Positions 1 to 60,759 of a DNA stretch of 60,759 nt are shown here, piece by piece. The stretch lies in assembly GCA_025062275.1 (NCBI GenBank), contig JANXAP010000031.1:1-60759 (forward strand), written 5' to 3'. Positions within the stretch are counted from its first letter, which is position 1; each line of letters begins with the position of its first letter. This DNA comes from Dehalococcoidia bacterium (GTDB lineage Bacteria; Chloroflexota; Dehalococcoidia; SM23-28-2; HRBIN24). The notes below the pieces were generated by a model. That model searched no databases and was not told where the DNA came from. It worked only from the letters and a program-made list of their open reading frames with translations. The position numbers were made by a program, and so were the translations under genes.

Positions 1-43
1 GCGGATTAAGAGTCCGCCGCTCTGCCAGTTGAGCTAGCGGCCC
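1..43 (-). tRNA. tRNA-Lys (CTT), 3' part outside the window
   Basis: The minus strand from 43 downward reads as the 5' half of a tRNA: acceptor strand GGGCCGC, a D-arm containing AGCTCAACTGGCAGAGC, and an anticodon stem GCGGA/TCCGC around the loop CTCTTAA. The anticodon is CTT, which decodes lysine AAG. The variable loop, T-arm and 3' acceptor strand lie beyond the left edge, so the gene is cut by the window and is not a pseudogene. A TTGACA-like promoter lies upstream at 51-80. Confidence 0.9.
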
Positions 44-50
44 AGATACC

Positions 51-80
51 ATTTAGCCCCCTTCGGGCAGCCATTGTCAA
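51..80 (-). promoter_or_regulatory. Probable promoter of tRNA-Lys
   Basis: On the minus strand a perfect TTGACA (80-75) is followed after 18 bp by CTAAAT (56-51), 7-8 bases before the tRNA 5' end at 43. The -35 is strong, the -10 is imperfect, and the distance to the tRNA is right for a stable-RNA promoter. Confidence 0.5.
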
Positions 81-259
81 GCGGGCGGGCCCTCTCCCCC
101 GCCGGGCCAGGGATGACGTTGGCCACCGGGACGTCGCCGAACCGAGGGCCAACGCCATTCCTCCCCCCATTCCCCACCCCTAAGCCTGGCAGGCGAGCCC
201 TGGCCAGGAGGGCCATCCATCCTTTACCATGTGGCCGCCACCACCCGAAGGCTGACGCC

Positions 260-1303
260 ATGAGCGATCGAACGCCGGAGCGAGCGGACGAAAGGGAGGA
301 GCTCGCGCAGCGGCTGGAAAGGTTCCTGGGCCGCTGGTTCCGGGGCGTCCAGGTGCGGGACCTGCGTCGCCTGGCCGGCGGCGCTCACCGCCAGACCTGG
401 GCCTTCGACGCCCTGGTGACCGACGGCCAGGGCCAGCGCCTGCTGAGGCTGGTCTATCGTAGCGCCCCACCCCCCGGTCTGGGAGTGGGCATGCCCGTCG
501 ACCGCGAGTACCGCCTGCTGCGGGCTGCCTACCTTTCGGGCGTCCCCGTGCCCAGAGTCTACCCCCTCACCGACGACCCGTTCGAGCCTGTCGATATGCT
601 GGTGATGGAGCGGGTGGAAGGGGAGAGCATCGCTCGCCGCATCCTGCGGGAGCCAGAATTCCAAGAGGCGCGACGAGTCCTGCCCCGGCAGATGGGGCAG
701 GCCCTCGCCCGCATCCACCGAATCGACTTCGTCGGCCACGGCCTGGGAGATCTGCCCTCGCCGCCCGAGGGCATCAGCCCCGCGCAGGCAGCATTGAGGT
801 CCATCAGGTCCCTCTACGATTCGATAGCCCTCACCCCTTCGCCCACCTTCGAGCTGGCCTTTCGCTGGCTGGAGCAGCACCTGCCATCTTCCAGCCCCCT
901 CGCCCTGATCCACGGCGACTACCGTCTCGGCAACTTCATAGTGGGGCCCGAAGGGCTGAGGGCAGTCCTGGACTGGGAGGGGGCCCATCTGGGCGACCCC
1001 ATGGAGGACCTGGGCTGGTGCTGCGTGCGCTCCTGGCGCTTCGGCCAGGACCACCTGCCGGTAGCCGGGCTGGGACAGCGCGAGGAGCTGAAGGAGGCCT
1101 ACGAGGAGGCGGGAGGGCCCGAGCTGGAGTGGAAGGCGTGGCGCTGGTGGGAGGCTTACGGCAATCTCCGCTGGGGGGTCATATGTATCATGCAGGCCCG
1201 GCGCTGCCTGGACGGACACGAGCAGAGCGTCGAGCTGGCCGTCATCGGGCGCCGCGTGGCCGAAACGGAGTGGGAGCTGTTGAAGCTCATGGAGGGCCAC
1301 TGA
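260..1303 (+). CDS. Phosphotransferase family protein (APH / choline-kinase fold)
   Basis: A 347-aa protein of the aminoglycoside phosphotransferase (APH, PF01636) superfamily. The catalytic loop HGDYRLGNF (HGDxxxxN) and the metal-binding DWEGAHLGDP block are intact, so it should be an active ATP-dependent small-molecule kinase. The substrate cannot be read from the sequence: this clade includes antibiotic kinases, but also many chromosomal enzymes and the kinase part of ACAD10-like proteins, so a resistance label is not justified. I chose the ATG at 260, which has a weak GAAGG upstream. The frame is open further upstream, but that part is Pro/Arg-rich and looks non-coding. The gene stands alone on the plus strand and ends 15 bp from the convergent purS. 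Confidence 0.8.
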   Translation: MSDRTPERADEREELAQRLERFLGRWFRGVQVRDLRRLAGGAHRQTWAFDALVTDGQGQRLLRLVYRSAPPPGLGVGMPVDREYRLLRAAYLSGVPVPRVYPLTDDPFEPVDMLVMERVEGESIARRILREPEFQEARRVLPRQMGQALARIHRIDFVGHGLGDLPSPPEGISPAQAALRSIRSLYDSIALTPSPTFELAFRWLEQHLPSSSPLALIHGDYRLGNFIVGPEGLRAVLDWEGAHLGDPMEDLGWCCVRSWRFGQDHLPVAGLGQREELKEAYEEAGGPELEWKAWRWWEAYGNLRWGVICIMQARRCLDGHEQSVELAVIGRRVAETEWELLKLMEGH

Positions 1304-1318
1304 GGGCCAGTGCCTGCC

Positions 1319-1579
1319 TCAGCCCTCCCCTACCTTTTCGAGCGAGAAGCGGTAGTCCTCGATGACGGTGTTGGCCAGCAGCAGGCGGCACATCTCGTCC
1401 ACGCGCCTCGCCGCCTCCTGCTCGCTGCCGGCCCGCAGTTGCAGCTCCAGGTACTTGCCAGCCCGGACCGATTCCACCTCGCTGAAGCCCAGATCGTGCA
1501 GGGCCCCGCGAATGGTGAGGCCCTGGGGGTCGTTAACCACCGGCTTGAGGGTGACATATACGCGGGCCAGATAGGGCAT
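1319..1579 (-). CDS. purS: Phosphoribosylformylglycinamidine synthase subunit PurS
   Basis: This 86-aa protein matches the small PurS subunit of the three-part FGAM synthase (PurS-PurQ-PurL), which makes FGAM from FGAR and glutamine in purine synthesis. The N-terminal strand and the segment GLTIRGALHDLGFSEVESV followed by GKYLEL are typical of the family. Its ATG overlaps the purC stop codon (TGATG), so the two are translationally coupled. PurS is the last gene of the operon. purQ and purL, with which it must form a complex, are not in the window. There is no obvious terminator in the 15 bp before the convergent kinase gene. Confidence 0.93.
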   Translation of the reverse strand: MPYLARVYVTLKPVVNDPQGLTIRGALHDLGFSEVESVRAGKYLELQLRAGSEQEAARRVDEMCRLLLANTVIEDYRFSLEKVGEG

Positions 1580-2481
1580 CAGGCCACCCCTGGTCGCAAC
1601 AGCTCCCGGCCGGTCAGGAGACGAAAGGCCTCGCGGTACTTCTCGGCCGTCCGCTCCACGATGTCGGGCGGCAACTCCGGCGCCGGCGGCTGACGGTTCC
1701 AGCCCAGGGAGGTCAGGTAGTCGCGCACGAACTGCTTGTCGAAGCTGGGCTGGGAGCGGCCGGGACGGTACTGGTCGGCAGGCCAGAAGCGACTGGAGTC
1801 GGGCGTCAGCACCTCGTCGATGAGGATGATCTCGTCATCCAGCCAGCCGAACTCGAACTTGGTATCGGCGATGATGATGCCCCGCTCGCGCGCATAGTCG
1901 CGGGCGTAGCGGTAAAGGGCCAGGCTGCGCAGGCGCATGGCCGTGGCCGCCCGCTCGCCCACCATCTCCACCATCTGCTCCCAGGTTATGGGCTGGTCGT
2001 GGCCCTCTTCGGCCTTGGTGGTGGGAGTGAAGAGGGGCTCCGGCAGCTCCTGACTCTCCTGCAGGCCAGGCGGCATCTTCTCGCCGTTGACCGTCCCCTG
2101 GCGCCGGTACTCCTCCCAGGCGGAGCCGGCCAGGTAACCCCGTACGATGCACTCGACGTCGATGCGCTGGGCCTTGCGCACCAGCATGGCCCGGCCCACC
2201 AGGTCGGGTGGCACCTGCAGTCCATCGACCTCGGTGCTGTCCACCACGCGCACGAAGTGATTGGGGACAACGTCGGCCGTGCGCTCGAACCAGAAGGCCG
2301 ATAGCTGGGTGAGCACCAGCCCCTTGTCGGGGATGCCGGTGGGCAGGACAACATCGAAGGCCGATATGCGGTCGGTGGAGACCATGAGGAGGCGGTCGCC
2401 CAGGTCATAGGTGTCACGGACCTTGCCCCGGCGATAGAGGGGCAGCGAGAGCTGAGTCTCCATCAGCACCGGCGCCGTCAT
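1579..2481 (-). CDS. purC: SAICAR synthase PurC
   Basis: A 300-aa phosphoribosylaminoimidazole-succinocarboxamide synthase. It joins CAIR and aspartate with ATP to form SAICAR in de novo purine synthesis. The start region RRGKVRDTYDLGDRLLMVSTD and the SAICAR signature around CIVRGYLAGSAW and the later DTKFEFGW block are conserved. The ATG at 2481 was chosen because the family motif begins 17 residues later. The same frame stays open far upstream through purB in GC-rich antisense-like sequence, which is not coding. It lies 23 bp after purB and overlaps purS. Confidence 0.96.
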   Translation of the reverse strand: MTAPVLMETQLSLPLYRRGKVRDTYDLGDRLLMVSTDRISAFDVVLPTGIPDKGLVLTQLSAFWFERTADVVPNHFVRVVDSTEVDGLQVPPDLVGRAMLVRKAQRIDVECIVRGYLAGSAWEEYRRQGTVNGEKMPPGLQESQELPEPLFTPTTKAEEGHDQPITWEQMVEMVGERAATAMRLRSLALYRYARDYARERGIIIADTKFEFGWLDDEIILIDEVLTPDSSRFWPADQYRPGRSQPSFDKQFVRDYLTSLGWNRQPPAPELPPDIVERTAEKYREAFRLLTGRELLRPGVA

Positions 2482-2504
2482 GCCTTTACCCTCCTGACCA
2501 TGTC

Positions 2505-3800
2505 TCACGTTAGGCCCAGACGCTGGAAGGTGGCGTCCACGTGACGCAGGAACCAGCGATAGTCGAAGAGGGCGGCCAGCTCGTCTCGGGAAAGGTGGGC
2601 CATCACCTTCCCGTCCTCGGCTAGCAGCTCCTGGAAGGGGCGCTCCTCCTCCCAGGCACGCATGGCGTTGCGCTGCACCAGCTCGTAGGCCTGGGCGCGG
2701 GGCAGCCCCTTCTCCATCAATGCTATCAGCACCCGCTGCGAGAACATGAGACCCCGCGACAGCTCCAGGTTGCGGAGCATCCGCTCGGGGTAGACCCGCA
2801 GCCCCCGCACCACGTAGGTGAACAGGTCCAGCATGTAGTCCAGTAGGATGCACGCGTCGGGCAGCACCACCCGTTCCACCGACGAGTGGGAGATGTCCCG
2901 CTCGTGCCACAGGGCAACGTTCTCCAAGGCAGCGGTGACGTAGCCGCGGAAGAGCCGCGCCAGCCCGCAGATGCGCTCGCACTTCTCGGGGTTGCGCTTG
3001 TGGGGCATGGCGCTGGAGCCGGTCTGGCCGGGCAGGAAAGGCTCCTCGGCCTCCAGCACCTCCGTCCGCTGCAGGTGGCGTATCTCGGTGGCGAACTTTT
3101 CCAGGCTGGCCGCCACTCCGGCCAGCACAGCCACAAAGTGGGCATGGCGGTCGCGGGCCACCACCTGGTCCACCACCGGCGCCACCGCCAGGCCCAGCCT
3201 CCGACAGGCTATCTCCTCCACCTCGGGCGGCACGCTGGCGTGAGTGCCCACCGGGCCGGCCATCTTGCCCACAGCCACCTCCTGCCGGGCACTCTGGAGC
3301 CTCTGCCGGTGGCGGGACAGCTCGTCCCACCAGAGGGCCAGCTTCAGGCCGAAGGAGGTGGGCTCGGCGTGGACGCCGTGGGTGCGCCCTGCCATGATGG
3401 TCTCCCTGTGCTGGAGGGCCTTCTCGCGCACGGCGTCCAGCAGGGAGGCCAGGTCCTCGTCCAGGAGCTGGGACGCCTCCGAGAGCAGCAGGCCCAGGGC
3501 CGTGTCCTCCACGTCGTAGGAGGTGAGGCCCAGGTGCAGGTAGCTGGCCGCCTCGGGCGATATGGTATCGGCTACGGCACGCAAGAAGGCGTTCAGGTCG
3601 TGGTGCATCTGCGCCTCGTAGCGGCGCCAGCGCTCCACGTCCACGGAGGCGCGGCGCAGCTCCTCCACCGCCGACCAGGGGATGCGGCCCACCTCGGCCC
3701 AGGCCTCGGCTACGGCCACCTCCACCTGCAGCCACTTTTGCAACTTGTTCTCCTGGGACCAGATCCGGCCCATTTGGGGCCGGGTGTAGCGCTCGATCAT
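2505..3800 (-). CDS. purB: Adenylosuccinate lyase PurB
   Basis: A 431-aa member of the fumarase/aspartase superfamily. It releases fumarate from SAICAR and from adenylosuccinate, so it acts twice in purine synthesis. The superfamily signature SSAMPHKRNPEKCE, which carries the mobile catalytic loop, is intact, as are TSYDVEDTALGL and GRTHGVHAEPTSFG with its catalytic His. Length and start (MIERYTRP) are normal for the short bacterial form. It precedes purC, the enzyme that makes one of its substrates. Confidence 0.96.
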   Translation of the reverse strand: MIERYTRPQMGRIWSQENKLQKWLQVEVAVAEAWAEVGRIPWSAVEELRRASVDVERWRRYEAQMHHDLNAFLRAVADTISPEAASYLHLGLTSYDVEDTALGLLLSEASQLLDEDLASLLDAVREKALQHRETIMAGRTHGVHAEPTSFGLKLALWWDELSRHRQRLQSARQEVAVGKMAGPVGTHASVPPEVEEIACRRLGLAVAPVVDQVVARDRHAHFVAVLAGVAASLEKFATEIRHLQRTEVLEAEEPFLPGQTGSSAMPHKRNPEKCERICGLARLFRGYVTAALENVALWHERDISHSSVERVVLPDACILLDYMLDLFTYVVRGLRVYPERMLRNLELSRGLMFSQRVLIALMEKGLPRAQAYELVQRNAMRAWEEERPFQELLAEDGKVMAHLSRDELAALFDYRWFLRHVDATFQRLGLT

Positions 3801-3823
3801 GCGGCCGGTCGTCCCTCCGTCGC

Positions 3824-4516
3824 TTACAGGTTCTCGCGGAAAAGGGCCAGCACCCGCTGCCAGGCGTCCTGGGCCGCCTGGGCGTTATAGACCTCCTTGC
3901 GGGTGTCGTTGAAAAAGGCGTGCTGCGTGCCCGGGTAGACGTGTATCTCGTAACGCTTGCCGTAACGCTCCAGGGCCTCCCTGAGCTCCTGAGAGCGCCT
4001 TGGCGGGTCCACCCAGGGGTCGTGCTCAGCGTAGATGGCCAGCACCGGCCCCTGGATGTTCTGCACCTTATCGATGGGCTGGGGGTTGACTCCGTAGAAG
4101 GGGGCCACGGCCTTGATGTGAGGGCTGGCACAGGCCAGCTCCAGGGCCAGGCCGCCACCCATGCAGAAGCCGATGGCACCGATGCCGCGTCCACGGGTGA
4201 AGGGCTGGGAGGCCAGCCAGTCGGCGGCACGGGCCAGCTCCCTGGCCGCCCGAGCCATGTCCAGGGACATCATCAGCTTCTGGGCCTCGTTGGGCTCGCT
4301 GGTAACCTTTCCCCGGTAGAGGTCGGGGGCCAGCGCCGCATATCCCTCGGCTGCGAAGCGGCGGCACACGTCCTTGATATGCTCGTCGATGCCCCACCAC
4401 TCCTGGACGACAATGACGCCCGGGAAGGGGCCGTCCCCCTGGGGACGGGCGAGATAACCAGGCATCTCCTCGCCGTTGACAGGGAAGCGGACGGTCTCGG
4501 TGACGACTTGGGCCAT
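3824..4516 (-). CDS. Dienelactone hydrolase family protein
   Basis: A 230-aa alpha/beta hydrolase of the dienelactone hydrolase family (PF01738). The nucleophile elbow GFCMGGG carries the Cys typical of this family. The Asp in YAEHDPWV and the His in GTQHAFFND complete a Cys-Asp-His triad, and the N-terminal QEWWGIDEHIKDV is also characteristic. No signal peptide is seen, so it is probably cytoplasmic. A good GGAGGGT lies before the ATG. It sits between hisB and purB although it has no known role in either pathway; it may be housekeeping or catabolic, and the natural substrate is unknown. Confidence 0.88.
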   Translation of the reverse strand: MAQVVTETVRFPVNGEEMPGYLARPQGDGPFPGVIVVQEWWGIDEHIKDVCRRFAAEGYAALAPDLYRGKVTSEPNEAQKLMMSLDMARAARELARAADWLASQPFTRGRGIGAIGFCMGGGLALELACASPHIKAVAPFYGVNPQPIDKVQNIQGPVLAIYAEHDPWVDPPRRSQELREALERYGKRYEIHVYPGTQHAFFNDTRKEVYNAQAAQDAWQRVLALFRENL

Positions 4517-4561
4517 GGCTCTACCCTCCTCCGAATAGAGATCCTACAGGCTGCCGCACCC

Positions 4562-5152
4562 CTACAGCACCCCTTTTGTGCTGGGCACCTCGCCCCCCAG
4601 TCTGGGCTCGGGACGGGTGGCCTGGCGCAGGGCCAGAGCGAGGGCCTTGAAGGCCGCCTCGGCCCGGTGGTGGTCGTTCTCGCCGGAAAGCAGTCGCACA
4701 TGCAGGGCGAGCCGCCCGGCCTGGGCCATCGCGCCCAGGAAGTGGGGCACCATCTCGGTAGGAAGAGTCCCCAGGTAGTCCCTACGGAAAGGCAGCTCGA
4801 CAGTGGCATACGGACGCCCGCCGAGGTCCACCGCCGCCAGGGCCAGCGCCTCGTCCATGGGCACGAGGGCATGCCCGAAACGGACGATCCCCCGACGCTC
4901 TCCCAGGGCCTCGTTCAGGGCCTGCCCCAGGGCCAGCCCCACGTCCTCCACCAGGTGGTGGGCCTCCCGGTCCAGGTCGCCCGCGGCCTCGATACTTATG
5001 TCGAACAGGCCGTGCCGGGCCAGCTGCTCCAGCAGGTGGTCCAGCATGCCGATGCCGGTGGCGATGCTGCTCAGCCCGCGGCCGTCCAGGTCCAGGGCCA
5101 CCTCCACCCGGGTCTCGGCTGTCTCGCGCAGCACTCGCGCCTGCCTGTTCAT
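4562..5152 (-). CDS. hisB: Imidazoleglycerol-phosphate dehydratase HisB
   Basis: A 196-aa monofunctional dehydratase that converts imidazole-glycerol phosphate to imidazole-acetol phosphate in histidine synthesis. The two internally repeated His-rich metal sites are visible: GIGMLDHLLEQLARHG with DREAHHLVEDVG, and later VPHFLGA with GENDHHRAEAAFKA. There is no fused phosphatase domain as in the enteric enzyme. The ATG overlaps the hisC stop (ATGA), so it is coupled to hisC. The frame stays open upstream inside hisC, but the conserved N-terminus fixes this start. Confidence 0.95.
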   Translation of the reverse strand: MNRQARVLRETAETRVEVALDLDGRGLSSIATGIGMLDHLLEQLARHGLFDISIEAAGDLDREAHHLVEDVGLALGQALNEALGERRGIVRFGHALVPMDEALALAAVDLGGRPYATVELPFRRDYLGTLPTEMVPHFLGAMAQAGRLALHVRLLSGENDHHRAEAAFKALALALRQATRPEPRLGGEVPSTKGVL

Positions 5153-6273
5153 GTCCCCTCCCTGTCCAGGGAGGCCAGCGCCTCCAGCAGCCTGTCGGTG
5201 TCCTGAGGTCGTCCCACGCTGATGCGGATGCAGTCCCGCAGGAGGGGGTGGCTGTAGCGACGGACCAGCACCCCCTGTCGGCGCAGCCCGGCCCACACCT
5301 CTTTGGCGTCCCTGCCCAGGACCTGACAGAGAACGAAGTTGGCCTGCGAAGGGAAGGGCCTCAGCCAGCCGATGCTCCCGAGGGAGGCCAGCATGCGTTC
5401 CCGCTCGGCCACGATGGCCCGCACCCGCTCCAGCAGCAATGGCACGTCCTCCAGCGAGGCCAGGGCAGCGGCCTGAGCGGCCACGTTCAGGTTGTAGGGC
5501 ATCTTCACCTTCATGACCAGCTGGGCGAGGGGCCGCGGCAGGATGCCATATCCGACCCGGAGTCCTGCCAGGCCAGCCCACTTGCTGAAGGTGCGCAGGA
5601 CGGCCAGGTTGGGACGTTCGGGCACCAGCGGGTAGAAGCTGGCCTCGGCCGCCGGCCAGTCGGCAGCAGCGAACTCCACGTAGGCCTCGTCCACCACCAC
5701 CAGGGCGCCCGTTGCCAGCAGCGTCTCCAGCTCTTCACGCGAAAGCACGTCACCGGTGGGGTTGTTGGGAGAGGCCAGGAAGCAGACCTTACCGCCAGCG
5801 CGCAGGGCGGAGGCCATCCCCTCCACGTCCAGGCGGAAGCCGTCGCGGCGGGGCACCTCCACCACCTCTCCCCCGTACAGGCGGGCGATGAAGTCATACA
5901 TGCCGAAGGTGGGAGGCGACAGCACCACCCGGTCGCCGGGGCCGACGAAGAGCCGCGCCAGCACGTCCAGCAGGTCGTCGGAGCCGGCGCCGCAGACGAT
6001 GTGGGCCTCGTCGACACCCAGGCGATGGGCCAGGGCCCGGCGCAGCTCCCGTTGCCATGGGTCGGGATACAGATGGGCCGAGGCGAGGCGGGCCAGGGCC
6101 TCCCGCGCCCGCGGCGAGGGGCCGTAAGGGTTCTCGTTGCCGTCCAGCTTGACGATGCGCTCCGGCGGCAACCCTAGCTCCCGCGCCACCTCCTCCGGCG
6201 GGTCTATGGGCTCGTACCCCTCCATCGCGCGCAGGTGGGGGCGGGCCAAGGGCGGCAGACAGGGATCGCTCAT
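5149..6273 (-). CDS. hisC: Histidinol-phosphate aminotransferase HisC
   Basis: A 374-aa fold-type I PLP aminotransferase that converts imidazole-acetol phosphate to histidinol phosphate. Visible features are KLDGNENPYGPSP near the N-terminus, the cofactor Asn in SPNNPTGD, the Asp/Tyr in VVDEAYVEF, the Schiff-base lysine in TFSKWAGLAGLRVGYG, and the phosphate-binding Arg. The ATG (MSDPCLPP) overlaps the hisD stop by 4 bp, and the hisC stop overlaps the hisB start, so hisD-hisC-hisB form a tightly coupled block. Confidence 0.95.
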   Translation of the reverse strand: MSDPCLPPLARPHLRAMEGYEPIDPPEEVARELGLPPERIVKLDGNENPYGPSPRAREALARLASAHLYPDPWQRELRRALAHRLGVDEAHIVCGAGSDDLLDVLARLFVGPGDRVVLSPPTFGMYDFIARLYGGEVVEVPRRDGFRLDVEGMASALRAGGKVCFLASPNNPTGDVLSREELETLLATGALVVVDEAYVEFAAADWPAAEASFYPLVPERPNLAVLRTFSKWAGLAGLRVGYGILPRPLAQLVMKVKMPYNLNVAAQAAALASLEDVPLLLERVRAIVAERERMLASLGSIGWLRPFPSQANFVLCQVLGRDAKEVWAGLRRQGVLVRRYSHPLLRDCIRISVGRPQDTDRLLEALASLDREGT

Positions 6274-7595
6274 GGCCGTCGGTAGCGGGCCTCGATGGCC
6301 AGGGCATGGCCCGTCAGGCCCTCGGCCCGGGCCACCCGAGCGGCTGCAGGCCCCAGCCGAGCCGCCTCTTCGGCTGAAAGCCCCACGTAGGCCGTGACCT
6401 TCAGGAAGTCCCACACGCCCAGGGGCGACGAGAAGCGGGCGCTGCCCCCGGTGGGCAGGACGTGGCTGGGGCCGGCCGCATAGTCGCCCAGCGACTCGGC
6501 CGACATGGGCCCCAGGAAGACGCAGCCGGCATTGCGCACCCGCCCCAGCCAGGCGGAGGCATCGGGCAGGTGGAGGCACAGGTGCTCGGGCGCCAGCTCG
6601 TTGGCCAGCTCCAGCGCCTCCTCCAGGCTATCGACGACAGCTATCATGCCCCGTCCCGTCAGGGAGGCACGCGCTACCTCCCGCCTCGCCAGCGAGTCCA
6701 GCCTCGCCTCCACCTCCTGCAGAACGGCGCTGGCCAGGGCCTCGTCGGTGGCGATGAGTATGCAGGTAGCCAGCTCGTCGTGCTCGGCCCCCGCCATCAG
6801 GTCGGCTGCCACCAGGGACGGGTCGGCCGTAGCATCGGCGACGATGACCGTTTCCGAGGGGCCGAAGAGGCCATCGATGCCCACCTGGCCGAAGAGCCGC
6901 TTCTTGGCCGTCGCCACAAAGACGTTGCCGGGGCCACATATCTTATCGGCCCTCGGTATCGACTCGGTGCCGTAGGCCAGGGCGGCGATAGCCTGCACAC
7001 CCCCGGCACGGTAGATGCGCTGCACGCCAGCGATATGGGCCGCCACCAGCTTGACGGGCGCCACCGAGCCGTCCGGGCGGGCAGGGGTACACATGACCAG
7101 CTCTTCCACCCCCGCCACCCGCGCCGGCACTGCAATCATGAGCACGGTGGAGGGATACACGACGGCGGTTCCGGGGGCATAGATGCCCACCCGCTGCAGG
7201 GGCCTCACCAACTGCCCGCAACCGTCGGCCTGGAAGGGGCGCTGGGCATGTTCCAGCTGCCGACGGTGGTAGGCCTCCACCCGCTCGCTCACCTGGCGCA
7301 GGGCCTCCACCAGCTGCGGCTCGACCTGGGCGTAGGCTGCCTCCACCTCTTGAGGCGCGACCAGCAGCGGTACTTCCTCGGGCACGCCGTCCAGCAGGGC
7401 GTTGTAGCGGGCCACCGCCGCATCGCCCTCCCGTCGCACCTCGTCCAGCACCCGCTCCACCACCTGTTCCACCGTCAGCTCCTGCCCGAAGGTCTCGACG
7501 ATGCGGCGGCGGACAGCGGGAGGGAGGTCTTCCTCCACAGGGGGGCAGGCCCGCAGCCACTCCAGGGCTGCCCTGAGCCCGCGCACTACGCGCAA
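6270..7595 (-). CDS. hisD: Histidinol dehydrogenase HisD
   Basis: A 441-aa enzyme for the last two oxidation steps of histidine synthesis (L-histidinol to L-histidine, NAD- and zinc-dependent). The conserved CGPGNVFVATAKK, GAEHDELAT, ELAPEHL and GPSHVLPTGG blocks supply the zinc ligands and catalytic His residues. I chose a TTG at 7595 because AGGAGG lies just upstream. It overlaps the end of the preceding gene by 10 bp; a GTG at 7586 is the alternative. The frame is open for about 120 further codons upstream without the family pattern. Confidence 0.93.
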   Translation of the reverse strand: MRVVRGLRAALEWLRACPPVEEDLPPAVRRRIVETFGQELTVEQVVERVLDEVRREGDAAVARYNALLDGVPEEVPLLVAPQEVEAAYAQVEPQLVEALRQVSERVEAYHRRQLEHAQRPFQADGCGQLVRPLQRVGIYAPGTAVVYPSTVLMIAVPARVAGVEELVMCTPARPDGSVAPVKLVAAHIAGVQRIYRAGGVQAIAALAYGTESIPRADKICGPGNVFVATAKKRLFGQVGIDGLFGPSETVIVADATADPSLVAADLMAGAEHDELATCILIATDEALASAVLQEVEARLDSLARREVARASLTGRGMIAVVDSLEEALELANELAPEHLCLHLPDASAWLGRVRNAGCVFLGPMSAESLGDYAAGPSHVLPTGGSARFSSPLGVWDFLKVTAYVGLSAEEAARLGPAAARVARAEGLTGHALAIEARYRRP

Positions 7596-8341
7596 AGGTA
7601 CCTCCTCACGGCCTCCAGGCCCCTGGCCACCGAGTCGTCCAGGAAGGCCTGGACACGCTCCCACGACAGGTAGCGGACGGCCTCTTCGGCTACATCGGGC
7701 AGCAGACGCAGGAAGTCCTCCAGCGCCTCGGCCGTCTCGATGCCCGCGTCCTTCAGGTAGCGGCTGGCTATGCGACCGAAGCGGTCCCAGCTGGGCGGCT
7801 GCTCCAGCAGCTCTCGCACCAGCTGGCGCCAGCGCCGCAGCGTCTCGTCGTCGATGAATCCCACCTGGAGGGCCACCTCGTCCTGCGCCAGCTCGCCCAC
7901 GATATGCCGCACCAGTTCGGCGTCGCTGCGGCCGCGCAGGTCCAGAGACCACTGCAGCGCCCGGTCCATGATGTTGGCCCAGGGCCGGCCGCCCAGGGGG
8001 GACCGCTCACCGAAAAAGGGGCGGTACACCTGGGTGATCCATGTCTCGTCCATCACCAGGTGTGTAATGTATCCGGCCACGAAGGAGGCCGTCCTGGGCT
8101 CGAGGCGGGACGCCTCGGCGAGGTGCGGATGGGTGCGGAACAGCCCCTCTACCCCGCTCTGCTCGTCGAAGTTGTCCAGGTCGAAGAAGTGGGTCTGGCG
8201 CCTGTCCCAGCGGGTGATGACGCGGATATCGGGGGCGGTGGCGCCCAGGTAGAGGGCGCCCCGCTCCCTGTCCAGCAGACTGCTTCCGAGGCGGTCGGCG
8301 ATGTCCTTGGCCACGACCGTGTGCAGGCCCAGGGGCGGCAT
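7586..8341 (-). CDS. Zinc-dependent phospholipase C-like protein in the his operon
   Basis: A 251-aa protein resembling the zinc-dependent phospholipase C / S1-P1 nuclease-like family (PF00882). The start MPPLGLHTVVAKDIAD, the segment YLGATAPDIR, the THFFD block and AGYITHLVMDETW provide the expected His/Asp metal ligands. Most of the chain is predicted helical. No signal peptide is evident, unlike secreted phospholipases, so a cytosolic or membrane-associated hydrolase is more likely. The ATG at 8341 is preferred (GGGTGA six bases upstream); a GTG at 8350 is possible. It lies between hisG and hisD, overlaps the hisD start and follows hisG by 13 bp, so it is co-transcribed with histidine genes without an obvious pathway role. 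Confidence 0.75.
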   Translation of the reverse strand: MPPLGLHTVVAKDIADRLGSSLLDRERGALYLGATAPDIRVITRWDRRQTHFFDLDNFDEQSGVEGLFRTHPHLAEASRLEPRTASFVAGYITHLVMDETWITQVYRPFFGERSPLGGRPWANIMDRALQWSLDLRGRSDAELVRHIVGELAQDEVALQVGFIDDETLRRWRQLVRELLEQPPSWDRFGRIASRYLKDAGIETAEALEDFLRLLPDVAEEAVRYLSWERVQAFLDDSVARGLEAVRRYLCA

Positions 8342-8354
8342 TGGTGTCACCCGA

Positions 8355-9767
8355 CTACATTCTAGCAGAGGCGGCTACTGCCCCACGGGCCAGTCGCTCC
8401 AGCAGGGACGACAGTAGCCGCCCCCGTGGGCCCTGAAGGCTGCCCCGCCGCACGATGACGCAGGTGGTGGAGCGGAAGAGGACATCGATGGCCTTGAGCT
8501 GATTCTCGACCAGGGTCCGTCCCGTCTCGGTTCCCTCGATGAGCAGTTCGGCGTCCTCGGGCACGAAGCCCTCCGAGGCCCCGGCAGTGGGGATGACGCG
8601 ATAGCGCCAGAAATGGCGGCTGCGAGCGTAGTGATCGGCGATGCTGACGAATTCCGAAGCGATGCGCACCGTCCCCACCCCTCGCTCTCGCCAGTAGCGC
8701 AGCGCGTCGGCCAAGCTTTCGGCGGGCAGGTCGGCTGCCACCACGGCGCTGACGTTGAAGGCGCCTCGGCCCAGGTCGAGGGCCATTTCCACCGGGCTGG
8801 ACGGGAAGCGGTAAAGGTGCTCCAGCAGGCAGTCGCGGCCGCTGACGGCCAGGTCGAAGTTGCCCAGTGCCACCATCTGGGGCATGTCCTGGGGCCGCAC
8901 CACCTTGACCTCCACCCCCTCCAGGCGCGAGCGGGGGCGTCGCTCGCCCTCCGCATAGCCCTCGAACTCCAGTCCTGCCTCGGCCAGGGCCTCCAGCACG
9001 TGCCGCTGCTGGTGGCCGTCGGGGAGGGCGATGCGCACCGTCGTCCGCTCCTGGGGAGGAGCAGCGGGCGCCACCCGCGTCAGGGACAGGGGCGGGGGCA
9101 GCGAGAGGCCCTCCCCCGCCTCCAGGCCACAGTCGGCCAGCAGCGAGAGCAACCAGCCCATGTCCTTACCGCGCAGGCTGTGGCGGTTGACGATGACCCA
9201 GGCCCTGCCCTGCAGAAGGCGGTGCAGAGGCGCCAGCCCCTGGGCGGCAAGGGCCGACTCGTCCGTTGCCGCCACCACGGCCAGGTCGGCGTCCTCCGGC
9301 GGATAGGCCTCGGCCGCTCCCCAGACGGGAACCACCCGATAGGCAGGCAGGCGGGCGGCCAGGGCAAAGGCCTCGGCCAGATTGGGGAACTCGGATACGA
9401 TGCGCACCCCCCATCGACCGGCCAGGTCGCGCAGGCCGCCCCACTGGCCAGATGCAGCCGCCACCCACACGGATGTGCCTCCCACTGGCAGGCCTCCCAG
9501 CCGCACGACATCCCCCCTCGGGTAGCGGCACAGGAACTCCTCCACCCAGTGGAGACCGCAGATGCCGATGTCGTAATTCCCCAGGGCGATCTGGATGGGG
9601 ATGTCTCGCTCGCGGAAGACCCGCACCCGCAGGGGGCCATCGCCCTCGGCGGGCAGACGATAGGCACGGGAGCCTTCGCCATAGCCCTGCACTCGCAGGC
9701 CGGCCCGCTCTAGCAGAGCAGCGAGAGGGCGACGCAGGTCGCCCGTGGGCAGCGCTAACTTTATCAA
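8355..9767 (-). CDS. hisG: Tandem (two-domain) ATP phosphoribosyltransferase HisG
   Basis: A 470-aa protein made of two HisG short-form catalytic domains in a row. The family normally has one domain of about 210 aa and joins ATP to PRPP in the first step of histidine synthesis. Copy 1 spans residues 1-212: KLALPTGDL, RDIPIQIALGNYDIGICG, RIVSEFPNLAEA. Copy 2 spans residues 243-462: RIALPDGHQ, QDMPQMVALGNFDLAVSG, RIASEFVSIADH. Copy 2 keeps the PRPP loop GTETGRTL (412-419). In copy 1 the matching stretch (166-173, AATDESAL) has lost the Gly-Arg-Thr-Leu core, so copy 1 is probably catalytically dead. A linker of about 30 residues rich in Pro and Ala joins them. The start is a TTG overlapping the hisZ stop (TTGA), so the two are coupled. 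Confidence 0.9.
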   Translation of the reverse strand: MIKLALPTGDLRRPLAALLERAGLRVQGYGEGSRAYRLPAEGDGPLRVRVFRERDIPIQIALGNYDIGICGLHWVEEFLCRYPRGDVVRLGGLPVGGTSVWVAAASGQWGGLRDLAGRWGVRIVSEFPNLAEAFALAARLPAYRVVPVWGAAEAYPPEDADLAVVAATDESALAAQGLAPLHRLLQGRAWVIVNRHSLRGKDMGWLLSLLADCGLEAGEGLSLPPPLSLTRVAPAAPPQERTTVRIALPDGHQQRHVLEALAEAGLEFEGYAEGERRPRSRLEGVEVKVVRPQDMPQMVALGNFDLAVSGRDCLLEHLYRFPSSPVEMALDLGRGAFNVSAVVAADLPAESLADALRYWRERGVGTVRIASEFVSIADHYARSRHFWRYRVIPTAGASEGFVPEDAELLIEGTETGRTLVENQLKAIDVLFRSTTCVIVRRGSLQGPRGRLLSSLLERLARGAVAASARM

Positions 9768-10999
9768 GCTCGGCTCTCCCCTTGGGTCAGGAGGGCCAGC
9801 GCCCGCTCCAGGTCGGCAGCACCCAGCTCGCGTCCGTCCGCCAGGACGACGGCGTAGCGGCCCTCGGCCAGTCGCAGACGCGGGGCGCCCGCCTGGTCGG
9901 GCGACAGGACCACCTGGGCCTGCCGCCCCCACTCCCGTAGCAGGCGCACGGCCCGGAAGGCCTCCGCTATCTCCTGCGGGCTTCGCCCCGGAGCCTCCAC
10001 CCACACAACCTGGCCATCGCCGCGCTGGGGCGGAGTCAGCAGGTCCAGCAGCTCTCCCATATAGAGGGCGAAGCCGGAGGCCGGGACGTCGCGGCCGCCC
10101 AGAAGCCCGATGAGGGAGTCGTAGCGGCCGCCGGCCCCCACCAACCGATCGCCCACCTGGAAGCGGAAGACGGGCCCCGTGTAGTACTCGAAGTGGCGCA
10201 CCAGTGCCCCCGACACAGTAGGCGTCAGGCCCAGCCCTTCCAGGGCCGATACCACCGTCTCCAGCTCGTCCAGAGGCGCTCCCAGGTCGGGCAGGGCAGG
10301 GAGGAACACGGAGCGCAGGTTGCGCAGGTAAGCGAGGCCCTGCCCCTCCTCTGTCAGCAGCAGTTCTGGCGGTGCGCCCAGTTCGGGAATCCGCTCGCGG
10401 ACGCGGGCCAGGGCCTCGGCATCGCCCTCCAGAATGCCGTCGTAGAGGCGGAGCCGCTCCTCGGCCGGAAGGTCCAGCTTGGCGAGCAACGCCTGGACCA
10501 GCCCGGGGTGCGACACCCTCAGTGTCACATTGGCTAACCCTAACGACAACAAGACCTCCCGGGCCACCAGCACCAGCTCCACGTCCCCCAGCGGCTGCGT
10601 GTCGCCGATGAGCTCCACGCCTGCCTGCCATTCCTCTCGTCGCGCCTCGCCCTCCGCAAAGCGAAACACGTTCTGGACGTAGAAGAGCTTGGCCAGCGGC
10701 TGCCCCGACAGATGCTCCACGTAGAGGCGAGCGGTGGGGATGGTGCCCTCGGGGCGCAACACGACCCGTTCGCCGCTCCAGCCGTCCCAGTCCAGGAAGG
10801 AGTAGACGCGGCCCAGCGCCTGTGGCGTGAGGGTGCCAGTAGCGGTGAAGAGGAACAGATGCTCGACTGTCGGGGTGCGCACCTCGTGGTATCCCCAGGC
10901 CAGGCAAGTGCGGCGAAAGACCTCCTCCGCCCACCGGAAGCGCTCCATGTCGGCCGGCAGGAGGTCGTACATGCCGCGACAGCGCAGGGGCTCGCCCAT
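9764..10999 (-). CDS. hisZ: ATP phosphoribosyltransferase regulatory subunit HisZ (HisRS-like)
   Basis: A 411-aa class II aminoacyl-tRNA-synthetase-like protein. RCRGMYDLLPADM at the start, RPEGTIPTARLY, QNVFRFAEGEARREEW (a degenerate motif 2) and RHFEYYTGPVFRFQVGDRLVGAGGRYD are the HisRS-type blocks. Its place directly before the short-form hisG identifies it as HisZ, which binds HisG to form the active, histidine-inhibited complex; a true HisRS is less likely. About 90 C-terminal residues could be a reduced anticodon-binding-like domain. I chose the ATG at 10999, because the likely -10 box covers the alternative ATG at 11047. First gene of the his/pur operon. Confidence 0.85.
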   Translation of the reverse strand: MGEPLRCRGMYDLLPADMERFRWAEEVFRRTCLAWGYHEVRTPTVEHLFLFTATGTLTPQALGRVYSFLDWDGWSGERVVLRPEGTIPTARLYVEHLSGQPLAKLFYVQNVFRFAEGEARREEWQAGVELIGDTQPLGDVELVLVAREVLLSLGLANVTLRVSHPGLVQALLAKLDLPAEERLRLYDGILEGDAEALARVRERIPELGAPPELLLTEEGQGLAYLRNLRSVFLPALPDLGAPLDELETVVSALEGLGLTPTVSGALVRHFEYYTGPVFRFQVGDRLVGAGGRYDSLIGLLGGRDVPASGFALYMGELLDLLTPPQRGDGQVVWVEAPGRSPQEIAEAFRAVRLLREWGRQAQVVLSPDQAGAPRLRLAEGRYAVVLADGRELGAADLERALALLTQGESRA

Positions 11000-11045
11000 G
11001 GTGCTCGAGGCCAGGCCCCTGCGCTTCTGGCAGGGGCCAGCGTCC

Positions 11046-11074
11046 ATTCTACCGCGGCGTCCATTGTGGGGCAA
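11046..11074 (-). promoter_or_regulatory. Possible promoter of the his/pur operon
   Basis: Minus strand: TTGCCC (11074-11069), 17 bp, TAGAAT (11051-11046). This would give a leader of about 40 bases before the hisZ ATG. The -35 is only a partial match. It shares the 113-bp intergenic region with the divergent nfeD gene. Confidence 0.35.
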
Positions 11075-11094
11075 AAAGGCCCATAGCCAATGAG

Positions 11095-11100
11095 TATAAT
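11095..11100 (+). promoter_or_regulatory. TATAAT -10 element before nfeD
   Basis: A perfect TATAAT ends 11 bases before the nfeD ATG, with no recognisable -35. The expected transcription start would leave a leader of only a few bases, so this is a candidate near-leaderless promoter. Confidence 0.4.
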
Positions 11101-11111
11101 TGAAGAGACTC

Positions 11112-12461
11112 ATGAACAGGCGGTGGGCCCGTTCCCTGAGGCTGGTCTCCCTGCTGGCGTTGCTGCTGGGCATGGCCTCGGCCTGCGCCGGCCCCGAGGC
11201 GGAGCCGGGGGCCGTCCATGTCCTCACTGCCCAGGGCAACGTGGGGCCGGTAATGGCCCGCTACATCGACCGCGGCATCGACCACGCCGAGGACGAAGGC
11301 GCAGCGGCCGTCGTCATCCAGCTGGACACTCCCGGCGGCCTCCTCACGTCGATGGACGACATAGTCAAGCGAGTTCTGGCCGCCCGTGTGCCGGTGGTGG
11401 TCTACGTGTGGCCACCGGGCGGCAGGGCCGCCTCGGCCGGGACGTTCATCGTTATGGCCGCCCATGTGGCAGCCATGGCCCCCGGCACCAGCATCGGCGC
11501 CGCCGCCCCCGTCTCTCTGGGCGGCGAGAGCGACGAAACCCTCAGGGACAAGGCCACCAACGACGCTGCCGCCCGCATCCGCGACATCGCCCTCCTGCGC
11601 GGCCGCAATGCCGATTGGGCGGAGGCAGCGGTGCGGGAGGCCGCTTCGGCCAGTTCCGACGAGGCCCTCCGCATCGGCGTGGTGGACATGGTGGCCCCGA
11701 GCCTGAGCGACCTGCTGCGCAGGCTGGACGGCCGCCAGGTGACCCTCCAGGATGGCAGCACGGTGACCCTCAGGACCGCCTCGGCGCCGGTGGTCAGCAA
11801 CGGCATCAGCCTGGCCGAGCGGGCCCTGGACCTCCTGGCCGACCCCAACATCGCCCTCCTGTTGCTGTCCCTGGGGACCCTGGCCCTGGCCTACGAGATC
11901 TTCAACCCGGGCGCCATCTTCCCGGGGGTGTTCGGCATCATCGCCATCATTCTGGGCTTCTTCGCGCTGACGGTGATCCCCTTCAACTGGGCAGGCCTGG
12001 CGCTGGTGCTGGTAGGGCTGGCCTTGCTGGTGCTGGAGGGTTTCATCACCAGCCACGGAGTGTTGGGGATAGGCGGGGCCATCAGCCTGGTGCTGGGCGC
12101 CCTGTTCCTGACCGGCGGCAACCCCCGCTTCGCCGGGCCGGACATAGAGGTCAACCGCTGGCTGGTCATCGGCCTGGCGAGCGCCCTGGGGCTTTTCTTC
12201 GCCTTCGTGGCCACCAACGTCGTCCGGGCACGGCGCCAGCCGGCCCTCATGGGGCCCGAGACGATGGTAGGGCGTCGGGCGGTAGCCCGCTCGCCCCTCA
12301 ACCCCAGCGGCTTCGTGCTGGTGGACGGCGAATACTGGCAGGCCGAGGCCGAGGACGGCGATGTTCAGCCAGGCGAGACGGTAGTGGTCACCGCCCGCGA
12401 GGGCCTGCGCCTCAGGGTGCGCAGGGCATCCACCGCTCAGGAAGGAGGTAACGAAGCATGA
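11112..12461 (+). CDS. NfeD-type membrane serine protease (ClpP-class)
   Basis: A 449-aa long-form NfeD protein (the archaeal 1510-N/STOPP family). After a signal peptide (residues 1-25), the ClpP-like domain has [19 protein letters not shown]. Its Ser-Lys dyad corresponds to Ser-108 (AASAGTF) and Lys-147 (RDKATND), so it should be proteolytically active. Several membrane helices follow (about 245-350), then a soluble C-terminal OB-fold NfeD domain. Its stop overlaps the start of the slipin gene (ATGA). NfeD-stomatin operons are a conserved pair in which the protease is thought to cleave its stomatin partner during membrane quality control. The ATG at 11112 is preferred over an upstream TTG at 11100. 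Confidence 0.9.
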
Positions 12462-13291
12462 CGGCACGCACGGAACCCCAGGGCCAGCCGGTGGCCAACT
12501 GGCTGGCCAGGCTCCTGACCTACGTGGGCTACATACTGGCCATCCCCCTCTTCTGGATGGCCATCCGCATCGTGCAGGAATACGAGCGGGGCGTCATCTT
12601 CCGGCTGGGAAGGCTGGTGGGCGCCCGCGGCCCCGGCCTCTTCTTCATCATTCCCTTCGTGGAGCGGATGATTAAGGTCGACCTGCGCATCGTCACCATG
12701 GACGTCCCGCGGCAGGAGGCCATCACCCGCGACAACGTGACGGTGCGGGTGGACGCCGTGGTCTACTTCCGAGTAGTGAACCCGGAGGACGCGGTGGTAA
12801 AGGTGGCCGACTACATACGCGCCACCGCCCTCATCGCCCAGACCACCCTCCGCAACGTCATCGGCCAGTCGGACCTGGACGACCTCCTCTCCCGCCGCGA
12901 GCAGGTCAACCAGCGCCTTCAGCAGATGATCGACGAGGCCACCGAGCCCTGGGGCGTCAAGGTGACGGCGGTGGAGGTGCGCGACGTGAACCTGGCCCCG
13001 GAGATGATCCGTGCCATCGCGCGTCAGGCCGAGGCCGAACGGGAGCGGCGCGCCAAGGTGATCAATGCCGAGGGCGAGTTCCAGGCCGCCCAGCGCCTGT
13101 CGGAGGCGGCCATGGTCATGGCCCAGAACCCCATCAGCGTGCAGCTGCGCTTCCTGCAGACCCTGTCGGAAATCTCCACCGAACGCAACAGCACGGTGGT
13201 CTTCCCTATACCCATCGACCTGCTCAGCATCTTCTACGACCGTCTGCAGGCGGCGGGCCGACCGGCGACGCCGAACCAGGGGTCGTCCTGA
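12458..13291 (+). CDS. Slipin / stomatin-like SPFH-domain membrane protein
   Basis: A 277-aa SPFH/Band 7 protein. It has one N-terminal membrane segment (about 20-40), then [21 protein letters not shown], the stomatin signature, and [22 protein letters not shown] charged helical region ([10 protein letters not shown] through [14 protein letters not shown]) drives oligomerisation. Slipins form large rings in membrane microdomains and are cleaved by the NfeD partner encoded immediately upstream with a 4-bp overlap. The C-terminus PATPNQGSS is flexible. A promoter for panD begins 65 bp downstream. Confidence 0.92.
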
Positions 13292-13356
13292 GGGATGGCG
13301 AAAAACCGTCCGACTGGCCCGACCGGCGCTCTCCGGCGCCGGGGCCTGCAGACATG

Positions 13357-13385
13357 TTGACAGGTCAGCTCACCCTTGATATATT
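13357..13385 (+). promoter_or_regulatory. Strong sigma70-type promoter of panDBC
   Basis: TTGACA (13357-13362), 17-bp spacer, TATATT (13380-13385): a near-consensus vegetative promoter. The expected transcription start is near 13392, leaving an mRNA leader of about 180 bases before panD. Confidence 0.8.
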
Positions 13386-13570
13386 GCAGGCGCCATCGAC
13401 CGCCTGCAGGCGGCGGTGAGCGAAAGAGTGCAGGATGTCCTACGCAGCACCGCTTGGACCCGCCCCGGGCGGGCCGAGACGGACGGACAGGGCTGGGGCG
13501 CTTCCGCCTCGCCGTTCCCCTTTCGGCCCGTGCCCTGGGCCTTTCACCCCTAGTGGCAGGAGGTAGGCCC
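13386..13570 (+). other. Long panD leader with hairpins and a possible 43-codon ORF
   Basis: The leader opens with a perfect 7-bp hairpin, GCAGGCG/CGCCTGC (13386-13407). Its right arm is part of the 12-bp palindrome CGCCTGCAGGCG (13401-13412). A second GC hairpin, CCCGCC-CCG-GGCGGG, lies further down. An ATG ORF at 13435-13566 (43 aa, Pro/Arg/Gly-rich) stops inside the panD ribosome-binding region, but has no good SD of its own. The leader could be regulatory RNA, an operator plus leader peptide, or only a GC-rich untranslated region. Confidence 0.4.
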
Positions 13571-13942
13571 GTGCGCGTCCTGCTCAAGAGCAAGGTGCAC
13601 CGCGCCCGCGTCACCGACGCCAACCTGGACTACGAGGGTTCCATCACTCTCGACCAGGAGCTGATGGAGGCCGCCGACATACTCCCCTACGAGCAGGTGC
13701 ACGTCCTGGACGTCACCAACGGCGCCCGCCTGGTCACCTATGCCATACCGGGACGCCGTGGCTCGGGCGAGGTCTGCATCAATGGCGCTGCCGCCCACCT
13801 GGTGAAGACGGGCGACATCGTCATCGTCCTCACCTACGCGACCATGACGGAGGAGGAGGCCCGCAACCACCACCCCCGCCTGGTCTATGTAGACGAGGAG
13901 AACCGCATCGTGAGGGTGGCCCAGGAGATAGCCGTCCATTGA
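13571..13942 (+). CDS. panD: Aspartate 1-decarboxylase proenzyme PanD
   Basis: A 123-aa pyruvoyl-dependent enzyme that makes beta-alanine from aspartate for pantothenate and CoA. The self-cleavage site Gly-23/Ser-24 in DYEGSITL is intact; cleavage turns the Ser into the pyruvoyl cofactor. The conserved [17 protein letters not shown] and [12 protein letters not shown] blocks follow. The start is GTG with AGGAGGT upstream. Its stop is 14 bp before the panB start, so panD-panB-panC form one operon in pathway order. Confidence 0.95.
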
Positions 13943-13956
13943 AGGGAGGGGAGGGC

Positions 13957-14805
13957 GTGGCCCGCATCACCATCCATGACCTGAAGGCCATGAAGAGGCG
14001 GGGCGAGAAGATCGTCATGCTCACCGCCTACGATTACTCCACTGCCCGCTTCCTGGACGAGGCTGGGGTGCACGTGCTCCTGGTGGGCGACAGCCTGGGG
14101 ATGGTGATGCTGGGCTACGAGACCACCCTGCCCGTGACCATGGACGAAATGCTGCACCACGTCAAGGCAGTGGTGCGAGGCAGCCGACGCGCCCACGTGG
14201 TAGCCGACATGCCCTTCCTCAGCTACCAGACTGCCCCCGAGGACGCCCTGCGCAACGCCGGTCGCTTCCTGAAGGAGGCGGGTGCCCAGTCGGTGAAGCT
14301 GGAAGGCGGCGCGGAGGTGGCCCCCATCGTCCGCCGCCTGGTGCAGGCGGGCATACCGGTCATGGGGCATCTGGGCCTCACCCCACAGTCCATCCACCAG
14401 TTCGGGGGCTACCGCGTCCAGGGCAAGACCCGGGAGGCCGCTGCCCGGCTCCTGCGGGACGCCCTGACCCTGGAGGAGGCGGGCGCCTACGCCATCGTCC
14501 TGGAGACGGTGCCTGCCCCTCTGGCCCGGGCCATCAGCGAGCGTCTGAAGATACCCACCATCGGCATCGGCGCCGGCCCCTGGTGCGACGGCCAAGTCCA
14601 GGTGGTCCACGACATCCTCGGCCTCTACCCCGACATGGTGCCCAAGCACGCCAAGCAGTATGCCCGTCTGGGGGAGGCCATTCGCGAGGCCGTGGCCGCA
14701 TACCTGCGGGAGGTGCAAGAGGGGGCCTTCCCCGGCCCTGAGCACAGCCACGACATGGACGAGGCGGTCCTGGCCGAGGTGCTGGAGCTGGCTGCCGCCT
14801 CCTGA
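13957..14805 (+). CDS. panB: 3-methyl-2-oxobutanoate hydroxymethyltransferase PanB
   Basis: A 282-aa TIM-barrel enzyme that transfers a hydroxymethyl group from methylene-THF to alpha-ketoisovalerate, giving ketopantoate. Metal and substrate motifs include [48 protein letters not shown] and GGYRVQGKT. The GTG at 13957 with a strong GGAGGGGAGGG upstream is preferred over a TTG at 13939 that overlaps panD. panE (ketopantoate reductase) is not in the window. Confidence 0.95.
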
Positions 14806-14813
14806 ACCACGGA

Positions 14814-15656
14814 ATGCGCGTTGTCCGCAGCCTGGGCGAGATGCGGCAGGCCCGTGCTGCCCTGCAGGGCATCGTGGGCTTCGTCCCCACCATGGGCTAC
14901 CTGCACGAGGGGCACCTGTCGCTGGTGCGCCGCGCCCGTGCCGAGTGCCACCATGTGGTGGTGAGCATCTTCGTCAACCCCACCCAGTTCGGCCCCAGCG
15001 AGGACTATCAGCGCTATCCCCGCGACGAGGCGCGAGACCTGGCGATGCTGGAAGCCGAGGGGGTGGACGTGGCCTTCCTCCCCTCTGCCGGGGAGATGTA
15101 TCCTCCCGGGTTCTGCACCTGGGTGGAGGTCCAGGGCCCCCTGACGGAGCGCCTGGAGGGGGCCAGCAGACCGGGCCACTTCCGTGGCGTGGCCACCGTG
15201 GTGCTGAAGCTCTTCAACCTGGTACAGCCTCACCGCGCTTATTTCGGCGAGAAGGACGCTCAACAGCTCAGGGTCATTCGCCGCATGGTGGCAGACCTGA
15301 ACCTGCCCGTGGAGATAGTGCCCTGCCCCACCGTGCGAGAGCCTGACGGTCTGGCCATGTCCAGCCGCAACGTCTACCTCTCGCCCGAGGAGCGCCAGCA
15401 GGCCCTGGCCCTGTCCCGTGCCCTGGAGCTGGCCCGCCGCCTGGTGCGAGAGGAGGGGTTGCGCGACGCCGCCGAGCTGAGGCAGCGGCTGGAAAGCTTC
15501 CTCCGCTGCTCGCCCGGGGTAGAGCTGGACTACGTTAGCGTCGCCCACCCCGAGACGCTGGCCGAGCTGGAGCGCATCGAGGGGCCGGCGCTGGTCCTGC
15601 TGGCGGCCCGCGTCGGCCCCGCCCGCCTCATCGACAACGCCCTCATCGAGCCGTAA
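14814..15656 (+). CDS. panC: Pantothenate synthetase PanC
   Basis: A 280-aa pantoate-beta-alanine ligase of the nucleotidyltransferase superfamily. It condenses pantoate and beta-alanine, the products of the PanB branch and PanD, with ATP. The HIGH-like [11 protein letters not shown], the [17 protein letters not shown] block, FGEKDAQQL and the KMSK-like AMSSRNVYL are all present. The 8-bp gap after panB and the identical strand indicate one transcript. The next gene, yebC, has its own promoter. Confidence 0.96.
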
Positions 15657-15673
15657 AGCCCCGAGCTACGTTT

Positions 15674-15703
15674 TTGACGCCCTCGGCGGGCCGACGCTAC
15701 AAT
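15674..15703 (+). promoter_or_regulatory. Promoter of the yebC-ruvCA operon
   Basis: TTGACG (15674-15679), an 18-bp spacer and TACAAT (15698-15703). This predicts a transcription start near 15710 and a leader of about 60 bases before yebC. Confidence 0.7.
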
Positions 15704-15771
15704 GGCCTGGGACTGGGGGCGGAATAGGGAGCCATCGACAAAATCAACCTCGGGTCGGAAGGTGCGGAGCT

Positions 15772-16530
15772 ATGGGTGGACACTCTCACTGGTCCCAGAT
15801 CAAGCGCCAGAAGTGGGCCAACGATGCCAAGCGGGGCCAGCTCTTCTCCAAGCTGGTGCGGGAGATAACGGTGGCTGCTCGCGAGGGAGGCCCCGACCCT
15901 GACCTGAATCCCCGCCTGCGCCTGGCCATCGAGCGCGCCCGCGAGCAGAACATGCCCCTGGACACCATCGAGCGGGCCATCAAGCGGGCCACCGGCGCTG
16001 ACGAGGAGGCCTCCCAGTACCAGGAGGTGCGCTTCGAGGGCTACGGCCCTGGCGGCGTAGCCATCATGATCGATGCCCTGACCGACAATCGCAACCGCAC
16101 CGTGTCGGAGGTCCGGCAGGTCCTCACCCGCAACGGCGGCAGCCTGGGCGAGGCCGGCTGCGTATCCTGGCAGTTCGAAAGCCGTGGCGTCATCGTCATC
16201 GAGGCCGATAGCGGGCAGGACAGCGATGAACTGGCCCTGCTGGCCATCGACGCCGGCGCCGAGGACGTCAAAGTGGAGGACGGCCGCATCGAGGTCTACA
16301 CCGCCCCCTCCGAGCTCGCCCAGGTGAGGGACTCGCTCCAGGAGCGCGGGGTCAGGGTGGTCTCGGCCGAGCTGACTATGCTCCCCAAGACCAGCGTCCC
16401 GCTGGACGAGAAGACGGCTGTGCAGGTGCTGAAGCTCCTGGACGCCCTCGAGGAGCTGGAGGACGTGCAGCGGGTCTACTCCAACGCCGAGTTCCCCGAC
16501 TCGGTGCTCATGGAGTACGCCAGCCGCTGA
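15772..16530 (+). CDS. yebC: YebC/PmpR-family protein
   Basis: A 252-aa member of the widespread YebC/PmpR/TACO1 family. The N-terminal signature GGHSHWSQIKRQK, the GYGPGGVAIMIDALTDNRNR core and the C-terminal MLPKTSVPLDE block are canonical. The family has been described as transcriptional regulators and, more recently, as translation factors that relieve ribosome stalling. It is often adjacent to ruvC, as here (11-bp gap), which supports a shared operon. Confidence 0.95.
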   Translation: MGGHSHWSQIKRQKWANDAKRGQLFSKLVREITVAAREGGPDPDLNPRLRLAIERAREQNMPLDTIERAIKRATGADEEASQYQEVRFEGYGPGGVAIMIDALTDNRNRTVSEVRQVLTRNGGSLGEAGCVSWQFESRGVIVIEADSGQDSDELALLAIDAGAEDVKVEDGRIEVYTAPSELAQVRDSLQERGVRVVSAELTMLPKTSVPLDEKTAVQVLKLLDALEELEDVQRVYSNAEFPDSVLMEYASR

Positions 16531-16541
16531 GCAGGTGCCCC

Positions 16542-17069
16542 GTGGCCCCGGAAGGGCAGCCCCTGCGGGTGCTGGGCATCGACCCAGGTAGCCTCGTGAC
16601 CGGGTACGGTCTGGTGGTAGCCTCCGGAGGGGGCCTCCAGGCTGGGCCCTACGGCGTCTGGCGCCTCCCCAGCCGACTGCCCCTGCCCCTGCGCCTCAGA
16701 GATCTCTACGAGGCCATCTCGGAGGCCATCGCCGAGCTTCAGCCCCACGAAATGGCGGTGGAGGACTTCTACGTCGGCCAGGTGAGGGCAGCCATCACCA
16801 TCGGACAGGTGCGCGCCATGGCCCTGCTGGCAGCGGCCCAGGCTGGCCTGCCCGTGGCTTTGTACCGCCCTCTGGAGGTGAAGCGGGCAGTGGCGACTTA
16901 TGGCCTCGGCGACAAGTCCCAGGTGGCCAACATGGTGCGCGCTCTCCTCGACCTGCCGCAGACCCCCACGCCGACCGACGCCACCGATGCCCTGGCGGTG
17001 GCCATCTGCCACTGCCTGCGGCGTTCGGCCTCGGCGGCCCTGGGGCTGGCGACGGGGGGAAGAGCATGA
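16542..17069 (+). CDS. ruvC: Holliday-junction endonuclease RuvC
   Basis: A 175-aa resolvase that cuts Holliday junctions after RuvAB branch migration. The acidic active-site residues are visible: Asp in LGIDPGS near the N-terminus, Glu in MAVEDFYVG, and the C-terminal pair in TPTDATDALAVA. The start is GTG; the stop overlaps the ruvA ATG by 4 bp. ruvB is not adjacent and is presumably elsewhere in the genome. Confidence 0.95.
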   Translation: MAPEGQPLRVLGIDPGSLVTGYGLVVASGGGLQAGPYGVWRLPSRLPLPLRLRDLYEAISEAIAELQPHEMAVEDFYVGQVRAAITIGQVRAMALLAAAQAGLPVALYRPLEVKRAVATYGLGDKSQVANMVRALLDLPQTPTPTDATDALAVAICHCLRRSASAALGLATGGRA

Positions 17070-17629
17070 GCCCCATCGCCCGCCTACAGGGCGAGGTGAC
17101 GGAGAAGGGGCCGGGATGGCTGGTGATCCAGGTGGGGGGCATCGGCCTGCAGGTGACGGTGCCGCTGCCGCTAGCCGCATCGGCCCGGGAGGGTGAGAGG
17201 GTTTCCCTCTTCACCCATCTGCTGGTGAGGGAAGACGGCATCGACCTCTATGGGTTCTCCAGCGCCCGCGAGCGCGAGCTGTTCGAGACGCTGTTGGGCG
17301 TCAGCGGCGTGGGCCCCAGGTCTGCCCTGGCCCTCCTCTCGGCCCTGGGGCCCGATGCCCTGTCCGAGGCCATCGAGCAGGGCGATGCCGATGCGCTGGC
17401 CCGCGCCCCTGGAGTGGGACGGAAGCTGGCAGGGCGCATCGTCCTCGAGCTGCGAGGGAAGCTGGCCGCCCCCTCGGTTCCGGCCGACCAGCAAGAGCTG
17501 GTGCAGGCGCTACAGGCCCTGGGCTACAGCCGCGAAGAGGCCCGGGAGGCCCTGCGCTCCGCCGACCTCCCCGCCGACGCGCCCCTGGAAGAAAAGCTAC
17601 GGGCTGTTCTCAGCCGACTGGCCCGCTGA
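17066..17629 (+). CDS. ruvA: Holliday-junction branch-migration protein RuvA
   Basis: A 187-aa DNA-binding subunit of RuvAB. The N-terminal OB-fold (VTEKGPGWLVIQVGGIGLQV) is followed by the two helix-hairpin-helix motifs GVSGVGPRSALALLSALG and APGVGRKLAGRIVLELRGK, and by the small C-terminal domain III (EALQALGYSREEAREAL type) that contacts RuvB. It is coupled to ruvC by ATGA overlap. Confidence 0.96.
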   Translation: MSPIARLQGEVTEKGPGWLVIQVGGIGLQVTVPLPLAASAREGERVSLFTHLLVREDGIDLYGFSSARERELFETLLGVSGVGPRSALALLSALGPDALSEAIEQGDADALARAPGVGRKLAGRIVLELRGKLAAPSVPADQQELVQALQALGYSREEAREALRSADLPADAPLEEKLRAVLSRLAR

Positions 17630-17643
17630 GGAGGTGGAGACCC

Positions 17644-17961
17644 GTGAGCCGCTCGATGCCTGCTGCCACCCTCGGCCGTCGCATCCTGTCGCTGTCGCTG
17701 CGGGACAAGGGACGCCTCTTATGGGCACTGGTCCGTGACCGTCGCACCGGCCTCCTCCCCAAGCTGGTGCTGCTGGGCCTGGCAGCCTACCTGGCCAGCC
17801 CCATCGACCTGGTGCCCGACTTCATCCCCGTCGCCGGCCACCTCGACGATGCCCTCGTGGCCATCGCGGCCCTTCTGGTCCTGCGCCTGCTGGTGCCCCG
17901 GCCAGTGTTGCTGGAGCACCTGGAGCGCCTGGAGAGGGAGGCGCCCGGCCTCAGAGAATGA
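17644..17961 (+). CDS. DUF1232 (YkvA-like) small membrane protein
   Basis: A 105-aa protein with the DUF1232 signature ASPIDLVPDFIPVAGHLDD, which forms a membrane hairpin preceded by a hydrophobic helix (KLVLLGLAAYLA) and followed by another (VAIAALLVLRLLV). Function is unknown for the family. GTG start with GAGGAGG upstream, 14 bp after ruvA, so it ends the yebC-ruvC-ruvA transcript. The last 11 bp overlap the convergent Asp-box gene. Confidence 0.88.
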   Translation: MSRSMPAATLGRRILSLSLRDKGRLLWALVRDRRTGLLPKLVLLGLAAYLASPIDLVPDFIPVAGHLDDALVAIAALLVLRLLVPRPVLLEHLERLEREAPGLRE

Positions 17962-18859
17962 GCAGGCAACGGATGGCCGGCAGGCCCTCGGCCACCTTTG
18001 TCCAGCTTAGCCCCTTGTCCTCTGACAGGTAGACCTCGCCCTCGCTGGTGCCGAAGGCCACCGCCTTGCCCAGGGCAGCCAGGCAGTGAGTATCGATGTT
18101 ATCGCCGAACCACTCAGGCAGGCCCTCCCGACAGCGCTCCAGGCGGTCGGTGGCCTCCAGGGGGAGTCGGTAGAGGGCGGCCCGCTGGTCGCGGCCGCGA
18201 TAGGGCCCCAGGGAAGCGCTGGCCACGGCCACGTCCTCGGCCACAGCCGCCGCCCGCATGTAGCTCCCGTGCAGCCCCTCGCTCAGGATGTCCCAGGAAT
18301 CGCCTCCGTCAGTGCTGACGGCCAGGCCGCGGGCGCAGGGGGCTACCACCAGTCCCCGCCAGCCCTCGTGCACCACTACCTGATGGACGTCGGCATTGAT
18401 GTCGATGGTCGGGTGCCAGGAACGGGCCTCGTCGCGGGAGCGGACGATGCCACCCACGTGGACGTTGACGTAGATGTTGCCCTGGGCGTCCTGGGCCATG
18501 GAGCGGGTGTCGGGCGGCCCGCCCCAGGGCGTGAACCAGTCCTGGCGCCCTTCCACTTCCTCGAAGGGACGCACCACCTCCAGACCGCCATCTTCCAGGC
18601 GCAGCAGGTGGGCCTCGGCACTGCCCACCAGTAGCCCTGCCGTGGACGGCAGCAGGCAATGCAGGCGCCAGCCCGGGCTGTCCGCCTCCCGACGCCAGGG
18701 GCCATCGCCCTGTTTGAGCCAGACTGCCTGTCCGTCCAGGATGGCCCAGAGGTCAGCGCCAGCCCGCGCCAGGGCTGTGACGGCGTGCCCCTCCAGCTCT
18801 ACTCCCTGCCGGGCACCCAGGCGGTGGAGTCCGTTATCGGTGCCGATTAGCAGTTCCAT
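17951..18859 (-). CDS. Asp-box (BNR) repeat beta-propeller protein
   Basis: A 302-aa protein with repeated sialidase-type Asp-boxes of the form SxDxGxx[17 protein letters not shown] and SEDKGLSW. These fold as blades of a beta-propeller, as in sortilin/photosystem II-assembly-factor-like (YCF48) repeat proteins. No signal peptide, no catalytic residues of a true sialidase and no membrane segment are visible, so I assign structure, not reaction. The ATG at 18859 follows GGGAGG. It is divergent from uvrB, with 67 bp between start codons. Confidence 0.75.
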
Positions 18860-18899
18860 GCCTCCCTGCCCCCCTTCGTCGCCGTCCCCCTGCCTTGCC

Positions 18900-18916
18900 A
18901 TTCTAACTGATAGAAT
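18900..18916. promoter_or_regulatory. Palindrome overlapping a -10-like element before uvrB
   Basis: ATTCTA-N5-TAGAAT is a perfect 6-bp inverted repeat. Its right arm TAGAAT doubles as a possible -10 hexamer 10 bp before the uvrB ATG. A protein bound here would block uvrB transcription, as a LexA-type repressor would, but the sequence does not match the LexA boxes I know from other phyla. Confidence 0.45.
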
Positions 18917-18926
18917 GTACACGGGT

Positions 18927-20972
18927 ATGACCGCTTTTGAGCTCGTGGCGCCCTTCCAGATGACGGGCGACCAGCCCCAGGCAGTCGAAAAGCTGCTGGA
19001 GGGGCTGCGCAAGGGCTACAAGCACCAGACCCTCCTGGGGGTCACCGGCTCCGGCAAGACCTTCACCATGGCCAACGTCATCGCCCGCTGGGGACGGCCC
19101 ACCCTGGTCATCTCCCCCAACAAGACCCTGGCCGCCCAGCTCTACGCCGAGTTCCGCGAGTTCTTCCCCCACAACGCGGTCGAATACTTCGTCTCCTACT
19201 ACGACTACTACCAGCCGGAAGCATATATCCCCCGCACCGATACCTACATCGCCAAGGACGCCGACATCAACGAGGAGATCGACAAGCTGCGCCATGCCGC
19301 CACCCGGGCGCTCTTCACCCGCCGCGACGTCATCATCGTCGCCTCCGTGTCGTGCATCTACGGCCTGGGCGAGCCCAGCGAGTACTACGAGTTCGTCCTA
19401 CGTCTGAGGAAAGGGGAACACTCCAACCGTCAGCGGGTGTTGCGGCGGCTGGTGGACATGCAGTACGAACGCAACGACTACAACCTGGTGCGGGGCAAGT
19501 TCCGCCTGCGGGGCGACTCCCTCACTATCATGCCCGCCTACGAGGAGCTGGCGGTGCGCATAGACTTCTGGGGCGACGAGGTGGAGCGCATCCTGCAGAT
19601 AGACCCCCTCACCGGCGAGGTCTTGGGCGAGCTGGATGAGATAGAGATATACCCCGCCAAGCACTTCGTCACCTCCCAGGACAAGCTGGAGGCAGCCATC
19701 CGCGACATAGAGCGCGAGCTGGAGGAGAGGGTGGAGTGGTTCCGCCAGCAGGGCAAGCTGCTGGAGGCCCAGCGGCTGTGGGAGCGAACCCGCTACGACA
19801 TCGAGTGCCTGAGGGAGCAGGGCTACTGCGCCGGCATCGAGAACTACGCCTGTCACCTGGCCCGTCGCCATCGCCCCAAGAACACCTGGGCCGAGGCCTG
19901 CGGCTCCACCCCCTGGACCCTGCTGGACTACTTCCCCGACGACTACCTGATGATCATCGACGAGTCGCATCTGGCCATCCCTCAGATCCGGGGGATGTAC
20001 AACGGCGACGTGGCCCGCAAGCAGACCCTGGCCGACTACGGCTTCCGCCTGCCCTCGGCGGTGGACAACCGCCCTCTCAGCTTCCAGGAGTTCCTGGGAC
20101 ACATCAACCAGGTGATATACGTCTCGGCCACGCCCGGCCCCTGGGAATACGAGGTGTCGGAGCAGGTGGTGGAGCAACTGGTGCGGCCCACCGGCATCCC
20201 CGACCCGGAGGTGGAGGTGCGGCCCACCCGGGGCCAGATCGACGACCTGCTACACGAGATACGCCTGCGGGTGGAACGGGGAGAGCGGGCGCTGGTCACC
20301 ACCCTGACCAAGAAGATGGCCGAGAACCTGGCCGACTACCTGCAGGAGATGGGCATCAAGACCCACTACCTGCACTCGGAGATCGAGACCCTGGAGCGGG
20401 TGGAGATACTGCGCGACCTGCGCCTGGGCGTCTACGACGTGGTGGTGGGCATCAACCTGCTCAGGGAGGGTCTGGACCTGCCCGAGGTGAGCCTGGTGGC
20501 CATCCTGGACGCCGACAAGGAAGGCTACCTGCGGTCCGAGTGGTCCCTCATCCAGACCATGGGCCGGGCCGCCCGCCACGTCAACGGCAAGGTCATCATG
20601 TACGCCGACACCATCACCGAGTCCATGCGCAAGGCCATCGAGGAGACGGAGCGACGCCGCCGCGTCCAGCTGGAATACAACGCCCGACATGGCATCCGCC
20701 CCGAGTCCATCCGTAAGGCGGTGCGCGACTTGACCGACCGGGTCCGACAGGTGGCCGAAGAGAGGCCCGCCTGGCGCACCGGCCCCCTGCCCAAGGACGA
20801 GCTGGCCCGCCTCATCAAGGACCTGGAGCGGCAGATGAAGGAGGCGGCCCGCAACCTGGAGTTCGAAAAGGCGGCCCTGCTGCGCGACCAGATCTTCGAG
20901 CTGCGGCGGGAGCTCTTGGGCGACGAGGAAGGGCTGAAGATCATCTCTTCCCTTCGCAAGGGCCGCAGCTAG
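18927..20972 (+). CDS. uvrB: Excinuclease ABC subunit UvrB
   Basis: A 681-aa DNA-damage recognition helicase of nucleotide excision repair. Walker A GVTGSGKT (38-45), the beta-hairpin region [13 protein letters not shown], the DESH box in [12 protein letters not shown], and helicase motifs V/VI ([26 protein letters not shown]) are all intact, and the C-terminal UVR domain ([23 protein letters not shown]) recruits UvrC. Length is normal. The ATG at 18927 fits the family start; an in-frame ATG at 18915 lies inside the palindrome. uvrA and uvrC are not in the window. Confidence 0.97.
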
Positions 20973-21673
20973 CCCACCCGCTCCGCCACCAGCCAGGCGA
21001 GCCTCTGCGTGAAGACGAAGGTGTCGTCCACCTGTTTTATGTCGAGTCCGCTCAGGTCGGCCTCCTGCCCGCCCGTCATGAGGCGCCGCATCAGTTCCAC
21101 CTTCTGGGGCCGCGGGCGCGCCCCCAGCAACCACTCGTTGAACTCTCGCTGCAGGTCCTGGACCTGCAGGCGGCGCACCAGGAAGCCAGCCTCCCCCAGC
21201 AGATGGACCAGCTCGCTCAGTCGGAAGTAGCGGGGATGGGAGCGGTCCCGCAGTCGCTCCAGTCGGTCCTGGTAGCGGGCCCGCACCTCCTGCTCGTGGG
21301 CGACGGTCTCCTCCAGGGCCAGCCATCCCCCCGGCCTGCACACTCGCCACAACTCGCCTAACACCTCCAGCGGCCGGGGGAAGTGGTGGAAGGGCCGACC
21401 GCAGGTGACCAGGTCGAAGACCTCGTCGGGAAAGGGCAACTCGGGAGAGAGGCCAGCCACCCTCACCACCTCCACATTGGCTGGCCGACGCCAGCGCGGC
21501 GGCAGGTCGTCCCGCTGGACAGCCACCAGCCGGCGCACCCTGGGGGCCAGGGCGCGGGTGAGGACACCGGGGCCTAGCCAGGCATCCAGCGCCTGGGCAT
21601 CGGGCGAAGGGGCGACGAACCGCACGAAGCGTCGCAGTCGGCGGGGGTCGGCCACCACCCTGGAGACGAGCAT
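20969..21673 (-). CDS. Class I SAM-dependent methyltransferase
   Basis: A 234-aa protein of the methyltransferase-11/UbiE-like superfamily. SAM-binding motif I is degenerate ([17 protein letters not shown] instead of the usual GxGxG), while the post-motif [20 protein letters not shown] and [13 protein letters not shown] are conserved. The substrate is unknown. The ATG at 21673 is preferred; a TTG at 21739 would add 22 residues. It overlaps the uvrB 3' end by 4 bp in a tail-to-tail arrangement. Confidence 0.75.
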
Positions 21674-21819
21674 GGGCCGCCCCGATGTTAACCGCGTCAC
21701 GGAAACCTGTCCAGCGTCCGACGGGACACGTCTGGCCAAGCGGATGTGACACCTCGGGCTGGAGGTGAACGCCTGACCCGCCTCGAGACCTGGCCCCTGC
21801 AGGTGGAGACGGCCAATGC

Positions 21820-21896
21820 TGGTCGGGGTGGCCGGATTTGAACCGGCGACCTCCTGGCCCCAAACCAGGTGCTCTACCAGGCTGAGCTACACCCCG
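21820..21896 (-). tRNA. tRNA-Pro (TGG)
   Basis: A complete 77-base cloverleaf on the minus strand: acceptor stem CGGGGTG/CACCCCG, D-arm AGCTCAGCCTGGTAGAGC, anticodon stem CCTGG/CCAGG with loop TTTGGGG (anticodon TGG), T-arm CCGGTTCAAATCCGG, discriminator A and an encoded CCA end. It decodes CCN proline codons. Confidence 0.96.
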
Positions 21897-21907
21897 ACCC
21901 CGTTCCC

Positions 21908-21936
21908 ACTCTAGGCAAGGGCTGCAGAGCGGTCAA
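21908..21936 (-). promoter_or_regulatory. Promoter of tRNA-Pro
   Basis: Minus strand TTGACC (21936-21931), exactly 17 bp, then TAGAGT (21913-21908), 11 bp before the tRNA 5' end. Confidence 0.75.
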
Positions 21937-21969
21937 GGTTTTCACCGAGACGCAACGCCCAGGGCGCCC

Positions 21970-21983
21970 TATACTCGTATACA
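21970..21983 (+). promoter_or_regulatory. -10-like hexamers and inverted repeat before the subtilase
   Basis: TATACT (21970-21975) and TATACA (21978-21983) flank CG. The 12 bp TATAC-TC-GTATA form a perfect inverted repeat. TATACA ends 5 bp before the GTG start, a spacing that suits a leaderless transcript. No clear -35 is present. Confidence 0.4.
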
Positions 21984-21988
21984 AGGTT

Positions 21989-24220
21989 GTGAGGATACCG
22001 TCCGCGACGCTCCTGCTGCTGGCCATCGCCTTCTTCCTGGCCGACGGGGCCGCTACGGCCAGCGCGGAGGCCCCGCCTCAGCAGCGGATGGAGGCCCTCC
22101 TCAGGACGGTCGACCCTCCTCAGCCTCCCCCCAAACTCGAGTCCTCTCTCTATCGCCTCACGCAGGCAGCCGGCACCGATGCCCTGGCCATGCCTCAGGC
22201 GCTCCCAGGGGGCCACCAGGTACAGGTGGAGGTAGAGGCCAGTCCCGGCAAAGAGCCTGAAGCGCGAGGGGCCATCGAACTGCTGGGAGGCGAAGTCCAG
22301 GCCAGCTACGGCCGCCTGATGCAGGCGCTAATGCCGGCTGCCGCCCTTACAGAACTGGCCCAGGATTCAGCGGTAGTGGCCGTGCGACGCCCGCTGCGCC
22401 TTCGGCCCCAGGCCATCGTTTCCGAGGGCGCTTCCCTCCTGGGCAGCGGCGATTGGCAGCGGGCCGGCTTCAGCGGACGCGGCGCCAGGGTCGGCATCGT
22501 CGACACCTTCGGTGGGTACCAGCAGCTCCTGGGCAACGAGCTGCCGGCCGACGTCGTCTTCCGTGACTTCACCAGCCCACGCCCGCCCGACCCCTGCGAC
22601 TCCCCCCTCCTGGACCGCCATGGCACGGCCGTGGCCGAGATCGTGGCCGACGTGGCACCCGGCGCACGGCTCTTCCTGGCCCAGGCCGATACCAGCATCG
22701 AGCTGGCCCAGGCGGTGGACTGGCTCCTAGGGCAGGGGGTGCAGGTGGTCAACTTCTCGGCCGGCTTCCCCGGCGCCCGTCCCTACGGGACGACGGGCAG
22801 CTCCTTCGATATCTTCGTCGATTCGGTGGACCGGGCAGCCAGCGCAGGCGTCCTCTGGGTCAATTCGGCCGGCAATTCGGCCGACTCCCACTGGGCAGGC
22901 GCCTGGAGCGATGTGGACGGCGACGGGCTTCTGGACTTCTCTCACGGCGACGACACCAACGACCTGGTGCTGTCTTCCAACAGCGCCTCCTGCGTGACGC
23001 TGATACTGCTCTGGGACGACACCTGGGGAGGGGCCTGCCAGGACTACGCCCTGCTGGTGGGCTACTTCGATTCCGTCGGACAACCTCGGGTCATCGCCTC
23101 CGATGACCGCCAGGACTGTTCGGGCGGGGCCGTCCCCAGGGAAGTGGTGGATATCGCCTCCGTCACCACCTTGGACCGACGCCTCTACATCGCCGTGCGG
23201 AAGCGACCCGAGGCGCAACCGAGGCGCCTGCGGTTGCTGCTCCTGGGCCCGGGCAGCCTGCAGTACCTCGAGCCGGCAGGCAGTGTCCTGCCTCCCGCCG
23301 ACCGTCCTACGACCCTGACAGTAGGGGCTGTGCCCGTGGGCAGCCCCAGCGTCATCGAGAACTTCAGCTCCCAGGGGCCGACGTGGGACGGCCGGGTCAA
23401 GCCCGACCTGGTGGCACCCGACCGCGTCTCCACCGTCTCCTACGGGCCCGGCGGGTTCGCCGGCACTTCGGCCTCGGCGCCGCACGTGGCCGGCGCCGCC
23501 GCCCTGCTCGTGGAGGCCAACCCTGGCTGGTCGGCGCCTCAGTTGCGGCAGTTCCTGGAGTCCCAGGCCGTGGACCTGGGGCCGCCCGGCAAGGACAACG
23601 TCTTCGGTTCTGGCAGGCTACGGATGGGGCAACCGCCCTCGGCAGGGCCGCCGGCAACGCCGTCCTTCCTCTCCCTCGCGCCCCAGGACGGCGAGAGCGC
23701 CCGCCTGACCTGGCAGCCGCCCCAACGGGTGGCCTCCTATCGCCTCTGCGCCAGCCTGGACGCGGATTTCACCGCAGCAGTGTCATGCCGCGAGGTGTCT
23801 GCCTCCGAGGCGCCTGGCAGCCTGGCTGTAGGGGTCCCCTGGTGGGACATGGGCGTGGTCTATTACCAGCTGCAGGCATGCAACGCTTCCGGCTGCTCCC
23901 AGCCGGTGCCCGCCGGGGCTGTGGGCCGTCGCATCTGGCCCGGCGGCGCTGACTGGAACTTCTATGTGACGGCCATCGGAGTCTTCGGCCGGGCGCGCGT
24001 AGCAGCCTGGAACGCCAGCCCGGTCTCAGGCAAGGTCTCGGACCTGGCCCTGTGGTCGGGGGTGGCATACTTCGGCGGCCAGATGGTGCATGTCTGTTCG
24101 GGCGTCCCGCCCGGGCGAGGGTGCGGCCCCATCGATATGGACGCCGCTTCAGGCCTGGTATCGGCCAGCCAGGCCTTCCCGCCCTTCGGGGCCGTCGCCA
24201 TCGCCCTGCGCGTCCGCTGA
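21989..24220 (+). CDS. Secreted subtilisin-like serine protease (S8)
   Basis: A 743-aa exported protease. It has a signal peptide (1-27, with the hydrophobic core LLLLAIAFFLA), a propeptide-like region (about 75-140) and an S8 catalytic domain with Asp-172 (GIVDTFGG), His-211 (DRHGTAVAEIV), oxyanion Asn-296 (NSAGNS) and Ser-494 (GTSASAPHVAGAAALL). A long insert of about 200 residues lies between the Asn and Ser blocks. After the catalytic domain come an FN3-like segment (PATPSFLSLAPQDGESARLTW type, about 555-650) and a C-terminal beta-rich domain with no hydrophobic anchor, so it is probably released or wall-associated. I chose the GTG at 21989 because the signal peptide begins there. Stand-alone gene. 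Confidence 0.9.
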   Translation: MRIPSATLLLLAIAFFLADGAATASAEAPPQQRMEALLRTVDPPQPPPKLESSLYRLTQAAGTDALAMPQALPGGHQVQVEVEASPGKEPEARGAIELLGGEVQASYGRLMQALMPAAALTELAQDSAVVAVRRPLRLRPQAIVSEGASLLGSGDWQRAGFSGRGARVGIVDTFGGYQQLLGNELPADVVFRDFTSPRPPDPCDSPLLDRHGTAVAEIVADVAPGARLFLAQADTSIELAQAVDWLLGQGVQVVNFSAGFPGARPYGTTGSSFDIFVDSVDRAASAGVLWVNSAGNSADSHWAGAWSDVDGDGLLDFSHGDDTNDLVLSSNSASCVTLILLWDDTWGGACQDYALLVGYFDSVGQPRVIASDDRQDCSGGAVPREVVDIASVTTLDRRLYIAVRKRPEAQPRRLRLLLLGPGSLQYLEPAGSVLPPADRPTTLTVGAVPVGSPSVIENFSSQGPTWDGRVKPDLVAPDRVSTVSYGPGGFAGTSASAPHVAGAAALLVEANPGWSAPQLRQFLESQAVDLGPPGKDNVFGSGRLRMGQPPSAGPPATPSFLSLAPQDGESARLTWQPPQRVASYRLCASLDADFTAAVSCREVSASEAPGSLAVGVPWWDMGVVYYQLQACNASGCSQPVPAGAVGRRIWPGGADWNFYVTAIGVFGRARVAAWNASPVSGKVSDLALWSGVAYFGGQMVHVCSGVPPGRGCGPIDMDAASGLVSASQAFPPFGAVAIALRVR

Positions 24221-24550
24221 CGCCGGAGGGGCGCCCCGGGCGCCCAGGTGAAGGGCCCCGGGCAGAAGGGCGTAACGCTCCGCCCAGAGCCGCACCTGCC
24301 TCCCCTCTCCCGCTCGTTGCGCCAGCGAGGCCAGGCCGGGGGAGGCCAGACAGGCGTCGGCCGCCTCCGGCCCCTCACACCAGACGGTCAGCAGAAGGCT
24401 GCGACGCGAGACCCAGCGATGGACACGCAGCACGCCCGGCAGGGCTCGCAGCTCGCGCTCCAGCCTTCTCACGCGCCAGAACAGGGACGCCATTGCCAGC
24501 ATGCTGCGCAGATGCAGAGCGATGAGGAGCAGCAGCGGCTCGCCCGGCAC
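24149..24550 (-). CDS. Small hypothetical protein downstream of the flippase-like gene
   Basis: A 133-codon ORF with a GTG start 4 bp after the stop of the upstream flippase-like gene. Its codon use is like that of its neighbours (high GC in third position, many CTG codons). The N-terminus LLLLIALHLRSMLAMASLFW is hydrophobic, followed by a basic segment (WRVRRLERELRALPG). I recognise no family. The last 24 codons overlap the 3' end of the convergent subtilase gene, and that part is low-complexity Asp/Gly/Glu. It is the only reasonable content of the 330 bp between its neighbours and may also be non-coding. Confidence 0.42.
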   Translation of the reverse strand: MPGEPLLLLIALHLRSMLAMASLFWRVRRLERELRALPGVLRVHRWVSRRSLLLTVWCEGPEAADACLASPGLASLAQRAGEGRQVRLWAERYALLPGALHLGARGAPPASADAQGDGDGPEGREGLAGRYQA

Positions 24551-24554
24551 AGCC

Positions 24555-25622
24555 CTATCCCTGGCCAGGTGGAGCGGGCATGGGCGCTGGCCCCTTCTCC
24601 CGCACTAGCGACAGGATGTCCCGCGGCCTCACCTTCATCAGCCACAGGGCCAGCACTCCCACACCGATGACCCACAGATTGGTGAGCAGGTGAGTGGCGA
24701 TAGCATAGGCCAAGGCCCGCTCGTTGGGCACGTCCCAGGCCGCCAGCACCCCCAGCAGCACCGCCTCGTAGGTGCCGATGTTCTCGAAGGTGATGGGAAA
24801 CGCCGAGACCAGATTGGCTGCGATCATGACCACGATGAAGGCCACGAGGGGCACATCCAGCCCGAAGGCCAGGCCGAAGAGGGCGAAGTTGAGCACCTGC
24901 GATCCCCAGCCCACGAAGTTCAGAAGCATGGCCGTCAGCAGGAGACGCCAGTTGCGCATGGTCTCCAGGCCGTCCAGGAAACGGGGCCAGCCCTCCTGGA
25001 GGCCCGACCGGAGCCAGTGGGGCAGCCTGTTGAGCCAGCGCCAGCGCGGGGCATGTCGGGGCAGGAGGGCGCTGGCCATCACCGCTGCCACAAAGCCGCC
25101 GCCCGAGGCCACAGCCACGCTCCACAGCAGGGCCGGCGGCACAAAGCCCAGGTCCAGCACCGCCAGCCCCACCGCCAGCAAGACCAAAAAGGTGACGCCG
25201 TCCAGCAGCGCCTCCACCACGAAGACCGAAGATGCCAGTCCGGCCCGCGACAGGCCGTAACGGTTGGCGACGATCTGGATGCGGGCCACATCGCCCGCCC
25301 GCATGGGCAGCAGGTTATTGAGCAGGTTGCCGATGAGGAAGGCGCCCAGCAGCCCCCAGTAGGGTGCCTGCCCGACCCTGGACAGATACACCTGCCAGCG
25401 GAGCGTGTCCACAGCCTTGGTCACCAGGTTGACCGCCAGGGCCAGGGCCGCCCAGCCGTAATGGGCATCGCGCAGCGAGTCGCCTACCTTTCGCAGGTCG
25501 ATCTGCCAGATGACCAGGCCCACGAACAGGGCCGTGGCCAGGATCTGGAACGCCCAGGGGGTGCGCAGGAGTCGCAGGGGCCTTCGCGCCTTCGTCCAGG
25601 CCACCGCCGCCACCCTACCCAC
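24555..25622 (-). CDS. Flippase-like / lysylphosphatidylglycerol synthase TM-domain protein
   Basis: A 355-aa integral membrane protein with about 8 hydrophobic helices and the PF03706 pattern: LLGAFLIGNLLNNLLPMRAGDVARI near residues 90-115, SVFVVEALLDG, and FPITFENIGTYEAVLLG near 270-290. The family (YbhN/AglD-like) comprises membrane proteins linked to lipid or polyprenol-linked glycan handling; transport has not been shown for most members. Its start overlaps the acyltransferase stop by 8 bp, so the two act in the same lipid context. Confidence 0.85.
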   Translation of the reverse strand: MGRVAAVAWTKARRPLRLLRTPWAFQILATALFVGLVIWQIDLRKVGDSLRDAHYGWAALALAVNLVTKAVDTLRWQVYLSRVGQAPYWGLLGAFLIGNLLNNLLPMRAGDVARIQIVANRYGLSRAGLASSVFVVEALLDGVTFLVLLAVGLAVLDLGFVPPALLWSVAVASGGGFVAAVMASALLPRHAPRWRWLNRLPHWLRSGLQEGWPRFLDGLETMRNWRLLLTAMLLNFVGWGSQVLNFALFGLAFGLDVPLVAFIVVMIAANLVSAFPITFENIGTYEAVLLGVLAAWDVPNERALAYAIATHLLTNLWVIGVGVLALWLMKVRPRDILSLVREKGPAPMPAPPGQG

Positions 25623-26439
25623 GGCCCGCCTCGGGGGCAGCCGAGGCCCGCGTCACCGCCTCCGCGTACTCGCCCCACCAATCGGGAGGCATCAGGACGC
25701 CGATGGCGGTCATGACCCGCTCGCGGGCCAGGCGATCGGCCTCCTCCCGCGGCAGCCCGTCGGGGACCGAGAGCCGGAAGGGCGGCCCGAAGCGGAAGAC
25801 CAGCGTCGTGTCCTCTTCCCAGACGGCCACAGGCAAGAAGGGGACGCCGCGGCGGGCCAGAGAAAGCAGAAACAGGCCGCTGCCCCGGGGCGGCTCCACC
25901 AGCCGCCCGGACCCCCGCGCCTCCGGCGTGATCCCGATAGGCGCCTCGTCCAGTGCCCGCAGCAGAGTGCGCAGGGCAGCCGCCCGCCCCATGACCAGCT
26001 CCTCGCGCCGGGGCATGACCACCAGGTTGTAGACCCTGGCGATGCGACGGAACACCCAGCGAATGAGGGACAGAGGAATGGGGAAGGGGCCGATGCGCCG
26101 TCCGTGCAACTCGCTGGTGAAAGTCCAGCGCACCTCGGGAACATCGGGTCGATGCTGTTTCAGGAAGCAGCTGACCATCATCGCGCAGTGATAGGGGTGC
26201 AGGCCGGGACGGTCGAAGTGGTTCATGACCAGGACGAAGCGGCCTGACTCGGGCACGTTCTCGATGCCCTCCACCCGCCGCGGGAACGGATTGACCTTCA
26301 TCAGGAGGGCACCGTCGCCAGCGAAGGAGCGACGCCAGCCAAACAGCAGCGACAGCCCGAACATGACGAGATTGGGCAGAAGGCGCAGACGCGCATACTC
26401 GTAGCGAGGGAGGGCCATTGTGGCCGCAGGCTGCTCCAT
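25615..26439 (-). CDS. Lysophospholipid acyltransferase-like protein (atypical motif)
   Basis: A 274-aa protein resembling 1-acylglycerol-3-phosphate acyltransferases (PlsC-like). The core VLVMNHFDRPGLHPYH aligns with the NHxxxxD block, but the strict HX4D acid is missing: Asp lies two residues after His and Gly sits at the usual Asp position. The second block GITPEARGSGR replaces the usual FPEGTRS. It may be a divergent clade with the Asp displaced, or an enzyme that no longer acylates. The hydrophobic N-terminus (LLPNLVMFGLSLLFGW) suggests membrane attachment. It follows nrdJ1 by 16 bp. Confidence 0.65.
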   Translation of the reverse strand: MEQPAATMALPRYEYARLRLLPNLVMFGLSLLFGWRRSFAGDGALLMKVNPFPRRVEGIENVPESGRFVLVMNHFDRPGLHPYHCAMMVSCFLKQHRPDVPEVRWTFTSELHGRRIGPFPIPLSLIRWVFRRIARVYNLVVMPRREELVMGRAAALRTLLRALDEAPIGITPEARGSGRLVEPPRGSGLFLLSLARRGVPFLPVAVWEEDTTLVFRFGPPFRLSVPDGLPREEADRLARERVMTAIGVLMPPDWWGEYAEAVTRASAAPEAGRG

Positions 26440-26455
26440 CGTCTCCGACCGGACG

Positions 26456-29400
26456 TTAGCCGCACTTATTGTAACCGCAGGAACGGCACAGCAGGCACCC
26501 TTCCTGGTAGACCAGGAGGGCGCCGCAGTCGGGGCAGGTCATGCCAGTCTCCTCGGCAGGACGCACGGCGGGGTCGATAGGCTCGTCGGGGCGAGAGGAG
26601 GCCCGTCCTCCCTGTCCGAACTTCATCTCCAACCAGCGGAAGATATAGTCCAGTACCGACGTGGCCCAGGGGATGCGCGGGTTGTTGGTGGGGCCGTAAG
26701 GCTCGAAGCGGGTGTTCTTGAGCTTGCGGGCCAAGTCCTCAATGGGCACCCCGTATTGCAGGGCCACCGATGTCAGGAGGGCCACCGCGTCCATGAGCCC
26801 CGACACGGTGGACCCTTCCTTGGCCATCTTGATGAAGATCTCGCCCGGCCGACCGTCGTCGTAGAGGCCCACCGTTATATAGCCCTCCTGGTCCCCCACC
26901 TGGAACTTGTGGGTGATGGAGCGACGTTCGTCGGGCAATCGCTCCCGATAGGGCCGGGGGCGGCTGGGCAGGCCCCCCATCTCGCGGGCCACCTCGGGCG
27001 TCTCCTGCTCCGGGCCGCGTACGTTGGCGGTCGCGTGGGACAGCACCGAAATCTCCCTCGACCCCTCACGGTAGACAGTGATGCCCTTGACGCCCTCGCG
27101 GTAGGCCAGCCAGTAGGCCCTGGCCACATCCTCTTTGGTTGCCTCGCGGGGAAAGTTGATGGTCTTGGACACGGCGTTGTCGGTGTGGCGCTGGAAGGCG
27201 GCCTGCATGCGCACGTGCCACTCGGGAGCGATGTCGTGGGCAGTGACGAACAGACGCTTGGCCCAGTCGGGCACCTCGGGACGGTCGCGCAGCCGACCGC
27301 CGGCCGCCAGGTAGTCCAGCAGCTCCTCGGAGTAGAAGCCCTCCTCCTGCGCCACGGCCACAAAGTGCTTGTTGACCTCCCGCAGGCGGGTGAGCTTGCT
27401 AGGGTCGGAGGGATCCAGGTAATGATGGCGGAAGAAGGCCAGAGAGAACAGCGGCTCGATGCCCGAAGAGCAGTCGGCGATGATGGAGATAGTGCCGGTG
27501 GGGGCGATGGTGGTGCGGGTGGCGTTGCGGTACGGGAAAGCGGGATAGTGGCGGGAGCCTTCCCAGGCAGGATAGGGGCCCCGCTCCTCTCCCAGGGCCA
27601 GGGAGGCCTCGTTGGCCTTTTCCTGAATGAAGCGCATCACTTCCTCGGCCAGGGAAAGGGCCTCCTCCGAGTCATAGGGGATGCGTAGCTGTAGCAGGAG
27701 ATCGTGCCAGCCCATGACCCCCAGGCCGATCTTGCGAGTGCGCTTGGTGGCCTCCTCGATCTGGGGGATCGGGTACCGGTTCATATCGATGACGTTGTCG
27801 AGGAAACGGACGCAGACGGGCACCACCCTGGCAAGCCGCTCCCAGTCGATGCGGGGCCTCCCGCCGTCGACCCTCACGAACTTGGCCAGGTTGATGGAGC
27901 CCAGCGTGCACGATTCGTAGGGCAGCAACGGCTGCTCTCCGCAGTTGTGCACCAGCACGCCGTTGGCGTCGAAGGCGTTGGCCCCCGGCACCCGCACGTC
28001 GTACACCGGCTCTCGACCGTCTGGTACCACCGCCGATACCCTGGCAACGAAGCGTTCTCGGTTGGCCCGCCTCCGGTAGCGGGCGAGGAGGTCATCAAGC
28101 CGGCGCCGCTTGCCCGGGTCGGCGAATCCGATCAGCTCGGCGTAGCGAAAAATGTTCTCGCCGGAGATGACCAGTTCGTATTGAGCACGGGTGCGATAGG
28201 ATCGCCTGCCACCGCGACCGTCGGGGAGCAGAGAGGTCCCTGCGGCACGCCGCAAGTATAGCTTGCTGACGATGCCCAGCCGCAGGAGCATGCGCTGGAC
28301 AGCGCGCAGGGACTCCAGGTCACTCTGGGCCAGGCGTATGCTGACGCCCTTGCGCTGGCTGCCCTGCACCGAGCCATCGCTATCGAAGAGGCCACGCAGG
28401 AAGCCGCGATAGAAGTCGGACGAGGTTCGCTCGATCTCGGGCGTTATCCGCTTCGAGCCAGGGGCCATGCCCAGGGCCATGGCCAGGCGGCGCACAGCCG
28501 CCAGGGAGAGCCGCCACTCGTTGGGGCGGGCGCGGACCCAGCCGCGAAAATCCCTCCGGTGGGGGAGCATCCGTGCACCAGCGGCAGCAGCGGCCATCAC
28601 CCCCTCCTCGCTGGCAGCGGGCGTCCAGACCGAGAGCACGGCTTTGTCCTCTTTCAGGGTGCCATCGCCTATCAGCAGCCCCATTAGGTAGCCCTCGGCC
28701 TCGCCGTAGGTCCCAGGCCATGCCGCTGCCTGCCGGTGGTCGTTGAGGACGATGAGGTCACCGGGACGCAGCGCCCCCGCTGGCACCCATTCCTCCTCCC
28801 GGACGTAGCGGGTGAGTCGCCTCACCCGTCGCACCGGGTGGTCGGGAGTAGCGCGCAACGAGTATCCCTCCTGTGTCTCTATACGGACCAGCGGGCGGAC
28901 GCCCGTGGAGAAGAAGCCGTCGTCGCCGCTGGCGAAGGCCCGACCGTGGACCAGAAGCCGGCACGGGCGGCCGACCAGCTCTCGCACCTGTCTGGGGCCC
29001 TCATCGGTCATGACCCAGGTGTCAGCCGGCAGGCAGGGGTTGGTAGCCTCGATGCGGCCCAGGTGCGGCGTGGGGTTGTCGGCGTTGATGCGGTCCAGGA
29101 ACACCAGCCCCGGGTCCCCGCACAGCCAGGCGTTCTCCACCATCAGGTCGAAGATGTGTCGCGCCCTTCGCCGGCCCACCGCCTGGCCCGTGCGCGGGTT
29201 TATCAGCTCGTATTCCCTGTCCTCCTCCACCGCCCGCATGAACTCGTCCGTCACCGCCACCGAGATGTTGAAGTTGGTCAGGGTGCGCAGATCGGCCTTG
29301 AGGGTGATGAACTTCTCGATGTCGGGATGGGTCACGTCCAGGATGCCCATGTTGGCCCCCCGACGCGTTCCACCCTGCTTGATGGCCTCGGTAGCGGCGT

Positions 29401-29863
29401 CGAACACCTTCAGGAAGGACACGGGCCCGGAGGCCACGCCCATGGTCGTGCGCACCCGGTCGCCCTCGGGCCGCAGCCGCGAGAAGGAGAAGCCGGTGCC
29501 GCCCCCTGTCTTGTGGATGATGGCTGTGTACTTGATGGCATCGAAGATGCCCTCGATGGAGTCCTCCACCGGCAGCACGAAGCAGGCCGCCAATTGCTGC
29601 AGCTCGCGGCCCGCGTTCATGAGGGTGGGCGAGTTGGGCAGGAACTCCAGGCGGGCCATCACCTGAAAGAACTCTTCCTCCCAGTAGGCGGCCCGCTGGG
29701 GGTCCTCCAACGGCTGGTAGAGCAGCTCCGCCTGGGCGATGTTGTGGGCCACGCGGCGGAACATGGCCTCCGGCGTCTCCACCGGACGGCCCGACTCGTC
29801 CTTGGCCAGGTACCGTCGCTCGAGGACGATGCGGGCGTTATCGCTGAGGGCTATCTCGGCCAC
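26456..29863 (-). CDS. nrdJ: Adenosylcobalamin-dependent ribonucleotide reductase with an intein
   Basis: A 1135-aa precursor; removing the 364-aa intein (residues 277-640) leaves a 771-aa class II reductase. It makes deoxyribonucleotides with adenosylcobalamin as radical source and needs no oxygen. Visible features: the FLPNSPTLMNAG and AACFVLPVEDS blocks (redox Cys), the active-site NPCGE rebuilt by splicing (mature residues 275-279, Cys-277 as thiyl site), SCTLGSINL, a C-terminal TSCPD-type domain (RRSITHKFQVGDQEG onward) and a terminal zinc ribbon with CPDC and CLLCRSCG. GTG start, no clear SD. A second reductase is encoded upstream at 30885-33647. Confidence 0.95.
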   Translation of the reverse strand: MAEIALSDNARIVLERRYLAKDESGRPVETPEAMFRRVAHNIAQAELLYQPLEDPQRAAYWEEEFFQVMARLEFLPNSPTLMNAGRELQQLAACFVLPVEDSIEGIFDAIKYTAIIHKTGGGTGFSFSRLRPEGDRVRTTMGVASGPVSFLKVFDAATEAIKQGGTRRGANMGILDVTHPDIEKFITLKADLRTLTNFNISVAVTDEFMRAVEEDREYELINPRTGQAVGRRRARHIFDLMVENAWLCGDPGLVFLDRINADNPTPHLGRIEATNPCLPADTWVMTDEGPRQVRELVGRPCRLLVHGRAFASGDDGFFSTGVRPLVRIETQEGYSLRATPDHPVRRVRRLTRYVREEEWVPAGALRPGDLIVLNDHRQAAAWPGTYGEAEGYLMGLLIGDGTLKEDKAVLSVWTPAASEEGVMAAAAAGARMLPHRRDFRGWVRARPNEWRLSLAAVRRLAMALGMAPGSKRITPEIERTSSDFYRGFLRGLFDSDGSVQGSQRKGVSIRLAQSDLESLRAVQRMLLRLGIVSKLYLRRAAGTSLLPDGRGGRRSYRTRAQYELVISGENIFRYAELIGFADPGKRRRLDDLLARYRRRANRERFVARVSAVVPDGREPVYDVRVPGANAFDANGVLVHNCGEQPLLPYESCTLGSINLAKFVRVDGGRPRIDWERLARVVPVCVRFLDNVIDMNRYPIPQIEEATKRTRKIGLGVMGWHDLLLQLRIPYDSEEALSLAEEVMRFIQEKANEASLALGEERGPYPAWEGSRHYPAFPYRNATRTTIAPTGTISIIADCSSGIEPLFSLAFFRHHYLDPSDPSKLTRLREVNKHFVAVAQEEGFYSEELLDYLAAGGRLRDRPEVPDWAKRLFVTAHDIAPEWHVRMQAAFQRHTDNAVSKTINFPREATKEDVARAYWLAYREGVKGITVYREGSREISVLSHATANVRGPEQETPEVAREMGGLPSRPRPYRERLPDERRSITHKFQVGDQEGYITVGLYDDGRPGEIFIKMAKEGSTVSGLMDAVALLTSVALQYGVPIEDLARKLKNTRFEPYGPTNNPRIPWATSVLDYIFRWLEMKFGQGGRASSRPDEPIDPAVRPAEETGMTCPDCGALLVYQEGCLLCRSCGYNKCG
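27944..29035 (-). other. Intein with LAGLIDADG-type homing endonuclease inside NrdJ1
   Basis: 364 in-frame residues interrupt the reductase between NP and CGEQPLL. All splicing blocks are intact: Cys-1 in block A (CLPADTW), block B with TPDHPV (63-66), blocks C and E of the endonuclease (LMGLLIGDG at 118-126; FLRGLFDSDG at 212-221), block F (VYDVRVPGANAFDANG) and the terminal His-Asn followed by Cys+1. Both DOD acids are present, so the homing endonuclease looks complete. The +1 nucleophile is also the catalytic Cys of the reductase, so the enzyme should be inactive until splicing. Confidence 0.97.
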
Positions 29864-29880
29864 GGGCCATCACCAGTGCC

Positions 29881-29908
29881 AGTATAGCACTATAGAGGCT
29901 TTCTCTAA
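29881..29908 (-). promoter_or_regulatory. Possible promoter of nrdJ1
   Basis: Minus strand TTAGAG (29908-29903), 16 bp, TATACT (29886-29881), followed 17 bp later by the GTG start. The -35 is weak. A second TATAGT lies at 29894-29889. No NrdR-box-like palindrome is visible here, unlike upstream of nrdR. Confidence 0.35.
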
Positions 29909-29923
29909 CGGCTAACGCGGCGG

Positions 29924-30388
29924 TCAGGACTGCGGCGTCTCTGTCCGGGCCAGGCGCGACTCCAGCTCGGCGATGCGCTCCCGCAGCGCCCGCTCCTGCT
30001 GCCACCGCTCCGTCACGTCGCGCATGACGGCAGCGATGCCTTCCACCTGGCCATCGTCTCCCTTGAGAAGGGTTATGGTGAACTCGACCGAAAGCCGCGA
30101 GCCGTCCTTTCGCAGGGCCGGCACTGAGAGGAGGGATCCACGTCCATACTTGGTCTCGCCGGTGGCCATGACCCGTCGATAGCCTTCCCAGTGGCGCTCC
30201 CGGTGCCGTTCCGGGATGATGATGTCCAGCGTTCGCCCTAGGGCTTCGCTGGCCGAATAGCCGAACATCTCCTCAGCCCGGCGGTTCCAGAGGCGGATGA
30301 CACCTTCGCGGTCGGCGACGATGACGGCGTCCCCCGCCTCGTGGACGACCTGCCATGCCAGCTCACGGTCGTCGAGGGGCCAGCTCAT
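29924..30388 (-). CDS. Stand-alone PAS-domain protein
   Basis: A 154-aa protein with a single PAS/PAC sensor domain: DAVIVADREGVIRLWNRRAEEMFGYSASEALG, IIPERHRERHWEGY and the PAC part VEFTITLLKGDDGQVEGIAAVMRDVTERW. It ends in a helix likely to form a coiled coil (QQERALRERIAELESRLART). There is no kinase, cyclase or DNA-binding domain, so any output must go through a partner. It overlaps the DUF488 stop by 4 bp. The ligand is unknown. Confidence 0.88.
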   Translation of the reverse strand: MSWPLDDRELAWQVVHEAGDAVIVADREGVIRLWNRRAEEMFGYSASEALGRTLDIIIPERHRERHWEGYRRVMATGETKYGRGSLLSVPALRKDGSRLSVEFTITLLKGDDGQVEGIAAVMRDVTERWQQERALRERIAELESRLARTETPQS

Positions 30389-30750
30389 GTTTCGCCCGCC
30401 AGCATCTCTTCCAGGACCCGCTTCAGGACGACAGCGTTGTTGTGCTCCTGGTCCTGGGCGGCATAGACGAGGGTCACGGTGCCGTTACGGGCCCTCTCGG
30501 CCAGCTGGCGCAGCAGCGCCTGCTTCGCCGGCTCCTGCAGCTCCTGACGGTAACGCTGCTGGAACTGGGACCACCTGGCCGAGTCGTGCCCGAACCAACG
30601 TCGCAGGTCGTCGCTGGGGGCCAGGTCGCGCAGCCACCCCTGCAGCTGCAGGGCGTCCCGGCTCAGGCCGCGGGGCCAGAGGCGGTCCACCAGATAGCGC
30701 TCGCCGTCCTCGGGTGCCGGGGGGTCGTAGGCGCGCTTGAGCCTGATCAC
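30385..30750 (-). CDS. DUF488 (YeaO-like) family protein
   Basis: A 121-aa member of DUF488 (YeaO type): IRLKRAYDPPAPEDGERYLVDRLWPRG, WLRDLAPSDDLRRWFGHD and the C-terminal VTLVYAAQDQEHNNAVVL are characteristic. Biochemical function is not established. GTG start with a perfect TATAAT 6 bp upstream and no SD, so it is probably translated from a leaderless mRNA. Co-transcribed with the PAS protein through an ATGA overlap. Together they separate the two reductase genes. Confidence 0.88.
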   Translation of the reverse strand: MIRLKRAYDPPAPEDGERYLVDRLWPRGLSRDALQLQGWLRDLAPSDDLRRWFGHDSARWSQFQQRYRQELQEPAKQALLRQLAERARNGTVTLVYAAQDQEHNNAVVLKRVLEEMLAGET

Positions 30751-30756
30751 GGCTCA

Positions 30757-30762
30757 ATTATA
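30757..30762 (-). promoter_or_regulatory. TATAAT -10 box of a leaderless DUF488-PAS transcript
   Basis: TATAAT (minus strand, 30762-30757) ends 6 bp before the GTG at 30750, so transcription would begin at or next to the start codon. No clear -35 is seen. Confidence 0.55.
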
Positions 30763-30813
30763 AGCGGTCGCTGCGGTTCCGCTGTCTGCTGGGCCGGCGT
30801 GGAAAGCCGAGGA

Positions 30814-30839
30814 GGTCGGGGGTATGCGGCCCCCCGACC
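30814..30839 (-). terminator. Probable terminator hairpin after nrdJ2
   Basis: A perfect 9-bp stem GGTCGGGGG/CCCCCGACC with an 8-base loop lies 46 bp after the nrdJ2 stop. On the minus strand it is followed by only a short T stretch (CTTT), so termination may be partial or Rho-assisted. Confidence 0.6.
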
Positions 30840-30884
30840 CCCTCGAACGATACACGCGCCCCATCCGCGCCGCAGGGCGCGATC

Positions 30885-33647
30885 TTACCCGCACCCGGTG
30901 GTGGTGCCGCAGTTGTCGCAGCAGTAGCAGGCGCCCCGACGCACCATGATCCAGCCGCAGGCCGGACAGGGCGGCGCGTCGTCGCGGCCGTGGCCGTTGG
31001 CCCGGGCCTCCACTACGGGCAGGGCCAGCTGCTTCGGCCCTTCCCGCGACAGCTTCTCCCGCACCGCCGGCGAGAGCACCCCCAGCTCCTCCTTCTCCTC
31101 CTCCGACAGGAACTGGGAGGCCAGCCAGCGGAAGATGTAGTCCACGATGCTCTGGGCCACCGGAATCTCCGGGTTCTCGGTGCGGCCCGAGGGCTCGAAG
31201 CGCATGTGGCTGAACTTGTAGACCAGGTCCCGCAGGGGAACCCCGTACTGCAGGGCCAGGGAGATGGCCGTAGCGAAGGCGTCCATGGTGCCCGAGAGGG
31301 TGCTCCCCTCCTTGGCCATGGTGATGAAGATCTCCCCCGGCGACCCGTCCTCGTAGAGGCCCACCGTGATGTAGCCCTCGTGCCCCTCGATGGAGAACTT
31401 GTGGGTGAGGGACCTGCGAGTGTCGGGCAGGCGCCTGCGCACCGGCCTCGGCTCCTCCTTCTTGCCCTCTACGTCCTCCTTGCGGGTGGTCAGCACCCGC
31501 ACGTTCTTGGAGTTGTCGCGGTAGATGGCCAGCGCCTTCAGCCCGTGCCGCCACCCCTCGATGAAGGCCTGCTCTACGTCCTCAACGGTAGCGTCCTCGG
31601 GCAGGTTCACCGTCTTGGAAATGGCACCCGAAATGAAGGGCTGCACGGCACCCATCATGCGGATGTGCCCCATCCAGTGGATGGAGCGCTGGCCCCCGGG
31701 GGCCTTGAAGGCGCAGTCGAACACCGGCAGGTGCTCCTCCCGCAGGTGGGGCGCCCCCTCGATGGTGCCGCGGGAGTCGATGTAGGCCATGATCTCCTCG
31801 ATCTGCTCCGGCGAGTATCCCAGCCGCCGGAGCGCCCTGGGAACGGCGCGGTTCACCAGACGCATGACGCCCCCGCCCACCAGTGCCTTGTATTTGACCA
31901 GCGCCAGCTCCGGCTCGATGCCGGTGGTGTCGCAGTCCATCATGAAGCTGATGGTGCCGGTGGGGGCGATGACGCTCACCTGGGCGTTGCGGTAGCCGTG
32001 CTCCTCGCCCAGGGCCAGGGCCTCGTCCCAGGCCGCCTGCGCCGCCGCCACCAGGTCGCGCAGGCCCGGCACCCGTGCCGTCCACTCCGGCTCGCCGGGT
32101 TCCGGCGCCGGGGCCAGGCGGCCGTAGCGCCCCAGCTCGTAGATGCGATAGGCGTGCTCCCGGTGCTTGCGGATGACCCTCAGCATGGGCTCCCGGTTGC
32201 GCTCGTATCCGGCGAAGGGGCCCATGCGGGCGGCGATGCGGGCCGAGACGGCATAGGCGTGGCCGGTCATGAGGGCCGTCAGGGCGGCGGCGTAGGCCCG
32301 CCCCTCCTCCGAGTCGTAGGGGAGGCCCAGGGTCATGAGCAGGGCGCCCAGGTTAGAGTAGCCCAGGCCCAGCTGGCGGTAGTCGCGGGCGTTGCGCTCG
32401 ATCTTCTCGGTGGGGTAGGACGAGTTGTCGACGATGATCTCCTGAGCGGTGATCACGACCGCCACCGCCTGCTTGAAGGCCTCGATGTCGAAGGTGTCGT
32501 CCTCGCGCAGGAACTTGAGCAGGTTGAGGGAGGCCAGGTTGCAGGCCGAGTCGTCCAGGTGCATGTATTCGGAGCAGGGGTTGCTGGCGTTGATGCGCCC
32601 CGAGTTGGGGCAGGTGTGCCAGTCGTTGATGGTGGTGTCGTACTGGATGCCCGGGTCGGCGCACTCCCAGGCGGCCTGGGCCATCTGCCGCAGCAGGTCG
32701 CGGGCGCGGTAGGTCTGGCAGACCTCGCCGGTGGTGACGTAGCGCGTCTGCCATTCGCCGTCCTCCAGCACGGCGCGCATGAACTCGTCGGTCACCCGCA
32801 CCGAGTTGTTGGCGTTCTGGTACTGGATGCTGATCCACAGCTCCGAGTCCAGGGAGGGGTCCCAGCCCGACTGCACCAGGGCGCGGGCCTTGCGCTCCTC
32901 CTTGGCCTTGCACCAGATGAACTCCTCGATGTCGGGGTGGTCCACGTTCAGGACGACCATCTTGGCCGCCCGTCGCGTCTTGCCCCCCGACTTGATGGTG
33001 CCGGCGATGGCGTCGGCCCCGCGCATGAAGGAGACGGGTCCCGAGGCGACGCCGCCCGAGGAGAGTCGCTCCTTGGAGGAGCGCAGGGGCGAGAGGTTGA
33101 TGCCAGCCCCCGAGCCGCCCTTGAAGATCTTCCCCTCCGTCTTGTACCAGTCCAGGATGGACTCCATGGAGTCCTCGATGGAGAGGATGAAGCAGGCGGA
33201 GCACTGGGGGCGCTCCTCGATGCCCACGTTGAACCAGACGGGCGAGTTGAAGCAGGCGTACTGGTGCAGGAGGAGGAACTTCAGCTCCTGGCGGAAGGTC
33301 TCCATCTCCTCCTCGGACGAGAAGTAGCCGCCCTTCTGGCCCCAGGAGGCGATGGTGTCCACCACGCGGCCGATGAGTTGCTTCACGGAGCGCTCGCGCT
33401 GGGGTGTGCCCAGAGGCCCGCGGAAGTACTTGGAGGCGACGACGTTGGTGGCCTGCTGGGACCAGGCCTTGGGGAACTCCACGTCCTCCTGCTGGAAGAC
33501 GGGTCTGCCGTCGGGCCCCTCGATGAGGGCGGTGCGCCGCTCCCACTCCACCTCGTCGAAGGGGTCCACCCCCGGCCTGGTGAAGAAGCGCGCCAGCTGC
33601 CCCGTTCGGTGCTGCTGTTCTGTCTGGCCCCGTGCCTCGATCAACAT
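30885..33647 (-). CDS. nrdJ: Second adenosylcobalamin-dependent ribonucleotide reductase
   Basis: A 920-aa class II reductase of the long TSCPD-containing type. QYACFNSPVWFNVGI and SACFILSIEDSMES hold redox and substrate-site residues. NPCSEYMHLDDSAC carries the catalytic triad Asn-356, Cys-358 and Glu-360, at the site where the paralogue holds an intein; here it is uninterrupted. The C-terminal TSCPD-like region (RRSLTHKFSIEGHEG onward) resembles that of NrdJ1, and the tail ends with a zinc ribbon CPACGW and CYCCDNCG. ATG with GGAGGAGGG upstream. It lies downstream of nrdR and two tiny ORFs and is probably under NrdR control. Confidence 0.96.
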   Translation of the reverse strand: MLIEARGQTEQQHRTGQLARFFTRPGVDPFDEVEWERRTALIEGPDGRPVFQQEDVEFPKAWSQQATNVVASKYFRGPLGTPQRERSVKQLIGRVVDTIASWGQKGGYFSSEEEMETFRQELKFLLLHQYACFNSPVWFNVGIEERPQCSACFILSIEDSMESILDWYKTEGKIFKGGSGAGINLSPLRSSKERLSSGGVASGPVSFMRGADAIAGTIKSGGKTRRAAKMVVLNVDHPDIEEFIWCKAKEERKARALVQSGWDPSLDSELWISIQYQNANNSVRVTDEFMRAVLEDGEWQTRYVTTGEVCQTYRARDLLRQMAQAAWECADPGIQYDTTINDWHTCPNSGRINASNPCSEYMHLDDSACNLASLNLLKFLREDDTFDIEAFKQAVAVVITAQEIIVDNSSYPTEKIERNARDYRQLGLGYSNLGALLMTLGLPYDSEEGRAYAAALTALMTGHAYAVSARIAARMGPFAGYERNREPMLRVIRKHREHAYRIYELGRYGRLAPAPEPGEPEWTARVPGLRDLVAAAQAAWDEALALGEEHGYRNAQVSVIAPTGTISFMMDCDTTGIEPELALVKYKALVGGGVMRLVNRAVPRALRRLGYSPEQIEEIMAYIDSRGTIEGAPHLREEHLPVFDCAFKAPGGQRSIHWMGHIRMMGAVQPFISGAISKTVNLPEDATVEDVEQAFIEGWRHGLKALAIYRDNSKNVRVLTTRKEDVEGKKEEPRPVRRRLPDTRRSLTHKFSIEGHEGYITVGLYEDGSPGEIFITMAKEGSTLSGTMDAFATAISLALQYGVPLRDLVYKFSHMRFEPSGRTENPEIPVAQSIVDYIFRWLASQFLSEEEKEELGVLSPAVREKLSREGPKQLALPVVEARANGHGRDDAPPCPACGWIMVRRGACYCCDNCGTTTGCG

Positions 33648-33663
33648 GGTTGCCCTCCTCCGC

Positions 33664-33738
33664 TCACGAAAGCTGTCGAGCGCCGGTCGTTGTGTCCGCC
33701 GTCGTCACCTCCTTCCGCCCCGTCGTGACCGGGAGCAT
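33664..33738 (-). CDS. Possible 24-aa leader ORF before nrdJ2
   Basis: ATG at 33738, three bases after the stop of the previous tiny ORF, with TAAGG just upstream. It encodes 24 residues (Thr-rich, starting MLPVTTGRKEV) and stops 16 bases before the nrdJ2 ATG. It contains a full SD-like AAGGAGGTGA. Because it fits so tightly in the chain nrdR - 47-aa ORF - this ORF - nrdJ2, it may couple translation or act as a leader peptide, but it could be chance. Confidence 0.28.
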   Translation of the reverse strand: MLPVTTGRKEVTTADTTTGARQLS

Positions 33739-33741
33739 CCC

Positions 33742-33885
33742 TTAGGCCGGCCCCTGTCGCGGTTTGCCGGCATCGCTGCGTTTCCTTCGCCACCGGCCCG
33801 ACTCGGTTCGAGACCTCGGCTGCGTGCCACCCCCCGGCTCGCGCTCGCGGACGTGCGGAACCCGGCCAGCTCGCCTATCGGGCAT
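33742..33885 (-). CDS. Possible 47-aa Arg-rich small ORF between nrdR and nrdJ2
   Basis: ATG at 33885, four bases after the nrdR stop, with GGGGAGGTGA at ideal spacing. It encodes 47 residues with 12 Arg and 2 Lys, a strongly basic peptide. Codon use is less GC3-biased than in neighbouring genes (many GAT, CGA, AGG), which argues for caution. The same bases can fold: CCGA-GGT-loop-ACC-GAG-TCGG at 33798-33819, and a GCCGG/CCGGC stem at 33766-33797, so a structured RNA leader is the main alternative. Confidence 0.32.
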   Translation of the reverse strand: MPDRRAGRVPHVREREPGGGTQPRSRTESGRWRRKRSDAGKPRQGPA

Positions 33886-33890
33886 CCCAG

Positions 33891-34466
33891 TCACCTCCCC
33901 TCCACGGGCCTCCGGCCCCTGCCGCTCTGCGGAGATAGACGACGCAACCTCACGCGATCAGCTTCCCTTCTCACCTCCGGCAGCAGGACCAGCTGGCCCG
34001 GGGGCACTTCGGGGCGGGGCCAGCCGGCCTTCAACGCCTCCAGTTCCCGCTCCAGCTCGTCCACGTCGGCGAAGGCCCGGTACACGCTGGCGAAGCGGAT
34101 GTAGGCGATGCGGTCCAGGCGCCGCAGCTCCTCCATCACCAGGTCGCCGATGTAGCTGGTGGGCACCTCCGCCTTGCCCAGGGCGTAGACCTCCCGCTCC
34201 ACCCGCTCCACCAGCTCCTCCAGGGCGCCGGTGGGGATGGGCCGCTTCTCGCAGGCCTTGCGCACCCCGGCCAGCACCTTCTCGCGCGAGAAGGGCTCCC
34301 GACGGCCGTCCTTCTTCACCACCATCACGTTTTCCAGCTCCACCCGCTCCATGGTGCTGAAGCGACGGCCGCAGGCCAGGCACTCCCGCCGCCGCCGGAT
34401 GCCGCCCGGCCCGGGACGGGAGTCCATCACCCTCGACTCAGGATGGCCACAGAACGGACATTCCAT
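33891..34466 (-). CDS. nrdR: Transcriptional repressor NrdR
   Basis: A 191-aa nucleotide-sensing repressor of ribonucleotide reductase genes. The N-terminal zinc ribbon has CPFC and CLAC, with the DNA-contact Arg cluster IRRRREC. The ATP-cone follows (VMVVKKDGRREPFSREKVLAGVRKA, then IRFASVYRAFAD). The C-terminal tail past about residue 150 is longer than in most NrdR proteins and ends Arg-rich. The ATG at 34466 is fixed by MECPFCGHP. Its own promoter holds NrdR boxes (34502-34548), so it should autoregulate and control nrdJ2 on the same transcript. Confidence 0.96.
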   Translation of the reverse strand: MECPFCGHPESRVMDSRPGPGGIRRRRECLACGRRFSTMERVELENVMVVKKDGRREPFSREKVLAGVRKACEKRPIPTGALEELVERVEREVYALGKAEVPTSYIGDLVMEELRRLDRIAYIRFASVYRAFADVDELERELEALKAGWPRPEVPPGQLVLLPEVRREADRVRLRRLSPQSGRGRRPVEGR

Positions 34467-34495
34467 ATTCTCGCCTCTCGCTGAAGGCGCCAAAG

Positions 34496-34524
34496 ACGAT
34501 ACCACAACATCTTGGGCCTGTCAA
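34496..34524 (-). promoter_or_regulatory. Promoter of nrdR (and nrdJ2)
   Basis: Minus strand TTGACA (34524-34519), 17 bp, TATCGT (34501-34496); the leader before nrdR is about 24 bases. NrdR box 1 fills the spacer, so bound NrdR would block RNA polymerase. Confidence 0.8.
34502..34517. promoter_or_regulatory. NrdR box 1 (imperfect)
   Basis: CCACAACATCTTGGGC shares an 11-base core (ACAACATCTTG) with box 2 and sits between the -35 and -10 elements. Centre-to-centre distance to box 2 is 31 bp, about three helical turns, as is typical for paired NrdR sites. Confidence 0.75.
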
Positions 34525-34532
34525 GGGCCATG

Positions 34533-34548
34533 ACACAACATCTTGTGT
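34533..34548. promoter_or_regulatory. NrdR box 2 (perfect palindrome)
   Basis: ACACAACATCTTGTGT has arms ACACAA/TTGTGT and matches the known NrdR box pattern (ACAC-AT-rich-GTGT). It lies just upstream of the -35. Confidence 0.85.
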
Positions 34549-34549
34549 T

Positions 34550-34674
34550 ATGTCCACACCTTGTCCACAGGCCCATAATTGTGTCAAGTAGGGCCATTGC
34601 CGGGGCCGTTATGGCCCCGCTGATGGCCCCCGAGCTGCCTTTACTGACCCCTCTTGTAGACAAGGTGTGGAAAA
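34550..34674. repeat. Inverted pairs of DnaA-box-like 9-mers
   Basis: Left arm (plus): ATGTCCACA at 34550-34558 and TTGTCCACA at 34561-34569. Right arm (minus): TTTTCCACA at 34674-34666 and TTGTCTACA at 34663-34655. In each arm the two 9-mers start 11 bp apart, and the 22-bp arms share 18 identical bases (core TCCACACCTTGTC). TTGTCCACA equals the DnaA box of GC-rich actinobacteria and is one base from the E. coli box. The dyad centre (34612) coincides with that of the palindrome at 34591-34629. Confidence 0.65.
34591..34629. repeat. 39-bp interrupted palindrome at the centre of the ftsZ-nrdR gap
   Basis: GGGCCAT-tgc-CGGGGCC-gttat-GGCCCCG-ctg-ATGGCCC: two nested 7-bp perfect arms, a 3/3 internal loop and a 5-base loop. 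No T-run follows on either strand, so it is not a standard terminator. It may be a cruciform or protein-binding site. Confidence 0.75.
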
Positions 34675-34711
34675 CGAGAGAGGGGGCGGCCCACTGGCGC
34701 CCCCGCTCTCG
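34671..34711 (-). terminator. Rho-independent terminator of the dcw cluster
   Basis: After the ftsZ stop the minus strand folds as CGAGAG-c-GGGGGCG / nine-base loop / CGCCCCC-t-CTCTCG, then TTTT. The T-run overlaps the right-hand DnaA-like box. Confidence 0.85.
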
Positions 34712-34726
34712 TCACGACGCGCTCAG

Positions 34727-35815
34727 TTAGCGGAGACTGACCCCCCGCCGAAGAAAGGAGGGCAGGTCGGTGTCCGAAAGGTTGGGCATCTCGTGGCGCA
34801 GCCGACGCCACTCGTCGTCCTCTTGGGCCGAGGGCCGTCGCTCCATCTGCGGCTCGAAGCCCACGGCGATGAGGGTTATCTTCACCTCGTCATCCAGGTT
34901 GGGGTCGGTGGCGGTGCCGAAGATAATCTCGGCGTCGGGGTCCACCACCTCGGTGATGACCTGGGCCGCCATGTTAAGCTCGTGCAGGGACATGTTGCCG
35001 TTGGAGGTGAAGTTGAACAGCACCCCCTTGGCGCCGTGGATGCTCACGTCCAGCAGCGGGCTGCGAATGGCCGCCTGGGCGGCCTCCACGGCCCGGTTCT
35101 CGCCGCGGGCGCGACCGATGGCCATCATGGCCGGGCCGGCGTCGGCCATGATGCGGCGCACGTCGGCGAAGTCCAGGTTGATGTCCCCAGGCACCGTTAT
35201 CAGCTCGGCGATGCCCTGGATCCCCTGGCGCAGGATGTCATCGGCCAGCAGGAAGGCCTCCTGCAGCGTCGTCTTCTGGTCGCACACGCTCAGGAGGCGG
35301 TCGTTGGGGATGACGATGAGGGTGTCCACCTCGCCCCGCAGGCGGCTTATGCCCTCTTCGGCGTTGCGGCGGCGCTTGGCCCCCTCGAAGGAGAAGGGCT
35401 TGGTCACCACCGCCACCGTCAGGGCGCCCACGTGCCTCGCCACCTGGGCCACCAGGGGGGCAGCGCCGGTGCCGGTGCCGCCGCCCATGCCGGCAGTGAT
35501 GAACACCATCTCGGCGCCCTTGAGGGCCTCCTTCAGTTCGTCCAGGGACTCCTCGGCGGCCTGGCGTCCCTTCTCGGGGTCTCCCCCCACGCCGAGGCCC
35601 TTGGTGAGGCGGTCGCCGATGCGGATCTTGACATCGGCCTCGCAGCGCATCAGGGCCTGGGCGTCGGTGTTGACGGCGATGAACTCGACGCCGTGAATGC
35701 CTACCTGGATCATGCGATTGACGGCGTTGCAGCCACCTCCACCCACTCCCACCACCTTGATGGCGGGGAGCCCGTCCAGCTCGCCCCGACGGCCTTCCGA
35801 TGTCTTTCCTGCCAT
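34727..35815 (-). CDS. ftsZ: Cell-division GTPase FtsZ
   Basis: A 362-aa tubulin homologue that polymerises into the Z-ring. [15 protein letters not shown] binds nucleotide, the tubulin signature GGGTGTG is at 111-117, and the T7 loop region with INLDFADVR is present. The linker after about residue 320 is very short, and the C-terminal peptide [15 protein letters not shown] is the docking site for FtsA. I chose the ATG at 35815, with AGGAGGGGGTT upstream; the frame is open 24 codons further into ftsA. It is the last gene of the dcw cluster and is followed by a hairpin terminator. Confidence 0.97.
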
Positions 35816-35841
35816 AACCCCCTCCTGTCTCTTCCTCTCTC

Positions 35842-37101
35842 CTACTGCGGTACCAGGATCTTCAGCCAGCGCTTCAGTCGCTCCCACAGGCCGCCGCCGG
35901 CCGCTGCGACGCCGGCGATGCCGCTGCGGCGACCGCGCGACGGCCCCGTCCAGCCATCGCTGTAGGCCGCCCAGCGCAGAAGGCCCACGCTGGCGGCGAA
36001 GGCCGGCCCGCTGACGGCATCGGCCAGGCCGTAGGTGCCCTTGGGCAGGCCGATGCGCACCGGCACGTGCAGCAGCTGCTCGGCCAGTTCGTCCAGGCCT
36101 GGCAGAGTGGCGGTGCCCCCCGTCAGCACGAGTCCGGCGGCGATCATGTCATCGAAACCGGCGCGGCGGACGTCCAGGTAGACCATCTCCAGGACCTCCT
36201 CAGCCCGAGCCTGGAGGATTTCCGCCAGACGCCGGCGGGGCACGCTCTTGTGGCGCTGCCCACCGAAGGACTCCAGCTCCACCGTCTCTTCAGGGTTGAC
36301 TCGACTGGGCAGGGCAGCCCCGTAGCGCAGCTTGGCCTCTTCCGCCACCGAGAAGGGCACCCGCAGCCCCAAGACCAGGTCGTGGGTGAAGTGATAACCG
36401 CCCACCGGCAGGCTGGCGGTGTGGTAGGGCATCCCGTCCAGGAAGACGACGACATCGGTGGTGCCGCCACCGATGTCCACGACCACCACGCCGTGGCGCT
36501 TCTCCTCTTCCTCCAGCACGGCCTCGGCAGCGGCCAGGGGGGAGGCCACCAGCGCCTCCACCTGCACGCCAGCTCCGTCCAGGGCCTGGCACAGGTTCTG
36601 CACGGCGGTGACGGAGGCCGTCACCAGGTGGACTTCCACGTCCAGCCGCTGGCCGAACATGCCGATGGGGTCGCTCACCGTCTCCTGGCCGTCCAGCACG
36701 AAGGAGCGGGGCATGATGTGCAGGATCTCGCGGTCGCTGGGCAGGCTGACGGCCTGGGCGTCTTCCAGGGCGCGGCGGATGTCCTCATGGCGGATGGCCC
36801 GTCGGCCGCCAGGGACGGTGGCCACCCCCTTGTGGTTCAGGCAGGCCAGGTGATTGCCGCTGATAGAGACGAAGCAGGGGGGTAGGCGCATGCCGCTGGC
36901 CCTCTCGGCCCGCTCGATGGAGGCGGCGATGGCCTCGGTGGCGGCCTTGATGTTGTCCACCAGGCCCTTGCGTACCCCCTGGGCAGCAGCCACCCCCACC
37001 CCGAGGAGGCGGATGTCATCGTCGGGGGTTATCTCTGCCAGCAGGGTGCAGATCTTGCTGCTCCCCACATCCACAGCGCCCAGGACGGCAGACCTCTTCA
37101 C
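35842..37101 (-). CDS. ftsA: Cell-division protein FtsA
   Basis: A 419-aa actin-like protein that tethers FtsZ to the membrane. The phosphate and adenosine motifs [32 protein letters not shown] and [13 protein letters not shown] are intact. The C-terminal [15 protein letters not shown] forms the amphipathic membrane-targeting helix, after a Gly/Arg linker. GTG start, 13 bp after ftsQ; the stop is 26 bp before ftsZ. Confidence 0.96.
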
Positions 37102-37114
37102 GGTCCCTCCTCCT

Positions 37115-37891
37115 TCAGCGCAGGGCGGGGCGATCCCCGAAGCGCAGGTCCAGCACTCGACCCCTCAGTTCCTGCGGGCCGAACTGGCGCTGGACGGCCT
37201 GCCACACCTGCAGCTTGTAGTCCAGGCCGTTGCTGTCGCCCAGGACCGCCTGGTAGCCGGCGTCGGTGCTCACCACCAGCCCGTCCTGTGCCGTAAACCG
37301 GAAACCATCCGGCCTGATACCCAGCGACTGCGGCAGCTCCTGGCGCAGGCGCACGGCGAGGGAGATGGCTGAAGCGCTGACGCGCTCGCCTGGTTTCAGG
37401 GGCCCTCCGCCAGTCGCGTCAATTATAGTGGGAACATCTTGCGACGGGGAGACCCCTCGCAACACCACGCCTTCGTCGTCTACCACGTAGTTCTCGTCCC
37501 CCCTTCGCCAGTACCCCCAGGGCTGCCGCTCCTGGACGGTGATAACCACCCTGTTGGGGAATACGGCCTGCACCTGCACCGCCTTGACCATGTCCAGCTG
37601 GGAGACACGCTGCTGCACCTCTTCGACGGGCAGGCGCAGCATGCTCTTCCCCTCCAAATCAGCCAGAGCAACCACGTCCTCGGCCCTCAACACCCGAGTC
37701 CCCCGCACCTCCACCGTCTGCACCCGCAGCAGGGGCGAGAGGTAGATGCCCAGGGCAGCCGCCAGCGGGGCCACCACGGCCAGCCCCAGCAGCAGCCGAC
37801 GCCAACGCCGCCGGCGCAACAGGAGTTGCTCCCGCTGGCCCAGCAGCACATAGGGGCGAATGGGCCCGCGCTCGCCCCTACTCCGGCGCAT
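37115..37891 (-). CDS. ftsQ: Cell-division protein FtsQ/DivIB
   Basis: A 258-aa bitopic divisome protein. A basic cytoplasmic N-terminus (LLLRRRRWRRLL) precedes one membrane helix (about 33-52), a POTRA domain (VQTVEVRGTRVLRAEDVVALADLEGKSM style) and the beta domain (NRVVITVQERQPWGYW). It links FtsBL with the peptidoglycan synthase. The ATG at 37891 overlaps the end of ddl by 14 bp; a GTG at 37912 is possible. Confidence 0.92.
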   Translation of the reverse strand: MRRSRGERGPIRPYVLLGQREQLLLRRRRWRRLLLGLAVVAPLAAALGIYLSPLLRVQTVEVRGTRVLRAEDVVALADLEGKSMLRLPVEEVQQRVSQLDMVKAVQVQAVFPNRVVITVQERQPWGYWRRGDENYVVDDEGVVLRGVSPSQDVPTIIDATGGGPLKPGERVSASAISLAVRLRQELPQSLGIRPDGFRFTAQDGLVVSTDAGYQAVLGDSNGLDYKLQVWQAVQRQFGPQELRGRVLDLRFGDRPALR

Positions 37892-38960
37892 AGAGGCGCC
37901 CCTGCCTCTCACGGTGCCGCTCCAGGCCCAGCTCGATGAGCCGCGTTATTAGCTCCCGATACCCCAGCCCAGCCGCCTCCCAGAGCCGCGGGTACATGCT
38001 GATGGGCGTGAAGCCGGGGATGGTGTTGATCTCGTTGACGATGGGCTCCTCCCCGGCCAGGAAGAAGTCGACCCGAGCCATGCCCGCGCAATCGATGGCC
38101 CTGAAGGCGGCGATGGCCATCTCCTGAAGCCGCCGCTCCATCGCCGTTGGCAGGGCCACCGGCGCCACCAGCCGCGTCCCCTCCTCCAGGTACTTGGCGC
38201 GGTAATCGTAGAACTCCCGGTGGGGCACCACCTCGCCCGGCGGCGAGGCGATGGGGTCGTGGTTGCCCAAGACGGCCACCTCGATCTCCCTTCCTGCCAC
38301 CGCCCGCTCCACCAGGGCCTTGTGGTCGTAGCGAAAGGCCTCGGCCAGCGCCCGGGGGAGGTCCCCCCACACCTTGACCTTGCTTATGCCGACGCTGGAG
38401 CCCAGGTTGGCCGGCTTGACGAAGCAGGGCAGGCCCAACCGCTCCCTGATCTCCGCCTCCACTGCCTGGGGCTCCCGCTGCCAGCGAGCCTTCGATATCA
38501 CCACGAACTCGGCGGTGGGGAGGCCGGCCTGGCGGAAGAGGGCCTTCATGAGCGCCTTGTCCATCCCCACGGCGCTGGCGGCCACCCCGGCGCCCACGTA
38601 AGGCAGGCCCAGCAGCTCCAGCAGTCCCTGCACGGTGCCATCCTCGCCGTGAGGGCCGTGGATGAGGGGGAAGACGACGTCCGCTTGCAGGAGGGCCGAG
38701 AGCACCTGGGGGCGCAGAGGAGGCACCGCCCCCTCCGCCGAGGGCAGAGGCCGGTAGCTGTTGAGGGGTACCGCCTTGAGGGCCTCTTCCGTCTCGCGGG
38801 GGGTGAGCCACACCCCCTGGCGGGTCACCCCGAAGGGTATGGGCTGGAAGCGGTCGGGGTCCATGTGGGACAGGACTCCCTGGGCCGAGACGACCGAGAC
38901 TTCGTGCTCCGCCGAGCGGCCGCCGAAGAGAACGGCCACCCGCAACCGTCCGGCCGACAT
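37878..38960 (-). CDS. ddl: D-alanine-D-alanine ligase
   Basis: A 360-aa ATP-grasp enzyme making D-Ala-D-Ala for the MurF step. VAVLFGGRSAEHEVSVVSA is the N-terminal signature; HGPHGEDGTVQGLLE, FVKPANLGSSVGISKV and the metal-binding EINTIPGFTPISMYP blocks are conserved. The residue after YREFYDYRAKY-type omega loop (here EFYDYRAKYLEEG) is compatible with a D-Ala rather than D-lactate ligase. The ATG overlaps the murB stop by one base. Confidence 0.95.
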   Translation of the reverse strand: MSAGRLRVAVLFGGRSAEHEVSVVSAQGVLSHMDPDRFQPIPFGVTRQGVWLTPRETEEALKAVPLNSYRPLPSAEGAVPPLRPQVLSALLQADVVFPLIHGPHGEDGTVQGLLELLGLPYVGAGVAASAVGMDKALMKALFRQAGLPTAEFVVISKARWQREPQAVEAEIRERLGLPCFVKPANLGSSVGISKVKVWGDLPRALAEAFRYDHKALVERAVAGREIEVAVLGNHDPIASPPGEVVPHREFYDYRAKYLEEGTRLVAPVALPTAMERRLQEMAIAAFRAIDCAGMARVDFFLAGEEPIVNEINTIPGFTPISMYPRLWEAAGLGYRELITRLIELGLERHRERQGRLYAPE

Positions 38961-39883
38961 CAGAAGCCCTCCCCCACCAGTGTCACTTCCAGCTCCAGGT
39001 CGACGCCGAAGCGCTCCTGCACTCGCTGGCGGACGAGGTCGATGAGGGCCTTGATATCGGCCGCTCGTGCCTTGCCCAGGTTGAGGATGAAGTTGGCATG
39101 CTTCTCCGATATCTGAGCGTCGCCGATGCGGTGTCCTCGCAGGCCCACCTGGTCGATGAGCCACCAGGCGGGGCGATCGGGGAGGTTCTTGAACACGGAC
39201 CCGGCGTTGCGACCGGGCGGCTGGGCCGCCTTGCGGCGGGCGTCCAGGTCCCGCACCCTGCGCTTCAAGACCTGCGGGTCTCCCTCCCACAGGTGCAGGT
39301 CCACCGAGAGGACCACCATATCTCGCAGCAGGCCGCGGGTGAGGGCGCTGCCGCGGTAGCCCAGGGCTAGCTCCTGCGGCCCCATCTCCACCACACGGCC
39401 ACAGGCATCGGCCAGGCGTGCCGATACCAGGACATCGCGCAGGCAGCCGCCGTAGGCGCCAGCGTTGTAGACCACAGCCCCGCCTACGGTGCCGGGAATG
39501 CCACAGGCCCACTCCAGGCCCGCCACCCCGGCAAAGGCCAGACGTCGGGCTGCGGTGGCCAGGCTGGTTCCGCTGTAGGCCCGCACCAGCAGCCAGCCGT
39601 TGTCCGGCCGCGGCCCCTCAAGACCTGTCGCCTGGTTCTCGATGACCAGGCCCCTTATGCCCTCGTCCCCCACCAGGACGTTGGAGCCGGACCCCAGGAC
39701 GAAGACGGGCACGTCGTGCTGGCGGGCGATGACGAAGGCCCGCACCAGCTCGTCCTCGCTGCGGGCGACGAAGTAGACGTCGGCCGGGCCGCCCACGCCC
39801 CACGTGGTGTGCCGCCGCATGGGCTCCATCAGCCGCACCGGCCCCAGGCGGCGGAGCTCGTCCAGGAAGTCGCGGGTGATCAT
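38960..39883 (-). CDS. murB: UDP-N-acetylenolpyruvoylglucosamine reductase MurB
   Basis: A 307-aa FAD enzyme that reduces UDP-GlcNAc-enolpyruvate to UDP-MurNAc with NADPH. FAD motifs VFVLGSGSNVLVGDEGIRG and GIPGTVGGAVVYNAGAYGG are present, along with the catalytic Ser in GRNAGSVFKNLP. The C-terminal SEKHANFILNLG fits type II MurB. ATGA overlap with murC. Confidence 0.95.
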   Translation of the reverse strand: MITRDFLDELRRLGPVRLMEPMRRHTTWGVGGPADVYFVARSEDELVRAFVIARQHDVPVFVLGSGSNVLVGDEGIRGLVIENQATGLEGPRPDNGWLLVRAYSGTSLATAARRLAFAGVAGLEWACGIPGTVGGAVVYNAGAYGGCLRDVLVSARLADACGRVVEMGPQELALGYRGSALTRGLLRDMVVLSVDLHLWEGDPQVLKRRVRDLDARRKAAQPPGRNAGSVFKNLPDRPAWWLIDQVGLRGHRIGDAQISEKHANFILNLGKARAADIKALIDLVRQRVQERFGVDLELEVTLVGEGF

Positions 39884-41253
39884 GACGACAGCGCCTCCAG
39901 AACGGCGCGCCCTACCCTGTCGACGTCGCCGGCACCTACCGTCAGGAACACATCGCCGGGCCGCAACTCCCGCAGAGCGGCCTCGGCCGCCTGCTGGAGG
40001 CCACCGACGAAGCGGGCGGGCGGTTCCAGGACCGAGGCAGCCAGCTCGGCCGCGCTCATGCCCTGCGAGGGATCCTCGCGGGCGGCGTAGGTCTCGGCCA
40101 CCAGCAACACGTCGGCGGAGCGGAAGCAGGAGCGGAACCCGTCCAGCAGGTACCTGCTGCGGCTGTAGGTGTGGGGCTGGAAGAGACAGACCAGGCGGCG
40201 ACCGGGGAAGCGCTGGCGGGCAGCGGCCAGAGTGGCCTCCACCTCGGTGGGGTGGTGAGCGTAATCGTCCACTACCGTCACGCCTCGCGCCTCGCCCAGC
40301 ACCTCGAAGCGACGGTGGACACCCCTGAACTCGGCCACCGCCTCCTTCAGCGCCTCTGGCTCTATGCCAAGGGCCAGCCCGACTCCGATGGCGGCCAGAC
40401 AGTTGCGCACATTGTGCATGCCCAGCAGGGGCGTGGAGAAGGTGCCCAGGTCTCGCTGCCGCCAGCGAACACGGAAGACAGCCCCTGTAGCTGCCAACAT
40501 TATGTCATCCGACCGCAGTTGGCAAGGGGGCTGGAGGCCGAAATACGTCCTTTCCACTGGGCGGCCGGCCAGGGCACCTTCCGTCAGCTCGCGCAGAGAG
40601 GGGTCGTCGCCCCACACCACCACCTGCCCCCCGTCCTGCACCTGCGACAGGAAGCGGCCGAAGGCCTCCCGCAGGCGGGAGAAGGTGACGTAGTAGTCCA
40701 GGTGGTCAGGCTCGACATTGGTGACCGCTGCGATCCAGGGATGGTAGTGCAGAAAGGCGGCATCGTATTCGTCGGCCTCCACCACGAAGTGAGGGCCGTC
40801 GCCGGCCATAACGTTGGTCTCCAGCCCCACCATTTCGCCACCCAGGAGGAAGGTGGGGCGCAGGCCCGCCCGCCAGAGGATGTAGGCCACGAGGGAGGTG
40901 GTGGTCGTCTTGCCGTGGCAGCCAGCCACCGCCACCACTCGCTTGCCCTGGGCGAGCCTCGCCACCATCTCGGCCCGCTTGAGAACGGGCATGCCCGTCG
41001 CGCGGGCGGCCGTCAGCTCGGGATTGTCCGGGCGGACGGCAGCGGTGTGGACCAGCATGTCCACTCCTTCCAGATGGCACGGGTCATGGCCCGTGAGGAC
41101 GGCGATGCCCATGCCTTGCAGCCGCTGGGTGAGGCGGGAGGGATAGAGGTCACAGCCCGACACCCGCCATCCCTGGCCCCGCAGCAAGACAGCGATGGCC
41201 GACATGTGGATGCCGCCGATGCCCATGAGATGGACATGGCCCGCGGGCATCAT
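39880..41253 (-). CDS. murC: UDP-N-acetylmuramate-L-alanine ligase MurC
   Basis: A 457-aa Mur ligase that adds L-Ala to UDP-MurNAc. It has the N-terminal Rossmann motif MGIGGIHMSAIAVLLRGQG, P-loop VAGCHGKTTTTSLVAYIL, the EADEYDAAFLHYHP catalytic block, HNVRNCLAAIGVG, and VVDDYAHHPTEV at the C-terminal domain. Coupled by overlap to murG and murB. Confidence 0.96.
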   Translation of the reverse strand: MMPAGHVHLMGIGGIHMSAIAVLLRGQGWRVSGCDLYPSRLTQRLQGMGIAVLTGHDPCHLEGVDMLVHTAAVRPDNPELTAARATGMPVLKRAEMVARLAQGKRVVAVAGCHGKTTTTSLVAYILWRAGLRPTFLLGGEMVGLETNVMAGDGPHFVVEADEYDAAFLHYHPWIAAVTNVEPDHLDYYVTFSRLREAFGRFLSQVQDGGQVVVWGDDPSLRELTEGALAGRPVERTYFGLQPPCQLRSDDIMLAATGAVFRVRWRQRDLGTFSTPLLGMHNVRNCLAAIGVGLALGIEPEALKEAVAEFRGVHRRFEVLGEARGVTVVDDYAHHPTEVEATLAAARQRFPGRRLVCLFQPHTYSRSRYLLDGFRSCFRSADVLLVAETYAAREDPSQGMSAAELAASVLEPPARFVGGLQQAAEAALRELRPGDVFLTVGAGDVDRVGRAVLEALSS

Positions 41254-42356
41254 CGCGCCTGCGACACCTCCAGCAGCAGACGAGCGATGTTGCGGGCAGC
41301 GTCCGGACGGGCCAGTCGACGGGCAGCTGCCGCCATCTCCTGGCGACGTCGCTCGTCGCTCAGGAGCTGTCCCACCAGGGGCAGCAGCTCATCCTTCAGG
41401 CGTCCGTCCTCCACCACCAGGGCCGCCCCCGCCTCTTCCAGGTAGCGGGCGTTGTGACGCTGGTGGCCGCCGGCGTGGGGGTATGGCACCAGCACAGCGG
41501 GGAGGCCGACGGCAGGAAGCTCCCCCAAAACCGACGCACCCGCGCGCGTCACTGCCAGGTCGGCAGCAGCCATGGCCCAGGGGAGCTCCTCGTGCAGGTA
41601 GGGAAACAGGAAATAGCGCTCGCGAAGGTTGCCGTTGAGGGAGGCCCGAACCTCCTTGAGCCACGGGTAGTCCCTCTGCCCGCAGACGTGGACCACCTGG
41701 CACAGCTCCAGCAGGCCACGCAGGCTGGCCGCCACCGCCTCGTTGATGCTGCGGGCACCCTGGGAGGCGCCCGATATGAACAGCACCTTCTCTTCGAGGT
41801 CCAGGCCCAGGCGGCGCCGCCCCTCCGTCTTGTCGGCCAGCCAGAAGTCGCGACGAACGGGATAGCCCGTGACCCTCACCTTGCCATCCAGCATCCTCGC
41901 CGGCGTCATGGAGGTGGAGACGGCCACCCGCGCTGCCAGGCGCGACATGAAGCGCACGGCCCAGCCGGGGAGGACGTCGGGCAGGAACACCACCAAGGGC
42001 ACCCCCTTCGTCCAGGCAGCCATGGCCACCGGCACGCTGGCGTAGCCTCCGGTCGAGAGGACCACCTGCGCCCCGAAGCGGGCGAGGGCAAGCCTGGCCC
42101 TCCAGGTGCCCAGGAGTATGCGCAGCAGGCTGCCCGGCAGCTGCCAGGGATATCTGCCCCGCACCGGCCCAGCCGGCACCGTCTGGAAGGGGATCCCGAC
42201 GCGGGAGACCAGCTCGTCCTCCAGGGCACCTGCCTGCCCCAGGTAGAGGACGTCGAGCTGGTCCTCCAGGCCCAGCTCGTGGGTGAGGGCCTCCAGCACG
42301 CTGAGGGCGGGGTATATATGCCCCCCCGTCCCGCCACCGCACAGGACCAGCCTCAT
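41250..42356 (-). CDS. murG: UDP-GlcNAc:lipid I transferase MurG
   Basis: A 368-aa GT28 glycosyltransferase converting lipid I to lipid II on the inner membrane face. The N-terminal loop LCGGGTGGHIYPALSV, LSTGGYASVP and ISGASQGARSINEAV, and the nucleotide-binding TRAGASVLGELPAVGLPAVLVPYPHAGGHQ region are present. The ATG at 42356 overlaps the ftsW stop. Confidence 0.95.
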   Translation of the reverse strand: MRLVLCGGGTGGHIYPALSVLEALTHELGLEDQLDVLYLGQAGALEDELVSRVGIPFQTVPAGPVRGRYPWQLPGSLLRILLGTWRARLALARFGAQVVLSTGGYASVPVAMAAWTKGVPLVVFLPDVLPGWAVRFMSRLAARVAVSTSMTPARMLDGKVRVTGYPVRRDFWLADKTEGRRRLGLDLEEKVLFISGASQGARSINEAVAASLRGLLELCQVVHVCGQRDYPWLKEVRASLNGNLRERYFLFPYLHEELPWAMAAADLAVTRAGASVLGELPAVGLPAVLVPYPHAGGHQRHNARYLEEAGAALVVEDGRLKDELLPLVGQLLSDERRRQEMAAAARRLARPDAARNIARLLLEVSQAR

Positions 42357-43477
42357 GTGCCCCGCCTCCTCGGGCCACCCGCCCACCGCCCCTCGGCGAA
42401 GGCCGTCCCCCCCTCCTCGCCCAGCGCAGCGTGCCGCGACACGCTCAGCAAGAGACCCACGGCGGCCAGATTGGCGATGAGGGCCGACCCTCCGTAGCTG
42501 AAGAACGGAAGGGGGATGCCCGTCAAGGGAATTAGACCACTTATGCCGCCAATATTTATTAACGTCTGGTACCCCAGCCAGGTGCTGACCCCCACCGCCA
42601 CCAGACGACCGAAGGGGTCGCGCACGCGCAGGGCGACGTAAATGCCGCGCCCCACCAGCAGAGCGAAGAGGGCCAGCACAGCCATGGCGCCCACGAATCC
42701 CAGCTCCTCGCCCAGGATGGCGAAGATGCCGTCGGTGTGGGCTCCGGGCACGAAGCCGAACTTCTGCCTGCCTGCACCCCAGCCCAGGCCCATTAGCCCG
42801 CCGCTGGCCAGGGCCGTCTTCAACTGGACGAGCTGAAAGCCCTTGCCGTAGGGGTCGGCCTCGGGCGCCAGGAAGGCCTCCACCCTGGCCAGACGGTAGT
42901 CATGAGTCAGGACCACGGCGTAGCTCACCAGCGCCCCCAACACTAGGAAGAGGGCCAGATGGGAAACGGGCGCCCCTGCCAGGAAGAACAGGGTTGTGGC
43001 CACCAGCACCAGCACCACCGCCGTGCCCATGTCGGGCTCCACCAGCACCAGCCCTGCCACCAGCCCCACGATGACCACGAAGGGCAGGAACCCTAGGGAC
43101 AGGTCGCGGATATGCTCGCCGCGGCTGGACAGCCAGGCCGACATGTAGAGGACCAGCGCCAGCTTGGCCAGTTCGCTGGGCTGGACCTCCACCGGCCCCA
43201 CGTCCAGCCAGCGCGCTGAACCGTTCCGCACTACGCCGATGCCCGGCACCAGCACCGCCACCAGTCCCACGATGCTGACCGCCATGAGCAGGACGCTGAG
43301 GCGTCGGAGGCGACGGTAGTCCAGGCGCATGAGGAACGCCATGGCTGCCAGCCCCATGAGGGCGAAGATGGTCTGGCGCACGATGAAGTAATTGGGATTG
43401 CCGTACTCCCGCTCGCCAATGGCGAAGCTAGCGCTGTACAGGGAGAGCAGCCCCACCACCAGCAGGGCGATGACCAC
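42353..43477 (-). CDS. ftsW: SEDS peptidoglycan glycosyltransferase FtsW (start uncertain)
   Basis: A 374-aa membrane polymerase of the SEDS family with about 10 helices. Hallmarks are VQPSELAKLALVLYMSAWL, LVEPDMGTAVV, GLGWGAGRQKFGFVPGAHTDGIFAILGEELG and LTGIPLPFFSYGGSAL. It works with the class B PBP encoded upstream. The only canonical in-frame start is GTG 43477, which lacks an SD and begins directly inside the first helix. An SD-like GGGGGAGGG precedes an in-frame ATC at 43537, and AGGAGC lies at 43525-43520 without a start codon behind it. The true N-terminus is unresolved. Confidence 0.88.
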   Translation of the reverse strand: MVIALLVVGLLSLYSASFAIGEREYGNPNYFIVRQTIFALMGLAAMAFLMRLDYRRLRRLSVLLMAVSIVGLVAVLVPGIGVVRNGSARWLDVGPVEVQPSELAKLALVLYMSAWLSSRGEHIRDLSLGFLPFVVIVGLVAGLVLVEPDMGTAVVLVLVATTLFFLAGAPVSHLALFLVLGALVSYAVVLTHDYRLARVEAFLAPEADPYGKGFQLVQLKTALASGGLMGLGWGAGRQKFGFVPGAHTDGIFAILGEELGFVGAMAVLALFALLVGRGIYVALRVRDPFGRLVAVGVSTWLGYQTLINIGGISGLIPLTGIPLPFFSYGGSALIANLAAVGLLLSVSRHAALGEEGGTAFAEGRWAGGPRRRGT

Positions 43478-43524
43478 CGCCAGCAGCAGGTGGTCCGGGG
43501 GGCCGAGGCGACGGACAGCGCTCC

Positions 43525-44919
43525 TTACGTCGGTGATGGCAGACCCTCCCCCACTAGTGCATGGACGAGGGCGCGGAAGTGGCGCCCACGCTCCTCGAAG
43601 TTCTCATAGGCATCGAAGCTGGTGCAGGCCGGCGATAGAAGCACCACGTCCCCCGGTCGGGCCAGGCGGTGGGCCGCCGCCACCGCTTCCTCCAGGTCGC
43701 GCGCCGATACCAGGGCCGGCCGTCTATCGTGCGGCAGGCCCTCCGCTGCCTTTTCGACTGCCTCCCGTAGCTTGGGGCCGGACTCTCCGAAGAAGACCAC
43801 CGCCCGGCAGCGGCGACAGGCCTCCTCAGCCAGCTCATCCAGGGGCAGGTGCTTGTCGCGACCCCCCAGGAGCAACACGAGGGGCTGGTCGAAGCAGCGC
43901 ATCCCGGCCAGCGTCCGCTCGGGCGTGGTGGCGATGCTGTCGTTGTAATATTCGACCCCGCCCGCCGTCGCCACCAGCTCCAGCCGGTGCTCCACGCCCC
44001 GGAAGGTAGCCACCGCCCGGGCGATGGACTCGGGCGAGAGGCCGCAGGCGCAGGCCACCGCTGCCGCCGCCAGGGCGTTCTGCCGGTTGTGCTGGCCCCG
44101 CAGCCTCACGGCCGACAGGGGGAAGAGGCGACGCCGGCGACCGCCGCAGCGCCAGACCGCCTGCCCGTCGCGAACGAACACACCCTCGCCCTCCACGTCC
44201 TCCAGCGAGAAGAAGATGGGGCGAGAGGCGACTCGCTCCGCCAAGGCCCGCGACTCGGCACAGTCATAGCCCAGGACCGCCCAGTCGCCAGGCCCCTGAT
44301 AGCGGACGATGTTAGCCTTCAGCTCCCGATACTGGTCCCACGTGAAGCGGTCTAGGTGGTTGGGGGTGATGTTCAGCACCGCCGCCACATGGGGGCTGCG
44401 GCGCGTCAGCTGGAGCTGAGTATGGCTTATCTCCAACACCACCCACGTGTAGGGGCGAATGCGGGACAGAAGGTCCAGCAGCCCCACCCCGATGTTGCCG
44501 CCCACCACGTGGGGCAGACCCTCATAGCGGAACATCTCCCCTACGAGGGCGGTGGTGGTGGTCTTGCCGCTGGAGCCGGTGATGCCGGCCACCACCCCCG
44601 GGCACATCTCCAGGAAGAGGCCCATCATGGACAGGAGGGGCACCCCCCTCCGCCGCGCCTCGGCGATCCCTGGCAGGTCCAGGGGCACTCCTTGGGAGAC
44701 GAACAGGTAATCGGAAGAGCAGAGCACCTCCGGGTCATTGCCCCCCAGGGACAGCCTCACCGGCAAGCCCTCGATCTGGGCCAGGCGTGGCGCCAGCTGC
44801 TCGGGCGTCTTGGCGTCGCTGACGGTAACCTGGGCGCCGCGGCCTACGAAGAAGCGGACGGCGTCCACCCCCTCGATGCCCAGGCCTACCACCGTCACCC
44901 GGCGACCCCGGAAGTCCAT
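43525..44919 (-). CDS. murD: UDP-N-acetylmuramoylalanine-D-glutamate ligase MurD
   Basis: A 464-aa Mur ligase adding D-Glu. VVGLGIEGVDAVRFF (N-terminal Rossmann), P-loop GITGSSGKTTTTALVGEM, LEISHTQLQ, LNITPNHLDRFTWDQY, RGQHNRQNALAAAA and NDSIATTPERTLAG are diagnostic. The C-terminal LLGGRDKHLPLDEL and LLSPACTSFDAYENFEERG are also typical. The ATG overlaps the mraY stop by one base. Confidence 0.95.
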   Translation of the reverse strand: MDFRGRRVTVVGLGIEGVDAVRFFVGRGAQVTVSDAKTPEQLAPRLAQIEGLPVRLSLGGNDPEVLCSSDYLFVSQGVPLDLPGIAEARRRGVPLLSMMGLFLEMCPGVVAGITGSSGKTTTTALVGEMFRYEGLPHVVGGNIGVGLLDLLSRIRPYTWVVLEISHTQLQLTRRSPHVAAVLNITPNHLDRFTWDQYRELKANIVRYQGPGDWAVLGYDCAESRALAERVASRPIFFSLEDVEGEGVFVRDGQAVWRCGGRRRRLFPLSAVRLRGQHNRQNALAAAAVACACGLSPESIARAVATFRGVEHRLELVATAGGVEYYNDSIATTPERTLAGMRCFDQPLVLLLGGRDKHLPLDELAEEACRRCRAVVFFGESGPKLREAVEKAAEGLPHDRRPALVSARDLEEAVAAAHRLARPGDVVLLSPACTSFDAYENFEERGRHFRALVHALVGEGLPSPT

Positions 44920-45881
44920 CACGATACCCCCTCCAGGGCCAGAGCGGTGCCCACCAGCGCCCCGAGGGCGGCCAGCAGCCAGAAGCGCTGCACCACCTTG
45001 GGCTCGGGCCACCCCAGGGCCTCGAAATGATGGTGCAGAGGGGCCATACGGAACAGGCGTCGACCGCCCGTGAGGCGATAGTAGCCCACCTGCAGGTAGA
45101 CCGATGCCCCCTCCAGGACGAATACGATCCCTATGATGGGCAGCACCAGCCATTGTCCGGTCAGCAGGGCCAGGGCAGCCAGCCCCCCACCCAGGGCCAG
45201 GGCGCCGGTGTCGCCCATGAAGACCTGGGCGGGGTGAGCGTTATGCCAGAGGAAGCCCAGGGCCGCCCCCGCCACCACCAGGGCGAAGGCAGCCAGCTCC
45301 TCCTGGCCCTGGGCCAGGCCGATAATGCCATAGGCCAGATAGGCGATGACGCAGCAGCCAGCCGCGAGGCCGTCCAGGCCATCGGTGACGGCGACCCCGC
45401 CGGCCGTCAGAGTCACCACCGCCACGGCCGCCGGCACGGTCCACCAGCCCAGCTCGAAATCGCCCACGAAAGGCACCGCTACCGATGTTATGTCTAACTG
45501 CCACTTTATCACAAAACCGGCACCGAGGCCGCCAAGAAGGAACAGGGCCAGCTTCAAGCGCTTGTTGAGGGCCCACTCGCGTCGGCCCTGGAGAGAGCCC
45601 AGGTCGTCCACCAGTCCCACCACACCTAGCCCGGCCATGAGGGCCATGGGCAGGCCCAGCGCCAGCTCCCGCGTCAGCTCGAAGGCCGCAAAGGCCAGGG
45701 CCGCGCCCCAGATGACCACCCCCCCCATGGTGGGGGTGCCCGCCTTGGCCTGATGGGCCTGGGGTCCCCAGGGGTTTATGGCCTTGCCGAGGCGCAGTCG
45801 GCGCAACAGGGCCACCGCCGGGAAGCCCGCCAGCGCCGCCGTCGTGAGGGCCATCGCTCCCACCACCAGGGCATGGATCAT
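44919..45881 (-). CDS. mraY: Phospho-N-acetylmuramoyl-pentapeptide transferase MraY
   Basis: A 320-aa ten-helix enzyme making lipid I from UDP-MurNAc-pentapeptide and undecaprenyl phosphate. Signatures: HQAKAGTPTMGGVVIWG, LVDDLGSLQGRREW (DDxxK-like region), VTDGLDGLAAG, NAHPAQVFMGDTGALALGG, and the catalytic MAPLHHHFEALGWPE. It follows murF with a 4-bp overlap. Confidence 0.96.
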   Translation of the reverse strand: MIHALVVGAMALTTAALAGFPAVALLRRLRLGKAINPWGPQAHQAKAGTPTMGGVVIWGAALAFAAFELTRELALGLPMALMAGLGVVGLVDDLGSLQGRREWALNKRLKLALFLLGGLGAGFVIKWQLDITSVAVPFVGDFELGWWTVPAAVAVVTLTAGGVAVTDGLDGLAAGCCVIAYLAYGIIGLAQGQEELAAFALVVAGAALGFLWHNAHPAQVFMGDTGALALGGGLAALALLTGQWLVLPIIGIVFVLEGASVYLQVGYYRLTGGRRLFRMAPLHHHFEALGWPEPKVVQRFWLLAALGALVGTALALEGVS

Positions 45882-47251
45882 CGGGCCAGAGCCTCTACCA
45901 CTGTCTCCAGGGCCAGCGCCCTGGACGCCTTCACCAACAGCCAGTCCCCAGCCCGCAGCTCGCGGGACAGCAGGGCCACCGCCTCCTCCTTATCGGTCAG
46001 GACGCGCACGCTGCGGTGGCCGGCCGCCAGGGCCGCGGCCGCCACCGTTGGCGCCATCTCCCCCAGCAGCAGCAACACGTCCGTGGTGCGGGCGGCGTGG
46101 GCGCCTACCTGCCGGTGCCCCTCCTCGGCGGCATCCCCCAGCTCCAGCATGTCGCCCAGCAGGGCGATGCGCCGACCGGGCATCTCCGCCAGCAAGTCCA
46201 GGGCGGCCACTACCGAGGCAGGGCTGGCGTTGTAGGAGTCGTCGATGATGGTGCTGCCGCCCGGACCCGACAGCGTTCGCAGGCGCAGGTCGCTGCGAGC
46301 GCAGGCCAGCGCCTCGACCACGTCCTCCCACTCCATGCCCAGCGAGAGGGCCACGGCCGCCGCCGCCAGCAGGTTGTGCAGGTTATGCTTACCAGGCATG
46401 GGCGAGCGCACGGTGGCCTCACGACCCTGCCAACGCAGGCGGAAGGTGAACCCTTCCAGGCCGTGGGATTCCACCACCTGACCCTGGAGATGACACTGGC
46501 GGCAGGTCCCGTAGAGGACGGCCCTGGCCGGACCGCGGGCGAGCAGGCGGTGCGCCCACGGGCTATCGCCGTTGACTATGGCTGCCCCATCGGACGGGAG
46601 GGCCTCCACCAGCTCCCCCTTGGCGGCGGCGATGGCGCCCAGGCTGCCCAACCGTTCCAGGTGCACCGGCTCGATGCTGGTCACGACCCCCAGCCGGGGC
46701 CTCGCTATCTGACACAGGAGGCGAATGTCCCCCTGCGCGAACATGGCCATCTCCAGTACGGCGACCTCGTGCTCGTCCGTCAGTCCCAGGAGGGCCAGGG
46801 GGAGGCCCACCTCCGTATTCAGGTTGCCTTCGCTCTTGAGGACCCGGTAGCGACGGGCCAGGACGGCCGCCGTCAGCTCCTTGCAGGTGGTCTTGCCCAC
46901 GCTGCCCGTCACCCCCACCACCGCCAGAGAGGGATGACGGGCGCGACGGGCGGCGGCCAGCAGCTGGAGGGCACGGGCCGTATCGCTCACATGGTAGAGG
47001 GTGATGCCCTCCGGCACGTCGGGAAAGGGCCGCGATACCACCGCTCCCCTGGCTCCCGCCCCGATGGCCTGGGGGAGGAAGTCATGGCCATCGTGGCGCT
47101 GGCCCCTCAGGGCGAAGAAGAGGTCTCCCTCCCGCACGCGGCGGGAATCGATGGCGACGCCCGTGAAGGGCGCCGCCTCCAGCGGGCCAGAACAGGCCAC
47201 GAGGGCCGGCCCCAGGTCCCGGGCCACCTCCTGCCGCGATAGAGCCATCAT
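45878..47251 (-). CDS. murF: UDP-MurNAc-tripeptide D-Ala-D-Ala ligase MurF
   Basis: A 457-aa Mur ligase adding the D-Ala-D-Ala dipeptide made by Ddl. FTGVAIDSRRVREGDLF is the MurE/MurF N-domain, P-loop GVTGSVGKTTCKELTAAVL, LEMAMFAQGDIRLL, SIEPVHLERLGSL, GKHNLHNLLAAAAV and IDDSYNASPASVVAAL. murE is absent from the window, though it is often adjacent in dcw clusters. ATGA overlap with ftsI. Confidence 0.95.
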   Translation of the reverse strand: MMALSRQEVARDLGPALVACSGPLEAAPFTGVAIDSRRVREGDLFFALRGQRHDGHDFLPQAIGAGARGAVVSRPFPDVPEGITLYHVSDTARALQLLAAARRARHPSLAVVGVTGSVGKTTCKELTAAVLARRYRVLKSEGNLNTEVGLPLALLGLTDEHEVAVLEMAMFAQGDIRLLCQIARPRLGVVTSIEPVHLERLGSLGAIAAAKGELVEALPSDGAAIVNGDSPWAHRLLARGPARAVLYGTCRQCHLQGQVVESHGLEGFTFRLRWQGREATVRSPMPGKHNLHNLLAAAAVALSLGMEWEDVVEALACARSDLRLRTLSGPGGSTIIDDSYNASPASVVAALDLLAEMPGRRIALLGDMLELGDAAEEGHRQVGAHAARTTDVLLLLGEMAPTVAAAALAAGHRSVRVLTDKEEAVALLSRELRAGDWLLVKASRALALETVVEALAR

Positions 47252-48975
47252 CGTCCCGGCTGGGCAGCCACCAGACCCGCCGGTGGCACCCGGTAGTAGA
47301 CCATCGCCTCGCGGGCGACCTGGGCGAAGACGGGCGCCGCCACCACCGTGCCCCAGGGGACGTCCTGGGGCTCGTCGATCTTGACCAGGACCACCAGCTT
47401 CGGGTCATCGAGGGGCACGATGCCCGCAAAGGAGGATATGTAGGCGTTGGGCTTGTAGGTGCCGCCGGCCACCAGATTGGCGGTTCCCGTCTTGCCGCCT
47501 ACCCGATAGCCGGGGACGCTCAGCAAGCTGGGCGAAATCCGGTCGGCTACGGCGCCCATCATCTCCCTCACGGTGCGGGCCGCCTCGGGGGAGATGACCT
47601 GTCGCACCATCTGGGGCTGGGTCTCCTTCACGCCATCGGGGGTGACGATGGCCCTGACCACATAGGGGCGCATCAGCTTGCCATCGTTGGCGATGGCTGC
47701 CAGCGCCGCCGCCATCTGGATGGTCGTGACGCTGATGCCCTGGCCGAAGGAGTTGGTGGCCAGGTCCAACTCGCTCCAGTCGGGGTCGTCGGGCCAGCGC
47801 ACCTGACCGGCCGCCTCCCCGCCCAGGCCGATGCCCGTAGGCTCGCCGAAACCGAACCGTCGCACGTAGTCATAGAACCGCTGCGGCCCCAGGCGCTGGG
47901 CCAGCCACACAGCGCCGGTGTTGAGGCTCTTGGTCAGCATCTGGGTCACCGTCTGGCTGCCATTGGCCGAAAAGTCCCAGTTATAGATGCGGGCACCGTT
48001 CACCACCGCCACGCCCGAATCATACCAATAGGTGTCGGGGCCGGCCACGCCGCTGTCGATGGCCGCGGCGGTGGTGATGACCTTGAACACCGACCCCGGC
48101 TCGTAGGGGTCGGTGACGGCAGGATTGCGCAACAGCGCCACCTTCGCCTCGTCCCCCAGGTCGGGGTTGGTCAGGTCGAAGGTGGGGCGGGAGGCCAGCG
48201 CCAGAATGGCGCCGGTGCGGGCGTCCATGACCACGATGGTGCCCCCCTTCGCCCGGTGCTCCTTGATGGCCTGCTCCAGGGCCTGCTCCGCCACCCGCTG
48301 CAGGTAGCGGTCGATGGTCAGGACGACATCGGCCCCCGAGCGGGGAGGCACCTCCTGCCACCCCGACCAGTAGAGGCCCTGGCCGCTGGTGTCCCGCTCC
48401 CAAGAGGCGCGGCCGGCCTGGCCCCGCAGGACGGAGTCCAGGTCGGCCTCCAGGCCCGACAGCCCGACGCCATCGCGGCCCACCACGCCGATGAGCTGGG
48501 CCGCGAGGCTGCCCTCGGGGTAGATGCGGCGGCCATCGGGGACCAGCCGCACACCTTCCAGCCCCAGCCTCTGCAGCGCCACCGCCTTGTCGTAGTCGAG
48601 GCCGTGGGCCACCTCCGTCTCGAAGGCCGGACTGGCCAGGACCCTGTCCACCATCTGCTCCGGCGCCCCTCCGGCCAGGGCCGCTATCTGGCGGGCTGCC
48701 GCCATGGCCTTGCCCCGGTCCTGCCAGGCCCTCTTCTCCACCATGACGTTGTAGCTCTCGACGCTCATGGCCAGGGGCGCCCCGTTGGCGTCCAGTATGG
48801 CCCCCCGCTTGCCGGGCAAAAGGGTATCGGCAGTGCGGTTCAGCCGGGCCAGACGGGCATACTCCTGATGGTCCCGCACCTGCAGCTGTCCCAGCCTTCC
48901 CGTGACCAGCACCAGGCCCAGGGCCAGGCCGGAGATGAGCAGCCACATGCGCCAGGAGGGGCCGTGCCAGCGCAC
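47248..48975 (-). CDS. ftsI: Division-specific penicillin-binding protein (FtsI / PBP2-type)
   Basis: A 575-aa class B PBP. One N-terminal membrane helix (about 9-27), a PBP dimer domain (KRGAILDANGAPLAMSVESY) and a transpeptidase domain with Ser-295-V-F-Lys-298 (EPGSVFKVIT), Ser-350-L-N and Lys-495-T-G (GGKTGTAN). No PASTA domains follow. It crosslinks septal peptidoglycan with FtsW. GTG start; its gene overlaps murF. Confidence 0.95.
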   Translation of the reverse strand: MRWHGPSWRMWLLISGLALGLVLVTGRLGQLQVRDHQEYARLARLNRTADTLLPGKRGAILDANGAPLAMSVESYNVMVEKRAWQDRGKAMAAARQIAALAGGAPEQMVDRVLASPAFETEVAHGLDYDKAVALQRLGLEGVRLVPDGRRIYPEGSLAAQLIGVVGRDGVGLSGLEADLDSVLRGQAGRASWERDTSGQGLYWSGWQEVPPRSGADVVLTIDRYLQRVAEQALEQAIKEHRAKGGTIVVMDARTGAILALASRPTFDLTNPDLGDEAKVALLRNPAVTDPYEPGSVFKVITTAAAIDSGVAGPDTYWYDSGVAVVNGARIYNWDFSANGSQTVTQMLTKSLNTGAVWLAQRLGPQRFYDYVRRFGFGEPTGIGLGGEAAGQVRWPDDPDWSELDLATNSFGQGISVTTIQMAAALAAIANDGKLMRPYVVRAIVTPDGVKETQPQMVRQVISPEAARTVREMMGAVADRISPSLLSVPGYRVGGKTGTANLVAGGTYKPNAYISSFAGIVPLDDPKLVVLVKIDEPQDVPWGTVVAAPVFAQVAREAMVYYRVPPAGLVAAQPGR

Positions 48976-48988
48976 CTCGCCTCACCCT

Positions 48989-49426
48989 TTATGGCAGCGG
49001 CAGCCAGGAGAAGAGCCGCTGCCACCAGGGCCGCGAGGGGGCCGGTGGCGCCGGCGCCTCCTGGGGCCAGTAGCGCTCGGGCAATTTCGGCTCGGGAGGA
49101 GTCGCGTTCTCGACCTGTAGGTAGACCACCTCGGTGGGCTTCACCATTCCCAGGCGCTGGCGGGCCTCCTGCTCGATGCGGGAGAGGGAAGAAAAGTAGG
49201 ACAGCTCCGCTTCGAGCTCGCCGTTGCGGGCTTCCAGCTCAGCCCGCTGACGCTCCAGCCGCGTGATCCCCTCGCTGACGGAGGCAGCCCCGGCGAACTG
49301 GCGAACCGAGACCAGGCCCGCCAGGCCGATGGCCACCGCCCCCACCACCAGCACCAGGGGCAGCTCGCCCCACAGGGCGGGCAGGGACGGGATGCGAGCG
49401 CGCGCCCGCTCGCGGACGGTGGCCAC
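48989..49426 (-). CDS. FtsL/FtsB-like septum formation initiator
   Basis: A 145-aa bitopic protein: cytoplasmic basic N-terminus, one membrane helix (about 22-42) and a coiled coil (ITRLERQRAELEARNGELEAELSYF). The C-terminal tail is rich in Pro and Trp. ARQRLGMVKPTEVVYL resembles both FtsL and FtsB/DivIC endings. The position between rsmH and ftsI is the classic ftsL slot; by sequence it falls in the DivIC/FtsB family, so I leave the symbol blank. Confidence 0.82.
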   Translation of the reverse strand: MATVRERARARIPSLPALWGELPLVLVVGAVAIGLAGLVSVRQFAGAASVSEGITRLERQRAELEARNGELEAELSYFSSLSRIEQEARQRLGMVKPTEVVYLQVENATPPEPKLPERYWPQEAPAPPAPSRPWWQRLFSWLPLP

Positions 49427-49429
49427 GGC

Positions 49430-50380
49430 CTACACCCTCTCCGCCACCCGCAGCCGGGCGCTGCGGGCCCTGGGATTCGCCTCCACTTCCTGGGGCGAGG
49501 GGCGAATGACGCCCCGCACCAGGGGACGCAGGGTGGCACGGTGCCCGCAACGGCACCGGGGCACCTGCGGCGGGCAGATGCAGTCCCGGCTCTCCCGCTG
49601 AATGAACTGCTTCACCACCCGGTCCTCCAGGGAGTGGTAGGAGATAACCACCAGGCGACCGCCCTTCCCCAGCACCTGCACCGCCTGTGCCAGGGCCATC
49701 TCCAGGTTCTCCAGCTCGGAGTTGACGGCGATGCGCAGGGCCTGGAAGGTCTTGGTGGCGGGGTGGATGCGCCCCTGATTGCGGCCCACGGCCCGCGCCA
49801 CCACCTGGGCCAGCTGGGTGGTGGTGCGAATGGGGCGCGACCGCACGATGGCGCGAGCGATGCGGCGGGCCGCCGGTTCCTCGCCGTAGCGCCAGATCAG
49901 GTCGGCCAACTCGCGCTCGGGCAGACCGTTGACTATCTCGAAGGCCGTGGTCTCCTGCTCGGGGCCGAAGCGCATGTCCAGGGGCCCCTCCAGTTGGAAG
50001 CTGAAGCCTCGCTCAGGCCGCGCCAGCTGGAAAGAGGAAAGGCCCAGGTCGAACAGCACCCCATGCACGGGCACGAAGTTGTATTCGCGGCAGATGGCCG
50101 CCAGGTCGCGGAAGTTGCCCTGCACCAGGCGGACGTCGGGCAGGAAGGGTGCCAGCCGTTCGCGGGCCACCGCCAGGGCCTCCACGTCCAGATCGATGCC
50201 CAACAGCAGGCCACCCGGGGAGGCGGCCTGCAGGATGGCCTCGGCATGGCCGCCAGTGCCGACGGTGCAGTCGACGTAGCGGCCGCCCGGCTGGACGTCC
50301 AGCGCCCGCACCACCTCCTGGGCCATCACGGGGACGTGGAGAACTTCGTGCTCCTCGAACACTTTGGCCCTCACCAGCAT
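49430..50380 (-). CDS. rsmH: 16S rRNA (cytosine-1402 N4)-methyltransferase RsmH
   Basis: A 316-aa SAM methyltransferase (MraW). [15 protein letters not shown], the SAM motif [52 protein letters not shown] and [16 protein letters not shown] are diagnostic. The last gene part carries four Cys ([12 protein letters not shown]). ATG with GGGGGAGG upstream; 14 bp after mraZ. Confidence 0.96.
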
Positions 50381-50394
50381 GCTCTATCCTCCCC

Positions 50395-50826
50395 CTACCT
50401 GAGCGATTCCATCTCTTCCCTGTAGGTAGCCTCCACCTGGGCCATCTCCTCCTCCCAGCGCTTGGGGTTCCAGATCTCCAGGCACTCGATGCGGCCGGCG
50501 ATGACCACAGGACCGTCCAGCCCCGCCTTCTCCCGCAGCAGTTGAGGCACCAGCACGCGGCCCTGGCGGTCCAGCTCGGCATCCCAGGAGCGGACGGAGA
50601 AGCCGCGGCGCAGGCGACGGCCCTTGAGGGTGGTGGCGGGCTCGGCCATCACCCGCTGCTCCATGCGCTCGAAGCCCTCGTTGGTCCACACCTCCACGCA
50701 TCCATCGGGGCTGAGGGTCAGCTTCATGCCGTCGCTGAAGAGGTGGCGGTAGCGGGCCGGTATGGGCACCCGCCCGCGGTCGTCCATGGAGTACTCGTAC
50801 GTGCCGCGAAAGACCAAGGTATGCAC
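50395..50826 (-). CDS. mraZ: Transcriptional regulator MraZ
   Basis: A 143-aa AbrB-fold regulator with two MraZ domains: DDRGRVPIPARYR (about residues 15-27) and LDRQGRVLVPQLLREKAGL (about 84-102). MraZ rings bind tandem TGGGA repeats at their own promoter and regulate the dcw cluster. Such repeats occur at 50921-50945. GTG start. Confidence 0.96.
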   Translation of the reverse strand: MHTLVFRGTYEYSMDDRGRVPIPARYRHLFSDGMKLTLSPDGCVEVWTNEGFERMEQRVMAEPATTLKGRRLRRGFSVRSWDAELDRQGRVLVPQLLREKAGLDGPVVIAGRIECLEIWNPKRWEEEMAQVEATYREEMESLR

Positions 50827-50869
50827 CCGTTCCCGTTTCCCCGCCTTCCTGCGCCGCCCGGGCTGTGGT

Positions 50870-50895
50870 ATATTTGCCGTGCATGGCCCAAATAT
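50870..50895. repeat. AT-rich inverted repeat in the mraZ leader
   Basis: ATATTTG (50870-50876) and CAAATAT (50889-50895) are perfect 7-bp arms around a 12-bp GC-rich centre. It lies downstream of the predicted mraZ transcription start, so it may be an RNA hairpin or a further operator. A TATACC on the minus strand in its left arm could be an additional -10. Confidence 0.5.
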
Positions 50896-50920
50896 GGCGG
50901 GAGGAGTGCGAGGGAGAGCC

Positions 50921-50945
50921 TACCACCGCCTCCCACTTCCTCCCA
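50921..50945 (-). promoter_or_regulatory. MraZ operator: three TGGGA-type repeats
   Basis: Minus strand: TGGGA-N5-TGGGA-N5-TGGTA at a strict 10-bp period, the arrangement known for MraZ boxes. The third copy has one mismatch. It overlaps and follows the expected transcription start of mraZ, consistent with autoregulation. Confidence 0.9.
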
Positions 50946-50946
50946 C

Positions 50947-50973
50947 ATCATACCACCGGGACCCGACCGTCAA
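50947..50973 (-). promoter_or_regulatory. Promoter of the dcw cluster
   Basis: Minus strand TTGACG (50973-50968), 15 bp, TATGAT (50952-50947) preceded by TGG, an extended -10. The short spacer is compensated by the extended -10. The leader before mraZ is about 115 bases. Confidence 0.6.
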
Positions 50974-50980
50974 CGGTCGG
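50963..50980. promoter_or_regulatory. 18-bp palindrome covering the dcw -35
   Basis: CCGACCGT-CA-ACGGTCGG is a perfect palindrome with 8-bp arms, and contains the TTGACG -35. It looks like the operator of a dimeric regulator; the protein is not identified. Confidence 0.6.
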
Positions 50981-50991
50981 CGGCCCGGGTG

Positions 50992-51011
50992 TTATCCACA
51001 CTATTTCCACA
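50992..51011 (+). promoter_or_regulatory. DnaA-box pair between mraZ and mogA
   Basis: TTATCCACA (50992-51000) is the exact consensus DnaA box. ATTTCCACA (51003-51011), 11 bp later, has two mismatches. The 11-bp phase is the same as in the ftsZ-nrdR element. Confidence 0.6.
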
Positions 51012-51023
51012 TGAGGGGAAGCT

Positions 51024-51518
51024 GTGGGCTACCGCGTCGGCATCCTCACCGTCTCCGATATGGGCGCCCGTGGCCTCAGGCCTGACACCAGCGGCCAGGC
51101 CATCCGCGACATCCTCGCCACCCTCGACGCCGAGATAGTCCGCTACGAGGTGGTGCCCGACGAGCGCCACCAGATAGAGGATCGCCTCCGTCGCTGGGCC
51201 GATGAGGACGGCCTGGACCTGGTCCTCACCACCGGCGGCACCGGCCTGGGGCCCAGGGACGTGACCCCTGAGGCCACCCGCGCCGTCATCGACCGCGAGG
51301 CGCTGGGCCTGGTGGTGGCCATGGTCTGCGAGGGCCTCAAGCACACCCCTCTGGCCATGCTCACCCGCGCCGTGGCCGGCCTGCGCGGCCGCACCCTCAT
51401 CGTCAACCTGCCAGGCAGCCCCAAGGCTGTGCGAGAGAACCTCCAGGTCATCCTGCCCGTGCTGCCCCACGCTCTGGAGCTGGCCAGGGGGGAGCCTTCC
51501 CCCCACCAGACGTCCTGA
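51024..51518 (+). CDS. MogA/MoaB-type molybdenum cofactor protein
   Basis: A 164-aa protein of the MoaB/MogA family that adenylates molybdopterin before molybdenum insertion. VGILTVSDMGARGLRPDTSG, the substrate-binding TTGGTGLGPRDVTPEAT and LIVNLPGSPKAVRENL are canonical. GTG start with GAGGGG upstream. It is divergent from mraZ and starts a cluster of translation and secretion genes; no other Moco genes are in the window. Confidence 0.92.
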   Translation: MGYRVGILTVSDMGARGLRPDTSGQAIRDILATLDAEIVRYEVVPDERHQIEDRLRRWADEDGLDLVLTTGGTGLGPRDVTPEATRAVIDREALGLVVAMVCEGLKHTPLAMLTRAVAGLRGRTLIVNLPGSPKAVRENLQVILPVLPHALELARGEPSPHQTS

Positions 51519-51556
51519 CGTGGTAGTCGGTGGGAGAAGGTGGGAGGAGCCAGACC

Positions 51557-52291
51557 GTGCGCATCGACATCCTGACCATCTTCCCGGGCATGTTCGTCGG
51601 CCCCTTTGACGAGTCCATCGTCCGCCGGGCCCGAGAGCGGGGCATCGTCTCCATCCACGTGCACGACATCCGCGCCTGGGCCACCGACCGCCACCGCACC
51701 GTGGACGACTACCCTTACGGTGGCGGTCCCGGCATGGTCATGAAGCCGGAGCCCATCTTCGCGGCGGTGGAGGACGTCCTGGCCCAGGACGAACGTCGGG
51801 GGCCCATCGTCCTCATGACCCCCATCGGCCGCCCCTTCACCCAGGAGGTGGCCCAGCAGCTGGCCAGTCAGGAGCGGCTGCTGATCATCTGCGGCCACTA
51901 CGAGGGGGTGGACGCCCGCGTCCACCGCTACCTGGCCACCGACGAGATCAGCATCGGCGACTACGTCCTGTCGGGCGGTGAGCTGCCGGCCATGGTGCTG
52001 GTGGACGCTGTGGTGCGGCTCCTGCCCGGGGCGGTGGGCGACCCCGAGTCCGTCAGGAGCGAGTCCTTCGCCGATGGCCTGCTGGAGGCGCCCCACTACA
52101 CCCGTCCCCCCGACTTCCGGGGCTGGCGGGTGCCCGAGGTGCTGCTGTCGGGCCATCACCAGGAGGTGGCCAGGTGGCGGCGGCGCCAGAGCATACTGCT
52201 CACGGCCCGTAGGCGCCCGGACCTCTTGGCCCGCGCCCTTCTGACCCCCGAGGAGCAGGAGTGGCTTGCCCAGAACCTGGAGCAGGCGTAA
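51557..52291 (+). CDS. trmD: tRNA (guanine-37 N1)-methyltransferase TrmD
   Basis: A 244-aa SPOUT methyltransferase that makes m1G37 and prevents frameshifting. [52 protein letters not shown] and the trefoil-knot SAM site [18 protein letters not shown] are intact. GTG at 51557 with GGGAGGA; an earlier GTG at 51530 is less likely. The neighbour rplS is the usual partner. Confidence 0.95.
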
Positions 52292-52304
52292 ACTGGGCGC
52301 TGGC

Positions 52305-52676
52305 ATGGACGTGGACGTCCGACCTCTTCTGGACATCAAGCCCAACCCCGACATCCCGTCCTTCGGGCCCGGGGACACGGTGCGTGTCCACTGCAAGGTG
52401 GTGGAGGGAGACCGCGAGCGCGTCCAGGTCTTCGAGGGGGTGGTGATCCGCAAGCGGGGCGGCGGCCTCAACGCCACCTTCACCGTCCGCAAGATATCCC
52501 ACGGGGTAGGCGTGGAGCGCATCTTCCCTCTCTACTCGCCGCTGATCCAGAAGGTGGAGGTCGTCCGCTACGGCAAGGTGCGCCGTGCCCGCCTCTACTA
52601 CCTGCGGGAGCGCATCGGCCGGGCCGCCCGCATCAAGGAGAGGCGCGTGGCCCCTCAGCCCAAGGGCCAGCGTTAG
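52305..52676 (+). CDS. rplS: 50S ribosomal protein L19
   Basis: A 123-aa ribosomal protein at the 30S-50S interface. [53 protein letters not shown] and [20 protein letters not shown] are the family blocks. The ATG at 52305, 13 bp after trmD, fits the usual length. Confidence 0.97.
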
Positions 52677-52712
52677 CTCTCCCCGGTGGGCCGCCCTGCC
52701 CTAGTGGCGGCC

Positions 52713-55163
52713 ATGCCCTACGTCGAGGCAGCCGTCAACGCTCCTTTCCCCACCCGCCAGTCCTTCACCTATCGTGTTCCCGAGGGCCTGGACGTCCGAC
52801 CCGGCCACCTCCTCTACGTCCCCTTCGGCCAGCGGGTTGCCCAGGGCGTGGCGCTGGAGGTCACCGATGCCCCGTCCTACCCGGAGGCCCGCGACATCCT
52901 GGGGCTGGCCAGCCCCGACCCTCTCCTGCTGCCTCACCAGCCGGCGCTGGCCCGCTGGCTCTGCGACTACTACCTGGCGCCCCTCTTCGACTGCGTGGCC
53001 CTGATGCTGCCTCCTGGCAGTGAGCAACGACCCTTGACTTACATCCGCCCGCGCATCGGCACCGAAGAGGCAGCTGCCCTCCGCCTGCCGCCGGCGGCCC
53101 GCCGCGCCCTGGAGATGATCCTGGCCCGCGGCCAGGCGGAGATGCGGGAGCTGGAACGGTCGTTGGGGTCGTCGAGGGCGCAGTCGGCAGTGGCGACGCT
53201 CCTGAGGCGGGGACTGGTCGAGCGCAGCTACGCCCTGGCCCCCCCACGCGGACGGCACCGCACCGTCGTCCGCCTGAGGCTGCTGCTGTCGCCCCCCGAG
53301 GCCGAGGCCCTGGCCGAGACGTGGGCGGGACGCCGCCCGCGGTTGGCGTCCCTGCTCCGACTGCTAGCCAGGGAGGGGCCTGTCGTGGCCTGGCCGGAGG
53401 TGAGGGCGAGGCTGAGGCTGACCCGGGCTGCCCTGGCCCCGGCGCTGGTCGAGGGGGTCGTGGCCCTGGAGGAGGCACCGGCCCTGGCCGAGCCGCCGCT
53501 GCCCGATGCCGCCCAGTCCCGGCCGCCACCGTCCCTGACGCCCTCCCAGGCCGAGGCGGCCGGGGCCATCATCGACGCCCTGCGCCGCCCTCTCGCCGAC
53601 GGCGGCCCCGCCGTTTTCCTGCTGCACGGCCTCACGGGCAGCGGCAAGACGGAGGTCTACCTGGCCGCCATCGACGAGGCGCTGTCCCGAGGAAAGAGGG
53701 CCATCGTGCTGGTGCCGGAGATCTCCCTGACGCCCCAGACGCTTCAGCGGTTCTCCGCCCGCTTCCCCGGTCGGGTAGCGGTGCTGCACAGCGGCCTCTC
53801 CCTGCGGGAGCAGTTCGATACCTGGCACTTGCTGCGGCAAGGGCGTTACGGGGTAGTGGTGGGAGCTCGCAGCGCCATCTTCGCGCCCCTTCCCGACCTG
53901 GGACTAGTGGTCATCGACGAGGAGCACGAGTGGACATATAAGGAGGAAGAGCGGGCACCACGCTACCATGCCCGTCGCGTGGCCGAGGAGCTCTGTCGCC
54001 TGACAGGGGCGGTGCTGGTGCTGGGCAGCGCCACCCCCGATGTGGAGAGCTACCACGCCGCCCGCAGCGGTCGCTATCGTCTGCTGGAGCTGCCCCACCG
54101 CCTGCGGCCCGACAGCCGCGGCGGAGTCGTCCCGTCCCCCTTGCCGGAGGTGCTGGTGGTGGACATGCGACGCGAGCTGAGGGAGGGGCACCGGGGCATC
54201 TTCAGCCGTGCCCTGCTGAGGGAGATGGCCTCCGCCCTGGACGCGGGGGAGCAGGTAGTCCTGTTCCTGAACCGTCGTGGCACCGCCTCCTTCCTCCAGT
54301 GTCAGGAGTGCGGGCATGTCCCGGCCTGCCCCGGCTGCGAGGTGGCCTATACCTATCACGGCGACCAGGCGCGCCTGGTCTGCCACCACTGCAACCGCCA
54401 GCGGCGCGTTCCCTCTTCCTGCCCCGCCTGCGACAGCACCGTGCTGCGGCCCATGGGAGCCGGCACCCAGAGGGTGGAAGAGGAGGTGCGGCGCCTGTTC
54501 CCGGGCGTCCGCACCCTACGCTGGGACAGGGATGCCGCCCGCGACCGCCGCGCCCATGAGCGAATCATGACCATGTTCGCTTCCCACCAGGCCGACGTTC
54601 TGGTGGGCACCCAGATGCTGGCCAAGGGCCTCGACCTGCCCCTGGTGACGGTGGTGGGGGTGGTCCTGGCCGACATCGGCCTGCACGTCCCCGACTTCCG
54701 AGCCGGCGAGCGCACCTTTCAGCTGCTGGAGCAGGTGGCGGGGAGGGCAGGGAGAGGCCCCAGAGGGGGCCGGGTCGTCCTCCAGACCTACTCCCCCTCC
54801 CACCCTGTCGTCCAGGCAGTGGCCTCCCATGACTACCAGGCCCTTTACCGCGAGGAGGCGGCCCTCAGGGCCAGGCTGCGCTATCCCCCCTTCGGCAGGC
54901 TAGTGCGCCTGACCTGCTCCCTCGCCAATGCCGCCCGTGCCCGCGAGGAGGCGGCCCGTCAGGCCGCCCGCCTGCGGGAAATCGTCCAGAAGGAAGGGCT
55001 GGACTTGGACGTGCTGGGCCCCGCCCCGGCCTATCCGCTGCGCCTGCGGGGACGCTTTCGCTGGCACATCACCCTGCGCGGGCCCGACCCTCACGTCCTG
55101 CTGCGGAGGTGGTCCCTGCCCGAGGGTTGGGCCATCGACGTAGACCCCCTGGGCACCCCCTAG
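52713..55163 (+). CDS. priA: Primosomal replication-restart helicase PriA
   Basis: An 816-aa 3'-5' helicase that reloads the replisome at collapsed forks. N-terminal 3'-end binding region (YVEAAVNAPFPTRQSFTYRVP), Walker A GLTGSGKT (306-313), DEEHEWTYKEEERAPRYHARR, the zinc-binding insert with CQECGH, CPGC, CHHCNR and CPAC, and helicase motifs VLVGTQMLAKGLDLP and QVAGRAGRG. The ATG at 52713 is preferred over an upstream GTG at 52686. Confidence 0.96.
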   Translation: MPYVEAAVNAPFPTRQSFTYRVPEGLDVRPGHLLYVPFGQRVAQGVALEVTDAPSYPEARDILGLASPDPLLLPHQPALARWLCDYYLAPLFDCVALMLPPGSEQRPLTYIRPRIGTEEAAALRLPPAARRALEMILARGQAEMRELERSLGSSRAQSAVATLLRRGLVERSYALAPPRGRHRTVVRLRLLLSPPEAEALAETWAGRRPRLASLLRLLAREGPVVAWPEVRARLRLTRAALAPALVEGVVALEEAPALAEPPLPDAAQSRPPPSLTPSQAEAAGAIIDALRRPLADGGPAVFLLHGLTGSGKTEVYLAAIDEALSRGKRAIVLVPEISLTPQTLQRFSARFPGRVAVLHSGLSLREQFDTWHLLRQGRYGVVVGARSAIFAPLPDLGLVVIDEEHEWTYKEEERAPRYHARRVAEELCRLTGAVLVLGSATPDVESYHAARSGRYRLLELPHRLRPDSRGGVVPSPLPEVLVVDMRRELREGHRGIFSRALLREMASALDAGEQVVLFLNRRGTASFLQCQECGHVPACPGCEVAYTYHGDQARLVCHHCNRQRRVPSSCPACDSTVLRPMGAGTQRVEEEVRRLFPGVRTLRWDRDAARDRRAHERIMTMFASHQADVLVGTQMLAKGLDLPLVTVVGVVLADIGLHVPDFRAGERTFQLLEQVAGRAGRGPRGGRVVLQTYSPSHPVVQAVASHDYQALYREEAALRARLRYPPFGRLVRLTCSLANAARAREEAARQAARLREIVQKEGLDLDVLGPAPAYPLRLRGRFRWHITLRGPDPHVLLRRWSLPEGWAIDVDPLGTP

Positions 55164-55235
55164 CGCCCGCAGAGCGTTCCCCCCGGCCGGGGCAGCCCCT
55201 TATCATGGGTAGCGACGTCCTGGCGGAGGTGAGAT

Positions 55236-55757
55236 GTGGCCGTCCATCCCATCAGGCTGGTGGGCGACCCCGTCCTGCGCATGAAGGCGCGGCGGGTCAC
55301 CAAGATCGACGACTCCATCCGTGCCCTGGTGCGGGACATGATCGATAGCATGTACGCTGCCCACGGGGTGGGCATAGCCGCGCCCCAGATCGGCGTACCC
55401 CTGCGGGTCATCGTCATCGGCCTGCCCGACGAGGAGCCTTTCGCCCTGGTCAACCCCGAGATCGTCAAGCGGGAGGGACAGCGGCGGGTGGAGGAGGGCT
55501 GCCTGTCCATTCCCGGCTATCGCGCTCTGGTGCCCCGCTCGGTGACGGTGGTGGCCCGCGGCCTGGACCTGCAGGGACGGATGGTCCGCATCAAGGCCTC
55601 GGCCAAAGGGGGCGACCGCGATGCCCTGCTGGCCCAGGCCCTCGAGCACGAGGTGGACCACATCAACGGCATCCTGTACATAGACCACCTGGAGAGCCTG
55701 GACGAGCTGCAGAAAATAGACCGCGACGCCCCCGAGCTGGAAGAGGAGACGAGGTGA
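55236..55757 (+). CDS. def: Peptide deformylase
   Basis: A 173-aa metallohydrolase that removes the N-formyl group from nascent proteins. Motif 1 GVGIAAPQ (44-51), motif 2 EGCLS (87-91) with the metal-binding Cys, and motif 3 HEVDH (138-142) are complete. GTG with GGAGGTGA upstream; stop overlaps cca (GTGA). Confidence 0.97.
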   Translation: MAVHPIRLVGDPVLRMKARRVTKIDDSIRALVRDMIDSMYAAHGVGIAAPQIGVPLRVIVIGLPDEEPFALVNPEIVKREGQRRVEEGCLSIPGYRALVPRSVTVVARGLDLQGRMVRIKASAKGGDRDALLAQALEHEVDHINGILYIDHLESLDELQKIDRDAPELEEETR

Positions 55758-57235
55758 GCCCCGCCCTGGCCACGACGCGCCTCCTCGCGGGCGTCCATGC
55801 CGTCCTCTCCCAGATGGGCGTGGAGGCCTATCTGGTGGGCGGCAGCGTGCGCGACGCCCTCCTGGGAAGGGAGGCTCGCGACCTGGACCTGGCCATCGCT
55901 GCCGACCCTGCCGTCGTCGGTCAGGAGGTGGCCAGACATCTAGGGGGCACCTTCTTCCCTCTCTCGGAGGACGTGGGGCGCGTGGTCCTGCCCGAAGGGG
56001 CCGCGGTGGACCTGGAGCGCCTGCGCGGGGGCATCGAGGAGGACCTGCGCCGCCGCGACTATACCGTGGATGCCATGGCCGTGCCCCTGCCTGAGGCCGC
56101 CCGCGGCGAGCTGCGCGTGCTGGACCCCCTGGGCGGGCAGGAAGACCTGCGCCGGGGCATCATCCGCCTGGTCTCGCCCGCCGCCCTGGAGGAAGACCCC
56201 ATCCGCCTGCTGCGGGGTCCTCGCCTGGCCACTGAGCTGGGCTTCGAGCTGGAGCGCGAGACGGCCGCGGAGATCGGGCGCCGCGCTTCCCTGCTCGCCC
56301 TGGCCGCCGCCGAGCGCCAGCGCGACGAACTGGTGCGCGTCCTGGCCACGGATCGCGCCGGCCGCGGCCTGCGCCTGCTGGACGACCTGGGGCTGCTATC
56401 CCGCTTGCTGCCCGAGGTGGAGGAGGCACGGGGCGTCGAGCAGCCACCGGAGCACTACTGGGACGTGCTGGGGCACCTGCTGGCGACGGTCGCTGCGCTG
56501 GACGTCCTCCTCTCGCCCGTCCCACCGACCGGGGAGGACGACCGACGGCTGTGGGAGTCCTTCTGGTCTCCCTTGGGCGAGGTGGGCGAGCAGCTGCGCC
56601 AGTACCTGGACGAGGAGCCGGTGACGGGCCGGCCTCGGCGTGCCCTGCTGAAGCTGGCGGGGCTGTTGCACGACGTCGCCAAGCCCCGCACCAGGACGCT
56701 GGACGCCCGGGGGCGTCTGCGCTTCTTCGGCCACGACAAGCTGGGCGCCGATATGGCCCGCGAGGCCCTGGCCAGGCTCCGCTTCGCCCAGCGGGAATCC
56801 GACTTCGTGGCCACGGCAGTGGCCCAACACCTGCGACTGGCCCACATGTCGCATCAAGGCAGGCCCACCGCCCGCGCCATCTATCGCTTCTACCGTGATT
56901 GCGGCGAGGCCGCCCGAGGGGTGCTGCTGCTGGCCCTGGCGGACCATCTGGCCACCGTGGGCCCCGCCCTGTCCTGGCGGGGGTGGCTGGCCCACGTCGG
57001 CCTGATACACTACGTGTTGATGGAACCCGTGCGGCGGGAGGCGCTGGTCTCCCCGCCCAAGCTGGTCAGCGGGCACGACCTGATGGCCGCGCTGGGGCTC
57101 TCGCCCGGCCCCCTGGTCGGTCGACTGCTGGAACGGGTGCGGGAGGCCCAGGCCGAAGGGCGAGTGGCCACCAGGGAGGAGGCGCTGGCACTGGCCCGTC
57201 GCGCCCTCCGAGAAGAGACGAGGGAGGCGGAGTAG
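55754..57235 (+). CDS. tRNA nucleotidyltransferase / poly(A) polymerase family protein
   Basis: A 493-aa class II nucleotidyltransferase with GGSVRD (29-34), the catalytic DLD (43-45), RRRDYTVDAMAVPL, and a C-terminal HD domain (LLHDVAKPRTRT, FFGHDKLGADMA). It most likely adds or repairs CCA ends. The encoded CCA of tRNA-Pro in this window suggests at least a repair role. One oddity: the usual RLLRAxRFA reads RLLRGPRLATELGF. Confidence 0.9.
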   Translation: MSPALATTRLLAGVHAVLSQMGVEAYLVGGSVRDALLGREARDLDLAIAADPAVVGQEVARHLGGTFFPLSEDVGRVVLPEGAAVDLERLRGGIEEDLRRRDYTVDAMAVPLPEAARGELRVLDPLGGQEDLRRGIIRLVSPAALEEDPIRLLRGPRLATELGFELERETAAEIGRRASLLALAAAERQRDELVRVLATDRAGRGLRLLDDLGLLSRLLPEVEEARGVEQPPEHYWDVLGHLLATVAALDVLLSPVPPTGEDDRRLWESFWSPLGEVGEQLRQYLDEEPVTGRPRRALLKLAGLLHDVAKPRTRTLDARGRLRFFGHDKLGADMAREALARLRFAQRESDFVATAVAQHLRLAHMSHQGRPTARAIYRFYRDCGEAARGVLLLALADHLATVGPALSWRGWLAHVGLIHYVLMEPVRREALVSPPKLVSGHDLMAALGLSPGPLVGRLLERVREAQAEGRVATREEALALARRALREETREAE

Positions 57236-57237
57236 CG

Positions 57238-57564
57238 TTGGACCTGTTGCTGCTGGCCCTGGCCTATCCCGTGGTCATCGCCATCCTTTTCTATTTCGCC
57301 TTCTACCGTCCCGTGCAGCAGGAGAGGCGAAGGCAGCGAGAGGCCATGGCCAGTCTGGAACCGGGCGACCTGGTGCTGACCCAGGGCGGCCTCATGGCCA
57401 CCGTCAAGGAGGTAATAGTCCCCCCCGAAGGCCCCACCGAGGTGGTGCTGGAGCTGGCCCCTGGGGTAGAGGTGCGGGCCGTGGCCACGGCCATCGTGCA
57501 GCGACTGCGGCCTGCCCAGCAGCACTCCCCCGGCCAGGCACCATCCAGGGCCAGGGAAGGGTAG
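57238..57564 (+). CDS. yajC: Preprotein translocase accessory subunit YajC
   Basis: A 108-aa single-pass membrane protein. The hydrophobic helix (LALAYPVVIAILFYFAFY) is followed by RPVQQERRRQREAMASLEPGDLVLTQGG, the YajC signature, and a beta-rich tail. TTG start with GGGAGGCGGAG upstream, one base after the cca stop codon region. It works with SecDF, encoded next. Confidence 0.92.
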   Translation: MDLLLLALAYPVVIAILFYFAFYRPVQQERRRQREAMASLEPGDLVLTQGGLMATVKEVIVPPEGPTEVVLELAPGVEVRAVATAIVQRLRPAQQHSPGQAPSRAREG

Positions 57565-57565
57565 G

Positions 57566-60046
57566 ATGCGACGCCCCACCGACCTGCTCCTGCTCCTGTT
57601 CGTGCTGGGCCTCACCGCCTTCGCAGTGGTCGTTGTCTGGCCTGGCGACCCCAACCGCTACCTGCCCGACTTCATCCCCTGGCCCAGGGGCCAGGGCCTC
57701 AAGATAGGCGACTTCGACCGCCAGGCCATGCGCCTGGGACTCGACCTCAAAGGCGGTACCTACGTGCTGCTGGAGGCCGACGTTACCGCCCTGGCCCCGG
57801 GCACCGACATCGACCAGGCCATGGAAGGCGTGAAACAGGTCATCGAGCAGAGGGTCAACGCCTTCGGCGTGGCCGAGACGGAGATCCAGCGGGAGGGCCG
57901 CTACCGCCTGTCGGCCCAGTTGCCGGGCATAAGTCCCGAGGAGGCCCGGGACCTCATCGGGCGCACGGCGCGACTGGAGTTCCTGGAGCCGCAGCTCGAT
58001 GCCAACGGTAATTACTTATGTCGAGCATCCGACGGCAGCCAGTTCACTGCTGCCCCTGGCCTCGCCCCCAGCTTCGACCGCAACCTGGGCCGCATTCTCT
58101 GCCTGGGCGACCAGGGACAGGCAGGCGACCTGCTTTTACAGCCGGCCATGTGTCGCCAGGACTGCCCGCCCGACGTGCGTGGCATCCCTCTGACGGGCGC
58201 CGAGCTGGAGTCCAATTCGAGGGTGGAGACCAACCCCCAGGGCACCGGGGTGGTGGTGACCCTCAACTTCAAGTCCCGGGGGGCCACCATCCTGCAGGAC
58301 GTGAGCCGACGTCTGGTCGGGAAGCCGCTGGCCATCGCCCTGGACGGGCAGATCATAGCCGCCCCGGTTGTAAGGCAGGAGCTGAGCGGCTCGGCTGTCA
58401 TTGAGGGGCTGTCGCTGAACGACGCCAAGCGGCTGGCGGTGCAGCTCAATTCGGGCGCCCTGCCTGTGCCCATGCGGGTCGTCCAGGAAACGCAGGTGGA
58501 CGCCACCCTGGGCGACACCACCGTCCGCCACAGCATCCAGGCCGGCATCCTGGGCATCATGGGGGTCATGGCTTTCATGGTGCTGGTATACCGGCTGCCT
58601 GGGGTGGTAGCCGCGCTGGCCCTGGTGACCTACGCCTCGGTGTTGTTGCTCATCTTCAAGCTCTGGCCAGTGACCCTGACCCTGGCCGGCATCGCTGCCT
58701 TCGTCCTGTCGGTGGGAATGGCCGTGGACGCCAACATCCTGGTGTTCGAGCGGCTCCGCGAAGAGCTGAGGGCGGGCCGCAGCCTGGCCTCGGCGGTGGA
58801 GGCGGGCTTCGACCGCGCCTGGACGTCCATCCGCGACAGCAACATCTCAACCCTCATCACCTGCGGCATCCTGTGGTGGTTCGGCGACCAGTTCAACGCC
58901 AGCCTGGTGAAGGGGTTCGCCCTCACCCTGGCCATCGGCGTGCTGGTGAGCATGTTCTCGGCCATCACCGTCACCCGCACCTACCTGCGGGCGCTGGTGG
59001 GGACCCCGCTGGCACGGAACCTGTGGCTGTTCGGGGCCGAGCGCCCGCGGCCGGCGGCGGGCACCGAGCGGCGGCCCTTCGTCATTCCGTTCGTCGAGCG
59101 GCGCTGGCTCTACTTCGCCATCTCGGCGCTGGTGCTGGTGCCCGGCCTCATCTCGCTGATGGTGCCGCCGGCCCTGAAGCCCGGCATCGAGTTCACCAGC
59201 GGGACCACGTTCACCATACGCTTCCAGGACCCGCCCGACCCTGAGGCGGTGCGGGCGCTGCTGGCCGAGCTGGGGCACCCCCAGGCGCGGGTGCAGGTGG
59301 CCGACAACGGCGACTACATCCTGCGCCTCGGCGAGATGCGCGGGGCCATAAATGTGCCGCCAGTGGGGCCGCCGCCGCCCTCGGAGCGGGACACCATCGA
59401 AGAAGCCTTGCGCCAGCGCTTCGGCGACTTCCAGGTGCGCAACTTCGACACCGTGTCCGAGATCGTCAGTCGCAGCATCGGTCGCAACGCTGCCATCGCC
59501 GTGGGGGTGGCGGCGGCTGCTATCCTGCTCTACATCAGCTTCGCCTTCCGCCACCTGCCGCGCCCCTACCGCTACGGCATCGCCGCCGTGGTGGCCCTGA
59601 TGCACGACGTGCTCTTCGTCATCGGCGCCTTCTCGATCTTCGGCAAGGTCTTCGGCATGGAAGTCAATACCATGTTCATCACAGGGATGCTCACGGCAGC
59701 GGGCTTCTCGGTGCACGACACCATCGTAGTGTTCGACCGCATCCGCGAGAACATGGCCCGCTATCCGGGCGAGCCTTTTGCCGATATCGTGAATACCAGC
59801 CTGACGGAGACGCTGGTCCGATCCCTGAACACCTCCCTGACCCTCATCATCACCGTGGTCGCCATGCTGCTCTTGGCAGGGACTGCGGTGCAGACGCTGC
59901 TGCTGGTGATGCTCCTGGGCACTGTGACGGGGACTTACAGCTCCATCTTCGTGGCCAGCCAGGTGCTGGTGAGCTGGGAGGAGGGCGACTTCGCCCGCCT
60001 CTTCCGCCGTCTCTTCCCTCGCCGGCCGGTGCCGGTGGAAGCCTAG
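57566..60046 (+). CDS. secDF: SecDF fusion protein, Sec translocase
   Basis: An 826-aa fusion of SecD and SecF that uses the proton gradient to help pull secreted proteins. SecD half (1-about 490): LGLDLKGGTYVLLEADV, periplasmic P1 domain and GMAVDANILVFERLREELRAG. SecF half (about 510-826): GIEFTSGTTF, ITGMLTAAGFSVHDTIVVFDRIREN and TSLTETLVRSLNTSLTLII. Twelve membrane helices are expected. Starts one base after yajC. Confidence 0.96.
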   Translation: MRRPTDLLLLLFVLGLTAFAVVVVWPGDPNRYLPDFIPWPRGQGLKIGDFDRQAMRLGLDLKGGTYVLLEADVTALAPGTDIDQAMEGVKQVIEQRVNAFGVAETEIQREGRYRLSAQLPGISPEEARDLIGRTARLEFLEPQLDANGNYLCRASDGSQFTAAPGLAPSFDRNLGRILCLGDQGQAGDLLLQPAMCRQDCPPDVRGIPLTGAELESNSRVETNPQGTGVVVTLNFKSRGATILQDVSRRLVGKPLAIALDGQIIAAPVVRQELSGSAVIEGLSLNDAKRLAVQLNSGALPVPMRVVQETQVDATLGDTTVRHSIQAGILGIMGVMAFMVLVYRLPGVVAALALVTYASVLLLIFKLWPVTLTLAGIAAFVLSVGMAVDANILVFERLREELRAGRSLASAVEAGFDRAWTSIRDSNISTLITCGILWWFGDQFNASLVKGFALTLAIGVLVSMFSAITVTRTYLRALVGTPLARNLWLFGAERPRPAAGTERRPFVIPFVERRWLYFAISALVLVPGLISLMVPPALKPGIEFTSGTTFTIRFQDPPDPEAVRALLAELGHPQARVQVADNGDYILRLGEMRGAINVPPVGPPPPSERDTIEEALRQRFGDFQVRNFDTVSEIVSRSIGRNAAIAVGVAAAAILLYISFAFRHLPRPYRYGIAAVVALMHDVLFVIGAFSIFGKVFGMEVNTMFITGMLTAAGFSVHDTIVVFDRIRENMARYPGEPFADIVNTSLTETLVRSLNTSLTLIITVVAMLLLAGTAVQTLLLVMLLGTVTGTYSSIFVASQVLVSWEEGDFARLFRRLFPRRPVPVEA

Positions 60047-60759
60047 GGCTCCGGCGCGTCGTCGGGCGCGCGCTGGCGACGCCGGGCGACCAGGTAGGCC
60101 AGGGTCAGGGCCACCGCGCCGAAGGCCGCCCCACCCAGCACCAGCGCCACTGGCCCCGACTCGGTGCCCGCCGCTGCATCCGGTGCGGGGACCTGCTGCT
60201 GGCGGACGCGCCCCGAGGCGGTGGGCTGGGCCGACACCTCTTCCGTCACCGACTCCACCACCCGCCGCAGGTCGCCGAGGCCCAGGTAGGCCCGCTCCCT
60301 GCCCTGAGCGTCCTCCTCCAGCAGCACCAGCAGCATGCCGCGGGCGTAGTAGATGCCCCGCGAGGGGAGAGGCCCAGGGACGAGGAAGCGACGGTCGCCG
60401 AAGAGGAGGTGGGGGATGGCCCACTCCAGCTCCAGCTCCCACTCGTCGCCGGCGGAGTAGATGCGCCGCAGCTGCTCAGCGTCGGACGGCAGGCCGGCAG
60501 CGAAGACGGCGCTGGCAGGCAGAGGGTCCCGCAGCAAGACCAGCCTCTCCCCAGTCCCTTTCCTGAGCACGATGCTGCGCAGGAGCGGCTCGACGTGCCG
60601 CACCTCGCTCATGTCCCCTGCCACCACGTCCGTCTCCCATGGGGAGGGGCGGGTGGCCGTCGGCAGCGCATCTCGTAGCCGCTCGGCCAGCTCCCCCTGG
60701 ACCTGCATCCCCTCCAGCAGGACGATAGCGGGCGCTCCGGCGGAGCCTCCCTCCAGCCG
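60043..60759 (-). CDS. Membrane-anchored hypothetical protein, 5' end outside the window
   Basis: The frame is open to the right edge, so the gene is partial. An internal ATG at 60708 would give 221 residues, but protein-like sequence continues upstream. A C-terminal membrane helix (VALVLGGAAFGAVALTLAYLVA) and basic tail (RRRQR) suggest a cell-surface protein anchored at its C-terminus, with the domain outside. I recognise no family. Tail-to-tail with secDF, overlapping by 4 bp. Confidence 0.7.
   Translation of the reverse strand, partial: RLEGGSAGAPAIVLLEGMQVQGELAERLRDALPTATRPSPWETDVVAGDMSEVRHVEPLLRSIVLRKGTGERLVLLRDPLPASAVFAAGLPSDAEQLRRIYSAGDEWELELEWAIPHLLFGDRRFLVPGPLPSRGIYYARGMLLVLLEEDAQGRERAYLGLGDLRRVVESVTEEVSAQPTASGRVRQQQVPAPDAAAGTESGPVALVLGGAAFGAVALTLAYLVARRRQRAPDDAPEP

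Follow-up and report, generated by a model that had tools for sequence, protein, structure and literature searches.

A fused, asymmetric variant of HisG with one PRPP loop per chain, encoded next to a HisZ-like gene in Dehalococcoidia

The tandem hisG gene and its surroundings

The window, i.e. the whole stretch of 60,759 nucleotides analysed here (contig JANXAP010000031.1 of assembly GCA_025062275.1, from a Dehalococcoidia bacterium), carries on its minus strand a cluster of his genes in which one open frame encodes two HisG domains in a single chain of 470 residues (Table 1). The frame runs from a TTG start codon at 9767 to a stop codon ending at 8355, and its start overlaps the stop codon of the HisZ-like gene upstream (cTTGA). 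Downstream on the same strand follow an ORF lacking a Pfam match, hisD, a hisC-type aminotransferase gene and hisB; hisI is found elsewhere in the genome. A preliminary description of this DNA had placed a tandem HisG at 8355–9767, and these coordinates are correct, the strand being minus.

Table 1. Features of the tandem hisG locus (positions in the window)
Feature	Positions	Strand	Remarks
Tandem hisG, 470 aa, TTG start	8355–9767	minus	open frame; PF01634 and TIGR00070 each match two stretches
Copy 1 (residues 1 to about 211), PRPP loop lost	9135–9767	minus	PF01634 69.3 bits at 9168–9614
Linker between the copies (about residues 212–243)	9039–9134	minus	lowest model confidence of the chain
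Copy 2 (residues 244–470), catalytic candidate	8355–9038	minus	PF01634 91.1 bits; best TIGR00070 stretch 244–439
PRPP loop of copy 2, EGTETGRTL	8511–8537	minus	loop residues present in all 64 proteins
Degenerate PRPP loop of copy 1, VAATDESAL	9249–9275	minus	intact in 0/64 of the family
Arg34 of copy 1, corresponding to Arg56 of P. arcticus HisGS	9666–9668	minus	alignment column
HisZ-like gene (start codon estimated)	9764–10999	minus	PF13393 166.8 bits
ORF, 254 aa, between tandem hisG and hisD	7586–8350	minus	no Pfam match in a profile search at 1e-5
hisD (start estimated)	6270–7500	minus	PF00815 498.7 bits
hisC-type aminotransferase gene (start estimated)	5149–6270	minus	PF00155 228.9 bits
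hisB, imidazoleglycerol-phosphate dehydratase (start estimated)	4562–5200	minus	PF00475 204.5 bits

The claim of two HisG domains in one chain of this length is borne out by both family models, each of which matches the protein twice. The Pfam HisG model PF01634 gives 155.1 bits over two stretches, with both copies above the cut-off of 25.5 when scored separately (91.1 bits at 8391–8897 and 69.3 bits at 9168–9614), and the two NCBIfam TIGR00070 matches score 195.2 bits against a cut-off of 75.75. The protein is thus neither a single-domain HisGS chain, as it contains two domains, nor a long-form HisG, as PF01634 alone matches and the chain ends after copy 2, leaving no C-terminal regulatory domain. 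The genome to which the window belongs (1.81 Mb, 95% complete) yielded no second HisG.

The window comes from a draft assembly of 41 contigs, and a fusion produced by misassembly, by a frameshift or by chance was therefore considered. A stop codon or frameshift between the halves had been named beforehand as the observation that would overturn the fusion; instead, many independent genomes carry the two-domain frame unbroken, dozens of them within the class and including the single-contig genomes G037, G075 and G101, which rules out an artefact of assembly. Together with the low identity of the two copies of the window protein (only 33%), this leaves the artefact or chance reading barely credible. 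The tandem hisG is real, and it is a conserved variant of the HisG-HisZ system that is fused, asymmetric and equipped with one PRPP loop per chain.

Divergence and common origin of the two copies

To compare the copies across the family, 64 tandem proteins were aligned with 41 single HisGs, and the PRPP loop was called intact from D/E176, S/T180, G181 and S/T183 in Psychrobacter arcticus numbering. By this measure all 41 single HisGs and all 64 copy 2 sequences have an intact loop, and none of the 64 copy 1 sequences does. The motifs reported earlier for the window protein, GTETGRTL in copy 2 (here as EGTETGRTL) and AATDESAL in copy 1, were both recovered, and the absence of a PRPP loop from copy 1, first noted in this one protein, is accordingly a property of the family (0/64). 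At the level of the PRPP loop, the possibility that both halves are active can be rejected. Copy 1 is nevertheless not decaying freely, as judged from the alignment: it is strongly conserved, with many invariant positions, and its mean pairwise identity across the family is 0.47 versus 0.54 for copy 2.

In a phylogenetic tree, copy 1 and copy 2 form sister clades on a joining branch supported at 100/98, the root not being fixed, and the stem of copy 1 is longer than that of copy 2 (0.92 vs 0.38). An AU test rejected trees that place copy 2 with the short-form HisGs apart from copy 1 (p = 0.005). These two results reject independent origins for the halves, and the sister relationship of the copies therefore identifies the event as duplication plus fusion, as had been proposed from the window alone. 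Grouping the tandem copies together with the short-form HisGs was not rejected (p = 0.256), although the tree places the tandem apart. Among single HisGs, L003 and L005, long-form genes of the same class, come closest to the tandem in tree and motif; they also carry some of the changes that are common to both copies and absent from most single HisGs.

An AlphaFold2 model of the tandem chain has a pLDDT of 91.8 and a pTM of 0.86, with the lowest confidence of the chain in linker residues 231–240 (pLDDT 62). Its best Foldseek matches are HisG catalytic cores and HisGS chains, at a target TM of 0.8–0.87 for one half, each match aligning only one half of the tandem. Both halves are thus confidently predicted to fold as HisG, and the pTM suggests a defined arrangement of the halves relative to each other, making a covalent pseudo-dimer plausible on the strength of the model.

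The nearest known systems are the short-form HisGS-HisZ complexes (Lactococcus lactis 1Z7M, Thermotoga maritima 1USY, P. arcticus 5M8H and Acinetobacter baumannii 8OY0), with which the tandem shares a HisG catalytic fold lacking a fused regulatory domain and a HisRS-like neighbour gene. Known HisGS, however, pairs two identical single-domain chains and has two active sites, whereas the tandem consists of two diverged, fused domains with one PRPP loop; moreover, both of its HisG copies and its HisZ-like protein are divergent, membership of the short-form clade having the p value of 0.256 given above. The hexameric long-form HisGL has the same catalytic fold, but the tandem has a second catalytic-type domain in the place of the C-terminal regulatory domain. 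No description of a tandem HisG was found in the open-access papers searched, and two papers on fusion and elongation of his genes do not mention one; domain databases may list the architecture. It is conserved, yet the standard family model matches it simply as hisG.

Distribution, the HisZ-like partner and candidate activity

Relatives of the same order that have a HisG match carry two domains, usually in one frame, the exceptions being G018, with a partial match only, and G008 and G019, whose two domains are split between contigs. A scan that covered 84,980 species with one genome apiece, and that detects close relatives only, found 52 related loci, one or two of them shortened by contig ends; all come from records titled Chloroflexota, Chloroflexi or Dehalococcoidia-type, except 'Bacterium HR24'. 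Among the 140 sampled genomes of the class with any HisG match, 89 have at least two such matches by a hand count from the table. The tandem was not found in the sampled Chloroflexota outside the class, where three genomes have two matches; in two of these the matches lie on different contigs and in the third they are fragments of a single domain. The small complete genomes G037, G075 and G101, with 19–28 reductive-dehalogenase matches, have the tandem as their sole HisG. In genus g214, which otherwise carries the tandem (G306 and G347 were compared), three genomes that are about 95% complete have no HisG match (G315, G331 and G365), possibly through loss of histidine synthesis or through assembly gaps.

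The tandem had been described as adjoining HisZ, and a HisZ-like gene indeed lies directly upstream in 67 of 68 tandem loci, a set in which a few represent the same genome twice and the sole exception has 204 bp of upstream sequence. In the window this protein obtains similar scores from the hisZ and hisS models, each below its cut-off (TIGR00443 187.7, TIGR00442 186.3), and the genome encodes a clear HisS besides it (482.8 bits). The HisZ-like proteins of the window and of the tandem loci L033–L084 form a clade of their own (100/99), apart from HisS and from other Chloroflexota HisZ. By sequence the partner is HisRS-like and divergent. In the same tree, HisS is one clade set against all other rows, so that an independent origin of this HisZ is not supported.

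All 19 tandem genomes compared have two or more HisRS-like matches, though in G313 one of these is partial, and 16 single-HisG genomes, picked by hand for comparison, have one full-length HisRS-like copy each, with a weak partial match in addition in G031 and G333. The association is one-way, because eight long-form loci of the class (L004, L006–L008 and L010–L013) also have an upstream, weaker HisRS-like match; long-form HisG should need no HisZ, yet these loci adjoin a HisRS-like gene. The idea that a HisRS paralogue marks the tandem alone was rejected for this reason. One of these long-form genomes, G027, has two HisRS-like genes, the one upstream of HisG being a long-branched second HisRS paralogue.

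Within family f38, the tandem-HisZ pair and a long-form HisG both occur, in alternation, and G320 carries a HisG of long-form size as well as the tandem plus HisZ (L146, L151). Replacement of one form by the other speaks for a shared function, and the pattern in f38 and G320 argues for the tandem as a working ATP phosphoribosyltransferase, at present a candidate activity. The pathway context, in which the tandem is the sole HisG of its genome and lies inside a his gene cluster, likewise supports its putative formation of PR-ATP from ATP and PRPP. The alternation within one family also provides a natural comparison of two solutions to one regulatory task.

Cross-dimer arginines and the pseudo-dimer model

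Two arginines of P. arcticus HisG act across the dimer: Arg56 extends to the pyrophosphate/PRPP in the site of the other subunit (PMC9734150), and Arg73 contacts the γ-phosphate of ATP bound in the adjacent subunit (PMC10998830). Positions that are conserved in single HisGs sort between the two copies of the tandem. The Arg56 column holds R or K in 52 of the 64 copy 1 sequences and in about 1/64 of copy 2 as aligned, a count that depends on the alignment as some copy 2 loops carry nearby arginines. Retention of this column in copy 1 and its loss from copy 2 are what a pseudo-dimer with its live site in copy 2 predicts, and, combined with the conservation of copy 1, the kept Arg56 column points to a role of copy 1 as a catalytic helper.

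With a probability of roughly 0.6, we favour an asymmetric covalent pseudo-dimer that has one catalytic site, in copy 2, and a helper in copy 1. The tandem would be the ATP phosphoribosyltransferase of the first step of histidine synthesis, working with a HisZ-type activator. An ancestral single hisG was duplicated and then fused, and the chain would fold like a HisG dimer made covalent, its two catalytic sites reduced to one. Copy 2 would carry the PRPP loop and the substrates, while copy 1, having lost PRPP binding, would serve as a permanent dimer partner, its arginine stabilizing in trans the pyrophosphate leaving group of the copy 2 site, and would help to build the docking surface for HisZ. 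Catalytic competence, pseudo-dimer geometry, the action of copy 1 in trans and the composition of the complex are inferred from the comparisons above.

The preliminary description had seen copy 1 as a scaffold or a second regulatory surface, which is probably incomplete given its strong conservation and its retention of a trans-arginine position that copy 2 has lost. The strictest form of that view, a purely structural scaffold and HisZ-docking surface contributing no active-site residue, would fit the loss of the PRPP loop in 64/64, the longer stem of copy 1 (0.92 vs 0.38) and the 12 of 64 copy 1 sequences without an Arg56-type residue (R or K), but the fact that copy 1, and not copy 2, has kept the Arg56 column makes it quite improbable. 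The same 12 sequences, and the arginines near that column in some copy 2 loops, count against the favoured pseudo-dimer.

The trans residues do not all fall to copy 1, as Arg73 goes to copy 2: all 64 copy 2 sequences keep it, within an R-P-Q/H-D-M-P motif that never varies, compared with only 18 of the 64 copy 1 sequences. A single site in copy 2 would predict the reverse, and the distribution of Arg73 either is real counter-evidence to the pseudo-dimer or hints at a nucleotide still held by copy 1. Copy 1 could thus be a non-catalytic sensing site that binds ATP, ADP or AMP, not PRPP, and reports the energy state to the live site, the nucleotide being held partly by Arg73 of copy 2, which is invariant and would face the copy 1 cleft. 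The retention in copy 1 of Glu163 (63/64), Gly160 (64/64) and, in many members, K-G-R would agree with such a site. However, the K-G-R motif is lost in part of the family, the window protein included, the conserved motif around Arg73 may have a structural role, and there is no direct sign of a nucleotide, so that we regard this reading as unlikely.

The two roles could also be combined, in that the PRPP-dead half would both complete the single site in trans and hold a nucleotide-sensing site, with a diverged HisRS-derived partner as activator. This proposal is speculative and very unlikely to hold in full, but if true, the symmetric four-site HisG-HisZ octamer would have been replaced in one class by an asymmetric form that has half as many catalytic sites and gains a further input for sensing the energy state.

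HisG-HisZ serves as a model of allostery: catalysis is activated across a dimer interface by a dead tRNA synthetase. HisZ, a dead HisRS, and the trypanosomatid pair of AdoMetDC and prozyme exemplify enzyme-pseudoenzyme pairs in which a dead paralogue activates the live one. As in the AdoMetDC-prozyme pair, one duplicate of the tandem would be catalytic and the other a non-catalytic partner; unlike that pair, the two are fused in one chain, and the family has a further pseudoenzyme, HisZ, already serving as its activator. In many bacteria of one Chloroflexota class, what is normally a symmetric pair of enzymes thus seems to have been turned into a fixed live-plus-helper pair. With the halves of the dimer separately encoded and one site removed, cis and trans residues can be changed independently, which is impossible in a homodimer.

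Copy 2, the catalytic candidate, is itself an unusual, non-canonical HisG by sequence. It shows an invariant D-G-H-Q-Q where canonical HisG shows K-G-R-L, has His in place of Arg32 in 64/64, and lacks Cys115, with Val, Phe or Tyr at that position; the absence of these two residues weighs against the favoured model. Loss of Arg32 was not accepted as proof of a dead copy 2 and is by itself no sign of lost function, because Arg32 is also missing from many single HisGs of the phylum. Over residues 249–254 (about 9006–9023, minus strand), the tandems have a nearly invariant P-D-G-H-Q-Q as against the canonical start motif P-K-G-R-L.
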